Source of the DNA: Lachnospiraceae bacterium
GTDB taxonomy: Bacteria; Bacillota; Clostridia; Lachnospirales; Lachnospiraceae
Direction: 5' to 3'
Assembly (NCBI GenBank): GCA_017441295.1
Contig: JAFRYA010000014.1
Location: 1-53,186 of the forward strand
DNA: 53,186 bases
A model generated the notes under the pieces. It worked only from the letters and a program-made list of their open reading frames with translations, did not search any database and was not told the origin of the DNA. Within the stretch, counting starts at the first letter, position 1; each line of letters begins with the position of its first letter. Positions 1-53,186 of this stretch are shown in pieces. Both the position numbers and the translations under genes were made by a program.

Positions 1-1
1 G

Positions 2-1687
2 GCACCGTTTGTCAAGATCGACAATCTGTCCCAGAAGGAAGTCAAGCAGTGCATCCAGTCCTTTATCTTCGGTGTCAACACACCGTCCAGATGGGGCACG
101 CAGGCACCGTTCACCAACATCACCCTTGACTGGGTATGCCCGAAAGACCTGGCAGAACTGCCGGCAATCGTTGCAGGCAAGGAATTAGACTTCACCTATG
201 GTGACTGCCAGAAGGAAATGGATATGGTCAACAAGGCATTCATCGAGATCATGATCGAAGGCGATGCCAACGGCCGTGGATTCCAGTATCCTATTCCTAC
301 ATATTCAATCACCAGAGACTTTGACTGGTCAGAGACAGAGAACAACAAGCTGCTCTTCGAAATGACCGCTAAATACGGCACACCGTATTTCTCAAACTAC
401 ATCAACTCCGACATGGAGCCAAGCGACGTCCGCAGTATGTGCTGCCGTCTGCGTCTGGACCTCAGAGAGCTCCGTAAGAAATCCGGCGGTTTCTTCGGCA
501 GCGGCGAATCAACAGGCAGCGTTGGCGTTGTAACCATCAACCTTCCTCGTATCGCTTATGAAGCAGTTGACAAGGAAGACTTCTACAAGAAGCTTGACCG
601 TCTTATGGACATCTCAGCCAGAAGCCTTAAGACAAAGAGAACAGTTATCACCAAGCTCCTTGACTCAGGTCTGTATCCATATACCAAGCGTTACCTGGGC
701 ACATTCAACAACCACTTCTCTACTATCGGCCTGATCGGTATGAACGAAGTTGGTCTGAATGCTAAGTGGCTCCGCAAGGACCTCACTCATAAGGAGACCC
801 AGGACTTCGCAGTTGAGGTTCTGAACCACATGCGTGAGCGCCTGAGCGATTATCAGGAAATGTACGGCGACCTCTACAACCTTGAGGCAACTCCTGCAGA
901 ATCCACCACATACAGATTCGCAAAGCATGACAAGGAAGACTATCCGGACATCATTACAGCAAATGAGAACGGTACTCCGTACTACACCAACTCCTCTCAT
1001 CTGCCTGTAGGATATACTGAAGACGTATTCTCAGCACTGGACGTACAGGATGAGCTGCAGACACTCTACACCTCAGGTACAGTATTCCATGCTTTCCTGG
1101 GCGAGAAGCTTCCTGACTGGAAGTCAGCTGCTACCCTGGTCCGCAAGATTGCCGAGAACTACAAGCTGCCATACTACACAATGTCACCTACATACTCCAT
1201 CTGCAAGAACCACGGATATCTGGCAGGCGAGCAGTACACATGCCCTGAGTGCGGCGAGAAGACAGAAGTTTACAGCCGTATCACAGGCTACTACCGTCCG
1301 GTACAGAACTGGAACGATGGCAAGGCTCAGGAGTTCAAGGACAGAAAGGTTTACGATATTGGCAGAAGCGTACTTAGACATCACGGCGCAGCACCTGCAG
1401 CAGCTGCTGCTGAACCTGTACAGGACCTTAAGGACGACGTTAAAGTACCTGCAGCAGGCGATGGCATCCCGACCATCTACACCAAGGAGCACTGCCCGAA
1501 GTGCAAAGGTGCTGAGCAGAGATTCAGGATTTCAGGCATCAAGTACAACGAAGTCAACTGCACTCAGAATATTGAGCTGGCAAAGGAGCTGAACATCACA
1601 CAGACACCGACCATCATCGATCCGGACGGAACCAGATTTGTGGGTGAGACCGCAGCTATTGAATGGATGAAATACCATAACAAATAA
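2..1687 (+). CDS. nrdD: Anaerobic (class III) ribonucleoside-triphosphate reductase with fused C-terminal glutaredoxin domain, 5' partial
   Basis: The reading frame is open from the left window edge, so the N-terminal part (ATP cone and early barrel) lies outside; 561 residues are visible. The enzyme reduces ribonucleoside triphosphates to dNTPs under anoxia using a glycyl radical. Visible landmarks are the NrdD-type stretch VNTPSRWGTQAPFTNITLDW near the start, a Cys-rich zinc site (SICKNHG...TCPECG) and the glycyl radical loop SRITGYYRPVQNW. After an Ala-rich linker, about residues 488-561 form a glutaredoxin/NrdH-like domain with a CPKC redox motif and a cis-Pro TPTI segment. Such a fusion fits disulfide-reductant NrdD enzymes rather than formate-dependent ones, by analogy with the thioredoxin-using NrdD of Neisseria bacilliformis. 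A thioredoxin-reductase-like gene follows directly. The activase nrdG is not in the window. Confidence 0.95.
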   Translation, partial: APFVKIDNLSQKEVKQCIQSFIFGVNTPSRWGTQAPFTNITLDWVCPKDLAELPAIVAGKELDFTYGDCQKEMDMVNKAFIEIMIEGDANGRGFQYPIPTYSITRDFDWSETENNKLLFEMTAKYGTPYFSNYINSDMEPSDVRSMCCRLRLDLRELRKKSGGFFGSGESTGSVGVVTINLPRIAYEAVDKEDFYKKLDRLMDISARSLKTKRTVITKLLDSGLYPYTKRYLGTFNNHFSTIGLIGMNEVGLNAKWLRKDLTHKETQDFAVEVLNHMRERLSDYQEMYGDLYNLEATPAESTTYRFAKHDKEDYPDIITANENGTPYYTNSSHLPVGYTEDVFSALDVQDELQTLYTSGTVFHAFLGEKLPDWKSAATLVRKIAENYKLPYYTMSPTYSICKNHGYLAGEQYTCPECGEKTEVYSRITGYYRPVQNWNDGKAQEFKDRKVYDIGRSVLRHHGAAPAAAAAEPVQDLKDDVKVPAAGDGIPTIYTKEHCPKCKGAEQRFRISGIKYNEVNCTQNIELAKELNITQTPTIIDPDGTRFVGETAAIEWMKYHNK

Positions 1688-1699
1688 TTTCAGCTTTCA

Positions 1700-1726
1700 G
1701 GGCCCGCATTAAAGCGGGCCCTTTTT
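1700..1726 (+). terminator. Intrinsic terminator between nrdD and trxB
   Basis: An 8-bp GC-rich stem (GGGCCCGC / GCGGGCCC) with a 6-nt loop is followed by five T. It ends 16 bases before the trxB start codon, so trxB is reached only by readthrough or has its own start. Confidence 0.8.
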
Positions 1727-1742
1727 CACAGAAAGGATCATC

Positions 1743-2654
1743 ATGCACGATATTATAATCATTGGCGGCGGACCGGCAGGCCTCACCGCTGCAGTATACG
1801 GACTCAGGAACGGCAAATCCGTTCTCGTTATAGAAAAGAGCGTTTTCGGCGGACAGATCACCAACTCACCTAAGGTTGAAAACATCCCGGGCTTCGAATC
1901 CATCAGCGGCGACGAGTTCGCTGACAAATTCCTGGATCAGGCAATGAACCAGGGCGCAGACGTAATGCTGGATGAGGCTCTCAGCGCTGAGCAGACAGCT
2001 GACGGCGTTAAAGTTACCCTCGCCAGTGGTGACACCGCAGAGGGACGCACACTTATTCTCGCAACAGGCACCAAGCACCGCCTCTTAGGACTTCCGGGCG
2101 AAGAGGACCTGGTCGGAGACGGCATCTCATTCTGCGCGGTTTGTGACGGAGATTTTTACAGAGACAAGACTGTAGTCATGATCGGCGGCGGCAACTCTGC
2201 GTTCGTAGAAGCCAATCTGCTGGTCGAAATCGTTGACAAACTTATCATGCTCCAAGACCTGCCATTCTTTACCGCTGAACAGAAAATGCAGGATCAGCTC
2301 TTCTCACATGACAACGTTGAAACCCATGTAAGCACCAAAATCCTGGCTTATGAAGTTGAAGATGGCCAGCTGAAAGGCGTCAGATATGAAGAAGGCGGCG
2401 AAGAGAAAGTTGCTGCATGCGACGGCGTATTTCTGGCTGTCGGACTGATCCCGGACAACAAGCCTTTCGTTAATCTGGCTGAGGTTGACAAGCCTGGCTA
2501 TTTCATCGCAGGCGAAAGCTGCGCCACCACACATCCGAACATTTTCGTGGCAGGCGACTGCAGGACCAAGACGCTGAGGCAGGTTGCTACGGCATGCGCC
2601 GACGGCGCCATCGCAGCAATCTCTGCATGCAACTACATAAACGATCAAAAATAA
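1743..2654 (+). CDS. trxB: Thioredoxin reductase-like FAD disulfide oxidoreductase with an AhpF-like nucleotide site
   Basis: The 303-residue length is typical of low-molecular-weight thioredoxin reductases. It has an N-terminal FAD motif (GGGPAGLTAAVYG), the redox-active CAVCDGDF motif, a second nucleotide-binding motif (GGGNSAFVEA) and a C-terminal FAD motif around VAGDCR. The HRR segment that normally binds the 2'-phosphate of NADPH is replaced by LIMLQDLPFF. This resembles the NADH-dependent AhpF pattern (LLEF-type), so NADH or another donor is more likely than NADPH; that is inference. An AAAGGA ribosome site precedes the ATG. It follows nrdD-grx by 55 bases and probably recharges the fused glutaredoxin domain. 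Strong hairpin terminators lie on both sides. Confidence 0.88.
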   Translation: MHDIIIIGGGPAGLTAAVYGLRNGKSVLVIEKSVFGGQITNSPKVENIPGFESISGDEFADKFLDQAMNQGADVMLDEALSAEQTADGVKVTLASGDTAEGRTLILATGTKHRLLGLPGEEDLVGDGISFCAVCDGDFYRDKTVVMIGGGNSAFVEANLLVEIVDKLIMLQDLPFFTAEQKMQDQLFSHDNVETHVSTKILAYEVEDGQLKGVRYEEGGEEKVAACDGVFLAVGLIPDNKPFVNLAEVDKPGYFIAGESCATTHPNIFVAGDCRTKTLRQVATACADGAIAAISACNYINDQK

Positions 2655-2671
2655 TAAAAAACAAAAGAATT

Positions 2672-2696
2672 GCCCCGCTGATAGCGGGGCTTTTTT
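2672..2696 (+). terminator. Intrinsic terminator after trxB
   Basis: An 8-bp stem GCCCCGCT / AGCGGGGC with a 3-nt loop and six T follows trxB by 17 bases. Confidence 0.85.
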
Positions 2697-2700
2697 ATTG

Positions 2701-2890
2701 AATATTTTATACCGATTATTCACACGGCTCGAAAGCTACTAAGCTCAGAGCGCACCCGGATAAGCGCGGACCCTCGTGCGGAACTCGCTTCGCTGCGCTC
2801 GCTCAGACAGTCCTGAGCTCGGGTCCTATCCGGCCGCCCTCTTTGCTAAGGGCTTTCGGCTTATTGTGTGATCAATAGGTATAAAATATT
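2701..2890. repeat. 190-bp imperfect palindrome (MITE- or REP-like intergenic element)
   Basis: The ends are inverted repeats: 2701-2725 and the complement of 2866-2890 match at 22 of 25 positions (both begin AATATTTTATACC). Pairing continues inward through GAAAGC/GCTTTC segments, CCGGATA (2756-2762) with TATCCGG (2827-2833) and GGACCC (2768-2773) with GGGTCC (2821-2826), so the whole stretch can fold as one long hairpin with a GC-rich tip. No open reading frame of note lies inside. It fills the gap between two convergent transcription units. It could be a non-autonomous mobile element or a bacterial interspersed repeat; other genomic copies cannot be checked here. Confidence 0.7.
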
Positions 2891-2904
2891 AATATATAAA
2901 GATA

Positions 2905-2923
2905 GCCCCGCCATCAGCGGGAC
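2905..2923 (-). terminator. Putative terminator overlapping the stop codon of the phosphatidyltransferase gene
   Basis: On the minus strand GTCCCGC / GCGGGGC (one G-U pair) form a 7-bp stem whose loop contains the stop codon. Only a broken U-tract follows, so termination may be modest. Confidence 0.5.
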
Positions 2924-3510
2924 TCTTCTTCTTTTTTTTCTTTTTGTTCTTTTCTGTATTGAATCAGTAATCGGATGTAGGCGTTCATATATATGAAGAA
3001 TGCCAGCAGCATGAAGGCTGCGGAGAATCCGATCAGGATAGTGACTACATGTCCGTCGATTTCCGGAATGATGATGAAGACGAACATTACTATATAAAGG
3101 ATGACTGTGCAGATCTTGCCGCACCACATCGCACCGTCAATGTTCTTTCCTTTAGTGAACAGGTATCCGCTGAAACACAGGGACACGATTTCTTTGACGC
3201 CGTAGATCACTATGAGCAGACCTACCCAGTGATACTTCCAGACGACGCAGAACAGCATAGCGAACTGCATGGCCTTGTCAGCGATCGGGTCCACGATCTT
3301 GCCCAGGTCCGTGATCTGCCCTGTCCTTCTGGCAATAAAGCCGTCCAGCATATCAGTGAGTGCTGACAGCGCTACGATCACAACTGACCAGATATGCCCT
3401 GCCAGATCTTCGGCATTCATATATACCAAAACAAAGGCAGGCACCAGCAGTATCCTGATATATGTCAAAATATTGGGGATTGTAAAAATATCTTTTTTGT
3501 GAAACTGCAT
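2914..3510 (-). CDS. CDP-alcohol phosphatidyltransferase family protein (PgsA-like)
   Basis: This integral membrane enzyme of phospholipid synthesis transfers a phosphatidyl group from CDP-diacylglycerol to an alcohol, most often glycerol-3-phosphate. The signature DG-x2-AR-x8-G-x3-D-x3-D is intact (DGFIARR...LGKIVDPIADK), and several hydrophobic segments follow. I chose the ATG at 3510 because GGAGAAG lies just upstream and MQFHKKDIFTIPNILTYIRI is the usual family N-terminus; the longer in-frame extension to 3627 has no support. That gives 198 residues. The C-terminus is highly charged (KEQKEKKEEE). It is divergent from the HU gene. The exact alcohol acceptor cannot be read from sequence, so no firm symbol is given. 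Confidence 0.85.
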   Translation of the reverse strand: MQFHKKDIFTIPNILTYIRILLVPAFVLVYMNAEDLAGHIWSVVIVALSALTDMLDGFIARRTGQITDLGKIVDPIADKAMQFAMLFCVVWKYHWVGLLIVIYGVKEIVSLCFSGYLFTKGKNIDGAMWCGKICTVILYIVMFVFIIIPEIDGHVVTILIGFSAAFMLLAFFIYMNAYIRLLIQYRKEQKEKKEEESR

Positions 3511-3620
3511 AACTTCTCCAACGATTTTAAACCATGAAAAAGTATATTTTATGAGTGTGCAAATGTCAATCTTCAAAAGCCTTAAACGTGCCAAAAACTT
3601 TGAAAAATAAAGGATTTTCA

Positions 3621-3649
3621 TTGACAATGAGGGGCTTGTGTATTATAAA
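3621..3649 (+). promoter_or_regulatory. Sigma-A type promoter for the HU gene
   Basis: A consensus -35 TTGACA (3621-3626) is separated by 17 bases from TATAAA (3644-3649), about 40 bases upstream of the HU start codon. Confidence 0.8.
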
Positions 3650-3688
3650 AGTATGGTAATCATTTTATATTCATGAGGAGGTAATACA

Positions 3689-3961
3689 ATGAATAAAGTT
3701 GAGTTAGTAGCTGCAATCGCTGAGGAAGCTAAGATCAGCAAGAAAGACGCTGCAGCAGCATTAAGCGCATTTACAGGAATCGTTCAGAAGCAGCTGAAGA
3801 AGGGCAACAAAGTCCAGTTAGTAGGCTTCGGCACATTTGAAGTTTCCAAGAGAGCTGCTCGTCAGGGAAGAAATCCTCAGACCGGCGCTGCTATGAAGAT
3901 CAAAGCCAGCAAATCACCTAAGTTCAAAGCTGGCAAGGCATTAAAAGATGCTATCAACTAA
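3689..3961 (+). CDS. hup: HU family DNA-binding protein
   Basis: This 90-residue histone-like protein bends and compacts DNA as a dimer. The sequence follows the family end to end: MNKVELVAAIAEEAKISKKD at the N-terminus, the VGFGTFEVSKRAAR segment and the basic RNPQTG arm with its conserved proline. A strong AGGAGG site and a consensus promoter indicate high expression. It has its own terminator, so it is probably monocistronic, although an rqcP gene follows as is common in Clostridia. Confidence 0.97.
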   Translation: MNKVELVAAIAEEAKISKKDAAAALSAFTGIVQKQLKKGNKVQLVGFGTFEVSKRAARQGRNPQTGAAMKIKASKSPKFKAGKALKDAIN

Positions 3962-3989
3962 TTATATTGATTAATTAGATAATCTTCAG

Positions 3990-4018
3990 CTGCCGCACTT
4001 TGTGCGGCAGTTTTTTTT
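3990..4018 (+). terminator. Strong intrinsic terminator after hup
   Basis: A 9-bp stem CTGCCGCAC / GTGCGGCAG with a 3-base loop is followed by eight T. Confidence 0.92.
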
Positions 4019-4107
4019 ACATAATCTACACACTTTATTCTTTAATTAGATATGTAATTTTCAGCCGTCTTGTGTTAATATCTTAAATGATAATGGGGGT
4101 AAATGTT

Positions 4108-4347
4108 TTGCGCATCGACAAGTATCTCAAAGTATCCAGATTGATCAAGAGAAGAACCATCGCCAATGAGGCCTGTGACGCGGGCAGAGTTTCCGTCAAC
4201 GGAAAGCCGGTCAAGGCTTCTTATGACGTGAAAACGGGCGATATCATTGAGATCGGCTTCGGCAATAAAACTGTCAAAGCCAGGGTTACTGCTATCATGG
4301 ATACTACCAAGAAAGACGCTGCGGGAGATATGTTTGAGTTATTATGA
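4108..4347 (+). CDS. rqcP: S4-domain RNA-binding protein RqcP (YabO)
   Basis: This small S4-fold protein binds 23S rRNA and tRNA on stalled 50S subunits and helps RqcH add alanine tails in bacterial ribosome quality control. The S4 motif RIDKYLKVSRLIKRR is at the N-terminus, and DTTKKDAAGDMFELL matches the RqcP C-terminal region. I prefer the TTG at 4108 over the upstream ATGs (4087, 4093): a GGGGG Shine-Dalgarno lies 8 bases before it and it restores the family's M-R-[IL]-D-K start, giving 79 residues. The stop overlaps the next start (ATGA). It heads the operon rqcP-divIC-tilS-hpt-ftsH. Confidence 0.92.
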   Translation: MRIDKYLKVSRLIKRRTIANEACDAGRVSVNGKPVKASYDVKTGDIIEIGFGNKTVKARVTAIMDTTKKDAAGDMFELL

Positions 4348-4634
4348 AGAAACGAAAACTCCGTAAAAACGTCATATTTATCGCCGTGCTGGCTTTCTTT
4401 GTGATCGTGTTCTGCGTTGTCTGCGGTATAAATATCCTCAGGCTCCGCCACAGGAACAACGAGCTCAAAGAGCGTCAGGCGAGACTCGAGGAGCTCCTGA
4501 ATAATGAGGAGATCCGTAAGCGCGCTCTCGAAGACGAAGAAGCATACATCCAGACCACCAAATACATCGAAGAAAAGGCCAAATCCATCGGATATGTTTA
4601 TCCGGATGAAATAATATTCAGGAAGAATGACTAA
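4344..4634 (+). CDS. Septum formation initiator family protein (DivIC/FtsB-like)
   Basis: This 96-residue bitopic protein has a basic start, one transmembrane helix at about residues 9-29 (VIFIAVLAFFVIVFCVVCGI) and a coiled-coil region rich in Glu, Leu and Arg (RHRNNELKERQARLEELL). This is the DivIC/FtsB architecture, a divisome component that joins FtsL and DivIB/FtsQ at the septum. The position between rqcP and tilS supports DivIC. It overlaps rqcP by 4 bases and tilS by 8 bases, implying coupled translation. The intervening sporulation genes known from Bacillus are absent. Confidence 0.85.
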   Translation: MKKRKLRKNVIFIAVLAFFVIVFCVVCGINILRLRHRNNELKERQARLEELLNNEEIRKRALEDEEAYIQTTKYIEEKAKSIGYVYPDEIIFRKND

Positions 4635-6123
4635 GAATATTGAGCAGCTCTTTACAGACTATGTGAAGGAACATCATATGATAAACAGGGGTGACAGGAT
4701 TGTCATCGGCGTGTCAGGCGGGGCGGATTCAGTATGCCTGCTTTTTCTTATGAACAAACTCAGCAGGATACTGGAATTCAGCATCACTGCCGTTCACGTC
4801 AATCATATGCTGCGCGGCGAGGAATCTGACCGCGATGAGCGTTTCGTAAAGAGCCTGTGTCACAAGCACGGCATCAAATGCGTCACAGTCAATATCGACG
4901 TCCGCTCTCTCGCCTTCAGACAGGGCCTGAGCAAAGAAGAAGCGGGCCGCATTGCCAGATACAGGGCCTTTGAGGCTGTTGCCCGCAAGCTGAGCGGCAA
5001 GAACCCTTACAAGGGCGGCAAGGCCTGCGTAGCCCACCATATCGATGACAATGTCGAGACCGTGCTCATGAATATGATGAGGGGTGCCGGTTTGAAAGGT
5101 ATCTGCGGCATTCAGCCCGTCAGCCGTTGGGGCACGCTTACTATTATCAGGCCGCTGCTCTGCCTGAGCCGCGAAGATATTGAGAACTACCTCAGGGAAA
5201 ACCGTCTGGACTATGTTCATGATTCCACTAATTCGCAGGATGATTTCACCAGAAACAAAGTCCGCCTGAATATCCTGCCACAGATGAAAAGCATCAACCC
5301 CAGGACACCTGAGCATATCAACGACACGGCGCAAACCGCTTATCTGGTATGGAATTATTACCAGCAGCAGGTCAGGGAGGCAACGAAGGCCATTGTAGAC
5401 CAGCGTGATATCGCTCCGACCATCAATGTCCAGAAGCTTGGTTTCCTGGACCCTGCCATCCAGAACGGCATTATTTATAACACGATTGGACAGGTGGCAG
5501 GCACGTTCAAGAATATAACGCATACACATGTCACGGATGTTCTGAGCCTGATGGATAAGCAGACCGGACGCCGCATTAATCTGCCTTACGGCATCGTGGC
5601 GCTGAGAAGCTATAGTAATATTATTATCAAGAAGGAAACTTCCTACAGTGCTTCTGACCGTCAGGATTTTGGCAGCGGGCCGCTGATCAGCGCAATTGAC
5701 AGCACAGTAGAGATTCCTCTGTCAGGACTGGAAAAGGGCGGCCGTGTATACTCCCTGAGGGACGGCGGCACCATCCGTTTCAGCATCGTGGACGTCAATG
5801 ACGATAACCGCCGCATTCTGACTGAAAATAAAATATATACTAAAGCATTTGATTGTGATAAAATAAAAAATACTCTTCTTTTGGCCCGGCCGCAGCCGGA
5901 TGATGAAATTTCATTCAAAGGCGGACGTAAGAGCCTCAAGAAGTATTTCGTGGATGCGAAGATCCCACAGGAAATCCGTGACACCATTCCTGTCCTTAAG
6001 GATGTGGACGGAGTCATCTGGGTACTGGGTTACCGCATCGGCGAGAATTATAAAATAACAGACAGGACCCGCAGGGCTCTGCTGGTCGAAATCAGAGAGG
6101 GGAAAAATGAACGACAAGATTGA
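4627..6123 (+). CDS. tilS: tRNA(Ile)-lysidine synthase
   Basis: TilS converts the wobble cytidine of tRNA-Ile(CAU) to lysidine using ATP and lysine, changing both codon and amino acid identity. The N-type ATP pyrophosphatase P-loop SGGADS is at residues 30-35, followed by the usual VNHMLRGEESDRDE region, and a C-terminal TilS substrate-binding domain (FKGGRKSLKKYFVDAKIP... WVLGYRI) is present. The 498 residues are slightly longer than usual. The start overlaps divIC by 8 bases and the end overlaps hpt by 17 bases, so the group is one compact operon. Confidence 0.96.
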   Translation: MTKNIEQLFTDYVKEHHMINRGDRIVIGVSGGADSVCLLFLMNKLSRILEFSITAVHVNHMLRGEESDRDERFVKSLCHKHGIKCVTVNIDVRSLAFRQGLSKEEAGRIARYRAFEAVARKLSGKNPYKGGKACVAHHIDDNVETVLMNMMRGAGLKGICGIQPVSRWGTLTIIRPLLCLSREDIENYLRENRLDYVHDSTNSQDDFTRNKVRLNILPQMKSINPRTPEHINDTAQTAYLVWNYYQQQVREATKAIVDQRDIAPTINVQKLGFLDPAIQNGIIYNTIGQVAGTFKNITHTHVTDVLSLMDKQTGRRINLPYGIVALRSYSNIIIKKETSYSASDRQDFGSGPLISAIDSTVEIPLSGLEKGGRVYSLRDGGTIRFSIVDVNDDNRRILTENKIYTKAFDCDKIKNTLLLARPQPDDEISFKGGRKSLKKYFVDAKIPQEIRDTIPVLKDVDGVIWVLGYRIGENYKITDRTRRALLVEIREGKNERQD

Positions 6124-6631
6124 AGTTCTGATCACAGAAGAAGACGTTAGGACACGCATCAGGGAAATGGCAGCAATGCTCAGCGAGAAGTACGAAGGCG
6201 AAGAGGTTCTGCTGATCGGCATACTGAACGGCTCAGTATTTTTCATGACCGAGCTGGCTCAGCAGATGTCCATCCCAGTTGAAATCGATTTCATGGCAGC
6301 CTCTAGTTATGGCGCCGGCACTGAATCTTCGGGTAATGTACTGATCACCAAGGATCTTGAGAGATCACTCGACGGCAAGCATGTCATCATCGTTGAAGAC
6401 ATCGTTGACACCGGACGTACACTTCATCTTCTCAAAGACCTCATTCAGATGAAATCACCTTTAAGCGTCGAGGTGGCTGTTCTGCTTGACAAGCCCAGCA
6501 GGCGCAAGGTCAGCTGCGATGCTGATTATGTCGGATTCCAGATTCCGGACGAGTTCGTTGTCGGCTGGGGACTGGATTACGACCAGAAATACCGCGACCT
6601 GACCTTTATAGGTATTATTAAACAGGATTGA
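6107..6631 (+). CDS. hpt: Hypoxanthine-guanine phosphoribosyltransferase
   Basis: This purine salvage enzyme makes IMP and GMP from hypoxanthine or guanine with PRPP. The 174-residue protein carries the PRPP-binding motif VIIVEDIVDTGRTL at about residues 93-106 and the DFMAASSYGAGTESSG flexible loop region. The start codon lies inside the 3' end of tilS with GAGAGGGG just upstream. The tilS-hpt-ftsH order is conserved in Bacillota. Confidence 0.96.
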   Translation: MNDKIEVLITEEDVRTRIREMAAMLSEKYEGEEVLLIGILNGSVFFMTELAQQMSIPVEIDFMAASSYGAGTESSGNVLITKDLERSLDGKHVIIVEDIVDTGRTLHLLKDLIQMKSPLSVEVAVLLDKPSRRKVSCDADYVGFQIPDEFVVGWGLDYDQKYRDLTFIGIIKQD

Positions 6632-6641
6632 AAGGAATAGC

Positions 6642-8660
6642 ATGAAGCAAGGAGCAAGAGGAATAGTTTTTTATCTGGCGATCATCATCGCGATAATGCT
6701 CGTCATTTTCTTCGTATCTGACGCCAGAAAAACTGATACCAAATACACATATAAGGCTTTCGAGGAAGACCTTAACGCCGGTTCTGTATCCAGCATAGTC
6801 ATTACCCAAAATTCAGAGGTTCCCACCGGTGTTGTTGTCCTGACATTCAAGGACGCTTCCACCAAGACCTTATTTGTAGAGAACGTCGCTACCGTAACAG
6901 AAATGTTAAAGGAGCACAATATTGAATACAGCATGAAGGATGTCACGCGGCAGAGTTTCTTTACCGCCACCATCCTTCCGATGCTGATAATGGTTGTAAT
7001 AATGCTGGTATTCATCAGCATCATCTCTTCACGTGCGGGGGGAGGCGCAGGCGGCGGCAATGTCATGAGTTTCGGCAAGAGCCGCGCTAAAGTTACTTCC
7101 CAGCAGGACAACACCACTACATTCAAGGATGTTGCCGGACTTAACGAAGAGCGTGCCGAGCTGGAAGAAGTTGTTGACTTCCTGAAGGATCCGCAGAAAT
7201 ACACCAGAGTCGGCGCACGTATCCCTAAGGGCATCCTCCTGGTAGGCCCTCCGGGCACAGGTAAGACCCTTCTGGCCAGGGCCGTATCAGGTGAGGCAGG
7301 AGTACCGTTCTTCCACATTTCAGGTTCTGATTTCGTGGAAATGTTCGTCGGTGTTGGTGCATCCAGAGTACGTGACCTCTTCAACGAAGCCAAGAAGAAC
7401 GCGCCGTGTATGATCTTCATCGATGAGATCGATGCTGTTGCACGCCGCAGAGGTTCAGGTCTGGGCGGCGGCCACGATGAGAGAGAGCAGACACTTAACC
7501 AGATCCTCGTTGAAATGGATGGTTTCGGCGTCAATGAAGGCATCATCGTAATGGCAGCCACCAACCGTGTTGACATCCTGGACCCGGCTATCCTGAGACC
7601 AGGCCGTTTCGACCGTAAGATTTTCGTAGGCAAGCCTGACGTTAAGGGCCGTGAGGAGATCCTCAAAGTCCACGCGCGCAACAAGCCGCTGGCTGAGGAC
7701 GTTAATCTTGAAACTACTGCCAGAACTACCGCCGGTTTCTCAGGCGCTGACCTGGAGAACCTGTTAAATGAAGCTGCCATCAACGCAGCTACCGCCGGCA
7801 GAGCATATATTAAACAGGAAGACATTGAGAAAGCTTTCGTCAAGATCGGTATCGGTGAAGAAAAGAAGAGCCGTGTCGTATCTCCAAAAGAGAAACGTAT
7901 TACCGCTTACCACGAGTCCGGACACGCTATACTCTTCCACATTCTGCCTGAAGTCGGACCGGTCCATATGGTTTCCATTATTCCTACAGGAATGGCAGGC
8001 GGCTATACCATGCCTCTGCCTGAGAAGGATGAAATGTTCGTCTCCAAGCAGAAGATGCTCCAGAACATTATGGTTTCCTTCGGCGGACGTATCGCTGAGC
8101 AGCTGATAATGAATGACATCACCACCGGTGCCAGCCAGGATATCAAGCAGGCTACCGAGATTGCCAGGGATATGGTTACCAAGTACGGCATGAGCGAGCG
8201 TCTGGGACCTATCAACTATGCAGGTTCTGACAGCGATGAAGTCTTTATCGGCCGTGACTGGGGACAGGCCAAGTCATACTCAGAGTCTACACAGGCACTC
8301 ATTGATGAAGAAGTCGATAACATCATGAACAAGTGCTATGCCGATGCCAAGGCTATCATTGAAGAAAACATCGATGTTCTTCACAGATGTGCAGAGCTCC
8401 TTATCGCTAAGGAGAAGATCACCAGAGAAGAATTCGAGGCGCTCTTTAACCGTGACGGCGGACCAGCTCCGGAGATTGTTCCTGAAGAGCCGCATACACC
8501 TGACTCAGGTGTTACTGAACCTGCTGCACCTGCTGCAGAAGCTCCTGCAGTTCCGGAGAAGCCGGAATCTCCAAAGGAGCCGGAGAAGCCGCTTCCTAAG
8601 GGCAACGACGTGATTCCGCCTGAAGGACCGATTGATCCGTACAAACCTTGGAACATGTAG
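6642..8660 (+). CDS. ftsH: ATP-dependent zinc metalloprotease FtsH
   Basis: This membrane AAA+ protease degrades misassembled membrane proteins and short-lived regulators. It has two transmembrane helices (about residues 8-25 and 107-129) flanking an extracytoplasmic domain. The AAA module has Walker A GPPGTGKT (202-209), Walker B FIDEID (about 259-264) and the second region of homology ending RPGRFDR. The M41 protease site is HESGH (424-428). The 672 residues include an unusual Pro/Glu/Ala-rich C-terminal tail of about 70 residues (after the core at roughly 600) that ends in a Pro-rich segment; its role is unknown. Confidence 0.97.
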
Positions 8661-8677
8661 CTATTTCATAAACAAAA

Positions 8678-8720
8678 CGGACGGTTTTGTGCATATTGTA
8701 CATAAGCCGTCCGATTTTTT
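8678..8720 (+). terminator. Intrinsic terminator after ftsH
   Basis: The stem CGGACGG / CCGTCCG extends into a weaker TTTTGTGCA / TGTACATAA pairing and is followed by A then six T. Confidence 0.8.
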
Positions 8721-8831
8721 ATGCATATTTGTGAACACTGATTTTAAAAGTGGTGATATATTAACACTCGTAAAACCCCAATACATATTGTTTTACTACA
8801 CCCCATAAAAATGAAATACCTTCTCCTTAAG

Positions 8832-8856
8832 AGAACCGGCGAGAGCTGGTTCTTTT
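8832..8856 (+). terminator. Second hairpin with U-tract upstream of the Y-family polymerase
   Basis: GAACCGGC, a GAGA tetraloop and GCTGGTTC (one G-U pair) are followed by four T. It lies between the ftsH terminator and the polymerase promoter and may be a backup terminator. I see nothing else of note between 8721 and 8875. Confidence 0.5.
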
Positions 8857-8875
8857 AACTTTTAAACAAAGTCTG

Positions 8876-8904
8876 TTGAATCCTCTCTCCATATATGATA
8901 AAAT
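8876..8904 (+). promoter_or_regulatory. Putative promoter of the Y-family polymerase operon
   Basis: TTGAAT (8876-8881), a 17-base spacer and TAAAAT (8899-8904). The position implies that the in-frame codons upstream of 8942 are untranslated leader. Confidence 0.55.
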
Positions 8905-8908
8905 AATG

Positions 8909-8922
8909 CAAACATATGTTTG
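8909..8922 (+). promoter_or_regulatory. LexA/DinR-type SOS box
   Basis: CAAACATATGTTTG is a perfect 14-bp palindrome matching the symmetric Bacillota LexA (DinR) consensus C-R-A-A-C-RNRY-G-T-T-Y-G at every position. It sits just downstream of the -10 element, where a bound repressor would block transcription, and upstream of an error-prone polymerase gene, a classical SOS target. Confidence 0.7.
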
Positions 8923-8941
8923 TGTTTCGGAGAGATGCGCC

Positions 8942-10240
8942 TTGTCTGAGAATCACTATTACATCTGCATAGATCTGAAGAGTTTTTATGCCTCTGTCGA
9001 GTGTGTCGAGAGAGGCTTAGATCCTATGACCGCTTCACTGGTCGTAGCTGACCCCACACGTACAGATAAGACCATCTGCCTGGCCGTCTCCCCTTCGCTT
9101 AAAAAGCAGGGTGTCCCGAACAGGTGCAGAGTGTTCCAGATCCCTAAGAATCTGAAATACATCATGGCCCCTCCCCGCATGCAGCTCTACATTAATTACA
9201 GCGCGCAGATTTACGGCATTTACCTGAAATACTTTTCTCCTGAGGATATCCACGTCTACTCTGTCGATGAAGCATTCATGGATGTCACGCATTATCTGAA
9301 ACTGTACAAGATGTCTGTCAAAGAGCTCGCCGTCACCGTCCTGAACGATATCCGGAATACTCTGGGTCTCTATGCCACCTGCGGCATTGGCACCAATCTG
9401 TATCTCGCTAAGATCGCGCTGGATATCACTGCCAAGCACGCTCCTGATTTCATAGGCATGCTGGATGAAGAGTCTTTTAAGAAGAAACTCTGGGACCACA
9501 AACCGCTGACAGATTTCTGGATGATCGGCCGGGGCACCAAAAACCGCCTGGCCAAATACGGCATGTACACCATGCGCGATATCGCTATGGCGGATGAGAA
9601 CCTGCTATACCGTCTCTTCGGCATTAACGCAGAGCTGATCATGGATCATGCCTGGGGCATCGAGCCTACCACGATCAAGGACATCAAGAGCTACCGCACT
9701 AAGTCCACTTCCATCTCCAGCGGTCAGGTGCTCGCCAGGGATTACAATTATGACGACATTCGCCTGATCGTTAAGGAAATGTGTGACCTGCTCTGCCTCG
9801 ACCTGGTTAAAAAGCATATGGTTACTGACAATATTTCCCTGTCCATGGGCTTCTCTTTCGGTGTAGAGCGCAGGCCCCTGTCAGGTTCACAGACGCTTCA
9901 CGTCACTACCAGTTCCAACCGCATCCTCACTGAAGCGATGATGGAACTGTTCGATAAAATAGCTGTCAGAGATTACTATTACAGGCGCGTGTATATTGGT
10001 TTCAACAACCTCAAGGATGAGTCCATGGAGCAGTTCGACCTCTTTACCAATCCTGAGGATCTGGCCAGAGACAGACGCATCCAGCAGGCTGCCATTGACA
10101 TCAAGAAGAAATTCGGCAAGAATGCCATCCTCAAGGGAATGAATCTCGAAGAGGCCGGCACCACCATTGAGCGAAACGGCCAGATAGGCGGCCACAGAGG
10201 CTCAGTGGATCCGCTGGAAGGAGATGAGACATTGTCATGA
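8942..10240 (+). CDS. Y-family (UmuC/DinB-type) error-prone DNA polymerase
   Basis: This is a translesion DNA polymerase. The palm motif YYICIDLKSFYASVEC carries the first catalytic aspartate and YSVDEAFMDVT carries the second acidic pair. The protein resembles the UvrX/YqjW group found with YolD genes in Bacillota. I chose the TTG at 8942: GGAGAG lies 7 bases upstream, the protein then begins MSENHYYICIDLKSF, and promoter and SOS-box elements occupy the sequence before it. That gives 432 residues. A YolD-like gene overlaps by 4 bases and uvrBA follow, so the region is a DNA-damage block likely under LexA control. Confidence 0.9.
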   Translation: MSENHYYICIDLKSFYASVECVERGLDPMTASLVVADPTRTDKTICLAVSPSLKKQGVPNRCRVFQIPKNLKYIMAPPRMQLYINYSAQIYGIYLKYFSPEDIHVYSVDEAFMDVTHYLKLYKMSVKELAVTVLNDIRNTLGLYATCGIGTNLYLAKIALDITAKHAPDFIGMLDEESFKKKLWDHKPLTDFWMIGRGTKNRLAKYGMYTMRDIAMADENLLYRLFGINAELIMDHAWGIEPTTIKDIKSYRTKSTSISSGQVLARDYNYDDIRLIVKEMCDLLCLDLVKKHMVTDNISLSMGFSFGVERRPLSGSQTLHVTTSSNRILTEAMMELFDKIAVRDYYYRRVYIGFNNLKDESMEQFDLFTNPEDLARDRRIQQAAIDIKKKFGKNAILKGMNLEEAGTTIERNGQIGGHRGSVDPLEGDETLS

Positions 10241-10476
10241 CAGAGATCAGAACCCACAGGCCGGAAAGCAACAGGCCCAAGATGAATATCACCGACAGGG
10301 CGAAACAGTTCGCTCCGTTCGCGGCGCTCGGCAGGCTGGACAGCGTGCTGCTGGAAATGGAGCGCCAGATGAATAATGGCGAACTGACGCATGTCATGGA
10401 CCTTTCCGACCTCTCCCCTGATGAGGCTGCCCAGATGCTCGCCGAGAATACTTTTGATGAATCTGAAGACTATTAA
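10237..10476 (+). CDS. YolD-like protein
   Basis: This 79-residue protein has the YolD-type core ITDRAKQFAPFAALGRLD and an acidic C-terminus (NTFDESEDY). YolD-like proteins are commonly encoded directly after Y-family polymerases in Bacillota and are thought to act with them. Here the start overlaps the polymerase stop by 4 bases (ATGA), so translation is coupled. The biochemical role is not established from sequence. Confidence 0.8.
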   Translation: MTEIRTHRPESNRPKMNITDRAKQFAPFAALGRLDSVLLEMERQMNNGELTHVMDLSDLSPDEAAQMLAENTFDESEDY

Positions 10477-10512
10477 TGTATTTATTATATTAAATATGTT
10501 AAACTAAAATTT

Positions 10513-12555
10513 ATGGATCGATTCGTACTTAAATCAGAATACAAGCCGACGGGTGATCAGCCCAGGGCAATACAGGAACTGGTAGATGGCTTCAGAGCCG
10601 GCAACCAGTTTCAGACGCTGCTCGGCGTTACGGGCTCAGGCAAGACATTCACCATGGCCAATATCATTCAGGAATTGAACAGGCCTACCCTTGTCATTGC
10701 CCACAACAAGACGCTGGCTGCACAGCTTTACAGCGAATTCAAAGAATTCTTCCCTGACAACGCGGTTGAATACTTTATTTCATATTACGATTATTACCAG
10801 CCGGAGGCCTACGTGCCTTCGTCGGACACATATATTGAAAAAGACGCCAGCATCAACGATGAGATTGACCGTCTGCGCCATTCAGCTACTACATCTCTGG
10901 TCGAGCGCAAGGACGTTATAGTCATTGCCTCCGTTTCATGCATATATGGCATCGGCGATCCTGAAGAGTATGCCCGTATGAGCGTGTCTCTCCGTCCGGG
11001 AATGAAAAAGGACCGTGACGAAGTCATCCGCGAGCTCATTAACATCCAGTACGACCGAAATGACATGGATTTTCAGCGCGGCACCTTCCGCGTCCGCGGA
11101 GACGTTATCGAGATCCTGCCGGCAGTTACTGAAAAGAACGCCCTGCGCATCGAATTCTTCGGAGACGAGATTGACAGGATTTCTCAGGTGGATGTGCTGA
11201 CCGGTGAAGTCAAAGGCAGACTGGAACATGCAGCTATCCTGCCGGCTTCTTACTACGTAGTCCCTCAGGACCAGATGAACCGCGCGCTGACCAATATTGC
11301 CAAGGAACTCGAAGAACGCGTGGCATATTTCAAGAGCGAAGACAAACTGCTGGAGGCTCAGAGAATCCTTGAGCGCACCAGTTTTGACATAGAAATGATG
11401 AGAGAGACCGGCGTCTGCTCAGGCATCGAGAATTACAGCCGTCATCTGACGGGCAAGGCTCCGGGCGAGCCGCCTGACACATTAATAGATTTCTTCAAGG
11501 GCGAATTCCTGATCATCGTGGATGAGTCGCATATGACCATTCCGCAGATCGGCGCAATGTATAATGGTGACCGTTCACGTAAACAGACCCTCGTCGACTA
11601 TGGTTTCAGACTGCCCTCTGCCCTGGATAACCGTCCGCTCAACTTCAAAGAGTTTGAAAGCAAGATTGACCAGATGCTCTTCGTTTCGGCGACTCCGGGC
11701 AAATATGAGGACGCGCATGAACTGCTGAGAACTGAGCAGATCATCAGACCTACCGGCCTGCTCGATCCTGAAGTCTTCGTTAAGCCTGTTGAAGGCCAGA
11801 TAGATGATCTCATTACTGAGATCAACAAAGAGACCGCCAAGGGCAATAAAGTCCTGGTCACCACCCTGACCAAGAAGATGGCGGAAGACCTGACCGTCTA
11901 CCTCAAGGAGGCCGGCATCCGCGTCAGATACCTCCACTCAGACATTGCTGCTCTGGAGCGTACCGAGATTATCCGTGACATGCGTCTGGATATCTTTGAC
12001 GTCCTGGTCGGCATCAACCTTTTAAGAGAAGGCCTGGACATCCCTGAGATTTCCCTCGTCGCCATCCTGGATGCTGATAAAGAAGGCTTCTTAAGGTCAG
12101 AGACCAGTCTGATCCAGACTATTGGCCGTGCTTCCCGTAATGCGGAGGGCCATGTAATAATGTACGCCGATACCATCACGGATTCCATGCAGGCAGCCAT
12201 TGACGAGACCAACAGGAGGCGCACCATACAGCAGGCTTACAATGAAGAGCATGGCATTACCCCGACCAGCATTGTCAAGTCCGTCCGTGACCTGATCAGC
12301 ATAACTAAGGAAGCCGCCAGAAGCATAGACAGGATTGAGAAGGATCCTGAATCCATGTCTTCTGATGAGCTGAAGAAGCTGATCGAACAGATTACTAAAC
12401 AGATGCAGCGGGCAGCGGCAGATCTGGATTTCGAGACCGCCGCCGACCTCAGAGACCAGATGCTGGAGCTCAAGAAACTCCATGCGGACGATGGTCTGAA
12501 GCATTCATATAAATCCAAAAATACCAAGAAGAGAAAAGAATATGGCAGCAAGTGA
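10513..12555 (+). CDS. uvrB: Excinuclease ABC subunit B
   Basis: UvrB is the damage-verifying helicase-like subunit of nucleotide excision repair. The 680-residue sequence has the family start ([20 protein letters not shown]), Walker A GVTGSGKT, the beta-hairpin region [12 protein letters not shown], the DESH box, helicase motifs ending [19 protein letters not shown], and a C-terminal UVR domain that binds UvrC. No Shine-Dalgarno is visible before the ATG (AAACTAAAATTT), although the upstream 35 bases are very AT-rich and promoter-like. It overlaps uvrA by 14 bases. Confidence 0.97.
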
Positions 12556-15442
12556 GCAGAAATATATAAAAATACGAGGCGCAGCTGAAAACAACCTCAA
12601 AAATATAGACCTGGATATCCCCAGGGGCGAGCTGGTAGTATTTACCGGCCTTTCAGGCTCAGGCAAATCCTCTCTGGCCTTTGACACTATCTACGCTGAA
12701 GGCCAGCGCAGATATATGGAGTCCCTGTCTTCATACGCCAGACAGTTCCTGGGACAGATGGAAAAGCCTAAGGTTGAGACCATTGAAGGCCTCTCCCCTG
12801 CTATTTCCATTGACCAGAAAGCCACCAACAGGAACCCACGATCCACAGTAGGCACAGTTACCGAAATCCACGACTATCTGCGTCTTCTTTACGCGCGTGT
12901 CGGCATCCCGCACTGCCCGAACTGCGGCAGGGAGATCAAGAGGCAGAGCGTAGACCAGATGGCTGATGCTATCATGGAACTTCCTGAAGGCACCAGACTG
13001 CAGCTGCTGGCTCCTGTTGTCCGCGGACGCAAGGGCGAGCATGTTAAGCTCTTGGAATCCGCGCAGAGGAACGGCTATGTGCGCGCGCGTATTGACGGCA
13101 TCATCTACGAACTGGATGAGCCTATTAAACTCGAGAAAAACAATAAGCACAATATTGATATCATAGTAGACCGAATTGTAGTCAAGGAAGGCATTGAGTC
13201 CAGACTGGCAGACTCCATCGAGACTATTCTGGAGATGGCTGAAGGCCTGATGACTGTCGAGGTCGTCAGCTGGCCTGAAGGTGCTGTTAAGCCTGAAGAA
13301 GGTGAGAGGCAGCTGCCTGTGGATGACAACAATGAAATACATTTTTCATCCAATTTCAGCTGTCCTGACTGCGGCATCAGCATTGACGAGATTGAGCCGC
13401 GTAATTTCTCATTCAACAACCCGTTCGGTGCCTGCCCTGCATGCGCGGGCCTGGGCTACAAGATGGAGTTTGACCCGGAACTGATGATCCCGGATAAATC
13501 ATTAAGCATCAATCAGGGCTGCATCGTTGTCATGGGATGGCAGAGTTCCGGTAAGGCAGGCAGTTTCACAAACGCTGTACTCAAAGCCCTTGCGTCTGAA
13601 TACAAATTCTCGCTGGATACTCCATTCGAGGATTACCCAAAGAAGATCCAGGACATCATCCTGTATGGTACCGGCGGCAAGAAAGTCATGGTACATTACA
13701 CCGGCCAGCGCGGAAGCGGTATTTATCCTATCGCTTTTGAAGGACTGGTCAGGTCTGTCAACAGGAGATACCGCGAAGTCGCTTCTGAAGCCTCTAAAAT
13801 GGAATATGAAGAGTTCATGCGTATCAGCCCTTGTGACGAATGCGGAGGCAAAAGACTCAAGAAAGAGAGCCTCGCCGTTACTATAGGCGACAAGAACATC
13901 CATGATATCTCCGCCATGACTATCCGCGAATCCAAGTCATTCTGTGAGAAGCTGAAGCTGAGCAAAACCCAGACTGAAATTGCAGGACCTATCCTGAAAG
14001 AAGTCAACGCACGCCTCGGCTTCCTGCTCGACGTCGGCCTGGAATACCTGACTCTGACCCGCTATGCAGCTTCTCTGTCAGGTGGCGAAGCCCAGAGGAT
14101 CAGACTGGCTACTCAGATCGGTTCCGGTCTGACCGGCGTTCTCTATATTCTGGACGAGCCGAGCATCGGTCTGCATCAGAAGGATAATGATAAGCTGCTG
14201 GCCACACTCAAACGTCTGCGCGACCTGGGCAATACCCTGATTGTCGTTGAGCATGACGAGGACACCATGCGCCAGGCAGACTATATTGTTGATATCGGTC
14301 CGGGTGCCGGCGAGCACGGCGGCGAGGTTGTCGCTGCGGGCACAGTCAAAGATATCATCAAATGCAAAAATTCCATTACCGGCGACTACTTAAGCGGCAG
14401 GAAGTTCATTGAAGTGCCTGATTCCAGAAGGGTACCTTCTGGATGGCTGACCGTCAGGGGCGCTCAGGAAAACAACCTCCGAAACATTGACGTGAATTTC
14501 CCTCTGGGAGTTATGACAGCTGTAACCGGTGTTTCCGGCTCAGGCAAGTCATCCCTGGTAAATGAAATCTTATATAAATCACTGGCCAAAACGCTGAACA
14601 GAGCCAGGGTCATTCCCGGCAAGCACAAGAAAATAGAAGGCATGGAACAGCTCGACAAGGTCATCTGCATCGACCAGAGCCCGATCGGCAGGACGCCGCG
14701 TTCCAACCCGGCCACATACACGGGCGTGTTCGACCTGATCAGGGACCTCTTCGCCCAGACCACTGACGCCAAGATGCGCGGCTATGACAAGGGCCGTTTC
14801 AGCTTCAACGTCAAGGGCGGCAGATGCGAGGCCTGCGGCGGCGACGGCATCATCAAGATCGAGATGCATTTCCTGCCGGATGTCTATGTTAAATGCGACA
14901 CCTGCAAGGGCAAGCGTTATAACCGCGAAACCCTCGACGTTAAATATAAGGGCAAGAGCATTTACGATGTGCTGAACATGACCGTGGAAGAAGCCATGGA
15001 GTTCTTTAAGAACGTGCCGAGGATCTACCAGAAGATCAAGACGCTGAATGAAGTCGGTCTGTCATATATCAAACTCGGCCAGTCCTCCACCACCCTTTCA
15101 GGCGGCGAGGCACAGCGTGTCAAGCTGGCTACAGAGCTCAGCCGCAGGTCCACGGGCAGAACGATGTATATTCTGGATGAGCCGACCACCGGTCTGCATT
15201 TCGCTGATGTACACAAGCTGGTAGACATTCTGCGCAGGCTTTCTGAGGGCGGCAATACAGTCGTGGTCATTGAACACAACCTGGAAGTCATAAAGGTAGC
15301 TGATTATATTATTGATATGGGTCCGGACGGAGGCGACAAGGGCGGCACAGTATTTGCCCAGGGCACACCTGAGGAGATTGCCGCGCATCCTGAGAGCTAT
15401 ACCGGCCAGTTCCTGAAACAGTATCTTAAAAAGGATAAATAA
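12542..15442 (+). CDS. uvrA: Excinuclease ABC subunit A
   Basis: UvrA is the damage-sensing ABC ATPase that loads UvrB. The 966-residue protein has two ABC modules: Walker [10 protein letters not shown] near the N-terminus and GVSGSGKSS in the second half, with two signature segments (LSGGEAQR). Zinc-finger pairs are visible (CPNC, CPDC...CPAC, CEAC...CDTC). It starts inside the end of uvrB, and its stop overlaps the next start (TAATG), so the hydrolase gene downstream is co-translated. Confidence 0.98.
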
Positions 15443-16509
15443 TGAGTGGAATACTTGACTATTTGAAATGGCGGGGTGACGTCCCTTTTGACATATCCGC
15501 GTTTAACGACGTGGATATGGTCATTTTATGCGAAATATCATATCTGCCTCTCGAAGGTATCGTTTCCTCTGAATTAAAGGAGAAGATGCCTCTGAAGGAA
15601 GCCGCGCGCAGATGCATTCCTCTGCCCAAGCTGCCTCTGCACCCGGGAGATCAGGAGCTGTCGGAAATGCTTGCCGAAAGCAAGCGCTTCGGCGATCTGC
15701 AGCTGTCCGGGTTTGTCAATATCGTTGATGATGAGAAGCAGTTCTGTGCCCTTACTTTTGAATTCGGCTGGAGGAAGCATGCCGTAGTATTCAAAGGCAC
15801 CGACAACAGCCTGATCGGCTGGAAAGAAGATCTGGACCTGTCATACTCTGATCAGGTTCCTTCGCAGAAATGCGCTGTGGATTATATTGAAAAAGTTTAC
15901 AAAGCATTCCATGGCACTCTCATGGCTGCCGGTCATTCCAAGGGCGGCAACCTGTCCGTTTATGGATCTGCTTTCTGTTCTGAGAAAGTCCGCAGGCGCA
16001 TCAGCCGGATCTATAATCTGGACGGGCCGGGCTTTAATGATAAGCTGATCGTAAAAGACAATTTCCGCGAGATAATGGACCGCACCAAGACTTTTGTGCC
16101 GCAGGATTCCATTGTGGGACTGCTGTTAGAACATAAAGAGCCATACACTATCATCAGCAGCACAGGCAAGAACGGCTTAGATCAGCACAGCCTCTTCACT
16201 TGGGAGGTAAATGCTTCCGGCATTGAAAAGCGCGAATCCCTCGGCAAGGCCGGCAACATTAGCAATGAAAACATTGACGAATGGATAGGCCGCCTGACAT
16301 ACGAGCAGAAGAAGGAATTCGTTGAGGCCCTGTACGAGCTTGCCCGCGACCGCAAAACTATTGAAAACATTTCCGCCCGCGACATGATAAAAGCTTATTA
16401 CAAGTTAGATAAAGACAAAAAACATGCCATTGGAGACGTTGTCGGGCAGCTCGGATCCACCATTAAGGAAAATATTATCGAATATATAAAAGATAAGAAA
16501 AATAATTAG
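15442..16509 (+). CDS. DUF2974/Mbeg1-like alpha/beta hydrolase
   Basis: This 355-residue protein has an N-terminal segment with SGILDYLKWRGDVPFD, a lipase-like core with the nucleophile elbow AAGHSKGGNL, and a downstream LDGPGFND segment, as in the Mbeg1-like (DUF2974) family. There is no signal peptide, so it is probably cytoplasmic. Substrates of this family are poorly known. It is fused translationally to uvrA (overlap at TAATG), but a DNA-repair role should not be assumed. The C-terminus is Lys-rich. Confidence 0.8.
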   Translation: MSGILDYLKWRGDVPFDISAFNDVDMVILCEISYLPLEGIVSSELKEKMPLKEAARRCIPLPKLPLHPGDQELSEMLAESKRFGDLQLSGFVNIVDDEKQFCALTFEFGWRKHAVVFKGTDNSLIGWKEDLDLSYSDQVPSQKCAVDYIEKVYKAFHGTLMAAGHSKGGNLSVYGSAFCSEKVRRRISRIYNLDGPGFNDKLIVKDNFREIMDRTKTFVPQDSIVGLLLEHKEPYTIISSTGKNGLDQHSLFTWEVNASGIEKRESLGKAGNISNENIDEWIGRLTYEQKKEFVEALYELARDRKTIENISARDMIKAYYKLDKDKKHAIGDVVGQLGSTIKENIIEYIKDKKNN

Positions 16510-16538
16510 TTGAAATCATTATTTCTCTGTAATAAAAT
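16510..16538 (+). promoter_or_regulatory. Promoter of the GMP synthase subunit gene
   Basis: TTGAAA (16510-16515), a 17-base spacer and TAAAAT (16533-16538), followed by AGGAGG ahead of the ATG at 16574. Confidence 0.65.
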
Positions 16539-16573
16539 CATTCGTATATTATAAAAATTTAGGAGGAACCGCT

Positions 16574-17557
16574 ATGTCAATTGATGTAAGACCTGAATCA
16601 ATGGCCCGCATTAATACCCCGGAGCTTGCAAGAGCTTATATTGAAGAGCAGATTGCTGATATCCGCGCTCAGGTAGGCGACGGCAAGGTGCTTCTGGCTC
16701 TCTCAGGCGGCGTTGATTCATCTGTATGCGCAGCATTGCTTATTAAGGCCATCGGCCAGAACCTGGTTTGCGTTCATGTAAACCACGGATTATTAAGAAA
16801 GGGCGAACCTGAGCAGGTTATCAAGGTTTTCAAAGAAGAGCTCGGTGCGAACCTCATTTATGTAGACGCAGTAGATCGTTTCCTGGACAAGCTGGCAGGT
16901 GTTGATGATCCTGAAGCTAAACGCCATATTATCGGAGAAGAATTTATCGATGTTTTCGCAGAAGAAGCCAGAAAGCTGGATGGCATTAAGTTCCTCGGCC
17001 AAGGCACTATCTGGCCAGACATTCTCGAGAGCGAAGCCGGCATCAAGGCTCATCACAACGCAGGCGGTCTTCCGGAAGATCTGCAGTTCGAGCTGGTAGA
17101 GCCTGTACGTATCCTGTACAAGGATGAAGTTCGTATGGTTGGCAAGGAACTCGGCCTGCCTGATTCCATGGTTTACCGTCAGCCGTTCCCTGGCCCTGGC
17201 CTGGGCGTAAGATGCGTTGGTGCCATCACCCGTGACAGACTTGAGGCTGTTCGTGAATCAGACGCTATCCTCCGCGAAGAATTTGCTAAATGGGGCCTCG
17301 AAGGCAAGGTATGGCAGTACTTCACAGTTGTTCCTGACTTCAAGTCCACCGGCATCACCGACGGCAAGAGAACTTTTGAGTGGCCATGCATCATCCGTGC
17401 CATCAACACAATTGACGTAGTAGAAGTTACCGTTGAGCATCTGCCTGATGAACTTCTGGATCTTCTGGCAGAAAGGATCACCAGCGAAGTCAAGGGCATC
17501 AACCGTGTACTGTTCGATTACACACCGAAGCCACCGGCAACGGTTGAGTACGAATAA
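16574..17557 (+). CDS. guaA: GMP synthase ATP-pyrophosphatase subunit (stand-alone C-terminal half of GuaA)
   Basis: This enzyme aminates XMP to GMP. The 327-residue product has the ATP pyrophosphatase P-loop LSGGVDSS and the C-terminal dimerisation domain (RQPFPGPGLGVRCVGAITRDRL, ending PPATVEYE). It starts at the ATPase half: the roughly 190-residue class I glutaminase domain present in ordinary bacterial GuaA is absent, and no frame upstream encodes it. The start is real, with AGGAGG and a promoter. It therefore resembles the archaeal two-subunit arrangement, using a separate glutaminase encoded elsewhere or free ammonia. Confidence 0.93.
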   Translation: MSIDVRPESMARINTPELARAYIEEQIADIRAQVGDGKVLLALSGGVDSSVCAALLIKAIGQNLVCVHVNHGLLRKGEPEQVIKVFKEELGANLIYVDAVDRFLDKLAGVDDPEAKRHIIGEEFIDVFAEEARKLDGIKFLGQGTIWPDILESEAGIKAHHNAGGLPEDLQFELVEPVRILYKDEVRMVGKELGLPDSMVYRQPFPGPGLGVRCVGAITRDRLEAVRESDAILREEFAKWGLEGKVWQYFTVVPDFKSTGITDGKRTFEWPCIIRAINTIDVVEVTVEHLPDELLDLLAERITSEVKGINRVLFDYTPKPPATVEYE

Positions 17558-17566
17558 TCGCGAAGC

Positions 17567-17694
17567 TACGAGCCAGGCAAATCCACGGAAAGCAAGCCGA
17601 AGAGAGCTTGCTCGCGAAAGGCTTGATTTTCGGGGATTTATGCGGCGACAGCCGCGTTGAGATTGACGCGTAGCGGCAATCGAACCGACTCGTA
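17567..17694 (+). ncRNA. Candidate branched structured RNA or 3' element downstream of guaA
   Basis: Four helices nest cleanly. The outer pair is TACGAG (17567-17572) with CTCGTA (17689-17694). Inside lies a long imperfect hairpin (17580-17638: AATCCaCGGAAA with TTTTCGgGGATT, continuing CAAGCC with GGCTTG). Next come GCGGC-GACA-GCCGC (17642-17655) and GATTG (17661-17665) with CAATC (17677-17681). A separate terminator follows. No protein frame explains the sequence. I do not recognise the class; it may be a structured RNA, an mRNA 3' end or a dispersed repeat. Confidence 0.45.
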
Positions 17695-17707
17695 AGAAAA
17701 ACAATTC

Positions 17708-17741
17708 ATCCTGCCGAAGCGATTCGGCAGGATCTTTTTTT
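17708..17741 (+). terminator. Intrinsic terminator after the guaA region
   Basis: An 11-bp perfect stem ATCCTGCCGAA / TTCGGCAGGAT with a GCGA loop is followed by C and seven T. Confidence 0.92.
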
Positions 17742-17796
17742 GAAAAGAAGTCAAAACCGCAGTATTATGGTACAATAACTAAAACCGCACTGCGGT
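17740..17796 (+). promoter_or_regulatory. Promoter with operator-like palindrome for the radical SAM operon
   Basis: TTGAAA (17740-17745), 17 bases and TATTAT (17763-17768) form a promoter. ACCGCAGT (17756-17763) is the exact inverse of ACTGCGGT (17789-17796), and ACCGCACTGCGGT (17784-17796) is itself a 13-bp palindrome directly downstream of the -10, a position typical of repressor sites. Confidence 0.5.
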
Positions 17797-17823
17797 ATTA
17801 TTCTTCAAAAAGAGGAGAAAGAC

Positions 17824-19224
17824 ATGATACCTGTACCTAAATTGTTCCGCAAAACCAAGTCTGTCAAGCGGATCAATGAATACATGGACACCAGATTTAC
17901 AGAAGTCCTGCACACCACTCTCAATCCCAACGGTCCCGGAGCTGTGCGCATTCATCTGATCCCGCCCAAAAAGGAAGAAGAGTCGCTGAATCCCAGTGTT
18001 GCCATAATAAACGGCGCTGATATTGTGCCTGTGAATTTCACATGGGCTGTTATGCTCGCTGAAATGATTCAGGAGATCAATAAGTATGACGGCAAAGAGA
18101 TCAGCGATGCGACTATAAACGACATACTGAACGCCACTTCGGAAAACGTTAAAAACATCATCCCTATCATGTCCAAAAAGCGCATAGCCGGGGATGTCCG
18201 CACCATATATGACACCATTATGCAGATAGCCTATCGCGAACAGGTCACGACTGCTGTGAATTATATGAGTCTGGGCGAATATGCTGAATATATGAACGCG
18301 CCTCACCGTATGGACGTAATGGTCAGCGCCATGACCAAGGATGGGAGGTGGCACTGCAACCAGAAGTGCATTCACTGCTACGCTGCAGGGCAGGCCCTGT
18401 CAGATGAGGCAGAGCTTTCCACTGAAGAATGGAAGCAGATCTTAGACAAGTGCCGCAGCGTGGGGATCCCCCAGATTACTTTTACCGGCGGCGAGCCTAC
18501 CATGCGGGATGACCTGTTCGACCTGGTCCGCTATGCCCGCTGGTTTATTTCAAGACTGAACACCAATGGCATACGCTTGAGCGAAGACTACTGCCGTAAG
18601 CTCCGCGAAGCTGAACTGGACAGTGTGCAGATCACATTTTATTCAAGCGAACCGGAAATACACAATAAACTGGTAGGCGCGGAGCAGTTCAATAATACTG
18701 CTGCCGGCATCGAAAATGCCCTGAAGGCAGGTCTTTCAGTGAGCATTAATACTCCTTTGTGCACACTCAACAGAGACTATCTGAAGACTCTTTCCTATCT
18801 CCATGAGAGGGGTATCATTTATGTTACCTGCTCGGGCATGATCATGACAGGAAATGCCTTGAGCGAAGAATCCGAAGGCCTTCAGCTTAAAGGTGAAGAG
18901 CTGGAGCAGATACTGAGGGATGCAGTCGCTTATTGTAACGCAAACGGAATGGAGATTGCGTTTACATCGCCTGGATGGATACGTCAGGAAGTATTTGAAG
19001 AGCTGAATATTCCATCACCATCATGCGGCGCCTGCCTTTCAAATATGGCAGTCACTCCGGGAGGAAATGTAGTGCCATGCCAGAGCTGGCTTTCAGATGA
19101 ACCTCTCGGAAATATGCTGAATGACGAATGGGAGAACATCTGGAACTGCCCTACATGCATAAAGCACAGGGATTTTTCAGCAGAAATGACCGGTGAGTGT
19201 CCAATAAGGAGGTGCTGCTCATGA
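17824..19224 (+). CDS. Radical SAM/SPASM domain enzyme, probable maturase of the adjacent Cys-rich protein
   Basis: The 466-residue protein has three parts. About residues 55-140 look like a small winged-helix or PqqD-like recognition domain (VAIINGADIVPVNFTWAVML). The radical SAM core has the CX3CX2C cluster motif CNQKCIHC (C178, C182, C185) and FTGGEPT (220-226). The C-terminal SPASM-type region has cysteines at 401, 404, 419, 442, 445, 459, 464 and 465 (SCGACLSN, GNVVPCQSWL, CPTC, ECPIRRCC). SPASM enzymes typically modify peptides, often forming thioether or carbon crosslinks. The stop codon overlaps the start of a gene for a Cys-Ala-Ser repeat protein, the obvious candidate substrate. The exact chemistry is unknown. 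Confidence 0.9.
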   Translation: MIPVPKLFRKTKSVKRINEYMDTRFTEVLHTTLNPNGPGAVRIHLIPPKKEEESLNPSVAIINGADIVPVNFTWAVMLAEMIQEINKYDGKEISDATINDILNATSENVKNIIPIMSKKRIAGDVRTIYDTIMQIAYREQVTTAVNYMSLGEYAEYMNAPHRMDVMVSAMTKDGRWHCNQKCIHCYAAGQALSDEAELSTEEWKQILDKCRSVGIPQITFTGGEPTMRDDLFDLVRYARWFISRLNTNGIRLSEDYCRKLREAELDSVQITFYSSEPEIHNKLVGAEQFNNTAAGIENALKAGLSVSINTPLCTLNRDYLKTLSYLHERGIIYVTCSGMIMTGNALSEESEGLQLKGEELEQILRDAVAYCNANGMEIAFTSPGWIRQEVFEELNIPSPSCGACLSNMAVTPGGNVVPCQSWLSDEPLGNMLNDEWENIWNCPTCIKHRDFSAEMTGECPIRRCCS

Positions 19225-20519
19225 ACAGACATATGAAGACCATTGCCAGGATCATCCTTTCAGCAGTTGCCGTCCTGCTCACATTTTTCATATTGAAAGT
19301 ACCTACACACGCTGCAGCTACTGATGAGATACTGAACTTTGCCATCACAATTGATGTAAATGAAGACGCTTCTCTGAATATGACCTACCATATAGAATGG
19401 AAGGTGCTTGATGACTCTATAGGCGAGCTGGAGTGGTTAGACATCGGCATGCCTAACAGCTATCACGGGAATATTACTCCCCTTTCCGACACCATCGACT
19501 TCATAAATGATATGGGCAATTCTTTGGAAATTTACCTGGACAGGGGTTACAAAGAAAATGAGACAGTGGTCGTGGAGTTTTCCCTGACTCAGGATCACAT
19601 GTACCAGATTGATAAATATGTGGAAGGCGAAACCGTTTATACATTCACTCCCGCATGGTTCGACGAAATTGATGTAGACACTCTTACCATCCTTTGGAAC
19701 GCTGCAGGTGCCGGTGCATGGCAGCCTGACTGTTATGAGGAAAACGGATATCTGGTATTTTACACTTCTCTTTCTGCAGGCGACAGATATACCATGAGCG
19801 TAACTTATCCAAATGATGCTTTCGGTTTTGCTTCTGACAGGCAGGAAGGCAGCGGAGACAGTGGAAACAGTGGTTACAACGATCCTGATTTCGGTCCGGA
19901 TAATAAAAACGATATATTTGACATCATAGGAGGTTTAGTAGGTTTTGGCATCTTCGGCGGAATGATAGCAGTTCCTATCATTTTAATTACCAAGTTTATC
20001 AGATGGATTGCCAGAAGCGGATCTGGCTTCGGCACCAGTCAGACGATGCAGAAGAAGATAGTTCGTACCAAGATCGAATATTTCCAGAACTGTCCAAGCT
20101 GCGGAGCAGCTCACGAGGAAGGCAAGGATATATGTGAGTATTGCGGCAGGAGCATGATCAAGCACAAGGAAGTAGTTGAGGAGAGCCAGATCAAAGACCC
20201 TGAAAAATATACAACTAATGGTACTTACCGATATGGCGATTCTCCGAATACATTTATAAATGTCAATGTAGTAAACATTCCTGTAAGGAGTACCCGTAGC
20301 AGCAGTTCCGGCTCACGGAGCAGTTCAGGACATCACTCTTCATGCGCATCATCGTGCGCTTCGTCCTGTGCATGCGCATCCTCCTGTGCATGTGCCTGCG
20401 CATGTGCGTCCTCCGGCCGTGCAGGTTGTTCAGTTAAAGACTTCTTTAACTCCAAGCTGCATGAAGGACGGGTGCGTATAGAGAGCAAAAGGCACTCAAT
20501 AGAAAAGAATAAGGAATAA
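19221..20519 (+). CDS. Secreted/membrane protein with zinc ribbon and repetitive Cys-Ala-Ser tail
   Basis: I take the ATG at 19221, with AAGGAGG 8 bases upstream and a 4-base overlap with the radical SAM stop. The 432-residue protein has a signal peptide (about residues 7-33, ending THAAA), an extracytoplasmic beta-rich domain (about 34-235), one transmembrane helix (about 236-262, IIGGLVGFGIFGGMIAVPII), a zinc ribbon (CPSCGAAHEEGKDICEYCG) and a Ser-rich linker. The tail has nine cysteines at 375, 379, 383, 385, 389, 391, 393, 395 and 403 in a C-A-S-S / C-A register, then SSGRAGC and a basic end. The tail is cytosolic if the signal is cleaved and the helix is a stop-transfer, which would make it accessible to the neighbouring enzyme. 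No function is known to me. Confidence 0.88.
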   Translation: MNRHMKTIARIILSAVAVLLTFFILKVPTHAAATDEILNFAITIDVNEDASLNMTYHIEWKVLDDSIGELEWLDIGMPNSYHGNITPLSDTIDFINDMGNSLEIYLDRGYKENETVVVEFSLTQDHMYQIDKYVEGETVYTFTPAWFDEIDVDTLTILWNAAGAGAWQPDCYEENGYLVFYTSLSAGDRYTMSVTYPNDAFGFASDRQEGSGDSGNSGYNDPDFGPDNKNDIFDIIGGLVGFGIFGGMIAVPIILITKFIRWIARSGSGFGTSQTMQKKIVRTKIEYFQNCPSCGAAHEEGKDICEYCGRSMIKHKEVVEESQIKDPEKYTTNGTYRYGDSPNTFINVNVVNIPVRSTRSSSSGSRSSSGHHSSCASSCASSCACASSCACACACASSGRAGCSVKDFFNSKLHEGRVRIESKRHSIEKNKE

Positions 20520-20562
20520 CAATTACAAGAATTATTTCTTTGCAACTTTTCCAAAATAAAAA

Positions 20563-20595
20563 CGGCGGGCTGGTGAAAACCAGTCCGCTGTTTTT
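20563..20595. terminator. Bidirectional terminator between convergent genes
   Basis: An 11-bp stem (CGGCGGGCTGG / CCAGTCCGCTG, two G-U pairs) with a TGAAAA loop has T-runs on both sides, serving the Cys-tail operon and the minus-strand serine hydrolase. Confidence 0.8.
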
Positions 20596-22080
20596 CTATT
20601 GAAATATTTTTTGATAAAGAGGCTCGTCCATCCGTTTATCACCGAGAAAGCCAAAGACTTTCAGCTCGGATGTACCGAAATCAAACCGGTACACCTTGCA
20701 CTTGCTGAATCCCAGCCATCGGATGAATACTTCGAATGTCTGCTTTCCTGTCCATCGGCCGCAGGCCAATGTCTCCTGCGCGTATCCGCTGCCGAACTTA
20801 AATATATTATATCTGGATGCACCTTCCAGACCTATCATTATTCTCTGCTCTCCTGCAGACGTCGGGCACAGCAGCGCAGCTGTATTGTCATCAAACATGA
20901 ATCTGAACTCCTTAATGGTTTCGCCCTTCGGAGCCTTGGTCATCATGTTAAAAGTTTCGTTTTCCAGGTCAAATCCTTCTTCACAGATAAACGTTCTGCC
21001 GTTAATAGTTCTTTCAAATACTGGCCTTTCTGATAGAGCTGCGTCCTGCAGTTTCAGCTGGCTCAGTCTGTCTTTAAGTATGCAAGCGGCCTCTCCGCTG
21101 CCTTCTATTGGAGCGTTCTGAATATGCGGAACAACTATTTTCCAGAACTGCTCGACTGCGTCCAGATCGCCCTTGCGGGTGCTGTTCTGATGCAGGGAGA
21201 GGATCAGATCGTAATCCGGCATGACCATCGCTATCTGCCCCAGGGCTCCGCGGCCGAAATACGCATTGTACGCCACAGATCCCCACATCATCCAGTTATA
21301 ACTTATGTCAGCGCCTTCTAAATATCCTGTGTCCTGGCTTGTGACTATGTGATGCGGCTGAACAGCCTCTTTGGCAAACTCTTTGGACAGGAGCTGTTCA
21401 CCGTACGCTATGCCGCCGTCAGCGTAAAGTTTCATAAGCCTGAGATTCTGCTCAGTAGTAGACAGAATGCCTCCTGCTGCCGCGTCCAGCCCGGTGCCGG
21501 CTTCCTTCAGCCATTCAAAATTCCCGGTTTCTATGCCTATCTTCCCGAAAAGTTTCTGAGCCAGATACTCTTCCATGGACATGCCTGTCTTCTTCTGGAC
21601 AATCGCACCCAGAGCTGAGGCAGTGCCGTTATGATAGAAGAACTTTTCTCCCGGCTCGTATGCCAGAGGTCTGGCCATGTACCTGTCAATACTGTCAGTC
21701 GGGCCGAATTCCTCTTCCGCAAAGCCTGCGGACATGGACAGCATATCCCTGACCCTGACGCGCCTCATCTTCTCGTCCGTAACAAGTGAAGCATATTCCG
21801 GGAAGATATCGACCAGCCTGTCGTCAAGGCTAAGCAAACCCTCCGTGACGGCCAGCCCGATTGCTGTGCCTGTATAAGTCTTCGCGAGTGAATTCGAACC
21901 ATGCTTCACATCCCGGCCATACGGTGCCCACCAGCCTTCTGCGCAGACCTTGCCGCGACGCATCAGCATCAAGCCATGCATCTCCGTCTGCAGCTCACCC
22001 AGACTGTCCAAATATTTCAGGAGCACCTCTGAAGGTATACCGACGCTCTCGGGCGTCACACGCTCGAAATTTGTAGCCAT
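20596..22080 (-). CDS. Serine hydrolase, beta-lactamase class C/esterase family
   Basis: The 494-residue protein has the family's SxxK catalytic motif (S64-LA-K67 in GSNSLAKTYTG), the YxN motif (Y149-H-N151 in FFYHNGTAS) and the typical DDRLVDIFPEY segment after the first motif. No signal peptide is visible (MATNFERVTPESVG), so it is probably a cytoplasmic esterase or peptidase-like enzyme rather than a secreted antibiotic beta-lactamase. About 140 C-terminal residues form an extra beta-rich domain. The ribosome site is weak. The TATAAT box around 22116-22121 on the minus strand could be its -10 element. Confidence 0.85.
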   Translation of the reverse strand: MATNFERVTPESVGIPSEVLLKYLDSLGELQTEMHGLMLMRRGKVCAEGWWAPYGRDVKHGSNSLAKTYTGTAIGLAVTEGLLSLDDRLVDIFPEYASLVTDEKMRRVRVRDMLSMSAGFAEEEFGPTDSIDRYMARPLAYEPGEKFFYHNGTASALGAIVQKKTGMSMEEYLAQKLFGKIGIETGNFEWLKEAGTGLDAAAGGILSTTEQNLRLMKLYADGGIAYGEQLLSKEFAKEAVQPHHIVTSQDTGYLEGADISYNWMMWGSVAYNAYFGRGALGQIAMVMPDYDLILSLHQNSTRKGDLDAVEQFWKIVVPHIQNAPIEGSGEAACILKDRLSQLKLQDAALSERPVFERTINGRTFICEEGFDLENETFNMMTKAPKGETIKEFRFMFDDNTAALLCPTSAGEQRIMIGLEGASRYNIFKFGSGYAQETLACGRWTGKQTFEVFIRWLGFSKCKVYRFDFGTSELKVFGFLGDKRMDEPLYQKIFQ

Positions 22081-22203
22081 AAGACTTTACCTGCTCTTTC
22101 TTAAAGGTTGATTCTATTATAAACTATCTCGCTTATTGCGTGGGTTTTTTATTCATGCTATCATTTGAATAAGAAAATGTATGAGAGTCAGTCCAAACTG
22201 ACC

Positions 22204-22372
22204 TTGCGACATCTATTTTTCTTTGATTTAATCAAAATCTGCGCCTTTTCGGCAATAATTCATTGCTTCAGGCGTATACTTTCCCTTTTTTATTAAGTTA
22301 TCTGCGCCTCTAACTGTCTAATGCGGTCAAAAAGGCGTATTTTATCCCCGAAATTCTCTTAAAATCTGCGCT
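22204..22372. repeat. Upstream periodic inverted-motif array (three units, 63-64 bp period)
   Basis: The right-arm motif AATCTGCGCC or a near copy occurs at 22236-22245, 22299-22308 (TATCTGCGCC) and 22363-22372 (AATCTGCGCT), spaced 63 and 64 bp. Degenerate left arms GGCGTATACT (22271) and GGCGTATTTT (22334) precede the second and third copies at the same 28-29 bp offset seen downstream of the gene. The segments between units are exactly 25 bp (22246-22270, 22309-22333). The first unit's left arm is decayed. This explains most of the 319-bp gap before the next gene; nothing else is evident between 22081 and 22203 apart from the hydrolase promoter region. Confidence 0.85.
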
Positions 22373-22399
22373 AAGCAATTAAACGAAAGGAATAATTCT

Positions 22400-23200
22400 A
22401 TGGAAAAATTTATGAACACATTTAACGCCATCAATGATGAATTATATTACACTAACAGACTTTGGCAAGCGGCTGAAATGAGGCTTTGCGTAGCCCCTAA
22501 AGGATTCTTAAGAACATCACATCACAACGGCAGCATACAGTATTATCACCGGCAGAATACGAAAGACAAAAATGGAGTCTACATACCGGCAGACAACCTG
22601 GAGCTAGCCTCTGCACTTGCTCAAAAGAAATATGACCAGCAGCTGGTCAAAGCTGCAAGAGCACAAATCGAACTGATTTGCTCTTTTCTAAGAAAATATG
22701 ATCCGGAAGCATTGGAAAAGGTCTATTCTTCTACCAGCAGATATCGCCACTGCCTTATAGAAAAGGCTATTCTACCCGATGAAGAATATGCAGCAAAATG
22801 GCTGGCTCAAGACTATGTTAAAAAAGGTTTTACAGAAGGCTCTTCCGAATACTATACACAAAATGGTGAACGGGTCCGATCTAAGTCAGAAGCTGCAATC
22901 GCTGATGCTCTGCTCCGCGCAGAATTGCCATATCTTTATGAGTACCCAATAGACATTGAAGATATTACTCTGTATTCAGATTTTGCAATTTTAAGGAAAC
23001 GCGACCGAAGAGTAATACGTTGGGAGCATTTTGGAATGATGGATGATACTTATTATCGAAATGAAGCAATGAGCCGATTGAAACTCTATGAAAAAGCTGG
23101 CCTGGTTCCGGGAAACGGATTGATTATTACAATGGAAACCATTAAGCAGCCCTTGAATTTGAAAACTATAAAAACTACTATTGATCACCTTTTGTATTAG
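22400..23200 (+). CDS. PD-(D/E)XK-like nuclease-fold protein flanked by periodic repeats
   Basis: The 266-residue product has an AAAGGA site 9 bases upstream. The N-terminal half is charged and helical, with a conserved-looking GFLRTSHHNGSIQYYHRQ segment and LASALAQKKYDQQLVKAAR. The C-terminal half has the order expected of a PD-(D/E)XK fold: an acidic residue in a helix (E164 in RSKSEAAIADALL), LPYLYEYP, an aspartate (D194 in LYSDFAIL) and an E-x-H in the next strand (E209-H210 in VIRWEHFGMMDD) in place of E-x-K. Catalysis is an inference. I recall similar proteins in gut and rumen Clostridia but cannot name the family. The gene is more AT-rich than its neighbours and carries palindromic arrays on both sides, suggesting an acquired unit. 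Confidence 0.75.
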   Translation: MEKFMNTFNAINDELYYTNRLWQAAEMRLCVAPKGFLRTSHHNGSIQYYHRQNTKDKNGVYIPADNLELASALAQKKYDQQLVKAARAQIELICSFLRKYDPEALEKVYSSTSRYRHCLIEKAILPDEEYAAKWLAQDYVKKGFTEGSSEYYTQNGERVRSKSEAAIADALLRAELPYLYEYPIDIEDITLYSDFAILRKRDRRVIRWEHFGMMDDTYYRNEAMSRLKLYEKAGLVPGNGLIITMETIKQPLNLKTIKTTIDHLLY

Positions 23201-23207
23201 CCTTGTT

Positions 23208-23372
23208 GGCGCAGATTTCTTTATTATTCTAATATTTTTCTGCGCCTTTTCGGTTTATTTTTAATAACTTCGGCGCAGATTATCCTATGTTTCTCAAGCA
23301 ATCTGCGCCAAAGCATGCTTTATGCATCAAAAAAGGCGCAGATTCTGATAATTAATCTCCAGAATCTGCGCC
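23208..23372. repeat. Downstream periodic inverted-motif array (three hairpin units, 63-64 bp period)
   Basis: Three units, each GGCGCAGATT - loop - AATCTGCGCC: 23208-23246 (right arm TTTCTGCGCC, 19-base loop), 23272-23309 (perfect 10-bp arms, 18-base loop) and 23335-23372 (arms extended to 13 bp, 12-base loop). Both spacers are exactly 25 bp (23247-23271, 23310-23334). Left arms recur every 64 and 63 bp and right arms every 63 and 63 bp. Loops and spacers differ in sequence; only arms and distances are kept. The array begins 8 bp after the nuclease-like gene's stop codon and ends 15 bp before the purA stop codon. Confidence 0.92.
23329..23372 (-). terminator. Terminator of purA, formed by the last array hairpin
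   Basis: On the minus strand a 13-bp perfect stem (GGCGCAGATTCTG / CAGAATCTGCGCC) is followed by six T (plus-strand A-run 23329-23334). One array unit has thus been recruited, or selected, as the purA terminator. Confidence 0.75.
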
Positions 23373-23386
23373 AAACCGACATATAC

Positions 23387-24661
23387 TTACTTAATAATAA
23401 TACTATCCCTCTCGGCTCCGACTGAAATATACTTGATCGGGCAGCCGATGGCGTCTTCGATCATGGTTACGTATTTGCGGGCCTGCTCCGGCAGGTCTTC
23501 CCACTTGCGGACGCCTGAGATATCACAGTTCCAGCCTTCGAAATACTCGACAACCGGCTGCGCGCTGTCCAGTGCCAGCGGGAATGGGAACTTGTCTGTC
23601 TGCTCGCCGTTCAGCATGTAATGCGTGCAGACCGGGATTTTCTCCATACTGCTGAGAATGTCCAGCTTGGTCAGGGCAATGTGTGTTGCGGCCTGAACTT
23701 CTACGCCGTAGCGTGTAGCAACGAGGTCGATCGGGCCGACACGGCGCGGTCTGCCTGTTTTGGCACCGTATTCTCCACCGGCTTCACGGAGTTTTTCTGC
23801 TTCATCTCCGAACATTTCGCATACGAAAGGTCCTTCTCCGACGCAGGTGGAATATGCCTTGACTACGCCGATAACATCATCGATTTTGGCTGACGGCAGT
23901 CCTGAGCCGATCGGTGCGAATGCTGCAGTCGTGTTGGATGAGGTGGTGTATGGGTAAATGCCGTAATCCAGGTCACGCAAGGAGCCCAGCTGGGCTTCAA
24001 ACATGATGTTCTTGCCTTCCTTCTGCGCGTTCTTGAGGAATTCTCCCGTATCGCATACGTAAGGCTTGATCTTCTCGCATGAATCCTTGATCCACTCGTC
24101 CAGCATCTCCATGGTGAATGGCTCGCCGCTGTATACCTTGGTCAGTGTGAGGTTCTTCCATTCCATGATCTGCGCAAGGTGGTTTCTAAGCTCTTCTGGA
24201 TAGAAGAGTTCGCCTGCCAGCACGGTTTTCTTTTGGTATTTATCTGAATAGAAAGGAGCAATGCCCTGCTTGGTTGATCCGTATTTCTTGTCGCCCAGAC
24301 GCTTCTCCTCCATTTCGTCCAGTTCGCGGTGCCATGGAAGAAGGAGTGATGCGCGCTCGCTGATCTTCAGGTTGTCAGGTGTCAGAGGAACTCCTCGGCT
24401 CATGACTTCCTGCATTTCATTCCACAGGTTCTCCGGGTCCAGAGCCACGCCGTTGCCGAGAATGTTTACGACACCTTTGCGGAAGATTCCGGATGGAAGC
24501 AGATGCAGCGCGAATTTGCCATACTCGTTGATAACGGTGTGGCCCGCGTTGCCGCCGCCCTGATAACGGACTACAATATCATAATTTCCGGTGAGAAGGT
24601 CGACCATACGGCCCTTGCCTTCGTCACCCCAGTTGATTCCAACTATTGCACAGTTAGACAT
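23387..24661 (-). CDS. purA: Adenylosuccinate synthetase
   Basis: PurA converts IMP, aspartate and GTP to adenylosuccinate, the first committed step to AMP. The 424-residue length is standard. GWGDEGKG-type (INWGDEGKGRMVDLL) and QGGGNAGHTV motifs at the N-terminus bind IMP and GTP and carry the catalytic Asp and His. TGRPRRVGPIDL and TKLDIL are also present. AGGAGGG lies just before the ATG. The start overlaps the 3' end of the glycosidase gene, so purA is the last gene of a minus-strand run that begins at a nitroreductase, an unusual place for a housekeeping purine gene. Confidence 0.97.
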   Translation of the reverse strand: MSNCAIVGINWGDEGKGRMVDLLTGNYDIVVRYQGGGNAGHTVINEYGKFALHLLPSGIFRKGVVNILGNGVALDPENLWNEMQEVMSRGVPLTPDNLKISERASLLLPWHRELDEMEEKRLGDKKYGSTKQGIAPFYSDKYQKKTVLAGELFYPEELRNHLAQIMEWKNLTLTKVYSGEPFTMEMLDEWIKDSCEKIKPYVCDTGEFLKNAQKEGKNIMFEAQLGSLRDLDYGIYPYTTSSNTTAAFAPIGSGLPSAKIDDVIGVVKAYSTCVGEGPFVCEMFGDEAEKLREAGGEYGAKTGRPRRVGPIDLVATRYGVEVQAATHIALTKLDILSSMEKIPVCTHYMLNGEQTDKFPFPLALDSAQPVVEYFEGWNCDISGVRKWEDLPEQARKYVTMIEDAIGCPIKYISVGAERDSIIIK

Positions 24662-26333
24662 TTTTCCCTCCTGTATATGTAAGCTTTTCAGCTATAATCT
24701 GCATTCTGGCTTCATCTGCCTTACACAGAGCCCTGTCATATGTCAGCAGGCCGTTCGTCTCATCCTCCACATCGGAAACCTGTGTGTAGATTGCCCCGGC
24801 GAGACCCGCCTGCACCGCAGGAATGATTTCGTCTGTGTACAGCTTCTCCAGCGCATCCATAAACTGACCCTGATCCTTAAAGAATCTGTAGCCATAGGTT
24901 TTGCTCAGGTTGAAGCAGTGATCCGCTGCCTTGTATGAATATCCGCCGAACTCGCTCAGCAGCACCGGCTTTTCAGAAACAGGCAAGCTGAATTTCTTAA
25001 AATAAACATGCTCGCTCAGCAAGTCGCTCCCGTTCGGGCGGAACCATCCTGAAGCCGTGTCAATAATACGCTTATTGTCCAACTCTTTCAAGAGTTCATA
25101 TACTTTGTCAGCATTAAATTGACCCCATCCTTCATTGAAAATGGTCCAGCAGCAGATAGACGGATGGTTGTACAGCATATCCACCGTGTTCTTCATGGAT
25201 TCCAGGAACATACTGCGGCTCTCCGCATCCTTATTCAGATGGCTGTCGTTAAGCTTTTTGATGCCTATCGTCGGCAGCGCAGTATCCCTGAAAAACGAAT
25301 ACTTCCCGTTGTTGACCATGTCCTGGAATACGATCATGCCCAGCCTGTCGCACTCGTAATAGAACTGTTCAGGCTCCACTTTTATATGCTTTCTGAGCGT
25401 GTTAAAGCCCAGTTTCTTCATTGCCTTAATGTCTTCTGCGAAGCACTCCGGATCAGGCGGTGTGCAGATGCCTTCCGGCCAGTATCCCTGGTCCAAAAGG
25501 CCATGGAAGAAGAACGGCCTGCCGTTCAGGCAGATGCTTTTCCCCTGCACCGAGATTGTGCGCAGTGCGAAGTATGAATGCACCTCGTCTCTGCCTGCGC
25601 GAACTGTGAACTCATATAATTTAGGGCTGTCGGGCGTCCAGCAAATGATTTCCAAAGGCGCCAGAGTAACGTGCCCGTTTGAATATGGGATTTCCCTGCC
25701 TTCGAAAACAACGGTTCCGCATGTTGGTCCGTCTATTTCTATTTCTGCCGCAGTCAGGTCTGTGTCTATTTTCAATGAGCTTATGTGCTCGGCGGGCACT
25801 ACTTCTATCCACACGCTCTGCCATATCCCGGAGAATGGAGTGTACCACATCCCGCCCCTCTTCAGGGTCTGCTTGCCGTATGGGAAAGCCTTCCTGTTCA
25901 GATCATCAAAGGCTATGATTGTCAGCGTGTTTTCCCCGCTTAAAAATGGGGTGATATCTATCCCTGCGCGGCCCTGAAATGTATGTATATGCGCCGCCTT
26001 TACATCATTTACGTATACATCTGCCTCCTGATCAACAGCGTCTATGTGCAGCAGAACCACATCATCAGCGCCATACTGTATCTCAGGCAGCTGTCTAGAA
26101 TATTTAAGCGGCGTTCCTTCCGGGAAATGCCGGCCAACGCCAGACAGCGAAGCCTCAACAGGATAAGGCACCTTGACCGTACCTTTATATGAACCCGCCT
26201 CGAAATCCCAGATTCCGTTCAGATTCAGAAAGCAGTCCCTTCTGAATTGCGGACGCGGATGAACAGCACCTCCATAAGGCACCGGTGGATTCTCCTGGCC
26301 GTATGTAGTTAACTGAACGGTTTCAGGCTTCAC
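24654..26333 (-). CDS. Glycoside hydrolase family 2 protein (beta-galactosidase/glucuronidase-like)
   Basis: This 559-residue enzyme has an N-terminal sugar-binding jelly-roll (LNLNGIWDFEAGSYKG...), an immunoglobulin-like middle domain and a TIM barrel. The acid/base glutamate lies in FNEGWGQF and the likely nucleophile in LLSEFGGYS. No signal peptide is present, so it acts on imported oligosaccharides or glycosides. Start is GTG at 26333 with AGGGGA upstream, and it overlaps the MFS transporter gene by 11 bases, pointing to a coupled uptake-and-hydrolysis pair. The sugar specificity cannot be read from sequence. Confidence 0.9.
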   Translation of the reverse strand: MKPETVQLTTYGQENPPVPYGGAVHPRPQFRRDCFLNLNGIWDFEAGSYKGTVKVPYPVEASLSGVGRHFPEGTPLKYSRQLPEIQYGADDVVLLHIDAVDQEADVYVNDVKAAHIHTFQGRAGIDITPFLSGENTLTIIAFDDLNRKAFPYGKQTLKRGGMWYTPFSGIWQSVWIEVVPAEHISSLKIDTDLTAAEIEIDGPTCGTVVFEGREIPYSNGHVTLAPLEIICWTPDSPKLYEFTVRAGRDEVHSYFALRTISVQGKSICLNGRPFFFHGLLDQGYWPEGICTPPDPECFAEDIKAMKKLGFNTLRKHIKVEPEQFYYECDRLGMIVFQDMVNNGKYSFFRDTALPTIGIKKLNDSHLNKDAESRSMFLESMKNTVDMLYNHPSICCWTIFNEGWGQFNADKVYELLKELDNKRIIDTASGWFRPNGSDLLSEHVYFKKFSLPVSEKPVLLSEFGGYSYKAADHCFNLSKTYGYRFFKDQGQFMDALEKLYTDEIIPAVQAGLAGAIYTQVSDVEDETNGLLTYDRALCKADEARMQIIAEKLTYTGGKNV

Positions 26334-27630
26334 GTTTTTCCCCTTTTCTTAAGAAACGGAATATAACAATCAGCAGAGGCGCTACGCAGACTTCAGCGAT
26401 CAGCGCCGCGATGAAAATGTTTGCGTTCGGAATGAATGACGTAGTGCCGTCTGAATTGACGATCACTTCTGCATTCTTCAGGACAGCTGCGCCAATGGCA
26501 GGTCCGATAATGCCCGGTATCAGCACCTGGCATACAATCCTGAGTCCCTGGAACATGCCTGCTCTGTTCTCAGGCGTGTTATCACGGATCATGGCTCCAA
26601 AGACAGCCATTCCGGCTAAATAGCCGCTCATCATCAGGAGAGATCCGATGAATACCGGCACTGTGCTGCGGAAGATAAACAGGACTATATAGCCCAGAGC
26701 CAACATGCCCAACGCAGGCAGAACAGCCACCTTGAAATGCACGCGGTCATAGAGTTTGCCATAGAACAGCGTGACTAGCGCGGCCACTATGATGGCCGGT
26801 GCCATTATCAGCACGTAGTTTTCCATGCCCAGTGACACTTCATAGTAAAGGATCAGGTAAGGCATGAAAATCTGTATCGAAATATTAAACACGGCGAAGG
26901 CCAGGAGTGAAAGATACAGGTTTTTGTTGTCCTTCATAACCGATGGCCTGAAGCCGTAAATGATGTTAGCGAAATATCTGGAGTTGCCTGATTTATCAAT
27001 CTGAGGCTCTCTGACGATGAAAATGCCCAGAACACCAATGACTGACACTGATATACCGATGATCAGGAAAATGGTGGTCCAGCTCTCCGGCAGGTCCAGG
27101 TTGAATCCCATGAATCCGCCGAAAACCACGAGAATGGCTACCAGAGGCATCATCGCGTTGATACCCTCTGCGCCGCCGCGGTTCGTTGAATCAGTCGAAT
27201 CCGTCAGCCATGCGTTGAAGCACGCGTCATTGGCTGTGGATCCAAAGAATGTCATTACGCAGTCCATTATAATTACCAGCGTGATACCGATGGAGGCGGC
27301 TGATGCCGTTACTGAAAAGATTGAGCTGATGATGTCTGTCCTGATAAAGGCGAACGAAACAATCGTGATGCCCCAGATAATATAGCCTCCGCAGATAAAG
27401 AATTTGCGCTTGCCCAGCTTGTCAGAGAGCGCGCCTATGAATATCGTCGTCAGCGTGGCAATGACCGCGCTGGCAGCTACCATCATGGAAATATCCGCAG
27501 CACTGGCGCGGAACATTTTATAAATGAATACGTTGAAATACATGTTTTCAACCACCCAGGCGACCTGCCCGACCAGGCTGAAAATGATCAGCGCGACCCA
27601 GAATTTGGGAGCAAGTTTTGTCTTCTTCAT
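26323..27630 (-). CDS. Major facilitator superfamily transporter
   Basis: The protein is about 435 residues with about twelve hydrophobic segments and the MFS loop motif GALSDKLGKRKFF between helices 2 and 3. Start chosen at ATG 27630 (GGAGG 8 bases upstream); the upstream in-frame TTG overlaps that ribosome site. It is encoded directly upstream of a cytoplasmic glycosidase and overlaps it, so the likely cargo is a glycoside, sugar or sugar acid. Membership of a defined MFS subfamily (for example the sugar:cation symporters) cannot be settled by eye. Confidence 0.88.
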   Translation of the reverse strand: MKKTKLAPKFWVALIIFSLVGQVAWVVENMYFNVFIYKMFRASAADISMMVAASAVIATLTTIFIGALSDKLGKRKFFICGGYIIWGITIVSFAFIRTDIISSIFSVTASAASIGITLVIIMDCVMTFFGSTANDACFNAWLTDSTDSTNRGGAEGINAMMPLVAILVVFGGFMGFNLDLPESWTTIFLIIGISVSVIGVLGIFIVREPQIDKSGNSRYFANIIYGFRPSVMKDNKNLYLSLLAFAVFNISIQIFMPYLILYYEVSLGMENYVLIMAPAIIVAALVTLFYGKLYDRVHFKVAVLPALGMLALGYIVLFIFRSTVPVFIGSLLMMSGYLAGMAVFGAMIRDNTPENRAGMFQGLRIVCQVLIPGIIGPAIGAAVLKNAEVIVNSDGTTSFIPNANIFIAALIAEVCVAPLLIVIFRFLRKGEKREA

Positions 27631-27648
27631 GAGGAATTCCTCCAATCG

Positions 27649-28215
27649 CTAAATGTATTTCACCTCGTGGCCTTTTTCCTGGTTTTTGCCCTTCAGTTCA
27701 TGGACAGGGTAACCGATCGCCAGGCTGCCTGTCACAATCTCATCCTCGGCTACGCCCAGTTCCGTCAGCAGTTCTCTGACTGCGGCGTCTTTCTGGCAGC
27801 GGCGGACGTTGTTTACCCAGCATGTGCCGATCCCCAGTTCTGCTGCCTGGATCATGGCGTTTTCCAAAACGCACCCGCAGTCCGCGAAAGCGTTATATGC
27901 GTCCGCAGGTGATGTAACGATCAGCAGGGTCGGCGCATGATAAAAGAAATTGTATGAATCCATGTCAATGGCCGCAGCCCTCTCAGCGCTTACGCCTTCA
28001 GCATGGCCTGCCCTGGTCGCTGCCGCTATGGCACGGGCTGTTTTTTCAAGGACCTCGGGACTTTGGATCACAAACAGTCTGGTCTTTCTGGCATTCATTC
28101 CCGAAGGTGCCATGCGCGCTGCCTCTACTATTGCCTGCAGCTCGTCATCTGTAATCTGCTCCGCCTTGTATTCCCTAACTGAGCAGCGGTCAGCTATCGC
28201 TTTTAATACTTCCAT
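27649..28215 (-). CDS. Nitroreductase family FMN oxidoreductase
   Basis: This 188-residue protein has the family start EVLKAIADRCSVREYKAEQI with the FMN-contacting Arg-Ser-x-Arg type segment, MAPSGMNARKTRLFVI, the conserved AELGIGTCWVNN region and a C-terminal GSLAIGYPVHE segment. Start is ATG 28215 with GGAGGT upstream. Members reduce nitroaromatics, quinones or flavins with NAD(P)H; the physiological substrate is unknown. It is the first gene of the minus-strand run leading to the MFS transporter 18 bases downstream and is divergent from larB. Confidence 0.9.
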   Translation of the reverse strand: MEVLKAIADRCSVREYKAEQITDDELQAIVEAARMAPSGMNARKTRLFVIQSPEVLEKTARAIAAATRAGHAEGVSAERAAAIDMDSYNFFYHAPTLLIVTSPADAYNAFADCGCVLENAMIQAAELGIGTCWVNNVRRCQKDAAVRELLTELGVAEDEIVTGSLAIGYPVHELKGKNQEKGHEVKYI

Positions 28216-28264
28216 TTTTACACCTCCGTCTGTTTTTTTCATTTTATCATACTTCAACAGCTTG

Positions 28265-28292
28265 TTGAAAGCTTAATGAAAATATGTTAAAT
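28265..28292 (+). promoter_or_regulatory. Putative promoter of the lar cluster
   Basis: TTGAAA (28265-28270), 16 bases and TTAAAT (28287-28292), 30 bases before the larB start. No nickel-responsive operator is recognisable. Confidence 0.4.
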
Positions 28293-28322
28293 TTGCCTCA
28301 AATAAGCAGAAAGAGAACATAT

Positions 28323-29078
28323 ATGAAAACAGAGATCAAAACTCTTCTTGAATCAGTAAAAGATGGAACAATGTCTGTGGATGATGCCCTGCTCAGACTG
28401 AAGGCTGAGCCTTACGAAGATATCGGTTTCGCCAAAGTCGATATGCACAGGAATGTCATCCAGGGAAACCCTGAGGTTATCTATGGCGCCGGCAAAACCA
28501 CGAGTCAGATCATCGGCATAATGGACGCTATGATACGTAATGGCCAGAGTCGCATCCTGATCACCCGTCTGGACAAGGCTTCCGCTGAAGAGGTAGCCAA
28601 GGTTCATCCGATCAAATACGATGAACTCTCCAGAGTGGCCGTGCTGGGCGAAATGCCTGAGCCAAACGGTATCGGCAAGGTCGTCATAGCCACCGGCGGC
28701 ACAAGTGATATACCAGTTGCTGAAGAGGCTGCCATTACCGCGGAGATCCACGGCAATGAGGTTATACGTCTGTATGACGTCGGCGTGGCCGGCCTTCACA
28801 GGCTCCTTTCACACAAAGAAGAAATCATGAACGCAAGCGTTATCGTAGCTGTCGCGGGAATGGAGGGCGCGCTGGCCAGCGTTATCGGCGGCCTGGCTGA
28901 CTGCCCTGTCATCGCAGTCCCGACCAGCGTAGGTTACGGCGCTTCTTTTAACGGACTGTCTGCACTGCTGTCAATGCTGAACTCCTGTGCCAGCGGCGTT
29001 TCCGTTGTAAATATCGATAACGGTTTCGGCGCAGGCTATCTGGCCGGAATGATCAACCACATGGAGGTCAAAAAATGA
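28323..29078 (+). CDS. larB: Nickel pincer cofactor biosynthesis protein LarB
   Basis: LarB carboxylates and hydrolyses nicotinic acid adenine dinucleotide to pyridinium-3,5-biscarboxylic acid mononucleotide, the first step of nickel-pincer nucleotide synthesis. The 251-residue protein has a C-terminal AIR-carboxylase-like (PurE) domain with ATGGTSDIPVAEEA and SVGYGASFNGLSALLSML, and an N-terminal region matching LarB (LLESVKDGTMSVDDALLRLK). Start is ATG 28323 after a weak AAGAGA site. The stop overlaps larC (ATGA). Confidence 0.95.
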   Translation: MKTEIKTLLESVKDGTMSVDDALLRLKAEPYEDIGFAKVDMHRNVIQGNPEVIYGAGKTTSQIIGIMDAMIRNGQSRILITRLDKASAEEVAKVHPIKYDELSRVAVLGEMPEPNGIGKVVIATGGTSDIPVAEEAAITAEIHGNEVIRLYDVGVAGLHRLLSHKEEIMNASVIVAVAGMEGALASVIGGLADCPVIAVPTSVGYGASFNGLSALLSMLNSCASGVSVVNIDNGFGAGYLAGMINHMEVKK

Positions 29079-30262
29079 GAACAATATATCTGGATTGTCA
29101 AATGGGCGCTGCCGGCGACATGCTGACAGCGGCTTTAATAGAGCTTTTGCCGGAACCAGGGAAAATGATTGAAAGACTGAATGGTCTGGGTATCCCGGGC
29201 GTTCATTTTGAGATGGAACCTTCCGTTAAATGCGGCATTAAAGGCACCCATATTTCGGTAACCGTGCACGGCGAAGAGGAAGATGAGCACATGCACGAGC
29301 ACCATCACGGACATGAGCACCACCATCATCACAGCGGGCTGGCTGATATCGAGCATATCGTGTCCGGCCATCTGGACCTGCCTGAGAAGGTAAAGAAAGA
29401 TGTTTTAAGTGTATTCGGGCTGATTGCTGAGGCTGAAAGCCACGTACACGGCGTGCCTGTAACTGATATTCATTTCCACGAGGTCGGTACCATGGACGCA
29501 GTGGCTGATATTACAGCGGTCTGCCTCATAATGAATGAGCTGGCTGCGGATGAAGTGATCGCCTCACCTATCCACGTGGGCAGCGGCCAGGTCAAATGCG
29601 CGCATGGCATCCTGCCTGTGCCTGCCCCGGCCACAGCTTATCTGCTGCAGGATATTCCTTCATACAGCGGAAACATTAACGGCGAGCTGTGTACTCCTAC
29701 AGGCGCTGCTCTGCTGAAGCATTTCGTGACACGCTTCGGCAATATGCCTGTCATGAGAACGTCCGCCATCGGCTACGGCATGGGCAGGAAAGACTTTGAA
29801 GCAGCTAACTGTGTACGCGCCATGATCGGCGAAACAGCGCAGCTGACTGATACAATCACCGACCTTTCCTGCAACGTGGATGACATGACTGCTGAGGCTA
29901 TCGGCTTTGCTATGGACCGCCTGTACGACGGCGGAGCTCTCGAGGTCTTTACCGTTCCTGTCGGCATGAAGAAATGCCGTCCGGGCACGCTGATCCACGT
30001 GTTCTGCAAGCCTCAGGACGAAGAAAGAATTGTTGAACTGATCTTTAAGCACACTACCACCATCGGCATCCGCAAGGCCTCCATGAACAGATTTGTCATG
30101 GACCGTCATATAGAAACCGTTGACACAGAATTCGGCCCGATCCGCCGCAAGGCGTCTACAGGCTATGGCACCAGCCGCTCCAAATATGAGCACGATGACC
30201 TGGCACGCATAGCTGCTGAGCAGGGACTGAGTCTGGCTGAAGTAATTAATAAAATATGTTAA
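29075..30262 (+). CDS. larC: Nickel pincer cofactor biosynthesis protein LarC
   Basis: LarC is the CTP-dependent nickel insertase (cyclometallase) that finishes the pincer cofactor. The 395-residue sequence has the family start YLDCQMGAAGDMLTAALIEL, a GTMDAVADI segment, and the C-terminal DDMTAEAIGFAMDRLYDGGALEVF domain. A His-rich loop at about residues 72-87 (11 His of 16) probably stores or delivers nickel. It is one continuous frame, unlike the larC of Lactiplantibacillus plantarum, which needs a programmed frameshift to join its two parts. It overlaps both larB and larE. Confidence 0.96.
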   Translation: MRTIYLDCQMGAAGDMLTAALIELLPEPGKMIERLNGLGIPGVHFEMEPSVKCGIKGTHISVTVHGEEEDEHMHEHHHGHEHHHHHSGLADIEHIVSGHLDLPEKVKKDVLSVFGLIAEAESHVHGVPVTDIHFHEVGTMDAVADITAVCLIMNELAADEVIASPIHVGSGQVKCAHGILPVPAPATAYLLQDIPSYSGNINGELCTPTGAALLKHFVTRFGNMPVMRTSAIGYGMGRKDFEAANCVRAMIGETAQLTDTITDLSCNVDDMTAEAIGFAMDRLYDGGALEVFTVPVGMKKCRPGTLIHVFCKPQDEERIVELIFKHTTTIGIRKASMNRFVMDRHIETVDTEFGPIRRKASTGYGTSRSKYEHDDLARIAAEQGLSLAEVINKIC

Positions 30263-31053
30263 ATGCTAAGAAAGCCAACTTAATATCATATCTTCAGGAA
30301 CTCGGACGTGCCGCAGTTGCCTTTTCAGGCGGCGTGGACTCCACTTTCCTGCTGAAGGCCGCTTACGAGACTCTGGGCGAAAACACTATGGCCATTATCG
30401 GCCGCACAGCATCTTCTCCGGCTCATGAGATTGCTGAAGCAGAAGAATTCTGCCGCTTACTCGGCGTCAGATACATCATTAAGGATGCCGACCAGCTCTC
30501 TATTCCCGGATTCGCGGAGAATCCGCCTGAGCGCTGCTACATCTGCAAGAAAACTTTATTTACAATCTTTCTTGAGACCGCGCATGCAGAGGGCTTCCCT
30601 TATGTAATGGATGGCACGAATGCAGATGATACAGGCGATTACCGTCCGGGCATGCGCGCCCTGGCCGAACTGGGCATTAAGAGTCCTTTGATGGAAGCCG
30701 GCCTGACTAAAGCTGATATCCGCGAGCTTTCAAAAGAATATGGCCTGCCAACGTGGGACAAGCCTTCATTTGCATGCCTGGCCACCAGACTTCCTTATGG
30801 AGAGACGATCACAGAAGAGAAACTCCGTCTGATCGAACGCGCTGAAGTCAAGCTGATGGAACTTGGTTTCAGGCAGATGCGCGTCCGCATTCACGGCGCA
30901 ATTGCAAGAATCGAAGTTGAACGTCCGGACTTTGCGAAACTCATCGAAAAAGCCGATGAAATCAACAGTTTCTTCAAAGAACTTGGTTTCACTTACGTAA
31001 CCATGGATCTGGCCGGTTTTAAGAGCGGCAGCATGAATCTGACGCTGAAATAA
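30256..31053 (+). CDS. larE: Pyridinium-3,5-bisthiocarboxylic acid mononucleotide synthase LarE
   Basis: LarE is a PP-loop ATPase that sulfurates the LarB product. The 265-residue protein has AVAFSGGVDSTFLL near the N-terminus, CYICKK at residues 94-99 and C174 in SFACLATRLPYG. That cysteine is at the position equivalent, as I recall, to Cys176 of the sacrificial L. plantarum enzyme. It overlaps larC by 7 bases. The cofactor's user (LarA lactate racemase or a relative) is not in the window. Confidence 0.95.
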   Translation: MLNAKKANLISYLQELGRAAVAFSGGVDSTFLLKAAYETLGENTMAIIGRTASSPAHEIAEAEEFCRLLGVRYIIKDADQLSIPGFAENPPERCYICKKTLFTIFLETAHAEGFPYVMDGTNADDTGDYRPGMRALAELGIKSPLMEAGLTKADIRELSKEYGLPTWDKPSFACLATRLPYGETITEEKLRLIERAEVKLMELGFRQMRVRIHGAIARIEVERPDFAKLIEKADEINSFFKELGFTYVTMDLAGFKSGSMNLTLK

Positions 31054-31072
31054 AAGGATTGTTATAATATGC

Positions 31073-31102
31073 AAAAGACTGCCTTAAAAGGCGGTCTTTT
31101 TT
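31073..31102 (+). terminator. Intrinsic terminator after larE
   Basis: An 8-bp stem GACTGCCT / AGGCGGTC with a 4-base loop is followed by six T. Confidence 0.85.
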
Positions 31103-31146
31103 GTTTTTGAGCCATAAAAAATACACACTTTAATCTCTCCTATATG

Positions 31147-31175
31147 TTGATAATAAAAATCTATTATGTTACTAT
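31147..31175 (+). promoter_or_regulatory. Putative promoter for dnaX-ybaB-recR
   Basis: TTGATA (31147-31152), 17 bases and TACTAT (31170-31175). The gap between larE and dnaX is too short to hold the SRP RNA gene that often precedes dnaX in this phylum. Confidence 0.5.
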
Positions 31176-31226
31176 ATATTGTAGTTTAAATAATAGTGGA
31201 GAAGTGGCTTTTCAGGAGAGTTAATT

Positions 31227-32855
31227 ATGGCTTACGTGGCCCTTTACAGAAAATTCAGACCGCAGACTTTTGAGCTTGTCAAAGGACAGGATCATGTTGT
31301 GCGCGCTCTTAAAAATCAGATAAAAACAGGCCGCATCGGACATGCCTACCTCTTCACCGGCACACGCGGTACAGGCAAGACCAGCGTTGCCAAGATTTTC
31401 GCCAAGGCGATTAACTGCATGCATCCTGTGGACGGTGAGCCTTGTAATGAATGCGAAAGCTGCCTGGCTATCCAGCAGGGCAACTACATCGACGTTGTAG
31501 AGATTGACGCCGCTTCCAATAACGGTGTTGACAACATCCGCCAGATCATTGAAGAGATCCAGTACACTCCGGTCAAAGGCAAGTACAAGGTCTTCATCAT
31601 TGACGAAGCCCATATGATCACCGGCAACGCATTCAACGCTTTTCTTAAAACTCTCGAAGAGCCGCCTGCATACGCGGTATTCATTCTGGCAACGACCGAG
31701 CCTCACAAGCTGCCAATCACCATTCTTTCCAGATGCCAGCGCTACGATTTCAAGCGCATCAGTACTGAAGTCCTGGCTGAGAACCTCGCATATCTGGTCG
31801 GTCAGGAAGGTGTTGAGGCTGAGGAAAAGGCTCTCAAATATATAGCCCGTTTAGGTGATGGCTCCATGAGGGATTCCATCAGCCTGCTCGATAAATGCAT
31901 TGCGTTCAACCCGGGCGAAAAACTGACATATGATAACGTCCTGAACACACTGGGTGTGGTAGACACCGAGGTCTTCTCTCACCTCTTCAGGGCAGTCTAC
32001 GCAGGAGACGCGGCATCAGCTCTTAAAGAGATTGACAATGCTGCCGCTCTGGGCAAGGACCTGAGTCAGTTCGTGACAGACTTCATCTGGTATCTGAGGA
32101 ACATCCTCATGGTGAGCGTCACCGACGGCAAGGACCTGGATATGCTGGGCCTGTCCGCCGAGAACCTCAAGCTTCTCAAAGAGGATTCCGCTGTGGCAGA
32201 CGCTGAGACCCTGATGAGATATATCCGCATTCTGTCGGAGCTGCTTAATCAGATCCGCTATTCACAGGCGAAACAGATTCTTGTTGAAATAGCCTTCATC
32301 AAACTGGCCAAGCCGCAGATGGAGACTGACACAGCCTCACTGGCTGACAGGATCAGACAGCTCGAGAGCCGCCCTCAGAGCTCTCAGCCGGTCTATTTCC
32401 AACCAGAACCGGAGAGGGAACAGATAGAAATAACATATACACCGGAACCAGTTCCTGCGGATATTCCATACGAAGCAGAGGCTCCTGCAGATATACCTGC
32501 CCCGGCGCCGCATGCAGCCACAGGCATGACACCGGCGCAAAGGGTCGTAGAACAATGGGAGACACTCAGGTCAGGCCTGAATGACATTATCCTGAAGACC
32601 CAACTCAAGAAAGCTTCACCATACGCGGAAGGCGATATGATCACCATTTACGTAGAGAGCAAGATGGGCGAGCGCGCGATCAGGGACGGCCTGGATCAGC
32701 TGAAGAGCCGGGCGAAAGAAATGGCAGGCACCGACATTGACATAACAGTCAAACTCGGCACCCCTCCGGATCAGGAAGGTCCGGCATTGGACGATGAATA
32801 CTTATCATCAATTTTAGAAGTAATAAACATGGAAGTTGGAATGGAGGACAGATAA
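31227..32855 (+). CDS. dnaX: DNA polymerase III subunits gamma/tau
   Basis: DnaX is the ATPase of the clamp loader. The 542-residue protein has Walker A GTRGTGKT (45-52), zinc-binding cysteines C64, C73, C76 and C79 (CNECESC), the DEAH-like IIDEAHM segment and the sensor region LSRCQRYDFKR. A Pro/Glu-rich linker (about 380-440) leads to a C-terminal tau-type domain. CAGGAGAG precedes the ATG. I did not see an obvious slippery A-run with hairpin for a programmed frameshift. Confidence 0.97.
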   Translation: MAYVALYRKFRPQTFELVKGQDHVVRALKNQIKTGRIGHAYLFTGTRGTGKTSVAKIFAKAINCMHPVDGEPCNECESCLAIQQGNYIDVVEIDAASNNGVDNIRQIIEEIQYTPVKGKYKVFIIDEAHMITGNAFNAFLKTLEEPPAYAVFILATTEPHKLPITILSRCQRYDFKRISTEVLAENLAYLVGQEGVEAEEKALKYIARLGDGSMRDSISLLDKCIAFNPGEKLTYDNVLNTLGVVDTEVFSHLFRAVYAGDAASALKEIDNAAALGKDLSQFVTDFIWYLRNILMVSVTDGKDLDMLGLSAENLKLLKEDSAVADAETLMRYIRILSELLNQIRYSQAKQILVEIAFIKLAKPQMETDTASLADRIRQLESRPQSSQPVYFQPEPEREQIEITYTPEPVPADIPYEAEAPADIPAPAPHAATGMTPAQRVVEQWETLRSGLNDIILKTQLKKASPYAEGDMITIYVESKMGERAIRDGLDQLKSRAKEMAGTDIDITVKLGTPPDQEGPALDDEYLSSILEVINMEVGMEDR

Positions 32856-33218
32856 ATGGCAAAAGGTAAAGGCGGATATGGTGGATTCCCCGGAATGGGC
32901 GGCAACATGAAGCAGATGCAGCAGCTGCAGATGAAAGCAATGAAAATGCAGAGGGAGATGGAAGAAGCTCAGGCAGCTCTTGAAGAAGAGACTGTTACAG
33001 CTACCGCAGGCGGCGGAGTTGTTGAAGTAACTGTTTCCGGCAAGAAAGAAATCGTTGCTGTTAAGATCGATCCTGAAGCAGTTGACCCGGATGATGTTGA
33101 AATGCTCGAAGACCTCATTGTTGCAGCCGTTAACGAAGGCCTGCGCAAGATTGAGGAGCTGTCCAGCGAGAGAATGTCAAAGATTACCGGAGGATTAGGC
33201 GGAAGTGGACTATTTTAG
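32856..33218 (+). CDS. ybaB: YbaB/EbfC family nucleoid-associated protein
   Basis: This 120-residue protein has a Gly/Met/Gln-rich N-terminus (FPGMGGNMKQMQQLQMKAMKM) followed by the YbaB core VTATAGGGVVEVTVSGKKEIVAVKIDPEAVDPDD and a Gly-rich end. Members bind DNA as dimers. The ATG abuts the dnaX stop, with GGAGG inside the dnaX end. The dnaX-ybaB-recR order is conserved widely. Confidence 0.95.
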   Translation: MAKGKGGYGGFPGMGGNMKQMQQLQMKAMKMQREMEEAQAALEEETVTATAGGGVVEVTVSGKKEIVAVKIDPEAVDPDDVEMLEDLIVAAVNEGLRKIEELSSERMSKITGGLGGSGLF

Positions 33219-33801
33219 TGACCACATTTCAAAGTTAATAGGTGAACTGGAAAAGCTGCCGGGCATTGGTCCCAAATCAGCCAGCAGACTGGCATTTCAT
33301 ATAATTGACATGCCTGTTGAGGACGTTGAGGCGCTGGCTTCTTCACTGACCGATGCCAGGAAAAATATAAAACTGTGCAAGACTTGCTTCACTATCACGG
33401 ATGAGGACGAGTGCCGCATCTGCAGGAGTTCCCACAGAGATCACAGCACCATCATGGTTGTGGAAACTACCAGAGATCTGGCCGCATATGAGAAGACAGG
33501 CAAATACAACGGTGTTTATCATGTGCTTCACGGAGCCATCTCCCCTATGCTCGGCATAGGCCCCGGAGATATCAAGCTCAAAGAGCTGGTTGCCAGACTT
33601 AAAGGTGATGTGAAGGAAGTCATCATAGCAACGAATTCCAGCCTGGAGGGCGAGACCACGGCGATGTATATCAGCAAGCTGATCAAACCGGCGGGCATCA
33701 AGGTCAGCCGCATTGCCAGCGGCGTCCCGGTAGGCGGAGATCTGGAATGTATTGATGAGGTTACACTGCTTCGTGCACTTGAAGGAAGAGTGGAGATTTA
33801 G
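33205..33801 (+). CDS. recR: Recombination mediator protein RecR
   Basis: The 198-residue RecR works with RecO/RecF to load RecA on gapped DNA. It has the helix-hairpin-helix LEKLPGIGPKSASRLAFHI, a four-cysteine zinc finger (CKTCFTITDEDECRICR) and a Toprim domain (VVETTRDLAAYEKTGKYNG...). Start is GTG at 33205 overlapping the ybaB end by 14 bases; the product begins VDYFSDHISKLIGELEKLPG, as in other RecR. Confidence 0.97.
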   Translation: MDYFSDHISKLIGELEKLPGIGPKSASRLAFHIIDMPVEDVEALASSLTDARKNIKLCKTCFTITDEDECRICRSSHRDHSTIMVVETTRDLAAYEKTGKYNGVYHVLHGAISPMLGIGPGDIKLKELVARLKGDVKEVIIATNSSLEGETTAMYISKLIKPAGIKVSRIASGVPVGGDLECIDEVTLLRALEGRVEI

Positions 33802-33802
33802 A

Positions 33803-36800
33803 ATGGATAAACAGGTATACAGAGAGATACTTAACGAAATCAAAAACGACTATGAAATAGGCAATTATGATGGTGTTATCCGGTCGGCTCAGGAAATTGA
33901 CGTCGAGAAGATCCGCGAGACCGCCATCCTGGAAATGATCGCTGATTCATATGACAAGCTGGGCAGATATGACCTGGCCAAGGAGACTCTCCTTTACGCA
34001 TACGAGAGAACCCCGTTTGGACGCAAGATGGCTTATAACCTGTGCCTCCTTTGCATCAAACTGGATGATCTGGACAATGCTGTAAGGTTTTACCAGGATT
34101 TCTGCAAGATGGCTCCGAGAGACAGCGACCGTTATATCCTGAAATATCTGATCGGCAAGGCTGGCGGCGTGCCGGTCAAAGAGCTCATCAAAGTTCTCGA
34201 ACAGTACGTTTCCGAGAACATGGATGAGAAATGGCAGTACGAGCTGGCCAGACTGTATCATGAAGAAGGCCGCGAGGATGACTGCGTCCGCGCATGCGAC
34301 GATATTATACTGTGGTTCGCTAATGGCGATTATGTCAAGAAGGCTCTGGAGCTGAAGTTCATGCACAGATCCCTGACTCCTTCACAGCAGGAGAAATACG
34401 AAGAGATCATGAGAGAATTCAGTGACGAACCGGCCAGACCTACCAGGGAAGAAGCCGAGGAAAGCCGTAAGCTGGATACTGATGCTGAAGTATTTGCCAG
34501 CGAGTTCCTGGGCGTAGAGCCTGAGATTGAGCAGCCATATATCGAAGAAGAGACCTTCGAGCCTGATTTCAATATTGATTATGATTCAGATTATGACATG
34601 GACTATGACGGTTCAGAGATTGAAGCGCAGATCGGCAGGAATGTCACCGAGACCGGCAGAATAATGGCTGAGATTGCCAAAGAGCAGACAGCTGAAATCC
34701 CTGCAGAAGACAATGAAGAAGTTGTCGAAGAAACTGAGGAATTTGCCGAGGAAGTTAAGCGCGCGACAAACGACGGACCGGCTGAAATAGATGAAACTGT
34801 ATTCAGAGCATCTGATTCTGCTGAGCTGCTGGCAGCTCTCGCTGCTATCGAAAACGGCGATATAGAAGACGTCACTGAAGAAGAAGAGGAAGAATTCGAA
34901 GAAGAATTCGAAGATGTTTTTGGTGAAGAGGCTGAACCGGATGAGGAGCCATTCGAAGAAGCTGAAGAAGAGGTCGAAGAGCCTGAGGAAATCGTCGAAG
35001 AGATTTCAGAATCTGACAAGAAGTGGGTCGGACTCTATGGCAGCACCGCTGCTAAACTGGGCATCGGCACTGCCCTGCTGTCATCCATGGCAGGCAGCGT
35101 TGTAAAACCAAGCTTCAAGACTGAAGAGCCTGACGGCAAGACTGTGATCTCATATTATGCCGCTCCGAGAATCCTCGAGAATGTTGATATTTCAAACATT
35201 CCTCTGGAGGGTGAGGAAGACGGCCAGATTGGCATCAATCTGGACATGCTTTCAGATAACAAGGAAGAAATCGAAGGCCAGATGACCATTGATGAACTGT
35301 TCGAGGCATATTCCAGGATTATTGAGGACAACAAAGAGCAGGTGGCTCAGATCGAGGCTAACAGGCTCAAGGCTATCCAGGACGAAGTCAACCGCACAAT
35401 GGTTGCCAGACCGCTCTTCAACATTGATGATAATATCAAACTGGACAAGAGATATCTGGATGAGGAAGACCTGAAGGCCCTCGGATATGACACCGAAGAA
35501 GCGCCTGAGGAAGCCGGAGAACCTGAAGAAGAATTTGCTGAAGACGCAGAAGAATTCGAAGAGGAACTTACCGAGGAACCTGAAGAATCCGAGGAAGATT
35601 TTGAGGAAGATTTCGACGACGATTTCGAGGAAGAATTCGGCGAGGAACCTGAAGAGGCTGAAGAGGCTATCGAAGAAGTTGAAGATTCTTTCGAAGAGTC
35701 TTTCGAAGATGCTGAAGAAGAACTCGTAGAAGAGGTTATTGAAGACCTTGACGAAGAGCCGATAGATATAGAAGACGACTTTGAAGACCTTGAAGATTAT
35801 ATAGAAGAGCTCGACTCCGTACCAGATGAGGAGTTTATTGAAGAGCCTGAGACCTTTGACGATATAATCCCGGAAGAAGAATACATTGACGAGCCTGTTG
35901 AAGAAATTGAAACTGAAGGATTCGACGAGACAGACATCGTTGAGGAAGAATATATTGACGACGCGGACAGCGCCATCGCCAGATTTGAAGAATCTCTGGG
36001 CACAGACACCGAATTCAGCGAAGAAGCTGAGATGGGTCTGGATGAACTGGGCGATACCCTCTTCGGAATGATGAGCGGCGTTGCTGCCATAGAGGCTGTT
36101 GCCGCAGATGCGGCTGAAGAACCAGCCGAAGTTGTTGAAGAAGCTGCTGAAGTTATTGAAGAGCCGGAAGCTGCTGAATCTGACCCGGTAGAGGCTGCTA
36201 TTGAGGCTGCTGCCGCCAGACTGACCGGCGCGTTCACTAACCTGGGTTCAGACGAAATTGACGATGAAGATGAGCTCAGAGCTGAACTTGAAAGAGAAGG
36301 CATGGAAGAAGAATTCGATGAAGTGATCGAAGCCGATTTCACACCTGTGCCTGAGCCTGAACAGGCTGAAGAAATTGTTGAAGAGCCTGCAGAGGAATCC
36401 GAAGAAACAGCTGAGGAACCTGAAGAGGAACCTGCAGAGATTTCAGAAGAAAAACCTGCAGACGAGCCGGAAGAAACACCTGCTGAGGATGTTAAAGAGT
36501 CTGAAACTGAAGAGCCTGAAGTTCCTGAGGAGCCAAAGCTCTCTGATGAACTCAGAAAGGAGCTCAAGGAGCACCTGCTGGTTGACGGCATGGAGGACAA
36601 CATTGCACAGGTTCTGGACAGCCTCATCAGCAGAAAGAATGCCGGCGACACGACAGGCGGCAACCTGCTGATCACAGGCGATGCCAAGAGCGGCAAGACC
36701 TATCTGGCTATTGCGCTTATTAAGGAAGTCGCCAAGCAGACCGGCAAACACGATGTCAAACTGGCACGTGTTGACGCTGAGAAACTGAACAACGCTGATA

Positions 36801-37276
36801 TCGGCGCAGCTCTCAAGAAGGTTGGCAGCAACAATCTTCTTGTTGAAAACGTTGGATATCTGAACGATACTACCATACAGAAGCTTATTGACGCTCTGGA
36901 TCAGGGTGTGGAGACAGGCATTATTGTTCTGGAAGGCAACCAGCTGGCCATGGACAATATCGTCAGCAACTTCCCTGAAATCGAAAAGTATTTCGTCAAC
37001 AGGATCAATGTTGAAGAGCTCTCCATTTCACAGTGGGCCGACCTGGCATGCAACTATGCCGGCGGACTTGGCTACAGCATTGATGAGATGGCACTGCTGG
37101 CGCTGCATGCCAAGATTGACGAGATGAATGTTCCGACCGCCAGATTCAGCTTTGACAATGTTAAAGACCTGATTGACGAAGCGATCGAGCGCGCTGAAAA
37201 GAGGAATTCAGGCAGGCTGTTCTCTGCCTTTTCAAAGAAAAACAGCAACGTACTTACTGAATCGGATTTTATCTAA
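33803..37276 (+). CDS. Giant acidic protein: TPR N-terminus, long Glu-rich linker, C-terminal P-loop ATPase
   Basis: The ATG at 33803 has GGAG 8 bases upstream and follows the recR stop by one base, giving 1157 residues. About residues 1-215 are TPR-like helices (IADSYDKLGRYDLAKETLLYAYE). About 215-920 are dominated by Glu and Asp runs and are surely disordered, interrupted by a conserved-looking island near 420-560 (WVGLYGSTAAKLGIGTALL, EGQMTIDELFEAY). The last ~210 residues form an AAA-like domain with Walker A GDAKSGKT (959-966) and a NLLVENVGYLND segment where Walker B is expected. It is co-transcribed with recR and followed by transketolase. I do not know its function; the C-terminal ATPase resembles chaperone-type AAA modules such as those of CbbX or EccA proteins. 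Confidence 0.8.
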   Translation: MDKQVYREILNEIKNDYEIGNYDGVIRSAQEIDVEKIRETAILEMIADSYDKLGRYDLAKETLLYAYERTPFGRKMAYNLCLLCIKLDDLDNAVRFYQDFCKMAPRDSDRYILKYLIGKAGGVPVKELIKVLEQYVSENMDEKWQYELARLYHEEGREDDCVRACDDIILWFANGDYVKKALELKFMHRSLTPSQQEKYEEIMREFSDEPARPTREEAEESRKLDTDAEVFASEFLGVEPEIEQPYIEEETFEPDFNIDYDSDYDMDYDGSEIEAQIGRNVTETGRIMAEIAKEQTAEIPAEDNEEVVEETEEFAEEVKRATNDGPAEIDETVFRASDSAELLAALAAIENGDIEDVTEEEEEEFEEEFEDVFGEEAEPDEEPFEEAEEEVEEPEEIVEEISESDKKWVGLYGSTAAKLGIGTALLSSMAGSVVKPSFKTEEPDGKTVISYYAAPRILENVDISNIPLEGEEDGQIGINLDMLSDNKEEIEGQMTIDELFEAYSRIIEDNKEQVAQIEANRLKAIQDEVNRTMVARPLFNIDDNIKLDKRYLDEEDLKALGYDTEEAPEEAGEPEEEFAEDAEEFEEELTEEPEESEEDFEEDFDDDFEEEFGEEPEEAEEAIEEVEDSFEESFEDAEEELVEEVIEDLDEEPIDIEDDFEDLEDYIEELDSVPDEEFIEEPETFDDIIPEEEYIDEPVEEIETEGFDETDIVEEEYIDDADSAIARFEESLGTDTEFSEEAEMGLDELGDTLFGMMSGVAAIEAVAADAAEEPAEVVEEAAEVIEEPEAAESDPVEAAIEAAAARLTGAFTNLGSDEIDDEDELRAELEREGMEEEFDEVIEADFTPVPEPEQAEEIVEEPAEESEETAEEPEEEPAEISEEKPADEPEETPAEDVKESETEEPEVPEEPKLSDELRKELKEHLLVDGMEDNIAQVLDSLISRKNAGDTTGGNLLITGDAKSGKTYLAIALIKEVAKQTGKHDVKLARVDAEKLNNADIGAALKKVGSNNLLVENVGYLNDTTIQKLIDALDQGVETGIIVLEGNQLAMDNIVSNFPEIEKYFVNRINVEELSISQWADLACNYAGGLGYSIDEMALLALHAKIDEMNVPTARFSFDNVKDLIDEAIERAEKRNSGRLFSAFSKKNSNVLTESDFI

Positions 37277-37288
37277 AGAGGGAGAAAA

Positions 37289-38119
37289 ATGGACACAGCA
37301 GAGCTTAAAAGAATAGCAAATGAAGTTCGCAAAAACATTGTTACATCCGTTCACGCAGCTAAGTCAGGACACCCGGGCGGTTCTCTGTCATCAGCAGATA
37401 TACTGACATATCTGTATTATGTAGAGATGCGCGGCCTGGACCCTAAGGATCCTAAGAATCCTGACCGCGACCGTTTCGTACTTTCCAAGGGCCATGCGGC
37501 ACCTGTACTGTACGGCACACTGGCGGAGAAAGGTTATTTCCCGAAGGAAGACCTGGTCACGCTGAGACACATCGGATCGCATCTGCAGGGACATCCTGAC
37601 ATGAACCTGACACCGGGCGTTGATATGTCTACCGGTTCACTCGGACAGGGCATCTCCACCGCTGTAGGCATGGCATTGGCCGGCAAGATGGACGGCAAGG
37701 ATTACAGAGTTTATACTCTGCTCGGAGATGGTGAAATCCAGGAAGGACAGGTATGGGAAGCATGCATGTTCGCCGGACACCGAAAACTGGACAACCTGGT
37801 CGTCATAGTTGACCTGAATGGCCTCCAGATTGACGGAGAGATTGCTAAGGTCTGCTCTCCATTCCCGGTAGATGAGAAGTTCATGTCATTCAATTTTAAT
37901 GTCATCCACGCGGATGCCCATGATTTTGATTCTCTGGCCAAGGCTTTCGCTGAGGCTCGTGAGACCAAAGGAATGCCTACGGCCATCATCGCCAAGAGCG
38001 TTAAGGGCAAGGGCGTGTCATTCATGGAAAACAATGCTGACTGGCACGGCAAGGCTCCAAATGATGAGCAGTTCATGACAGCCATGAAAGACTTGGAAGA
38101 AATCGGAAAAGGATTGTAA
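37289..38119 (+). CDS. Transketolase, N-terminal (thiamine diphosphate) subunit
   Basis: This 276-residue half contains the ThDP-binding region GDGEIQEGQVWEACMFAGHRKLDNLVVIVDLNGLQIDG and the VTSVHAAKSGHPGGSLSSADIL start. It catalyses two-carbon transfer in the non-oxidative pentose phosphate pathway together with the next gene's product. GAGGGAG precedes the ATG. The split arrangement is normal in many Clostridia. Confidence 0.95.
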   Translation: MDTAELKRIANEVRKNIVTSVHAAKSGHPGGSLSSADILTYLYYVEMRGLDPKDPKNPDRDRFVLSKGHAAPVLYGTLAEKGYFPKEDLVTLRHIGSHLQGHPDMNLTPGVDMSTGSLGQGISTAVGMALAGKMDGKDYRVYTLLGDGEIQEGQVWEACMFAGHRKLDNLVVIVDLNGLQIDGEIAKVCSPFPVDEKFMSFNFNVIHADAHDFDSLAKAFAEARETKGMPTAIIAKSVKGKGVSFMENNADWHGKAPNDEQFMTAMKDLEEIGKGL

Positions 38120-38132
38120 GAAGGAGCGGGTT

Positions 38133-39089
38133 ATGGCAGTAAAATATGATTTATCAGGTGAGAAAAAAATCGCGACCAGAGAGAGCTACGGCAATGCTCT
38201 GGTAGAGCTCGGACAAGAGCATGAGGATCTGGTAGTTCTGGATGCCGACCTGGCAGGAGCAACCAAGACCGGCACGTTTAAGAAAGCATTTCCGGACCGT
38301 CACATTGACTGCGGTATTGCTGAAGCGAACATGATGGGCATTGCAGCCGGACTCGCCACATGCGGCAAGGTTCCTTTTGCTTCATCATTCGCAATGTTTG
38401 CAACAGGCAGAGCGTTCGAACAGGTGCGCAACACAATAGCCCACGGAGAGCTGAATGTTAAAGTGGCAGCCAGCCACGCAGGCATTTCAGTTGGTGAAGA
38501 CGGCGCAACACATCAGTGCTGCGAAGATATCGCCCTGATGAGGGTTATCCCTAACATGGTAGTTATCAATCCATGCGACGATGTTGAAGCGCAAGCAGCC
38601 GTCAAGGCAGCATATGAATACGTAGGACCTATGTACCTGCGTTTCGGCCGCCTTGCAGTACCTGTTCTCAACGACCCTGAAACATATAGATTTGAGTTGG
38701 GCAAAGGCATTGTCATGAGAGACGGCAGTGACCTGACCATCATAGCAACAGGCCTCGAAGTATATGAATCCCTGGTTGCCGCTGAGAAGCTGGCAGCTGA
38801 GGGCATCAATGCCGAGGTCATCAACATTCACACAATTAAGCCGATCGATAAAGAGCTGATCCGGAGCAGCGCGGCCAAGACAGGCAAGGTTGTCACTGTA
38901 GAAGAACATTCCGTTATCGGAGGATTATACAGTGCAGTCTGCGAGACACTGGCTGAGAAGAATCCGGTCAGGGTTTTGGCTATCGGCGTACAGGATGAAT
39001 TCGGCCATTCAGGACCTGCAAAGGACCTGCTCAAAGAATTCGGACTTGACAGCGAAGGTATTTATAAGAAAATTAAAGAAATCCTTTAA
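38133..39089 (+). CDS. Transketolase, C-terminal subunit
   Basis: This 318-residue partner starts 13 bases after the N-terminal subunit with AAGGAG upstream. It has the pyrimidine-binding region (CGIAEANMMGIAAGLATCG, ASSFAMFATGRAFEQVRN) and the C-terminal domain (VVTVEEHSVIGGLYSAVCETLAEK). The protein spans the Pyr and C-terminal domains of transketolase and also resembles the C-terminal part of DXP synthase, but the adjacent N-half supports transketolase. Confidence 0.94.
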   Translation: MAVKYDLSGEKKIATRESYGNALVELGQEHEDLVVLDADLAGATKTGTFKKAFPDRHIDCGIAEANMMGIAAGLATCGKVPFASSFAMFATGRAFEQVRNTIAHGELNVKVAASHAGISVGEDGATHQCCEDIALMRVIPNMVVINPCDDVEAQAAVKAAYEYVGPMYLRFGRLAVPVLNDPETYRFELGKGIVMRDGSDLTIIATGLEVYESLVAAEKLAAEGINAEVINIHTIKPIDKELIRSSAAKTGKVVTVEEHSVIGGLYSAVCETLAEKNPVRVLAIGVQDEFGHSGPAKDLLKEFGLDSEGIYKKIKEIL

Positions 39090-39115
39090 GCAGTATTACA
39101 AAGGAGGAAGAGCGA

Positions 39116-39475
39116 ATGAGGGAATCAGGTGAAATGTACCTTGAAACCATTCTGGTACTCGGAAAAAAGAAAAACACTGTCAGGGCTATTGACATTGTTG
39201 AAGAGATGCAGGTTTCCAAGCCATCAGTGAGCAAAGCACTGGGAAGGCTCAAGAAAGAGGAATGTGTAATAGTCGATGCGGACGGTCACATCGCATTTAC
39301 AGAAAAAGGCAGGAAGATTGCAGAAAAGATATATGAAAGACATAACGTCCTGTCCCAGATCCTGATCAGACTAGGAGTAGACGAAGAAACAGCTGTCGAG
39401 GATGCATGCAAGATAGAACATGACATCAGTGACAAAACATTTGAGATAATCAAAAAGCACATAAAAGAAAACTAA
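39116..39475 (+). CDS. DtxR/MntR family metal-dependent transcriptional regulator
   Basis: This 119-residue protein has an N-terminal winged helix (MYLETILVL...IDIVEEMQVSKPSVSKALGRLKKEECVIVDADGHIAFTEKG) and the short metal-binding dimerisation domain (RHNVLSQILIRLGVDEETAVEDACKIEHDISD), with Glu/His ligands in the expected order and no SH3-like third domain, as in MntR. The metal is probably Mn or Fe. It follows transketolase by 26 bases with AGGAGG upstream and may be cotranscribed. No target operator is evident in the window. Confidence 0.9.
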   Translation: MRESGEMYLETILVLGKKKNTVRAIDIVEEMQVSKPSVSKALGRLKKEECVIVDADGHIAFTEKGRKIAEKIYERHNVLSQILIRLGVDEETAVEDACKIEHDISDKTFEIIKKHIKEN

Positions 39476-39482
39476 GAAAAAG

Positions 39483-39515
39483 CTGCCGCGCATTAAGCGC
39501 GGCAGTTCTTTTATT
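39483..39515. terminator. Bidirectional terminator between convergent genes
   Basis: A 9-bp stem CTGCCGCGC / GCGCGGCAG with a 5-base loop has T-rich flanks on both strands. Confidence 0.85.
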
Positions 39516-40686
39516 CAACAGTATAAACATCTGAAACCGTGAATGCTTTCTCGGAAATCTCATTTCCGATGCCCGGCAGGTCCGGAATCTCCAGATAGCT
39601 CCTTACCGGTACCGGATTGTATTTGGTAAGGGCGATGAAGCCTTCTGTATTCGTATTAACATTATATTCGTGGATAGTGAAGCTCGGGATCGCCGCCTCC
39701 AGCTGAATGGACGCTGAGGCGATCAGCGGGCTGCCGCATACGTGGATCTGCACTCCGACCTCATACAGTTCGGCCATGTCGCAGATCTTTTTAACTTCCG
39801 TGAATCCGCCGCTGGTTCCGAGGTCAGGCTGGATAACCTGGATGGACTGCTTCTCAAAATGCTCCTTGTACTGGCCTCTGGAGAATATTCTCTCGCCGCT
39901 GGCCACAGGGATGCCGCATCCTTCATATACTGCCCTCAGCAGGTCTGCGCGCGGGGTAACCGGCTCCTCGTAATACATGATGCCGTATTCCTTGACAGCA
40001 TTGCCCATCTGGATTGCTGACTGCACGTCAGAAATGCAGTGGTTTTCCAGAATAATATCGCCGTCTGGGCCCAGCTGCTTACGGACTGCTGCCACACGGT
40101 CCTTAACCAGCTTGAGGTGCGCGTTTCCGAAGCTGAATGTCTGATCATTGACCGGACGACGCCTGCCCAGGCTGTCATAAACCATGAAGTTCAGTTTGAC
40201 CGCGTCGAAGCCGTCCTCCATGGCCAGAGCTGTATATCTGGCGTATTCATCCGGGAATTTGCCCGGTCCGCGATCGCTCCCGTAGCCGTTCTGCAGCTGG
40301 CTGGCGTAGGCGTGCAGTCTGTCATTGCATTTGCCTCCCAGAAGCTCGTAAACGGGCATATTCAGGGCTTTTCCTTTAATATCCCATATCGCTATGTCTA
40401 TGGCGCTGATCGCGCCAAATACGACAGGTCCGCCGCCTCTGGCCCAGAAAATAGTGCTGTAAAGCTTTTTCCAGATGACCTCGTGCTCCATCGGGTTCAT
40501 ACCGATAATGAGCGGTGCCATCTCCCTGATCATTCCGCAGGCTGCCTCGGAAATGTTTCCGAAACCCAGAGCTGCCTCGCCGTCTCCGTAAATTCCCTCG
40601 TCCGTGTAAATTCTGCATAATACGGGGCGGTCTCCGAACAAGCTGACTTTGTGCGCATGCAAAATATCAACTTTTGTAATCTTCAT
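39511..40686 (-). CDS. Mandelate racemase/muconate lactonizing enzyme family (acid-sugar dehydratase-like)
   Basis: This 391-residue enolase-superfamily enzyme abstracts a proton alpha to a carboxylate. Visible catalytic-site elements are K164-x-N166 (AVKLNF), the metal ligands E214 (ILENH), E240/E241 (YYEEPV) and E265 (ASGERIF), D288 (IQPDLG) and the general base H315 (IHVCG). The overall pattern is closest to galactonate- or mannonate-dehydratase-like members, so a sugar-acid dehydratase is likely, with no firm substrate. GAGGAGG precedes the ATG. It is the last gene of a minus-strand run with AlaX and the rhodanese lipoprotein. Confidence 0.87.
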   Translation of the reverse strand: MKITKVDILHAHKVSLFGDRPVLCRIYTDEGIYGDGEAALGFGNISEAACGMIREMAPLIIGMNPMEHEVIWKKLYSTIFWARGGGPVVFGAISAIDIAIWDIKGKALNMPVYELLGGKCNDRLHAYASQLQNGYGSDRGPGKFPDEYARYTALAMEDGFDAVKLNFMVYDSLGRRRPVNDQTFSFGNAHLKLVKDRVAAVRKQLGPDGDIILENHCISDVQSAIQMGNAVKEYGIMYYEEPVTPRADLLRAVYEGCGIPVASGERIFSRGQYKEHFEKQSIQVIQPDLGTSGGFTEVKKICDMAELYEVGVQIHVCGSPLIASASIQLEAAIPSFTIHEYNVNTNTEGFIALTKYNPVPVRSYLEIPDLPGIGNEISEKAFTVSDVYTVE

Positions 40687-40699
40687 TTGAGAACCTCCT

Positions 40700-41857
40700 C
40701 TATTTTAACTGTGAAAAGTAACTCCTGATCTCTTCCTCAGACGCGTTCAGCGTGCCCTGAGCGAATCCGCCCTTACCGCCGCCTCTGCCGCCTAGCGCGG
40801 CGTTCATTTCCTTAACAAACGCTGAAACATCCGCGCCTTTATTAATAACCGAATATCTATATGATGAGCCTTCAGACACCTGTGTCAGAACAACTGTGAA
40901 TCCCTTGCAGGAATCAGATATCATATCCGCAAGGCGTCTTCCCTGATCAGCGTTCATCCAATCGCTGATGATCAGCACGTCTTCCTGACCTGCCAGAGAC
41001 TCAGTCCACATCTTAAAGAAATGGTCTTCCATGGCCAGCCCGTCAGCCTTCAGCTTCACATATTCTGAGAGCTGCTTCTCTACTACCTTAGGGGTCTTGT
41101 CTTCTTTGGTACTGAGCAGTACGGCGACTGCCTTGTTTGCGTCATAGTTCATCGACAGGAAGTCCATAGCCCTCCTGCCGCAGTAGAGTTCGAGTCTCGT
41201 GCCTTCATGGAAATTGTGCGCGCTGGTGAGCTTTACCAGGCCAATTTCGCCGCTGAATGCCACATGGGTTCCGCAGCACGCGCATGTGTCTGCTCCCGGG
41301 AAGCGCGCAATGCGCACGTCTCCAGTGAGTTCTTTCTTGCTCCTGTAATCCAGCTCAGCGAGCTCCTCCGGTGTCGGCCAGAGCACTTCGAAAGCATGAT
41401 TCTCCCAGATATATCTGTTCGCCTGCCTCTCAATTTCCTGCGCCTGCTCGTAAGAAATGCGCGTATTGTAATCAATCGTTACCACGTCGTCGCCCATGTG
41501 GAAGCCGACATTGTCGCATCCGAATGCGCTGCAGATCATGCCGCTCACTATATGCTCGCCGGAATGCTGCTGCATGTGATCGAACCTGCGTTCCCAGTCA
41601 ATGCAGCCGTGAACCTGAATGCCTTCAGGGACAGCCTCTGACAATGTGTGCCAGATTTCATCTCCCTGCTCATGTACGTCCGTTACCTGAATACTCCTGC
41701 CATCCGACAGCATCAGTGTGCCGTGGTCTGCCGGCTGTCCGCCACCCTCTGGATAAAAAGCAGTCCTGTCAAAGCAGGCCTTATTTCCTGAAACAGCGGT
41801 CACAACCGCGTCAAAATCCTTAATATATGCGTCTTTGTAATATAGCTTTTCTGTCAT
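40700..41857 (-). CDS. Alanyl-tRNA editing protein AlaX-L with DHHA1 domain
   Basis: AlaX hydrolyses Ser- and Gly-tRNA(Ala) in trans. The protein has the AlaRS-like editing core with HSGEH and CACCGTHV zinc ligands, FYPEGGGQPADHG near the N-terminus, and a C-terminal DHHA1 domain ending GGRGGGKGGFAQG. Start is ATG 41857, which overlaps the rhodanese stop (ATGA), giving 385 residues; the earlier ATG at 41878 lies inside the upstream gene. No aminoacylation domain is present, so it is not a truncated AlaRS. Confidence 0.92.
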   Translation of the reverse strand: MTEKLYYKDAYIKDFDAVVTAVSGNKACFDRTAFYPEGGGQPADHGTLMLSDGRSIQVTDVHEQGDEIWHTLSEAVPEGIQVHGCIDWERRFDHMQQHSGEHIVSGMICSAFGCDNVGFHMGDDVVTIDYNTRISYEQAQEIERQANRYIWENHAFEVLWPTPEELAELDYRSKKELTGDVRIARFPGADTCACCGTHVAFSGEIGLVKLTSAHNFHEGTRLELYCGRRAMDFLSMNYDANKAVAVLLSTKEDKTPKVVEKQLSEYVKLKADGLAMEDHFFKMWTESLAGQEDVLIISDWMNADQGRRLADMISDSCKGFTVVLTQVSEGSSYRYSVINKGADVSAFVKEMNAALGGRGGGKGGFAQGTLNASEEEIRSYFSQLK

Positions 41858-42264
41858 TTCTCTATGTCGTACGGCCATGTGTTAATGCCGCCAAATTCCT
41901 TTACATTTGTGTATCCAAGCGTTACCAGAACATCCGAGGCCTTCTTGCTGCGGTTGCCGCTCCTGCAGTATACGAGGATCAGCTGGCCCTTGTCAGGAAG
42001 CTCTGCCTCAGCGCGCTCAGCTACTTCGTAATCAGGTATCAGCACTGCCCCCGGGATGTGGCCTTCCGCGAATTCCTCATCTGTGCGGACGTCCAGAATA
42101 ATATAGCCGCTCTCGTTGTCCATTAAACGTTTGGCCTCTTCCTGGCTGATCTGCTGATAGCCTGCCGCCTCATCTGCAGTAGTTGTTTCTGTTTCATCGG
42201 ACGAACATCCTGCCAGAATCGCCAGCGCCGCCAGAACCAGAAGCATTGAAATAATCTTTTTCAT
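41854..42264 (-). CDS. Rhodanese-domain lipoprotein
   Basis: From ATG 42264 (AAGGAGAAACAG upstream) the 136-residue product has a lipoprotein signal peptide with lipobox LAGC (MKKIISMLLVLAALAILAGC), a Thr-rich spacer and a single rhodanese domain with active-site loop CRSGNRS. It is anchored outside the membrane and probably handles sulfane sulfur or redox thiols. It sits between the tyrosine phosphatase and AlaX, overlapping AlaX by 4 bases. Confidence 0.9.
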   Translation of the reverse strand: MKKIISMLLVLAALAILAGCSSDETETTTADEAAGYQQISQEEAKRLMDNESGYIILDVRTDEEFAEGHIPGAVLIPDYEVAERAEAELPDKGQLILVYCRSGNRSKKASDVLVTLGYTNVKEFGGINTWPYDIEK

Positions 42265-42274
42265 CTGTTTCTCC

Positions 42275-43063
42275 TTATTCCAGGGTAGCATTCCTGAACT
42301 CATCCCTGAGCTCGTCAGAAATATCCAGCTGATTTCTCAGGAAGTCCTCAACTGAGCCATAGTCATTGATGATCGTATCGTACAGGTGCTTGATGTATGA
42401 CGGGTCGGCTTTGAACCTGTCGTAGAAGTCCTTGCCTGCCCTGTAGCTTCTCTTCTTGAAAAGGAGCTTAAAGAACCATTTCAGAGCCCTGCTGTACCAG
42501 AAAGGCGTAGCGCAGTAATCTGCCACAATATCCACCCGGCTGACACCCAGCAGGCTTAATGTAAGCAGCGCGATCAGACCGGTGCGGTCCTTGCCCAGAA
42601 AGCAATGGAACAGTACAGACCCGTCCATATCCCTCGCGTCAATGATCGTGTGCATGATCTTTTTGATCTGCTCCACGGAGCCCGAAGACTGAACGAAGCG
42701 GGCATACTGGTCGATCAGCTTGGGCGCTTTGGCCAGCTTCTGAGCCATGGTTTCTTCCTTCATTTCAGTCTGGTCGGTTGATTTAACGATGCTGCCTGAC
42801 GGGCCGTCATCAATGGAAATCAGGTGCAATGTCACGCCCGGCATAGGTGTGTCAGGCTGCTCGCGCTGTTCCTTAGGCGATCTGAGGTCGATAACCATCT
42901 TCAGCTTATACTGATTAGTAAGTATATCGATATCCCCCGGTGTCAGATTGGAGATGCCGTCTCCGCGCAGGATGCGGCATGGCTTAACAGTCCTTCCGTC
43001 CATTGTTTTAATTCCACCGAGATCACGTATATTTCTGGCGGTTTTAAGTTTTATATTTTCCAT
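42275..43063 (-). CDS. Tyrosine-protein phosphatase (Iphp/DUF-type dual-specificity family)
   Basis: This 262-residue protein has the start NIRDLGGIKTMDGRTVKPCRILRG typical of bacterial IphP-like phosphatases and the P-loop H153-C154-x5-R160 (HCFLGKDRTG). IDLRSPKEQ forms the conserved strand before the general acid region. It is cytoplasmic, with substrates (phosphotyrosine protein or phosphoinositide-like) unknown. It overlaps the kptA end by 20 bases. Confidence 0.9.
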   Translation of the reverse strand: MENIKLKTARNIRDLGGIKTMDGRTVKPCRILRGDGISNLTPGDIDILTNQYKLKMVIDLRSPKEQREQPDTPMPGVTLHLISIDDGPSGSIVKSTDQTEMKEETMAQKLAKAPKLIDQYARFVQSSGSVEQIKKIMHTIIDARDMDGSVLFHCFLGKDRTGLIALLTLSLLGVSRVDIVADYCATPFWYSRALKWFFKLLFKKRSYRAGKDFYDRFKADPSYIKHLYDTIINDYGSVEDFLRNQLDISDELRDEFRNATLE

Positions 43064-43610
43064 TATAATCCTCTATTGTTTTTTCCATTAAAAACTGATT
43101 TGGAACCGATTTGGTCAGCCAAACGCCATTTGTTGATTTGTAAAAATGATAACCTAAAGCATACATCTTTTTGCAGTCAACCATATAAACGACGGGTTTT
43201 CCATGACGTTTGCCAACTTTAATTGCAGTTTCTATATTATCTGAAAGGTGAACGTATAGCCTAGATTTCGGTATAAGCCCCATAACATCTATAGATGGCA
43301 CATATTTCTCTCCTGTTCCATGATAAAGAATATCAGGAGGCACAAATTCCTTCAGTTCAACATCAACAGGTACTGAATGTCCTTGGTTAGCACGTATAAG
43401 TGTTTTATTTTCATTAAAGGAATAGCGCTGCTTTTCGTCTGCTTCTACAATATGCTCCAGCAATTTCATATTAAAAGGCACTTTGTTGTTTATTCCTTCA
43501 ACCAGATCATGAACATCTGCCCATCCATGTTCATCTAAAACAATATTAATTTCTTCGGGTTTATGCCTTAAAATAAAGGCAATATATTTGCTGATATCTT
43601 TTTCTTTCAT
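43044..43610 (-). CDS. kptA: RNA 2'-phosphotransferase KptA/Tpt1 family
   Basis: The enzyme removes an internal 2'-phosphate from RNA, or acts as an NAD-dependent ADP-ribosyltransferase on RNA ends. The 188-residue protein has family motifs in order: YIAFILRHKPE, HGWADV, IRANQGHSV, LYHGTGEKY, HLSDNIETAIKVGKRHG. AT content and A/T-ending codons are clearly higher than in flanking genes, which suggests horizontal acquisition. Bacteria generally lack the splicing that generates 2'-phosphates, so its physiological role is open. It runs directly into the tyrosine phosphatase. Confidence 0.93.
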   Translation of the reverse strand: MKEKDISKYIAFILRHKPEEINIVLDEHGWADVHDLVEGINNKVPFNMKLLEHIVEADEKQRYSFNENKTLIRANQGHSVPVDVELKEFVPPDILYHGTGEKYVPSIDVMGLIPKSRLYVHLSDNIETAIKVGKRHGKPVVYMVDCKKMYALGYHFYKSTNGVWLTKSVPNQFLMEKTIEDYNGKYKT

Positions 43611-43671
43611 TGACTTAACTAAAAATCTTTTTGTGCTTAAAAAACAAATGAAAATTCCAGCCCCTTATTGG

Positions 43672-43977
43672 TTATTCCTCTATCGCCTCCAGATAAAAGC
43701 TGACCGGTCTGAAACCGTCATTGCATGAAATCATGGCGGAGTGCGGATTCTTCATCCATCCGTCATAGAAGTCTCCGCCGCCATGTGCCAGTGTCATGAC
43801 GAAAGGTGATATGCTGCCCCACGCGCTGTCACAGAACCCTTCAGGCTTCTGCCAGTCCTCTGATACGAATGTCTGTCCTTCCTGCATATCGCAGGCATGC
43901 TCTATCGGATTCTCGTACTTCTCCATAAGGTCAGGATAGGACGCGACCCTCATGACAGTGATCTTTACCTTTTTCAT
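43672..43977 (-). CDS. TIGR04076-like small protein
   Basis: This 101-residue protein resembles the TIGR04076 family: KKVKITVMRVASYPDL at the start, HACDMQEGQTFVSEDWQKPEGFCDSAWGSI in the centre with two cysteines, and a closing DGFRPVSFYLEAIE. The function is unknown. It overlaps the upstream PNPOx-like gene by 4 bases, so the two are translationally coupled. Confidence 0.8.
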   Translation of the reverse strand: MKKVKITVMRVASYPDLMEKYENPIEHACDMQEGQTFVSEDWQKPEGFCDSAWGSISPFVMTLAHGGGDFYDGWMKNPHSAMISCNDGFRPVSFYLEAIEE

Positions 43978-44450
43978 GACTCATTTACCACCTTGCCGCA
44001 AATGTTTTCCGGGATCAGCTCCATACAGAGCGTTCCGGCGCTGAAATGCTTGATTTCATTCTCTATATATTCAGAATCTGAAGTGTATTTATAGCTGAGA
44101 GCACGCGATATTTCCACAATTCTGTCCGGATCATCTATGAAGCTGATGCGGCCGAAAATGATAACGCTTTTGATATTCAGCGCCCATTCGCCCTTACGCC
44201 TGAATCCCTCATCGTAAACGCAGAAAGAAACCTTGTTATCTCTCTTCAGGGCGTCAATTTTATGGCCTTTCCTGCCTCCATGGAAATAGATGTGGCCGCT
44301 CGCCTCGTCAAATAGGAAATTCATCGGCATGCCATATGGATATCCGTTATCACCCAGCACGGAAAGGACACCCCTGGGGGCCTCCTTCAGTACCTTTACG
44401 CATTCCTCACGGCTGATTTCCTGTTTTACTCTGGTTAACTTTCTAAACAT
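43974..44450 (-). CDS. Pyridoxamine 5'-phosphate oxidase family flavin-binding protein
   Basis: From ATG 44450 the product is 158 residues. MFRKLTRVKQEISREECVKVLKEAPRGVLSVLGDNGYPYGMPMNF and YFHGGRKGHKIDALKRDNKVSFCVYDE match small FMN-binding split-barrel proteins annotated as PNPOx-like. Members act as flavin reductases or nitroimidazole-resistance (NimA-like) proteins. No Shine-Dalgarno is present: a TATAAT element ends 6 bases before the ATG, so the mRNA could be leaderless. Confidence 0.85.
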   Translation of the reverse strand: MFRKLTRVKQEISREECVKVLKEAPRGVLSVLGDNGYPYGMPMNFLFDEASGHIYFHGGRKGHKIDALKRDNKVSFCVYDEGFRRKGEWALNIKSVIIFGRISFIDDPDRIVEISRALSYKYTSDSEYIENEIKHFSAGTLCMELIPENICGKVVNES

Positions 44451-44456
44451 AGTTTT

Positions 44457-44462
44457 ATTATA
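44457..44462 (-). promoter_or_regulatory. -10 element of a possibly leaderless gene
   Basis: Minus-strand TATAAT lies with only six bases between it and the ATG of the PNPOx-like gene. No good -35 hexamer is visible. Confidence 0.4.
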
Positions 44463-44477
44463 CACAAAACTGCACAT

Positions 44478-44505
44478 AAAAACAGTCCGGCTTTACGCCA
44501 GACTG
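44478..44505 (-). terminator. Terminator of trpB2
   Basis: Minus-strand CAGTCTGGC / GCCGGACTG (one G-U) with a 5-base loop followed by TTTTTA. Confidence 0.75.
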
Positions 44506-44543
44506 CCTTTATTAGAACTTTTCGGAGGATTGTAAACTATTAA

Positions 44544-45908
44544 TTATACCGGTGGAAGCTGTGCGAAGCTGGCCTCCAGCTCGGCATCTGTCGGAATGTA
44601 ATCATCCATCAGGCCGTCATGGAATTTCTCATAAGCAACCATGTCGAAATAACCTGTGCCGGTCAGGCCGAAGACGATGTTCTTGGCCTCTCCGGTTTCC
44701 TTACATTTAAGAGCTTCATCAATAGCAACTTTGATCGCGTGTGAGCTCTCAGGAGCAGGCAGGATGCCTTCTACGCGGGCGAAGCGCTCTGCTGCTTCAA
44801 ATACCTGGGTCTGAGGAACAGCGATTGCTTCCATCAGACCGTCATCATACAGCTGTGACAGAATGGAGCTCATGCCATGGTACCTGAGTCCGCCTGCGTG
44901 GTTCGGTGCCGGAATAAAGTTGCTGCCAAGCGTGTACATTTTGGCCAGCGGGCAAACCATACCGGTGTCGCAGAAGTCGTAAGCGTATTTGCCTCTGGTG
45001 AAGCTCGGGCAGGAAGCCGGCTCAACCGCGATGATCCTGCAGTCCAGGTCGCCTTTAATCTTGTCTCTCATAAATGGAGAGATCAGACCGCCGAGGTTGG
45101 AGCCGCCGCCTGCGCAGCCTACTATGATGTCTGGTTTAATATCGTATTTCTTCAGTGCAGCCTCTGTCTCAAGACCGATGATGCTCTGATGAAGGAGAAC
45201 CTGATTAAGTACGCTGCCGAGTACATATCTGTAGCCCGGTGTGGATGTAGCCACTTCAACTGCCTCTGAAATAGCGCATCCCAGACTGCCTGTTGTGCCT
45301 GGATGAGCCTCGAGAATCTTCTGGCCAATCTGTGTGGTCATGGAAGGTGACGGTGTAACGCTGGCTCCATAGGTGCGCATTACTTCACGTCTGAAAGGCT
45401 TCTGCTCGTATGAAACCTTAACCATGAATACCTTGCAGTCCAGTTTGAAGTATGAGCAGGCCATGGAGAGCGCTGTGCCCCACTGTCCTGCGCCGGTCTC
45501 TGTGGTAACGCCTTTGAGGCCCTGCATCTTAGCGTAATATGCCTGGGCGATAGCGGAGTTCAGTTTGTGTGAACCGCTGGTGTTATTGCCCTCGAATTTG
45601 TAATAAATGTGAGCCGGTGTACCCAGCTCCTTCTCCAGGCAGTAAGCCCTTACCAATGGTGAAGGACGGTACATCTTATAGAAGTTGTAGATCTCTTCCG
45701 GAATCGGGAAGTACGCTGTATCATTGTCCAACTCCTGCTTGATGAGTTCTTCACAGAATACCGGAGCCAGTTCTTCGGCTTTCATCGGTTCATGGGTTCC
45801 GGGATTCAGCAGCGGAGCAGGTTTGTTGATCATGTCAGCCCGGAGGTTATACCATGCTTTCGGCATCTCGTTTTCTTCTAAATAAATTTTGTACGGGATT
45901 TCTTTCAT
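44544..45908 (-). CDS. TrpB-like PLP-dependent enzyme (tryptophan synthase beta subunit, TrpB2 type)
   Basis: The 454-residue protein has the PLP lysine K115 in GSHKLNSA, the TTETGAGQWGTA substrate loop and the glycine-rich phosphate cradle VGCAGGGSNLGG. The N-terminal extension (PYKIYLEENEMPKAWYNLRADM) is characteristic of the TrpB2 group rather than TrpB1. It joins indole and serine to make tryptophan, usually without TrpA; no other trp gene is nearby. AGGAGG precedes the ATG. A structured leader with a terminator hairpin directly before the ribosome site suggests attenuation. Confidence 0.93.
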   Translation of the reverse strand: MKEIPYKIYLEENEMPKAWYNLRADMINKPAPLLNPGTHEPMKAEELAPVFCEELIKQELDNDTAYFPIPEEIYNFYKMYRPSPLVRAYCLEKELGTPAHIYYKFEGNNTSGSHKLNSAIAQAYYAKMQGLKGVTTETGAGQWGTALSMACSYFKLDCKVFMVKVSYEQKPFRREVMRTYGASVTPSPSMTTQIGQKILEAHPGTTGSLGCAISEAVEVATSTPGYRYVLGSVLNQVLLHQSIIGLETEAALKKYDIKPDIIVGCAGGGSNLGGLISPFMRDKIKGDLDCRIIAVEPASCPSFTRGKYAYDFCDTGMVCPLAKMYTLGSNFIPAPNHAGGLRYHGMSSILSQLYDDGLMEAIAVPQTQVFEAAERFARVEGILPAPESSHAIKVAIDEALKCKETGEAKNIVFGLTGTGYFDMVAYEKFHDGLMDDYIPTDAELEASFAQLPPV

Positions 45909-45921
45909 TTTATTTACCTCC

Positions 45922-46087
45922 TAAAAAAATAACGGTACAGGTTAATCTGTACCGCATGAAATCAATATCATAACATTGCAAATCAACCTTACATCTAATA
46001 TTTAGTAAGGCGCCACCAGAACTTATTTGCAATATCATATAATCTCTTCATAACTGTCCTCTGTTACTTTAAAGCGTTAAAAATATT
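45922..46087 (-). promoter_or_regulatory. Structured 5' leader of trpB2 with attenuator; possible riboswitch
   Basis: The attenuator is CGGTACAG-ATTAAC-CTGTACCG followed by TTATTTTTTT, ending immediately before AGGAGG. Upstream, ATTGCAAAT and ATTTGCAAT (9-bp complement, around 46035-46027 and 45981-45973) enclose a GGTGGCGCC segment and a CCTTAC/GTAAGG hairpin. The GGTGGCGCC motif resembles a T-box core fitting a tRNA with discriminator G, but no specifier stem I is recognisable. I cannot assign a known riboswitch class. Confidence 0.6.
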
Positions 46088-46093
46088 GTGTGA

Positions 46094-46122
46094 AGTATAA
46101 CCCCGCAGGCAATAGGTGTCAA
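46094..46122 (-). promoter_or_regulatory. Promoter of trpB2
   Basis: On the minus strand TTGACA (46122-46117), 17 bases and TATACT (46099-46094). The predicted transcript start is near 46087, giving a leader of about 180 nt. Confidence 0.8.
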
Positions 46123-46176
46123 GTATTGTTTTCCAAAAAGATCTTTTTTTATGCAACAATTCTTTTTCTTAAGTTG

Positions 46177-46182
46177 TATAAT
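46177..46182 (+). promoter_or_regulatory. -10 element of the MATE gene
   Basis: TATAAT 12 bases before the ATG at 46195 implies a 5' leader of only about six bases; no clear -35 hexamer and no Shine-Dalgarno. Confidence 0.45.
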
Positions 46183-46194
46183 ACGTCATTGGAT

Positions 46195-47547
46195 ATGAGT
46201 ACTGATAATAATATTGATTTTTCGAATAAACAGCTGGCCAATCTGATCTGGCCGCTCATATTGGAACAGTTTCTGACGCTGGCGGTCGGACTGGCTGACT
46301 CGATGATGGTTGCGCAGGTCGGAGACGCTGCTGTATCCGGAGTTTCGCTGGTCGATTCCATCAGCGTTTTAATGGCATATATCTTTTCTGCAATGGGTGC
46401 CGGAGGCGTGGCCGTCTGCGGACAGTATCTGGGCAGGTCCAACAACAGCCTGGCCCGCAAGGCCGGCAATCACCTAGTTGCCATGATGTTCGTGCTGGCA
46501 GCTTTGCTGACCGCGCTGCTCTACATCTTCAATTTCGGCATCCTGCACCATCTGTTCGGACGGATCGACAGGGACGTAATGAGCGCCACAACAACCTACT
46601 ACATGATCGTAATGGCTTCCGTTCCGGCCATCGCACTCTACAACGCCGGCGCAGCCCTGTTCCGCGCAATGGACATGACCAAGATGACACTGAAGACATC
46701 CCTGCTGATGAATGCTATCAACGTGGCAGGCAATGCGATCCTCATCTTCGGCCTGAAATGCGGCGTGGAAGGCGTAGCCATCCCTACACTCGTTTCCAGA
46801 TGGATTGCGGCATTCCTGATCTTAGGACTGCTGCTGAACAAGAAATACATTCTGAATATCAGAGAACTGTTTAAGTTCAAGGTTGAAAAGCAGATTCTCA
46901 AGAATATCGTTTCTCTCGGCATCCCGAGCGGCATCGAGAACGGAATGTTCCAGCTGGGTAAGATAATGCTCTTCAGCTTTATTTCAACGCTGGGCACCGC
47001 GAGCATCACCGCCAATGCCATCGGCGGCACAATGGCGGGATTCCACTGCATGCCGGGATTCGGCATCAACCTCGCCATGACTACAGTTATCAGCAAGTGC
47101 ATCGGTGCCGGAGCCTTCGACAAGGCGAGATATTATTTCAAAAAGCTGTATCTGTGGACAATGGCGCTCACAGCCGTCTGGTGCGGTCTGATAATAGCGC
47201 TCACACCTCTGGTGCTCAGGATTTATGATGTTTCGCCTGAAGCCACGCAGATGGCGCGGACCATCTGCCTCTTGCACGCCTGCAGCACGTTCGTGCTCTG
47301 GATCCCGGCCTTCGTAACACCGGCGTTCCTGAGAAGCACGGGTGACGCGACATTTACAATGATCTGCAGCTCGATCACGATGTGGGTCGGCAGGGTCGGC
47401 ATGGGCATCGTGCTCGGCGGATATTTCGGGCTGGGCATCGTCGGCGTATGGATCGCCCACACGATCATCGACTGGATCGCGCGCAGCATCATTTACCTGC
47501 TGCGGTACCGAAGCGGCAAATGGACAACGAAAGCAATCAAGCAATAA
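46195..47547 (+). CDS. MATE family multidrug/metabolite exporter
   Basis: From ATG 46195 the protein is 450 residues with about twelve hydrophobic helices. LANLIWPLILEQFLTLAVGLADSMMVAQVGDAAVSGVSLVDS is the typical first MATE repeat, echoed in the second half (KNIVSLGIPSGIENGMFQLGKIMLFSFISTLGTASITANAIGG). It exports organic cations or metabolites in exchange for Na+ or H+. The in-frame ATG at 46090 would add 35 atypical residues that overlap the trpB2 promoter, so I reject it. Confidence 0.92.
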   Translation: MSTDNNIDFSNKQLANLIWPLILEQFLTLAVGLADSMMVAQVGDAAVSGVSLVDSISVLMAYIFSAMGAGGVAVCGQYLGRSNNSLARKAGNHLVAMMFVLAALLTALLYIFNFGILHHLFGRIDRDVMSATTTYYMIVMASVPAIALYNAGAALFRAMDMTKMTLKTSLLMNAINVAGNAILIFGLKCGVEGVAIPTLVSRWIAAFLILGLLLNKKYILNIRELFKFKVEKQILKNIVSLGIPSGIENGMFQLGKIMLFSFISTLGTASITANAIGGTMAGFHCMPGFGINLAMTTVISKCIGAGAFDKARYYFKKLYLWTMALTAVWCGLIIALTPLVLRIYDVSPEATQMARTICLLHACSTFVLWIPAFVTPAFLRSTGDATFTMICSSITMWVGRVGMGIVLGGYFGLGIVGVWIAHTIIDWIARSIIYLLRYRSGKWTTKAIKQ

Positions 47548-47577
47548 AAAACTCCGGCTTCAGAGGCCGGAGTTTTA
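47546..47577. terminator. Bidirectional terminator after the MATE gene
   Basis: Stem ACTCCGGC / GCCGGAGT with a 7-base loop, an A-run before it and T-runs after it; it serves both convergent genes. Confidence 0.85.
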
Positions 47578-47593
47578 TTTATTATACTATTAT

Positions 47594-48595
47594 TTATGCC
47601 CTTCGGTTCTTTATTGCTCCGAACAACATGATCAAAGCGCAGACAATCATCACCACAGCGTCAGCTATCTGAACTAAAATATATGAGGTTAAGCCGATAT
47701 GCATTACGGCAACTCCAAGTGCAGCGAGCGCGGCTCCCAGAACTATTTTACCCGCAAAAGAAATTATATATACCGGGATCCATCTCTTAGTTGTCTGAGA
47801 CGCCAGCCCATAGCATGCCGCGAGCATAAACAAACAGCAGACTACAAGGAAATTACATATCGCTCCAACTCTTATCAGTCCTGCTGCCATTCTCTCTGTT
47901 TCACTAATACTTGTAAACAAACTGAAAACAAGCCTCGGAGCGAGCAGTTGGAAAGCAGATATTAAAAGCATTACAAATGCAGCTATGCTGCCAAGGATGA
48001 TAACCGCCTTTTTTGCAGATGTTCTGGCCAGAATGAACAGCGCCAGCGCTATTCCATTCATTATTGACGACAGACCGAACATCGATAATGCGCTATTCGT
48101 AATTGATACTGCCGAAATCGCATCGGATCCTATCATGCCATAAAACGGCATTGTAATAATAGATTGGATATAGCCGGCCAGCCACATTATTACGGCAAAT
48201 ATATTAACCAGCAGCACATCCTTACCGGTAATCTTCCACAGGTGTTTTCTTCTGATTATCAGCACCAGGACCGGAGCAATCATGCTTATGATGAGCATAC
48301 CAAGATTTATTAACGCTGAAGACAGGTATGCCGCTGCTACTGTACCATTGAAATAACCTGTAGATGACATCTGGAGCGCGGTAATTCCATAGTTTACCAG
48401 AATCCCCAGAAATCCCAGGGCGAAATATATTACTGCCAGCAGTACTCCTCTTTTCGCGGATTTTGGCGCGGCCGGTTCAGTTACCGGCGGCGGTGTTACA
48501 GGCGGAACCTGAGCCTGCTGGGCAAGCCGTGATCCGCAATAAACACAGAAAACACTTTCTGACGGCAGTTCCTTGCCGCAATTTGGACAATACAT
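47594..48595 (-). CDS. Zinc-ribbon polytopic membrane protein
   Basis: The 333-residue protein starts with a zinc ribbon (CPNCGKELPSESVFCVYCGSRL, four Cys), then a Pro-rich linker (VPPVTPPPVTEPAAPK) and about eight hydrophobic helices. AAGGAGATA precedes the ATG. Architecture of this kind is common in Clostridia, but I know of no function. It is the last gene of a minus-strand run with yqeY and the acetyltransferase. Confidence 0.8.
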   Translation of the reverse strand: MYCPNCGKELPSESVFCVYCGSRLAQQAQVPPVTPPPVTEPAAPKSAKRGVLLAVIYFALGFLGILVNYGITALQMSSTGYFNGTVAAAYLSSALINLGMLIISMIAPVLVLIIRRKHLWKITGKDVLLVNIFAVIMWLAGYIQSIITMPFYGMIGSDAISAVSITNSALSMFGLSSIMNGIALALFILARTSAKKAVIILGSIAAFVMLLISAFQLLAPRLVFSLFTSISETERMAAGLIRVGAICNFLVVCCLFMLAACYGLASQTTKRWIPVYIISFAGKIVLGAALAALGVAVMHIGLTSYILVQIADAVVMIVCALIMLFGAIKNRRA

Positions 48596-48610
48596 AAACG
48601 CTATCTCCTT

Positions 48611-49048
48611 TTACTTGCAAAGTTCCTCAACGACTTTGCTGATGACCTTGCCGTCAGCCTTGCCTCGGAGCTCGCCCATGACGTTCTTCATGATCATGCC
48701 TTTGTTCCTGGTGGCGATGACGTCAGCGAACTTCTCGTTCAGGACTGCCCTGATCTCGTCCTCGCTCATGAGCTTCGGAGCGTATTCATTGACAACGTTA
48801 TATCTGAACTGGTACTCAGCCTTGAGCTCAGCTCTGGAGTCCGGGCAGGTGTCGATCTGCTCCTGGATGCTCTTGAGTTCTTTGAGGATGATCCTGTCAG
48901 CGAATTCATCCGTGATCTCGTCACGGTGACCCTCGTCGATGGCAACCTTCTTGATTGCCTCGATAATGCCTGAAATAGCTTCCTTGCGCGGCTTGTCGTG
49001 TGCCTTCATGGCCGCGATCATATCATTTCTAATATCTTCGTATTTCAT
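48611..49048 (-). CDS. GatB/YqeY domain-containing protein
   Basis: This 145-residue protein matches YqeY (IRNDMIAAMKAHDKPRKEAISGIIEAIKKVAIDEG... ATRNKGMIMKNVMGELRGKADGKVISKVVEELCK). The domain equals the tRNA-binding tail of GatB, so YqeY probably binds tRNA; the role is not established. AAGGAG precedes the ATG. It lies one base after the acetyltransferase stop. Confidence 0.93.
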   Translation of the reverse strand: MKYEDIRNDMIAAMKAHDKPRKEAISGIIEAIKKVAIDEGHRDEITDEFADRIILKELKSIQEQIDTCPDSRAELKAEYQFRYNVVNEYAPKLMSEDEIRAVLNEKFADVIATRNKGMIMKNVMGELRGKADGKVISKVVEELCK

Positions 49049-49049
49049 T

Positions 49050-49610
49050 TTATTTCTCCTTTACAGGTTTGATTACTTTGGCAGGTGTTCCGACAGCAAT
49101 GCTGTACGGCGGAATATCGTGTGTAACGACCGACCCTGCGCCGATTACACAGCCGTCACCGATGGTTACGCCCGGCAGCACGGTGCAGCTGCCTCCGAAC
49201 CATACGTCCTTGCCTATATTAATGGCCTTACCGTGCGAAATTCCGGCTTTTCTCTTGTCAGGGTCAATATCATGGTTGATGCAGTAAAAGCCGCAATTTG
49301 GCCCAATAAGTGTGTTATCTCCTATATTGATGGGCGCCGCGTCAATAAATACGCACTGATAGTTGATCAGCACGTTTTTGCCGAGGTGCACATTGAAACC
49401 ATAGTCGCAGTAGAAAGGCGGCTTCATCGTGAGTCCAGGTCCGCAGTCGCCGAACAGCTCCCTGCAGATTTCAGCCTTGTGCGACGCGTCTGTGTCAGAC
49501 ATGTCGTTCAGACGAGCGATCATCTCACGGCAGCGCGCCTTGGCCTCCATCAGCTCCGGCGCATTGTAGATGAAATCTCCGCCCTGTTTAATAATGTCAA
49601 GATTGTTCAT
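49050..49610 (-). CDS. Sugar O-acetyltransferase (maltose/galactoside acetyltransferase-like, left-handed beta-helix)
   Basis: The 186-residue protein has an N-terminal Mac domain (YNAPELMEAKARCREMIARLND) and hexapeptide repeats (INIGDNTLIGPNCGFY, IGKDVWFGGSCTVLPGVTIGDGCVIGAGSVV). The catalytic His is probably in YCINHDID. It transfers acetyl from acetyl-CoA to a sugar hydroxyl. AAGGAG precedes the ATG. Confidence 0.92.
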   Translation of the reverse strand: MNNLDIIKQGGDFIYNAPELMEAKARCREMIARLNDMSDTDASHKAEICRELFGDCGPGLTMKPPFYCDYGFNVHLGKNVLINYQCVFIDAAPINIGDNTLIGPNCGFYCINHDIDPDKRKAGISHGKAINIGKDVWFGGSCTVLPGVTIGDGCVIGAGSVVTHDIPPYSIAVGTPAKVIKPVKEK

Positions 49611-49622
49611 TGTAAGCTCCTT

Positions 49623-49904
49623 TTATTTTAGTCCGCATTCGCTGCCATAGGCATCAATGAAATTCCGGATCGCGACCTGATGGAAACTCTTCCACGCGGT
49701 CGGATCAAAGCCCAGCCTGTGCACCGAATCTATCAGCACCAGCCCTCCATCGCCCGTGTCGACCAGATACTGATTCACAAACTTGCCCGGAATGCAGTAA
49801 ACCCTGTCCAGCATCTTAAAAGGCGGCACATAATAATTCATGGGATGCTCCATAGTATCCTTTATAAGCTTAGCAAGCCTATTGTTATTTGATTCAAGTG
49901 CCAT
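49623..49904 (-). pseudogene. Truncated metallo-beta-lactamase-fold protein (N-terminal fragment)
   Basis: The 93-residue product begins like an MBL-fold hydrolase (RVYCIPGKFVNQYLVDTGDGGLVLIDS) but stops before the HxHxDH metal site; full proteins have over 200 residues. The remaining ~35 residues (VHRLGFDPTAWKSFHQ... SECGLK) show no MBL motifs. It still has AAGGAG and a clean stop, so it may be translated. Most likely a decayed remnant at the head of the acetyltransferase operon, next to a repeat array. Confidence 0.6.
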
Positions 49905-49968
49905 GGCAAACTCCTTTACTGAATATAATAGACTTTTGGAGTGATATTTGCAATGAGTTCAAATGGTC

Positions 49969-50196
49969 TGACACGGATTTAAGGCAGTGAGTGTTTTCCC
50001 GAAGCCACTGACACAAAATGAAGGATATGAGTGTTTTTAACGTGTCAAAACGCGCATAAGTTCAAATCCGTGTCAAAACACCTCTCATAAACGCTCACAA
50101 GTTCAAATCTGTGTCACATCCAACTCAATAACGCTCATAACCTTAAATACGTGTCAGCTTCTTCGGAAAAACTTTTACAAAATATTGGCCGTGCCA
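49969..50196. repeat. 27-bp repeat array with 40-41 bp period and an orientation switch
   Basis: Units of 27 bp start at 49969, 50009 (both inverted), 50049, 50090 and 50130, plus a degenerate copy at 50170 (15 of 27 matches to the 50090 unit). Each reads AAC[GA]CTCA near one end and ends AAATCCGTGTCA or a close variant; TGTCA is invariant in the first five. Intervals are 40, 40, 41, 40 and 40 bp with 13-14 bp spacers of unrelated sequence. No protein-coding frame lies here. A weak extra copy may lie before 49969. The rest of the 386-bp gap holds the terminator at 50243. Confidence 0.88.
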
Positions 50197-50236
50197 CGGA
50201 TTTTCGTTTCTGGCAAGCCACTGCTCAATATCATAA

Positions 50237-50267
50237 CAAAAACCCCCTCCGCCTTATGCGGAGGGGG
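50237..50267 (-). terminator. Terminator of the S-layer-like gene
   Basis: A perfect 10-bp stem (CCCCCTCCGC / GCGGAGGGGG) with a 5-base loop; on the minus strand it is followed by TTTTTG. Confidence 0.9.
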
Positions 50268-50290
50268 CAATTGCATCTAAGGATCAAACC

Positions 50291-53185
50291 TTACTTGGCG
50301 TATCTGTAGAGGAATACGATCAGGTCCTCTCTGAGGATGTTCAGGTCACATCCGTAGCAAGGTACCGGATACTCGTAGCCTGCAGGAACATCTTCAGCCT
50401 TGGTGTAGCCGTTGGCTATGCCTTCGCTGACTGCCCACTGGAGTGCTCTGTAAGTATCAGACTTCGGTTTGTATCTGCCTTCAACGTCAGTGTAGTTCTT
50501 GATCTTGTCAGGATTTGTCGTTGCAGCCGGTTTGCCTGAGTATCTCCAGATAATGATCATTACTTCTTTTCTGGTGATCGGACGGCCAACACCGAATTGT
50601 CCGTAGAGCGGGCTCTCCGGATCAGTGTAGCCCTTAACGATACCGTTCTGCTGAGCCCATGCAATAGCTCTCTTGAAGTTATTGCTGAGGCCAGAACCTG
50701 CAATATCGCTGAATACGTCCTCAAGTCCTGCTGTGCTGACCTTCGGCATTCCTGCCAGTCTGTACATGAACAGTACGAACTCTTCACGGGTTGCTTCACG
50801 GCCTACGCCGAAGTACTCGAGGTTGTAGCCCTGAGTGATCGGATATGGTACGTGATCTGCTGCCCAGTATACTGCTCTGTAGAAGTACTGGTAGTTGTCT
50901 GCGTGGCTGTCAGGTGAACCTGCAACGTCGGCGAACAGTGTGGTTACTTCGCAGTCAGCTTCGTATGTGCCGTCTTCAGAAACAACGTGGATGATAACCA
51001 CTTTCTTCTGGCCGTACTTATGAGCTGTTACGAGACCGTTCTCGTCAACGCTTGCGATTGAAGGATCGCTGCTGGTCCATGTGCCCTTGTAGATCTTGCC
51101 ATCGTTGCCTACGAGGTTGAGCTGTTCTGTTCCGTATACCGGGATGGTTGCGTAGAACTTATCAAGCTCGATTACCAGGAGTTCATACTTAGCCTTTGCT
51201 TCAAGGTTCTGTGCAGGCATCGTCTCCGGAAGAGCCGGATCCCAACCAGCGAAGAAGTAATCAGGATCTGTAGGCGTCGGATCTGTCGGCAGGTAATCAG
51301 CGATTGTTGCTCCGAATGGAACTGTGATCGTGATAACCTCTGAACCGTTGTTCGGGTCTAAGGTGATGGTGTAATCAACCGGAGTGGCTTTGTACTTAGC
51401 GGTGTATGTTGCATCGCCAACTACTGCGACAACTTCAGGATCCCATCCGTCAAATGTGTAGGTGTACTCTGCAGTAGCTTCCTTGGTCGGTTCATCGCCT
51501 GTGTAAGCAGGAACTGTACCATAAGGAACCTTGCCGCTCTGAAGCACGGTAGTGCCGTCCTCGTCAACGAATGTGATGGTGTACTCGTTAACAGTGGTCT
51601 TCCACTTAGCTGTGTAAGTAGCGTTGCCTGTTACCATAGCAATTTCAGGATCCCATCCGTCGAACTCGTAGGTGTACTGTGCGTCAGCTTCCTTGGTCGG
51701 TGTCTCGCCCTTGTATGTCGGAGTCTCGCCATAATCGTAAGTCTCTGTGGTCTCAGTGCCGTCAACATTCCATGTGATGGTGTAGCTGTTGAGTGTCTGG
51801 CTGAACTGTGCGGTGTATGTTGCATCGCCGGTTACAGAAGCAATCTCAGGATCCCATCCGGTGAATGTGTAGGTGTACTGAGCATCAGCGGCCTTTTCAG
51901 GTGTTCCGTCCGGATACTTAGGTGTTACGCCGTACTCATAGGTCTCAGTAGTTTCAGCACCATCAACAACCCACTTAACTGTGTATTTTCTGACTGTCTC
52001 AGTAAATACTGCTGTGTAAGCTGCAGCTCCGGTTACAGTTGCGATCTCAGGAGTCCATCCTGCGAATGTGTAATCGAACTGAGCTGTAGATGCTTTAACA
52101 GGTGTATCGCCCTTGTATGAAGGTGTTGCGCCATACTCGTAAGACTCGCTGGTTACAACGCCCTCGACAATCCACATTACAGTGTAGGTGTTCTTGGTTG
52201 CGGTGTATGTAGCAGTATAAGTTGCTTCGCCGGTTACTTTGACAACTGCAGGTGTCCAGCCCTTGAAGGTGTAGGTGTACTCAGCGGTTGCTGCCTTGGT
52301 AGGCATCTCAGCTGTGTAGTTAGGAACCTCACCGTAAGGTACCTGGAGGATCTGGAGTGTCTGGCCATCATCATTCTTGAATGTGATGGTGTAAACGTTA
52401 ACGGTTGTCTTAAATACTGCTGTGTAGGTAGCTTCGCCGGTTACCTCTGCAATCTCCGGAGTCCATCCGTCGAATTCGTAGGTGTACTGTGCGTCAGCTG
52501 CCTTTACAGGTGTCTCACCCTTATATGAAGGTGTTTCACCGTATTTATATGTTTCTGTTGTCAGCGTGCCGTCAACATCCCATGTGATCGTGTACTCGTT
52601 TAATGTAGCCTCGAATACTGCTGTGTAAGTAGCATCATCAGTTACAGGGACGATTGCAGGTGTCCACTCTTTGAATGTGTATGTGTACTGTGCGTCAGCT
52701 GCCTTTACAGGTTCGCCGTTCGGATAAACCGGAGTTGCGCCGTACGCATAGGTCTCAGTAGTTTCAACACCGTCAACAACCCATGTGATTGTGTACTGGT
52801 CGCCTGAATACTTAGCCTTGAGAGCAACGTCTGCCTTAACAGGTGTCTCAAAGTCATAAGCTTCATCGCCTGCGAACCATCCAAGGAATGTGCATCCATC
52901 CTTAACCGGATCAGCAGGCTTAGCTGCCTTAGCATTGTAACGTACACTCTGTGCCTCAGGAGCAGGTGCGCCGCCGTCAGCGTCGAATGTTACGTTGAAG
53001 TACTCGTTCTTATCAACGATCTCGCCGTCCACAACAACGATCTGAGGATCCTTGTCGTTCTTGCCGGTGAGTGTGATGTCGTTCGGGTCAATAACAAGTA
53101 CGAATACCTGAGCATTCTCTTCGTTGCCGTCCCAAGCGAACTTGAAGGTGTAGTTGATGGTCTTGCCAGCGGCAAGTGCTTCCTC
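50291..53185 (-). CDS. Large repeat protein with Ig-like and three S-layer homology domains, 5' partial
   Basis: The frame stays open to the right window edge, so the N-terminus and signal peptide are outside; the internal GTG at 53032 is not the start. The visible ~964 residues contain an entry repeat, seven tandem repeats of about 67 residues (DNA about 51388-52801; YTITWxVDG...TETYxYGxTPxYxG...ADAQYTYTFxGWxPEI...VTGxATYTAxF) of the Listeria-Bacteroides (Flg_new) type, and a divergent last repeat. An Ig-like BIG2 segment (YGTEQLNLVGNDGKIYKGTWTSSDPSIASVDENGLVTA) and three SLH modules at the C-terminus (ADVAGSP, VFSDIAGSG, YTDVEG) follow. It is cell-wall anchored, probably adhesive. Confidence 0.93.
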   Translation of the reverse strand, partial: EEALAAGKTINYTFKFAWDGNEENAQVFVLVIDPNDITLTGKNDKDPQIVVVDGEIVDKNEYFNVTFDADGGAPAPEAQSVRYNAKAAKPADPVKDGCTFLGWFAGDEAYDFETPVKADVALKAKYSGDQYTITWVVDGVETTETYAYGATPVYPNGEPVKAADAQYTYTFKEWTPAIVPVTDDATYTAVFEATLNEYTITWDVDGTLTTETYKYGETPSYKGETPVKAADAQYTYEFDGWTPEIAEVTGEATYTAVFKTTVNVYTITFKNDDGQTLQILQVPYGEVPNYTAEMPTKAATAEYTYTFKGWTPAVVKVTGEATYTATYTATKNTYTVMWIVEGVVTSESYEYGATPSYKGDTPVKASTAQFDYTFAGWTPEIATVTGAAAYTAVFTETVRKYTVKWVVDGAETTETYEYGVTPKYPDGTPEKAADAQYTYTFTGWDPEIASVTGDATYTAQFSQTLNSYTITWNVDGTETTETYDYGETPTYKGETPTKEADAQYTYEFDGWDPEIAMVTGNATYTAKWKTTVNEYTITFVDEDGTTVLQSGKVPYGTVPAYTGDEPTKEATAEYTYTFDGWDPEVVAVVGDATYTAKYKATPVDYTITLDPNNGSEVITITVPFGATIADYLPTDPTPTDPDYFFAGWDPALPETMPAQNLEAKAKYELLVIELDKFYATIPVYGTEQLNLVGNDGKIYKGTWTSSDPSIASVDENGLVTAHKYGQKKVVIIHVVSEDGTYEADCEVTTLFADVAGSPDSHADNYQYFYRAVYWAADHVPYPITQGYNLEYFGVGREATREEFVLFMYRLAGMPKVSTAGLEDVFSDIAGSGLSNNFKRAIAWAQQNGIVKGYTDPESPLYGQFGVGRPITRKEVMIIIWRYSGKPAATTNPDKIKNYTDVEGRYKPKSDTYRALQWAVSEGIANGYTKAEDVPAGYEYPVPCYGCDLNILREDLIVFLYRYAK

Positions 53186-53186
53186 A

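Follow-up and report, generated by a model that had tools for sequence, protein, structure and literature searches.

What kind of element is formed by a free-standing gene that is bordered on both sides by regularly spaced palindromic units? This question is raised by a locus in the window, i.e., the whole stretch of 53,186 nucleotides analysed here, which is one contig (C40) of a Lachnospiraceae genome (G000; assembly of 1.99 Mb in 46 contigs). The locus comprises the following features:

22204..22372, no strand: array 5' of the gene with three units, whose left arms have drifted (GGCGTAT-) or disappeared
22236-22245, no strand: right arm of upstream unit 1, whose left arm (about 22208) is beyond recognition; from the sequence
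22271..22308, no strand: upstream unit 2, 38 bp; from the sequence
22334..22372, no strand: upstream unit 3, 39 bp; from the sequence
22400..23200, plus strand: gene for a 266-aa protein of an unnamed family; open reading frame with homologues, AlphaFold2 model with a mean pLDDT of 95.7
22403..22696, plus strand: N-terminal part (residues 2-99) with a beta-hairpin between two long helices; from the AlphaFold2 model
22799..23197, plus strand: predicted nuclease domain of the PD-(D/E)XK type (residues 134-266) with E164, D194, E209 and H210 as candidate catalytic residues
23208..23246, no strand: downstream unit 1, GGCGCAGATT, loop, TCTGCGCC, 39 bp; from the sequence
23272..23309, no strand: downstream unit 2, GGCGCAGATT, N18, AATCTGCGCC, 38 bp; from the sequence
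23335..23372, no strand: downstream unit 3, GGCGCAGATT, N18, AATCTGCGCC, 38 bp; from the sequence

The reading to which a probability of roughly 0.5 is given is that the gene with its predicted nuclease fold and the helix-phased palindromic arrays make up a two-part element, whose protein would bind the arrays, cut and thereby spread them. It is likely that the protein binds to these arrays.

Each unit is designed as two inverted half-sites (arms) of approximately 8 bp. At the window locus the arms are GGCGCAGATT and AATCTGCGCC, and the units follow each other with a period of 63-64 bp. The right arms of the upstream array read TCTGCGC(C/T) and the array ends 27 bp 5' of the start codon. An earlier note on this DNA had described three inverted units on either side of the gene. 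Three units per side were indeed found, but strict inversion applies to the downstream three only, in all of which the 8-bp arms are intact, because the upstream left arms have drifted to GGCGTAT and that of the first unit can no longer be recognised. The gaps between the units (22246-22270, 22309-22333, 23247-23271 and 23310-23334) measure 25 bp each, exactly as the note had stated. It had also stated that the motif does not recur in the window, which is correct for the exact 10-mer, confined to 22236-23372 within the contig, though this 10-mer recurs elsewhere in the genome (28 matches, six of them at the window locus and some of the remainder isolated). Complete arm pairs number 11 in the genome, three of which belong to the window locus. 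A promoter scan of 22081-23420 yielded two matches only, both on the minus strand inside the gene.

The same genome encodes three paralogues of the window protein. The paralogue on contig C7 (51% identity) has an internal stop and six units beside its start with the arms GGCGTATA / TAGACGCC, five of which were grouped as one family computationally while the sixth was identified by eye. These six units (L013:3708-4885) are divergent, and their left and right arms mismatch at one constant position. Two further paralogues are located on C34. The gene at position 43494 (34% identity) has three units on each side with the arms TTGGACTA / TAGTCCAA, the gene at 32294 (37% identity) is preceded only by scattered TGTCCCCAGT / ACTGGGG motifs, in which the array detector found nothing. 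From the comparison of C40, C7 and C34 it can be inferred that the arm sequences differ among the paralogues, while the geometry has been kept in three of four cases.

To what extent arrays accompany the gene elsewhere was analysed at 111 loci by a detector that recognises repeated pairs of an 8-mer and its reverse complement at constant distance and that is blind to the spacing between units. Among the 99 loci for which 300 bp or more of upstream sequence was available, at least three upstream units were present in 57 and at least two in 68. Arrays of at least three units were detected in only one of 99 downstream control regions and in none of 297 dinucleotide shuffles, and these shuffles and control regions exclude a chance origin of the pattern. 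The near-duplicate locus L107 was excluded before counting, the identical pair L104 and L139 was counted twice, and the drifted upstream array of the window as well as the drifted C34 paralogue were scored as upstream misses, the downstream array of the window being detected. Downstream arrays of at least three units occurred at six of 107 loci, and five of eight full-length loci fetched afterwards possessed at least three upstream units. The sole control region with an array (five units, approximately 760-1460 bp downstream of the gene at L095) perhaps contains a further array and not noise. The idea of a protein together with a matched periodic array holds for much of the family, but an array does not go with each homologue, as three upstream units remained undetected in 42 of the 99 loci.

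The earlier note had suggested that the units are spaced by whole helical turns, and this idea gained far more from the family (R = 0.85, n = 78) than from the window itself. Across the loci, spacings cluster at about 53, 63, 74, 84, 95 and 105 bp. For the first set of spacings below 130 bp, the mean resultant length (R) at 10.5 bp was 0.878 (148 spacings) and 0.836 (64 values distinct per locus). The larger gene-linked set revealed 0.890 (n = 202) and, for the 78 values distinct per locus, 0.852. Dispersed arrays, with spacings of up to 260 bp, gave 0.896 (n = 108) and 0.81 for distinct values (n = 35), or 0.82 (n = 34) without L199, which was at first counted as dispersed and has a fragment of the family gene at its contig edge. 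A fresh test with later-fetched loci, including the downstream arrays of two of them, resulted in 0.909 (n = 25) and 0.836 (n = 9) for adjacent spacings below 130 bp and in 0.76 (n = 28) and 0.48 (n = 11) when long spacings were included. Spacings within a locus are not independent and the p-values of the phasing are a rough guide only. Even inside single arrays the spacing jumps by whole turns (73, 104, 74 and 62 in L088). Spacing at whole turns of B-DNA points to double-stranded sites on one helical face and away from RNA; such phasing would be expected if proteins were stacked along this face of the duplex, but not for RNA hairpins.

Apart from the spacing, only the half-sites of about 8 bp recur from unit to unit in divergent arrays. 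In families with divergent loops, a stretch 10.5-17.5 bp from the dyad is conserved (identity 0.89-1.0, loops about 0.5-0.8); as the detector requires matching 8-mers, the level of arm identity is partly built in and the informative part is its position. The duplicated arrays C32c and C32d of G000 exhibit differences at 0 of 40 arm positions and at 55 of 125 positions elsewhere (Fisher, 9e-9). Among four array copies of the same-genus genome G001, 7 of 70 arm columns and 50 of 172 others have changed (1.4e-3), a fifth copy on C97 being left out due to an indel. In these counts a position was assigned to an arm if one copy or most copies had the intact motif there, a procedure that somewhat favours arm sparing. 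Half-site sequences differ between loci. A comparison of arm sequence with the protein, proposed in the earlier note, revealed for 57 loci that arms are the more similar the more identical the proteins are (Mantel r 0.33; none of 2000 permutations as high), a correlation that shared inheritance could also produce. One Lachnospiraceae group (L047, L052, L062, L064, L082 and L096) combines the gene with a constant large neighbour gene (7 of 79 loci). In this group the arms apparently evolve in place because they differ while the large neighbour gene stays.

The protein itself gave nothing above the cut-off in Pfam, NCBIfam and PDB sequences, and other members showed scattered weak matches. According to the AlphaFold2 model, which is of high confidence, a helix / beta-hairpin / long-helix N-terminal part, which may be an arm for dimerisation and/or site recognition, is followed by a C-terminal PD-(D/E)XK-type nuclease domain. 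The predicted domain resembles the homing endonuclease I-Bth0305I, TnsA and Vsr, nearest being the homing endonuclease and TnsA. Foldseek searches of the PDB yielded no matches at E 0.001, and a fold search of BFVD yielded eight, headed by a Bacillus phage homing endonuclease. The assignment to the PD-(D/E)XK type, made before from the letters, is thus backed by the model and the fold comparison, and the candidate catalytic residues are nearly invariant among family members.

A protein search detected 205 homologues at E 0.001 or better, the 120 of them that were listed containing no Pfam domain, and at least 574 family loci were confirmed in named genomes. The 80 loci kept originate mostly from rumen and gut assemblies and belong to Lachnospiraceae and other Clostridia, Treponema and relatives, a Fibrobacter and an Eggerthellales bin. 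Among the relatives of the window, 24 of 61 genomes carry the gene, often in multiple copies. Of 398 genomes sampled from the phylum, 22 gave a match, with full-length matches only in five genomes of the window's own family. The other matches cover the C-terminal half in 14 places, in several cases as part of a much longer ORF, and, weakly, the N-terminal part in four. The latter (G183, G218, G350 and G395; L231, L227, L234 and L229) are confined to the N-terminal part and lie in ORFs of approximately 104-113 aa; therefore, the N-terminal module may also occur as a separate small protein. Viral contigs gave 47 pattern matches and no relatives, plasmids three partial matches, all annotated as AAA-ATPase. 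One unverified faecal phage clone of 4.2 kb (MT839528.1; L209:3078-3830) encodes a relative of almost full length (29.5% identity over 95%), upstream of which an array was not detected.

The view of the earlier note that the system is self-contained proved too narrow, since solitary arrays with the same arms exist as well: among 29 stretches fetched around apparently gene-less arrays, 28 contained no family gene. In G000, arrays with the window's arms but without a nearby family gene are situated on C15, C27 and C30 (one unit) and at four places on C32, where their neighbours include genes for a cleaved-adhesin protein, a MATE transporter and an aldo/keto reductase. Units of the type TCATGTA-N-TACATGA number 51 in G001, 15 in G006 (one of which, on C148, looks like a stray match), one in G013 and none in ten other genomes of the genus; genes matching these arms are located on C111 of G001 and C187 of G006. 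Arm pairs of GGCGCAGA are found in none of 13 same-genus relatives. TACGG(A/C)(C/T)(A/G) pairs occur 21, 27, 9, 10 and 17 times in five Treponema-group genomes with matching gene-linked arrays, counts that include these arrays and a few stray single matches. Six genomes of this group chosen for other arms contain 2, 0, 0, 0, 0 and 0, the two units lying 95 bp apart, and G034 is uninformative in this respect, its TACGGTTA arms falling outside the pattern. The tie between array and gene has exceptions in G066 (two units) and G013 (one unit), genomes without a checked gene. Arrays with TTGGACTA are not dispersed. Gene-less arrays at other loci and homologues without arrays, both of which the earlier note had counted against its reading, were thus observed. 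The gene-less arrays were found mostly in genomes holding a matching gene, however, as would suit an element that is dispersed and dependent more than an accident.

Some of the dispersed arrays are whole-array copies. The G001 array on C121 is 96, 84, 83 and 82% identical over 295-368 bp to those on C96, C61b, C127 and C97, four copies among the matches listed. The likeness stops within approximately 90 bp of the array, where the flanking ORFs differ in size and direction; the right flank of C121 extends only 168 bp to the contig end. One array of G065 and an adjoining CAAX-protease-like gene are missing at the matching place in G064, where gain and loss are indistinguishable because a target duplication is not visible. 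An unrelated GC-rich repeat of about 85 bp (L187:1858-1940 in G065), with some twenty matches in G064, borders this site. At a second G065 array, the matching G064 contig comprises the common flank and one diverged unit and then ends, from which it follows that some arrays persist over speciation. Taken together, the copied arrays and the presence/absence site suggest mobility. As to the window locus, which lies beside purA, ten of the 13 same-genus genomes gave purA at 11 loci, ten of them showing its 3' side. Neither the nuclease gene nor a three-unit array was present there, and these loci do not represent a clean empty site because the window's other neighbour is missing at each of them as well. 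Two side observations concern the arrangement of arrays. On C32 of G000 (L024:3953-14296), an ORF of 3206 aa separates two three-unit arrays that are related to each other, and their surroundings can likewise be aligned over approximately 490 bp (68%). In G001, TCATGTA arrays adjoin units of a second arm family, GTCATGCG (L165, L170, L163 and L171), which also occur beside the gene on C85, so that both families of arrays apparently travel jointly.

The simplest account of these data, and our best reading, is a selfish system similar to REP/RAYT that is built on a different enzyme and on duplex sites. In double-stranded DNA, its protein would occupy the inverted half-sites, presumably as one dimer per unit with adjacent dimers stacked on one face of the helix, and the upstream array might double as an autoregulatory operator limiting expression. 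The nuclease would cut the DNA within or close to arrays, and recombination would then copy the arrays to new intergenic sites. Gene-less arrays would depend on the gene as passengers, as has been proposed for REP sequences with RAYT transposases. The more far-reaching proposal of a previously undescribed selfish class, in which a stand-alone PD-(D/E)XK nuclease in several phyla reads phased arrays, regulates itself and drives chromosomal copies while the arms co-evolve, falls slightly short of even odds and is put forward as tentative.

The main rival is a protein that has retained a nuclease fold, represses its own gene and regulates the neighbours of dispersed arrays without mobility of its own. 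Arrays are indeed mainly found upstream, the last arm ending 19-129 bp 5' of the predicted start codon in 40 of the 57 array-bearing loci, and phased operators are well suited to cooperative repression. The dispersed arrays, too, are located between larger ORFs, even though short ORFs of 72-131 aa overlap five of 11 examined. This explanation is nevertheless regarded as unlikely. Some arrays lie between convergent genes, and a common function is lacking among the 29 neighbour proteins sampled, whose roles are ordinary and mostly unrelated (MatE and Rce1-like proteins twice each). Moreover, whole arrays have been copied into different contexts, and near-invariant candidate catalytic residues are unexpected for a pure regulator. 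A second rival is a defence nuclease that would attack invading DNA, with arrays that mark or regulate self, and the patchy, multi-copy distribution is in line with this. In addition, the C-terminal domain matches the C-terminal end of the PADLOC candidate PDC-S68 (E 2.8e-24 for the window protein; 26 of 26 A1 members), PDC-S69 in 24 and HEAT_CxxC_PDDEXK in 18 of the 26 members. The PDC-S68 match, however, spans only about 130 of 1221 profile positions, and there is no conserved partner gene, the best cluster of 313 neighbour ORFs being present at 7 of 79 loci. A role in defence is thus considered improbable, more so than a role in regulation.

Two other explanations are less probable still. 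If the arrays were kept for the host, phased sites that bridge or wrap DNA might shape chromosome architecture. Long helices and inverted sites in phase would be in keeping with a scaffold, and in duplicated arrays the arms change less than the loops. It is hard to reconcile with this that the arrays are few, that the window's arm pairs are missing in all 13 same-genus genomes and that nearly invariant nuclease residues would have no explanation, for which reason we give it little credence. The least probable, by a small step, is a structured RNA related to type III toxin-antitoxin, CRISPR or TIGR systems or to leader RNAs, an option raised in the earlier note, in which each unit is an RNA hairpin. 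Folding of the units into hairpins is possible in principle, loops and gaps vary as spacers do, and arrays are usually upstream of the gene. In type III toxin-antitoxin systems, the ToxI repeats likewise lie upstream of the toxin gene. Yet whole-turn spacing is characteristic of duplex DNA and would not be expected of RNA, and some arrays are found at a distance from the gene, next to unrelated genes. Among 39 changed arm pairs, counted in units with at most two changes, 30 break the pairing, nine leave a G-U pair and none is compensatory. Between 20000 and 26000, Rfam did not match the arrays; one sub-threshold L20-leader match (20499-20602) is located away from them.

The proposed selfish two-part element can finally be compared with known systems. 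The best-known model for dispersed bacterial palindromes is that of RAYT transposases acting on single-stranded hairpins. With regard to type III toxin-antitoxin systems, the window protein matched no ToxN-type family in Pfam or NCBIfam, and the arrays gave no Rfam match. CRISPR and TIGR-Tas differ from the arrays, in which only half-sites recur, and the window protein lacks Cas and Nop domains (Pfam, NCBIfam). The PADLOC candidates PDC-S68/S69 share a related C-terminal nuclease domain, but the match to PDC-S68 is restricted to profile positions 1090-1218 of 1221 and the N-terminal part differs. Unlike in Tn7 with its TnsA, the arrays are usually located on one side of the family gene only, and there is no constant partner of the TnsB/TnsC kind because no neighbour is common to more than seven of 79 loci. 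EDxHD homing endonucleases such as I-Bth0305I have the Vsr-like catalytic fold in common with the predicted model. The family gene, by contrast, is free-standing and has its own multi-unit and dispersed arrays. At the window locus, searches found no intron family (20000-26000) and no matching empty allele beside purA.

The closest parallel is provided by REPtrons. According to two publications, REP/REPIN palindromes pair with the RAYT gene of the same genome, enzyme and palindrome co-evolving (PMC3116915, PMC8266576). Like these, the palindromes described here are extragenic, dispersed in the genome and tied to a cognate gene. They are paired, however, with a predicted PD-(D/E)XK fold in place of an HUH transposase (RAYT / TnpA-REP), for which no Pfam family reached the cut-off in the window protein. 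Furthermore, the whole-turn-spaced arrays argue for duplex DNA instead of single-stranded REP hairpins, and a fixed GTAG tag as in REPs was not seen by eye in the arms listed here. The view that the system is categorically new rests on those comparisons in which a defining feature of the known class was lacking, and on a search of an open-access library, in which no listed title or abstract beginning described such a system. If true, this would be a new kind of bacterial selfish DNA and, in addition, a large natural set of nuclease/half-site pairs for studying the evolution of DNA specificity. With an enzyme fold unrelated to RAYT that is paired with palindromes at duplex pitch in Lachnospiraceae, Treponema, Fibrobacter and others, it would represent a second, independent route to a REP-like genome parasite.
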